Source: Ignavibacteriales bacterium
Lineage (GTDB): Bacteria > Bacteroidota > Ignavibacteria > Ignavibacteriales > Ignavibacteriaceae
NCBI GenBank assembly: GCA_027349615.1
Contig: DAIEML010000170.1
Coordinates: 1-5,011 of the forward strand
Length of the DNA: 5,011 nucleotides
Direction: 5' to 3'
Positions 1 to 5,011 of this stretch are shown here, piece by piece (position 1 is the stretch's first letter; every line of letters begins with the position of its first letter). The notes under the pieces are model-generated. The model did not search any database. It was not told where the DNA came from and was given only the letters and a program-made list of their open reading frames with translations. A program made the translations under genes and the position numbers.

Positions 1-149
1 GACATGTCATATCCTTTTTCTTTTAACCAAAATTCAATTTTAAACGCAATCTCTTTTTCTGAAATTCCAGGACGAATTAATTTAGTCACATCTTCTAAAC
101 ACTCATCGGCAATTTTACATGCGGTTCCTAAATTATTTATTTCTTCTTC
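1..149 (-). other. N-terminal part of an M24 metallopeptidase (Xaa-Pro aminopeptidase-like) domain, fused in frame to the kinase
   Basis: Residues 653-695 of the frame include TACKIADECLEDV, then KLIRPGISEKEIAFKIEF, then WLKEKGYDMS. This is the opening helix pair of the M24 pita-bread fold: bacterial PepP/YqhT proteins have an A..IAD..E..L..IRPG.SE.E...F....G...SF pattern, normally just after a linker resembling EEEIENLRKA. The linker-like EEEINNL at 149-129 could belong to either parent, so the breakpoint lies at about 126-152. The N-terminal creatinase domain that usually precedes M24 is replaced by the kinase. The metal ligands (D, D, H, E, E) would lie beyond the left edge, so catalytic competence cannot be judged. 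The family call rests on pattern recognition. Confidence 0.8.
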
Positions 150-2087
150 GTTAATTCCTTTACCATTATCGTTTACTTGTAATACAAATGTATCAGCTTC
201 TTTTAATATATATACATTAACTTCGTTGGCATCTGCATGCCTTAAAATATTGGTTAATAATTCCTGAAATATTCTGAATGCCGCAGTAGATTTATTTTTA
301 TCTAATTCAATAAAATCAGTCTCTGAATAAAAAGTACTCTTGATTCTATTTCTTTTTTGAAATTCTTCCAATTGCCATTTGATTGCAGCGATTAAGCCTA
401 AATGATCAAGAATATCCGGGCGAAGTTCGGTTGCAATATTTCTTACTGATATAATTGAACTATCAATCATTTTCGCTATTGAGTCCAACTCCGTAACAAT
501 TTGATTTGGTAAGTTTTTACTTCCATCTTTTATATCTTCTGATAAAAGAATTACATCCATTTTTAAGGCGGTTAAAACCTGCCCAAGTTCATCGTGAATT
601 TCTCTGGCAATTTTTGTTCTTTCAGCTTCATGTGCTCTTTGAAGCGACAGATTAAACTTCTGCATATCATTAATTCTTTCGCGAACAGTTTCATCTAGCT
701 TTTTCTGAATCTCTTTTCTTTCGGTAACATTTCTAAATATTCCAAGTAAATATAATTTCCCGCTTTCAAGTTCAACAAAGGAATTAGATATTTCTAGAAA
801 TAATATTTTCGAATTACTAAGAATAATTTTCTGTTCAAGATTTGTAGGGATATTCTTTGACTTAAAATTATTTTTATAATTTTCTAACATCAAAAAAGTA
901 TTTTTATTACCGGAATAAGTAATCGTTAATGGCTTCCCGATTAAGTTCTGCTCATCTATTTCAACCAAATCACAAAACGCTTTATTGACCGATATTATTA
1001 TACCATTTTCGTCTGATAATCTCATAGCATCAACTGAATTTTCCCAAACTGACCGAAACTTAATTTCAGATTTACGAATAACCTCTTCTGATATTTTTCG
1101 TTCAGAAATATCTTTCAGAATTATCACTCCGCCAATATCTTCTCCATTTTTTGAAATACTTGCTTTTGTAAGAAATACATATTTTAAGGATTCATTAACA
1201 TTAAGTTCTAATTCTAAATTTTTATTTTCATCAAGCATTCGAAAATTTGGAAGCAGCGATGTGATATCCCTATTATTTAATTCTTGAAGCGATCTGCAAA
1301 ATATATTTTCTGCTGCTTGATTAATTTGTCTAATTTTATTTTGTGCGTCTACAATTATTACTGCGTCTTGAACATGATTGAAAATATCTTTTGCTGCTTC
1401 TTCAAACCCTAAAGAAAAAAGTTTGTATTTGATTACGGCAACAAATATAAAAATTGATTGAATTACAGTCCCGGATTCAGCGAACTCAACAAAATGTTTT
1501 ATACCAAGGAACAATGGGATTATAACATTCGAAATTAATCCAATAATTAAAGTTATAGATGAACCAAACATTAAAAGAAAGAGCGATCTTTTTAGGTTAA
1601 TATCACTAGTCCTATATCTTTCTTTCCATATCAAAAAGATGGAATAAGCTCCTGGAATTACAATATCAATAATTACGACTGGCACAAACAATGGCCCAAC
1701 TATTTTATTTACTCCCCACACAACGTATTCAAAGTTTGAAAGAACAAGATTTGTTACTAAGCTGATTAATATTGAAATCGAAACCGTATAAAAGCAAAGA
1801 TAATAAAAGAAATCTTTTTTCTTTTCTATAAATAAGTAGATAAAATTCATAAATAAAAAAGCTAAAGAAAGCCATGAGATTGATGCAAGTTTCATTAAAA
1901 ACATTACTATCCAAGAAGGAATATTTTGTCTTAAAATAATCACTATTAATATCCATCCGGCTAGGAAAGAAGCATAAATTAAGAATGCTCGATTTATTGG
2001 ATCTTGTTTTTTTTGTGCAAAGATATATGTCCAAACAAAACCATTGAACAAAAATGCTATTATCGGAATAGTAGAATAAATGTTCAT
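1..2087 (-). CDS. 7TM-PAS-PAS sensor histidine kinase, running in frame into an M24 peptidase-like segment (partial, open at left edge)
   Basis: My translation from ATG 2087-2085 gives 695 codons with no stop; an in-frame TAA at 2093-2091 fixes this as the earliest Met. Residues 1-220 hold about seven hydrophobic helices with the DPINRAF signature of HisKA_7TM sensors. PAS 1 is about 225-330 (ends KDISERK) and PAS 2 about 337-455 (ends RNVTERK). A charged helix leads into a HisKA_3 domain, AREIHDELGQ, whose expected phospho-acceptor is H498, then ELRPDILDHLGL. The HATPase starts normally: N box FRIFQELLTNILRHADA (N613) and G1 box DNGKGI (D640-I645). The expected SLGLxGMxER G2 region is absent; from about residue 653 the sequence is M24-like. 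A NarL-family kinase of this kind phosphorylates a response regulator, but none is visible here. Without the G2 lobe this product should bind ATP poorly or not at all. No Shine-Dalgarno precedes the start. Kinase identity is secure; whether the fused reading frame is real is not. Confidence 0.9.
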   Translation of the reverse strand, partial: MNIYSTIPIIAFLFNGFVWTYIFAQKKQDPINRAFLIYASFLAGWILIVIILRQNIPSWIVMFLMKLASISWLSLAFLFMNFIYLFIEKKKDFFYYLCFYTVSISILISLVTNLVLSNFEYVVWGVNKIVGPLFVPVVIIDIVIPGAYSIFLIWKERYRTSDINLKRSLFLLMFGSSITLIIGLISNVIIPLFLGIKHFVEFAESGTVIQSIFIFVAVIKYKLFSLGFEEAAKDIFNHVQDAVIIVDAQNKIRQINQAAENIFCRSLQELNNRDITSLLPNFRMLDENKNLELELNVNESLKYVFLTKASISKNGEDIGGVIILKDISERKISEEVIRKSEIKFRSVWENSVDAMRLSDENGIIISVNKAFCDLVEIDEQNLIGKPLTITYSGNKNTFLMLENYKNNFKSKNIPTNLEQKIILSNSKILFLEISNSFVELESGKLYLLGIFRNVTERKEIQKKLDETVRERINDMQKFNLSLQRAHEAERTKIAREIHDELGQVLTALKMDVILLSEDIKDGSKNLPNQIVTELDSIAKMIDSSIISVRNIATELRPDILDHLGLIAAIKWQLEEFQKRNRIKSTFYSETDFIELDKNKSTAAFRIFQELLTNILRHADANEVNVYILKEADTFVLQVNDNGKGINEEEINNLGTACKIADECLEDVTKLIRPGISEKEIAFKIEFWLKEKGYDM

Positions 2088-2148
2088 CGTTTACTAATTA
2101 TTGTAATTCAAAAAATTATTTTCAAATTGAATCGTTAAAATTGTTTAC

Positions 2149-2166
2149 CTGATTTTATTTAATCAG
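2149..2166. repeat. Small inverted repeat upstream of the kinase gene
   Basis: CTGATT (2149-2154) and AATCAG (2161-2166) are perfect 6-bp arms around a 6-nt TTATTT spacer. The dyad lies about 60 bp upstream of the kinase start, in its presumed promoter or leader region. It could be an operator, but arms this short also arise by chance in AT-rich DNA. Confidence 0.25.
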
Positions 2167-2258
2167 CAATAAAGTAATTATCGAATTGTAAAAGAGAATT
2201 AAAAATATTTTATCTATAATATCATCAAAATATATTTTAATTAATTTATAAGTCTTTT

Positions 2259-2273
2259 GTATGTGATACATAC
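2259..2273. repeat. Perfect dyad GTATGT-GAT-ACATAC, possible operator
   Basis: The 6-bp arms at 2259-2264 and 2268-2273 are perfect around a 3-nt centre, giving a 15-bp dyad of the size bound by dimeric repressors. It sits about 170 bp upstream of the kinase start and abuts a weak plus-strand promoter-like pair (ACGACA 2272-2277, 17-nt gap, TATAAT 2295-2300). A regulatory role is inferred from position and symmetry only. Confidence 0.3.
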
Positions 2274-2465
2274 GACAACAAGGGAACAGATTTCTATAAT
2301 ACCTAAATTAATGAATATGTTCGGAATACAATCAAAAAAAATTAAATATAAGGTAAGAGGGAGTTAAAAAAAATTGCATAATTAAAACTATAACGTCGAA
2401 TCATTAAATTCGCTTTAATTCTAAAACAATAATTAAAATTTCAAACAAAAGAAAAAGAACAACTG

Positions 2466-2510
2466 AAAAAAATCACTTTATCTTTAACAATAATAATAAG
2501 GTGATATTTT
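2466..2510. terminator. Hairpin between an A tract and a T-rich tract, possible weak bidirectional terminator
   Basis: ATCACTTTA (2472-2480) pairs with TAAGGTGAT (2497-2505): nine pairs including one G-U, closing a 16-nt loop. The stem is preceded by AAAAA (2466-2470) and followed, after one unpaired A, by TTTT (2507-2510). The arrangement resembles an intrinsic terminator in either direction, but the stem has few G-C pairs and no gene obviously ends here. Confidence 0.3.
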
Positions 2511-2579
2511 GTAGAATGACCGCAAATTGTTACTATGAATATAATTTTATATTTAATTTTTTTTGGAATAAATATTACT

Positions 2580-2610
2580 ATTGCAAAAACTTTTTGCAAT
2601 CGATTATAAT
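2580..2610 (+). promoter_or_regulatory. Sigma-70-like promoter overlapped by a perfect 21-bp palindrome (candidate operator)
   Basis: Positions 2580-2600 form ATTGCAAAAA-C-TTTTTGCAAT, two perfect 10-bp arms around a single base. The left arm contains a -35-like TTGCAA (2581-2586). A consensus -10 TATAAT lies at 2605-2610, leaving an 18-nt spacer. The palindrome therefore covers the -35 and most of the spacer, where a bound dimer would block RNA polymerase. A one-base centre makes it a better DNA-binding site than an RNA hairpin, and the T tract at 2618-2630 is too far away for a terminator. Transcription would start near 2617 and could give a leader of roughly 350 nt for the hydrolase gene, or a separate small RNA. 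The regulator is unknown. Confidence 0.45.
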
Positions 2611-2669
2611 AAAAATGTTTTTTTGTTTTTAGATTGATGAAAAACCATTGCTATTTACAGTGTTCGCTG

Positions 2670-2824
2670 AGTTCGAAGTGAGTATTCATTTTTATAAACG
2701 GTGTTTAATACAACTAAACATAATTTTATTAAATCCATCAAAAAGAAAGTCTATGGCTAACACAACTCAGAAACTCGATGCTTAGTTTATAAGACAATTT
2801 TTTACTTCTATATTACTTCGAACT
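2670..2824. repeat. Distant inverted 10-mer pair AGTTCGAAGT / ACTTCGAACT
   Basis: AGTTCGAAGT at 2670-2679 is exactly complementary in reverse to ACTTCGAACT at 2815-2824, 135 bp apart; one further match follows after a mismatch. Between them a smaller hairpin is possible (TGTTTA 2702-2707 with TAAACA 2715-2720). In RNA from the promoter at 2605-2610 the pair could close a long-range stem. It could also be two near-palindromic binding sites, since each copy is centred on TTCGAA, or chance. Confidence 0.25.
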
Positions 2825-2927
2825 TTTCATATTCAAGATAAGAATTTACTTCTTGAAAATTGCTGATTTATACTAATTGTTTGTGAAAGTACTTTAGAAC
2901 TTTAATTATCATGGAGCGTCATAATTA

Positions 2928-2960
2928 CTTTAATTAATTAAAATTATTAATTAAGGAGGT
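2928..2960 (+). promoter_or_regulatory. Strong Shine-Dalgarno partly enclosed in an AU-rich hairpin
   Basis: AAGGAGGT (2953-2960) is a near-perfect Shine-Dalgarno, with AGGAGG ending 4 nt before the ATG at 2964; it fixes the hydrolase start. CTTTAATTAAT (2928-2938) can pair with ATTAATTAAGG (2946-2956): 11 pairs including one G-U, with a 7-nt loop. The right arm takes up the first half of the Shine-Dalgarno. The stem is almost all A-U and so would be weak, but it could modulate translation, for example with temperature. The ribosome site is seen directly; the regulatory role is inference. Confidence 0.55.
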
Positions 2961-2963
2961 AAA

Positions 2964-4079
2964 ATGTATTTTTTACAAAGGATAGTGAATCTCTTCTTAT
3001 TATTTTTTCTTTTTGTTTATGTTTTTCCATTTACTTTACATTCTCAAGTAAAACTGCCGGTTAATCATAAAACCAACATGATAAATGAAAATATTAAAAG
3101 CATAAAAGCTTATATTACAAAGCTAGGTAAAGATGGAAAATTTTCCGGATCGGCTCTTGTTGCAAAGAATGGCAAAATACTTTTACACCAAACTTATGGA
3201 TATGCGGATAAAAGTTTTAAAGTGCTCAATAAACCGGATACTAAATTTAATCTTGGTTCTTTAAATAAAAGCTTTACTGCGGTTGCAATACTTCAATTAG
3301 TCCAAGAAGGTAAAATTGGAATTGATGATCCAATTGGAAAATACTTGGATTACTTCCCTAAAGATATTGCAGACAAAGTAACAATTAGGCAGCTACTTAA
3401 TATGAGCTCTGGTTGGGGCGATTATTGGAATAATGAATATTTTCTGCAGCATAAAGATGAGTTGAGAAATGTCAGCCAGTATATGAAATTTATTAAAGGT
3501 ATTGGTTTGAATTTTTCGCCTGGATTACACATGCAGCATTCAAATATTGGATTCGAAGTTGCTGGAGCTGTTATCGAAAAAGTCAGCGGAATTGATTACT
3601 TCGATTATATTCGCGAAAAAATTTATAAACCTGCCGGGATGAAAAATTCCGATTCTTTTGATAGAGACGGCCCCACTGATAATTTAGCTTTAGGTTATAC
3701 TAACATCAATGATGCAGATAAAAATAAAACTGGCTTCAATTGGGAAAATACTTATTTACTTTCGCCAAAAGGAACGCCTTCAGGCGGCGGCTATTCTACA
3801 GTAGAAGATATGCTTAAGTTTGACGATGCTCTTAGAAATGGAAAATTAATAAGTAAAGATTATTTTAATTTTATGAACAATGACTTCAAAGGTAAAATCG
3901 GTGATCCTTTTACTGCAGGAAAAATATTACGAAATGCAGGAGCAGCACCAGGTGTAGCGGCATTTTATGCATGCGATATGAAAAATGGATTTACCATTAT
4001 TGTATTATCTAATTATGATCCACCAGAAGGAATTAAAATTGGAAATGAAATTATTAAAATGCTTGAATTACCAAAATGA
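2964..4079 (+). CDS. Secreted beta-lactamase-fold serine hydrolase (PF00144 type) with altered active-site motifs
   Basis: The product is 371 residues, normal for exported members of the class C beta-lactamase / penicillin-binding-protein-like family. Residues 1-27 are a signal peptide with a long hydrophobic core and likely cleavage before Q28; there is no lipobox Cys, so a periplasmic or secreted protein is expected. The domain spans about 45-368. The nucleophile motif SxxK is intact as S99-L-N-K102, followed by the typical SFTAVAILQLVQEGKI helix. The usual YxN motif reads H192-S-N194. The usual HxG/KTG motif before the APG turn reads N324-A-G326. The common HTSG loop reads M147-S-S-G150. 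GGGYSTVEDMLKFDDAL (274-290) and the closing VLSNYDPP strand are typical. Family members include esterases, peptidases and transpeptidase-like enzymes, so the substrate cannot be named, and resistance should not be assumed. The gene stands alone, with a strong ribosome site before it and a terminator after it. Confidence 0.9.
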   Translation: MYFLQRIVNLFLLFFLFVYVFPFTLHSQVKLPVNHKTNMINENIKSIKAYITKLGKDGKFSGSALVAKNGKILLHQTYGYADKSFKVLNKPDTKFNLGSLNKSFTAVAILQLVQEGKIGIDDPIGKYLDYFPKDIADKVTIRQLLNMSSGWGDYWNNEYFLQHKDELRNVSQYMKFIKGIGLNFSPGLHMQHSNIGFEVAGAVIEKVSGIDYFDYIREKIYKPAGMKNSDSFDRDGPTDNLALGYTNINDADKNKTGFNWENTYLLSPKGTPSGGGYSTVEDMLKFDDALRNGKLISKDYFNFMNNDFKGKIGDPFTAGKILRNAGAAPGVAAFYACDMKNGFTIIVLSNYDPPEGIKIGNEIIKMLELPK

Positions 4080-4179
4080 TTTTCAGAATTTAAAATTTAA
4101 AATAATAATCATAACACTGGTTAAAATAAACAATTTGCTATCAGTAATTCGTTGGCTCGAATCTGATTGTTAGTTAAAG

Positions 4180-4214
4180 AAAAGCTCGATTTTGAAAATT
4201 CGAATCGAGCTTTT
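4180..4214. terminator. Bidirectional intrinsic terminator between convergent genes
   Basis: AAAAGCTCGATT (4180-4191) and AATCGAGCTTTT (4203-4214) form a perfect 12-bp stem around an 11-nt loop. On the plus strand the right arm runs into a T-rich tail (4211-4219) and would end hydrolase transcription about 100 bp after its stop. On the minus strand the other arm runs into TTTTCTTT and would end galM transcription about 20 bp after its stop. Confidence 0.88.
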
Positions 4215-4233
4215 TATTTAATTTGAAATGGTT

Positions 4234-5011
4234 TTACTTCGTTGAAAATTTATAGATTGTTATTTGTCTGTAAATTTGTCCAGGTTTTAAAATTACCGAT
4301 GGCCACTGAGGTTCATTCGGAGAATCTGGATAATGCTGAGCTTCTAAACAAAATCCGGTTCTAAAATTATAATGAATTCCATTCTTACCGATTTCTGAAC
4401 CATTTAAAAAATTTCCAGAATAAAATTGAAGCCCCGGCTGATCTGTAAAAACTTGCATGTATCTTCCGGTGGTTGGTTCATATACATCAGCTACTTCACG
4501 AATTTTTTTATTATAATTATTTAAAACCCAATTAAAATCATAACCATGAGCAAATTTTAATTGTTCGAAATTATCATTTATGTGTGCCCCGATTGCAGTA
4601 GGATTGCGAAAGTCTAAAGGCGTATTCACAACATTTTCTAATTTGCCAGTTGGTATAAATTCTTTATTAATCGGAGTAAATTCATTTGCATCAATTTTTA
4701 TTTGATGCTCTAAAATTGTCTTTGTAAAATCACCTGTTAAATTAAAATAAGAATGATGAGACGGATTTAAAATTGTTGTTTTGTTTGTGCTGCCTTCATA
4801 ATTAATTTTTAATTCGTTGTTGTTTGTTAATGTGTAAGTTACATTGAGTATAACTTTGCCAGGATATCCTTGATCGCCATCCGGGCTGACCAAAGTTAGT
4901 TTAATTGAAGGCCCAATCTTAGAGTTAAAAGTTTTTGCAGTCCAAAGCATTTTGTTAAATCCGACTTTCCCGCCATGTAACTGATTTTCACCTTCATTAA
5001 CAGATAATTGA
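4234..5011 (-). CDS. galM: Aldose 1-epimerase (mutarotase), C-terminal part, 5' end beyond the right edge
   Basis: The enzyme interconverts alpha and beta anomers of hexoses such as glucose and galactose, feeding the Leloir pathway or sugar catabolism. The frame is open from the window edge to TAA at 4236-4234, giving 258 codons. ATG 4950-4948 is internal: the codons upstream read NEGENQLHGGKVGFNK, the hallmark N-x-LHGG-x-x-GF motif. All four catalytic positions known from Lactococcus GalM (H96, H170, D243, E304) have counterparts: His of LHGG (4977-4975), His of HHSYFNLTG (4755-4753), Asp of HGYDFNWVL (4539-4537) and Glu of GFCLEAQHYPDSPN (4344-4342). The spacing between the two histidines is 74 residues, the same as in the Lactococcus enzyme. 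QPGLQFYSGNFL is another family signature. By comparison with that enzyme roughly 80-90 N-terminal residues are missing, plus any signal peptide, so its cellular location is unknown. No frameshift is seen. Confidence 0.95.
   Translation of the reverse strand, partial: QLSVNEGENQLHGGKVGFNKMLWTAKTFNSKIGPSIKLTLVSPDGDQGYPGKVILNVTYTLTNNNELKINYEGSTNKTTILNPSHHSYFNLTGDFTKTILEHQIKIDANEFTPINKEFIPTGKLENVVNTPLDFRNPTAIGAHINDNFEQLKFAHGYDFNWVLNNYNKKIREVADVYEPTTGRYMQVFTDQPGLQFYSGNFLNGSEIGKNGIHYNFRTGFCLEAQHYPDSPNEPQWPSVILKPGQIYRQITIYKFSTK

Follow-up and report, generated by a model that had tools for sequence, protein, structure and literature searches.

The locus and its minus-strand frame

The stretch of DNA analysed here, hereafter the window, comprises 5,011 nucleotides of a contig assigned to an Ignavibacteriales bacterium, and its features are collected in Table 1. 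Its minus strand carries an open reading frame (3..2087) of 695 residues, free of stops and still open at the window edge. Read from 2087 to 3, this frame codes for a PAS-PAS-HisKA_3 kinase that passes into the beginning of an M24 peptidase, the changeover falling within bases 129-149. A first-pass annotation had reported such an in-frame switch without an intervening stop, and both the frame and the Pfam matches bear it out.

Table 1. Coordinates of the features of the window, with the evidence for each.
Coordinates	Strand	Feature	Evidence
3..128	-	M24 Xaa-Pro peptidase piece, residues 654-695, equal to P0121 residues 159-200	P0121 identity and PF00557
129..149	-	Switch zone, codons 647-653 (EEEINNL), fitting both parents save at residue 648	Codon-by-codon comparison with P0001 and P0121
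150..2087	-	Membrane PAS-PAS-HisKA_3 kinase, residues 1-646, cut inside HATPase_c just past G1	P0001 identity and Pfam
2964-4079		Serine beta-lactamase-family protein	PF00144, E 1.6e-55
4234-5010		Aldose 1-epimerase, cut by the window edge	PF01263, E 6.8e-62

Pfam recognizes in this protein a PAS domain (E 2.1e-17) and a HisKA_3 domain (PF07730, E 8e-15), followed by HATPase_c, which is matched from profile position 3 to 59 of 111 (protein residues 600-655) and then cut. Directly after comes Peptidase_M24 (PF00557), matched from profile position 4 to 45 of 208 (residues 654-694). Its score for the whole protein, 20.4 bits, falls short of the 23-bit cut-off, which is exceeded (25.5 bits) once the scan is confined to the last 66 residues. 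The NCBIfam models concur: in the 25 families shown (of 35), the kinase models for the most part stop at about residues 644-653, with the exception of LiaS, which extends to 668, and PmrB, which extends to 658, while the peptidase models PRK09795 and PepQ begin at 646-647. The His box REIHDELGQ is found at residue 495, as befits a HisKA_3 phosphoacceptor domain, and the N and G1 boxes at residues 607 and 640. The G2 box is absent, so that HATPase_c is incomplete. Likewise, Peptidase_M24 is present in part, without the metal-ligand motifs searched for, and Pfam detects no Creatinase_N in the protein of the window.

Intact relatives of the two halves

Residues 500-695, used as query, matched 3068 proteins, the best 120 of which were examined. 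The best match among these 120, P0001 (700 residues, on a single 2,379-base contig), belongs with P0002 to the PAS sensor histidine kinases of Ignavibacteria and Bacteroidota, which combine HisKA_3 and HATPase_c. Left of the join it agrees with the window at 638 of 646 residues; on the other side, an ungapped comparison gives 3 of 42. Its HATPase_c domain is complete (Pfam profile positions 3-110 of 111). P0002, from a Bacteroidetes metagenome-assembled genome (78,770-base contig), is 84% identical over 79% of the query region, and its sequence also continues normally past the position of the join. Beyond residue 653 both kinases have a G2 box and the last part of HATPase_c, whereas the window has neither: in P0001 as in P0002 the G2 motif, GMRER, stands at residue 660, and it is absent from the window, which agrees with the earlier remark that the G2 region is missing after the G1 box. 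The G2 pattern was present in 99 of the best 120 of 3068 matches, and 12 more departed from it, yet displayed by eye a G2-like variant in the printed segment; the check left out 9 others, on which the G1 pattern failed.

The closest named relatives among the kinase matches listed come from Bacteroidetes (P0002, P0009 and P0010), Stygiobacter (P0014 and P0019), Melioribacter (P0029) and Ignavibacteriales (P0031). Matches from other lineages, Anaerolineae, Syntrophales, Nitrospirota and Acidobacteriota for example, also figure among those listed, all at 53% identity or less, and it is therefore on the closer matches that the phylum of the kinase rests. When genome contigs were searched with the window kinase protein, the sole match was L001, from Clostridium tarantellae (42% identity, residues 605-653), in the genome of which a PF07730 profile search found no match. 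It may be added that six of the nine differences from P0001 within residues 1-653 fall in residues 1-61 (bases 1905-2087, minus strand), and that at four of these six the residue of the window is that of P0002. This segment may reflect a strain mosaic or recombination within the species.

The peptidase half was searched with the 56-residue stretch up to the window edge, taken from a 400-residue piece so that proteins of 220-700 residues qualified. All 64 proteins retrieved contain PF00557 and none a kinase domain, according to precomputed Pfam domains. The best match, P0121 (378 residues), occurs on three contigs, the longest of 204,936 bases, and is an M24 Xaa-Pro aminopeptidase/dipeptidase in which Creatinase_N and Peptidase_M24 are both complete (Pfam); the solved structures that it matches by sequence are those of proline dipeptidases (best 3q6d, E 2.6e-50). 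Window residues 647-695 agree with P0121 at 49 of 49 positions, and an ungapped comparison on the kinase side of the join gives 1 of 61. With such agreement the M24 identity of the tail, as read from the sequence, is not the work of chance. P0121, however, is a whole enzyme, while the window reaches only profile position 45 of 208, without Creatinase_N and with none of four metal-ligand patterns, all four of which occur in P0121. The first-pass annotation had foreseen a peptidase deprived of its creatinase N domain; this holds for the protein of the window, but not for its M24 parent, which has kept the domain.

Three of the M24 matches are named with a phylum (P0144, P0162 and P0165), each as a Patescibacteria group bacterium, and P0121 is identical to them at 77.5, 53.1 and 72.7%, respectively. 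Relatives at 53-78% identity would make a member of the Patescibacteria the most likely source of P0121. This protein also has a peculiarity of its own: at residues ~64-83 a stretch, SFPRKRESREMDPPIKSEDD, exceeds in length the corresponding region of P0126 and P0144, and differs from that of P0122, P0124 and P0125. It resembles a translated short palindromic repeat that may have been inserted in frame.

The switch zone and the origin of the join

In a codon table spanning residues 638-667, the window follows the kinase through residue 646 (base 150) and the M24 protein from residue 654 (bases 126-128) onward, two bases of codon 646 being also compatible with an Asp codon of the M24 gene. The bases in between, 129-149, fit both parents except for one base; at the residue concerned, 648, the window and P0121 have E, and P0001 and P0002 have D. 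All that P0001 and P0121 have in common at the switch, when compared as proteins, is the word E-[DE]-E-I-N-N-L, which both read in one frame, hence at most 21-23 nucleotides. On either side of it the two proteins do not align, and the parent changes exactly there, identity passing from one intact protein to the other at a short common word. At the protein level, the intact parents and the switch point are established. The minus-strand stretch of the window at this point is GAAGAAGAAATAAATAATTTA, and because both genes read it in phase as EEEINNL, the frame remains open. The first-pass annotation had asked whether homologs change family at residues 647-653, and this is where the kinase P0001 departs and the peptidase P0121 takes over. 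It had also proposed that separate intact genes for kinase and peptidase, covering the same sequences, would betray an artefact; P0001 and P0121 form just such a pair.

How surprising is a common word of this length? Assuming independent bases and genomes of 4 and 1 Mb, some 4, 11 and 41 common 21-mers are expected at 60, 65 and 70% AT, respectively, and the AT content of the window lies between 65 and 80% (300-base windows). As 4-41 such words are expected by chance, one of about 21 bases common to both parents is unremarkable.

Intact parents, nearest named relatives that point to different phyla, and a common word of a size that chance provides: on these grounds we consider it very likely that the window is a chimeric contig, in which the ordinary sensor kinase gene of one bacterium was wrongly joined to the ordinary M24 peptidase gene of another, unrelated one. 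The assembly misjoin that had been listed among the possible readings is therefore strongly supported, P0001 and P0121 covering both halves between them. Bases from about 150 upward would belong to the genome of a Bacteroidota (Ignavibacteria-like) bacterium, and bases 1 to about 128 to that of a different organism, most likely one of the Patescibacteria; the join would have arisen when the library was prepared or the reads were assembled, at a place where no more than 21-23 near-identical nucleotides coincide by chance. Three points are inferred rather than read directly: the stage of the join (assembler, library preparation or amplification), the parental DNA at that place and the taxa of the two parents. 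If the window's own kinase had D at position 648, the exact word would be shorter (15 bases, one mismatch, then 5-7 bases), and would fit less well with a join made by a small-k de Bruijn assembler.

Chimeric contigs created by k-mers common to several genomes are a known fault of assembly (PMC7299287), and they combine in one contig the sequence of two genomes, as we propose for the window. The part of that article which bears on our case deals mainly with related species and with sequencing errors rather than with joins between phyla, whereas the parents of the window apparently belong to different phyla.

The join might instead have been made in a living cell, a fragment of a Patescibacteria-like M24 gene having entered an Ignavibacteria-like genome, recombined at the 21-23 base stretch and truncated the kinase. 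The frame is indeed continuous across the join, and no GC step is visible near it (0.29-0.30 over bases 1-450 in 300-base windows), an observation of little weight, the windows being coarse and both sides AT-rich. This scenario requires that a gene fragment crossed from one phylum to another by way of a very short match, while the 49 M24 residues show no divergence from the intact gene at the protein level; the join is absent from all matches listed (120 of 3068, 64 and 19), and megablast found no DNA similar to bases 1-2100 in plasmid or phage records. We consider it very improbable, as compared with a chimeric contig. In viral contigs, no confirmed relative of P0001 or P0121 was found, and the window had no Rfam match at gathering scores.

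Still less credit can be given to a recent deletion that would have fused a kinase gene with an adjacent pepP gene in one genome, a possibility which had also been raised: the two halves agree in orientation and frame, as it would require, but their nearest named relatives come from different phyla.

As for a genuine new family, in which a membrane PAS sensor carrying half of an ATPase domain would be coupled to a metallopeptidase, an architecture that the first-pass annotation had thought undescribed, it has an open frame to recommend it and nothing else. No protein combining kinase and M24 domains occurs among the best 120 of 3068 kinase matches, among the 64 M24 matches or among 19 proteins found with residues 636-695 (precomputed Pfam domains). 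This last search admitted proteins of 382-1216 residues, so that a full chimera of about 870 residues would have qualified, and the 19 proteins are all of 382-395 residues, with Creatinase_N and M24. Nor does any of the 188 proteins retrieved match both the H-box pattern of kinases and the EPG pattern of M24. These protein searches reach relatives that have short exact words in common, and a remote chimera could escape them, the kinase set consisting of the best 120 of 3068. A literature search for a fusion of a histidine kinase with an M24 peptidase or aminopeptidase P found none, which is no proof of absence from print. The parts themselves speak against the family: the peptidase is cut at the beginning of M24, without Creatinase_N, and the ATPase is cut before G2, hence at least not a whole module. 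Among the readings considered, this one deserves the least belief, its probability being close to nil, and that the frame 2087..3 should yield a functional fusion protein is very unlikely.

Were the fusion true, it would represent a domain architecture absent among the matches listed, and the join would testify to recombination between phyla at very short homology. As the artefact that we believe it to be, its only value is that of a warning: a fusion gene is not proved by a frame that stays open and a composition that matches across a join, because two AT-rich coding sequences can have some 20 in-frame bases in common.

The remainder of the window

Between the kinase frame and the next gene lies an intergenic region of 876 bases (2088-2963), of about 20-24% GC and with no Rfam match at gathering scores. 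Within this region lies a perfect 19-base A/T-rich inverted repeat, possibly due to chance, with its arms at 2333-2351 and 2547-2565. The neighbouring beta-lactamase-family protein scores far under the cut-offs of all the 25 NCBIfam families shown of 51, models of class C beta-lactamases included. A role in resistance is less likely for this reason, and the protein appears more likely to be a general serine hydrolase or peptidase.
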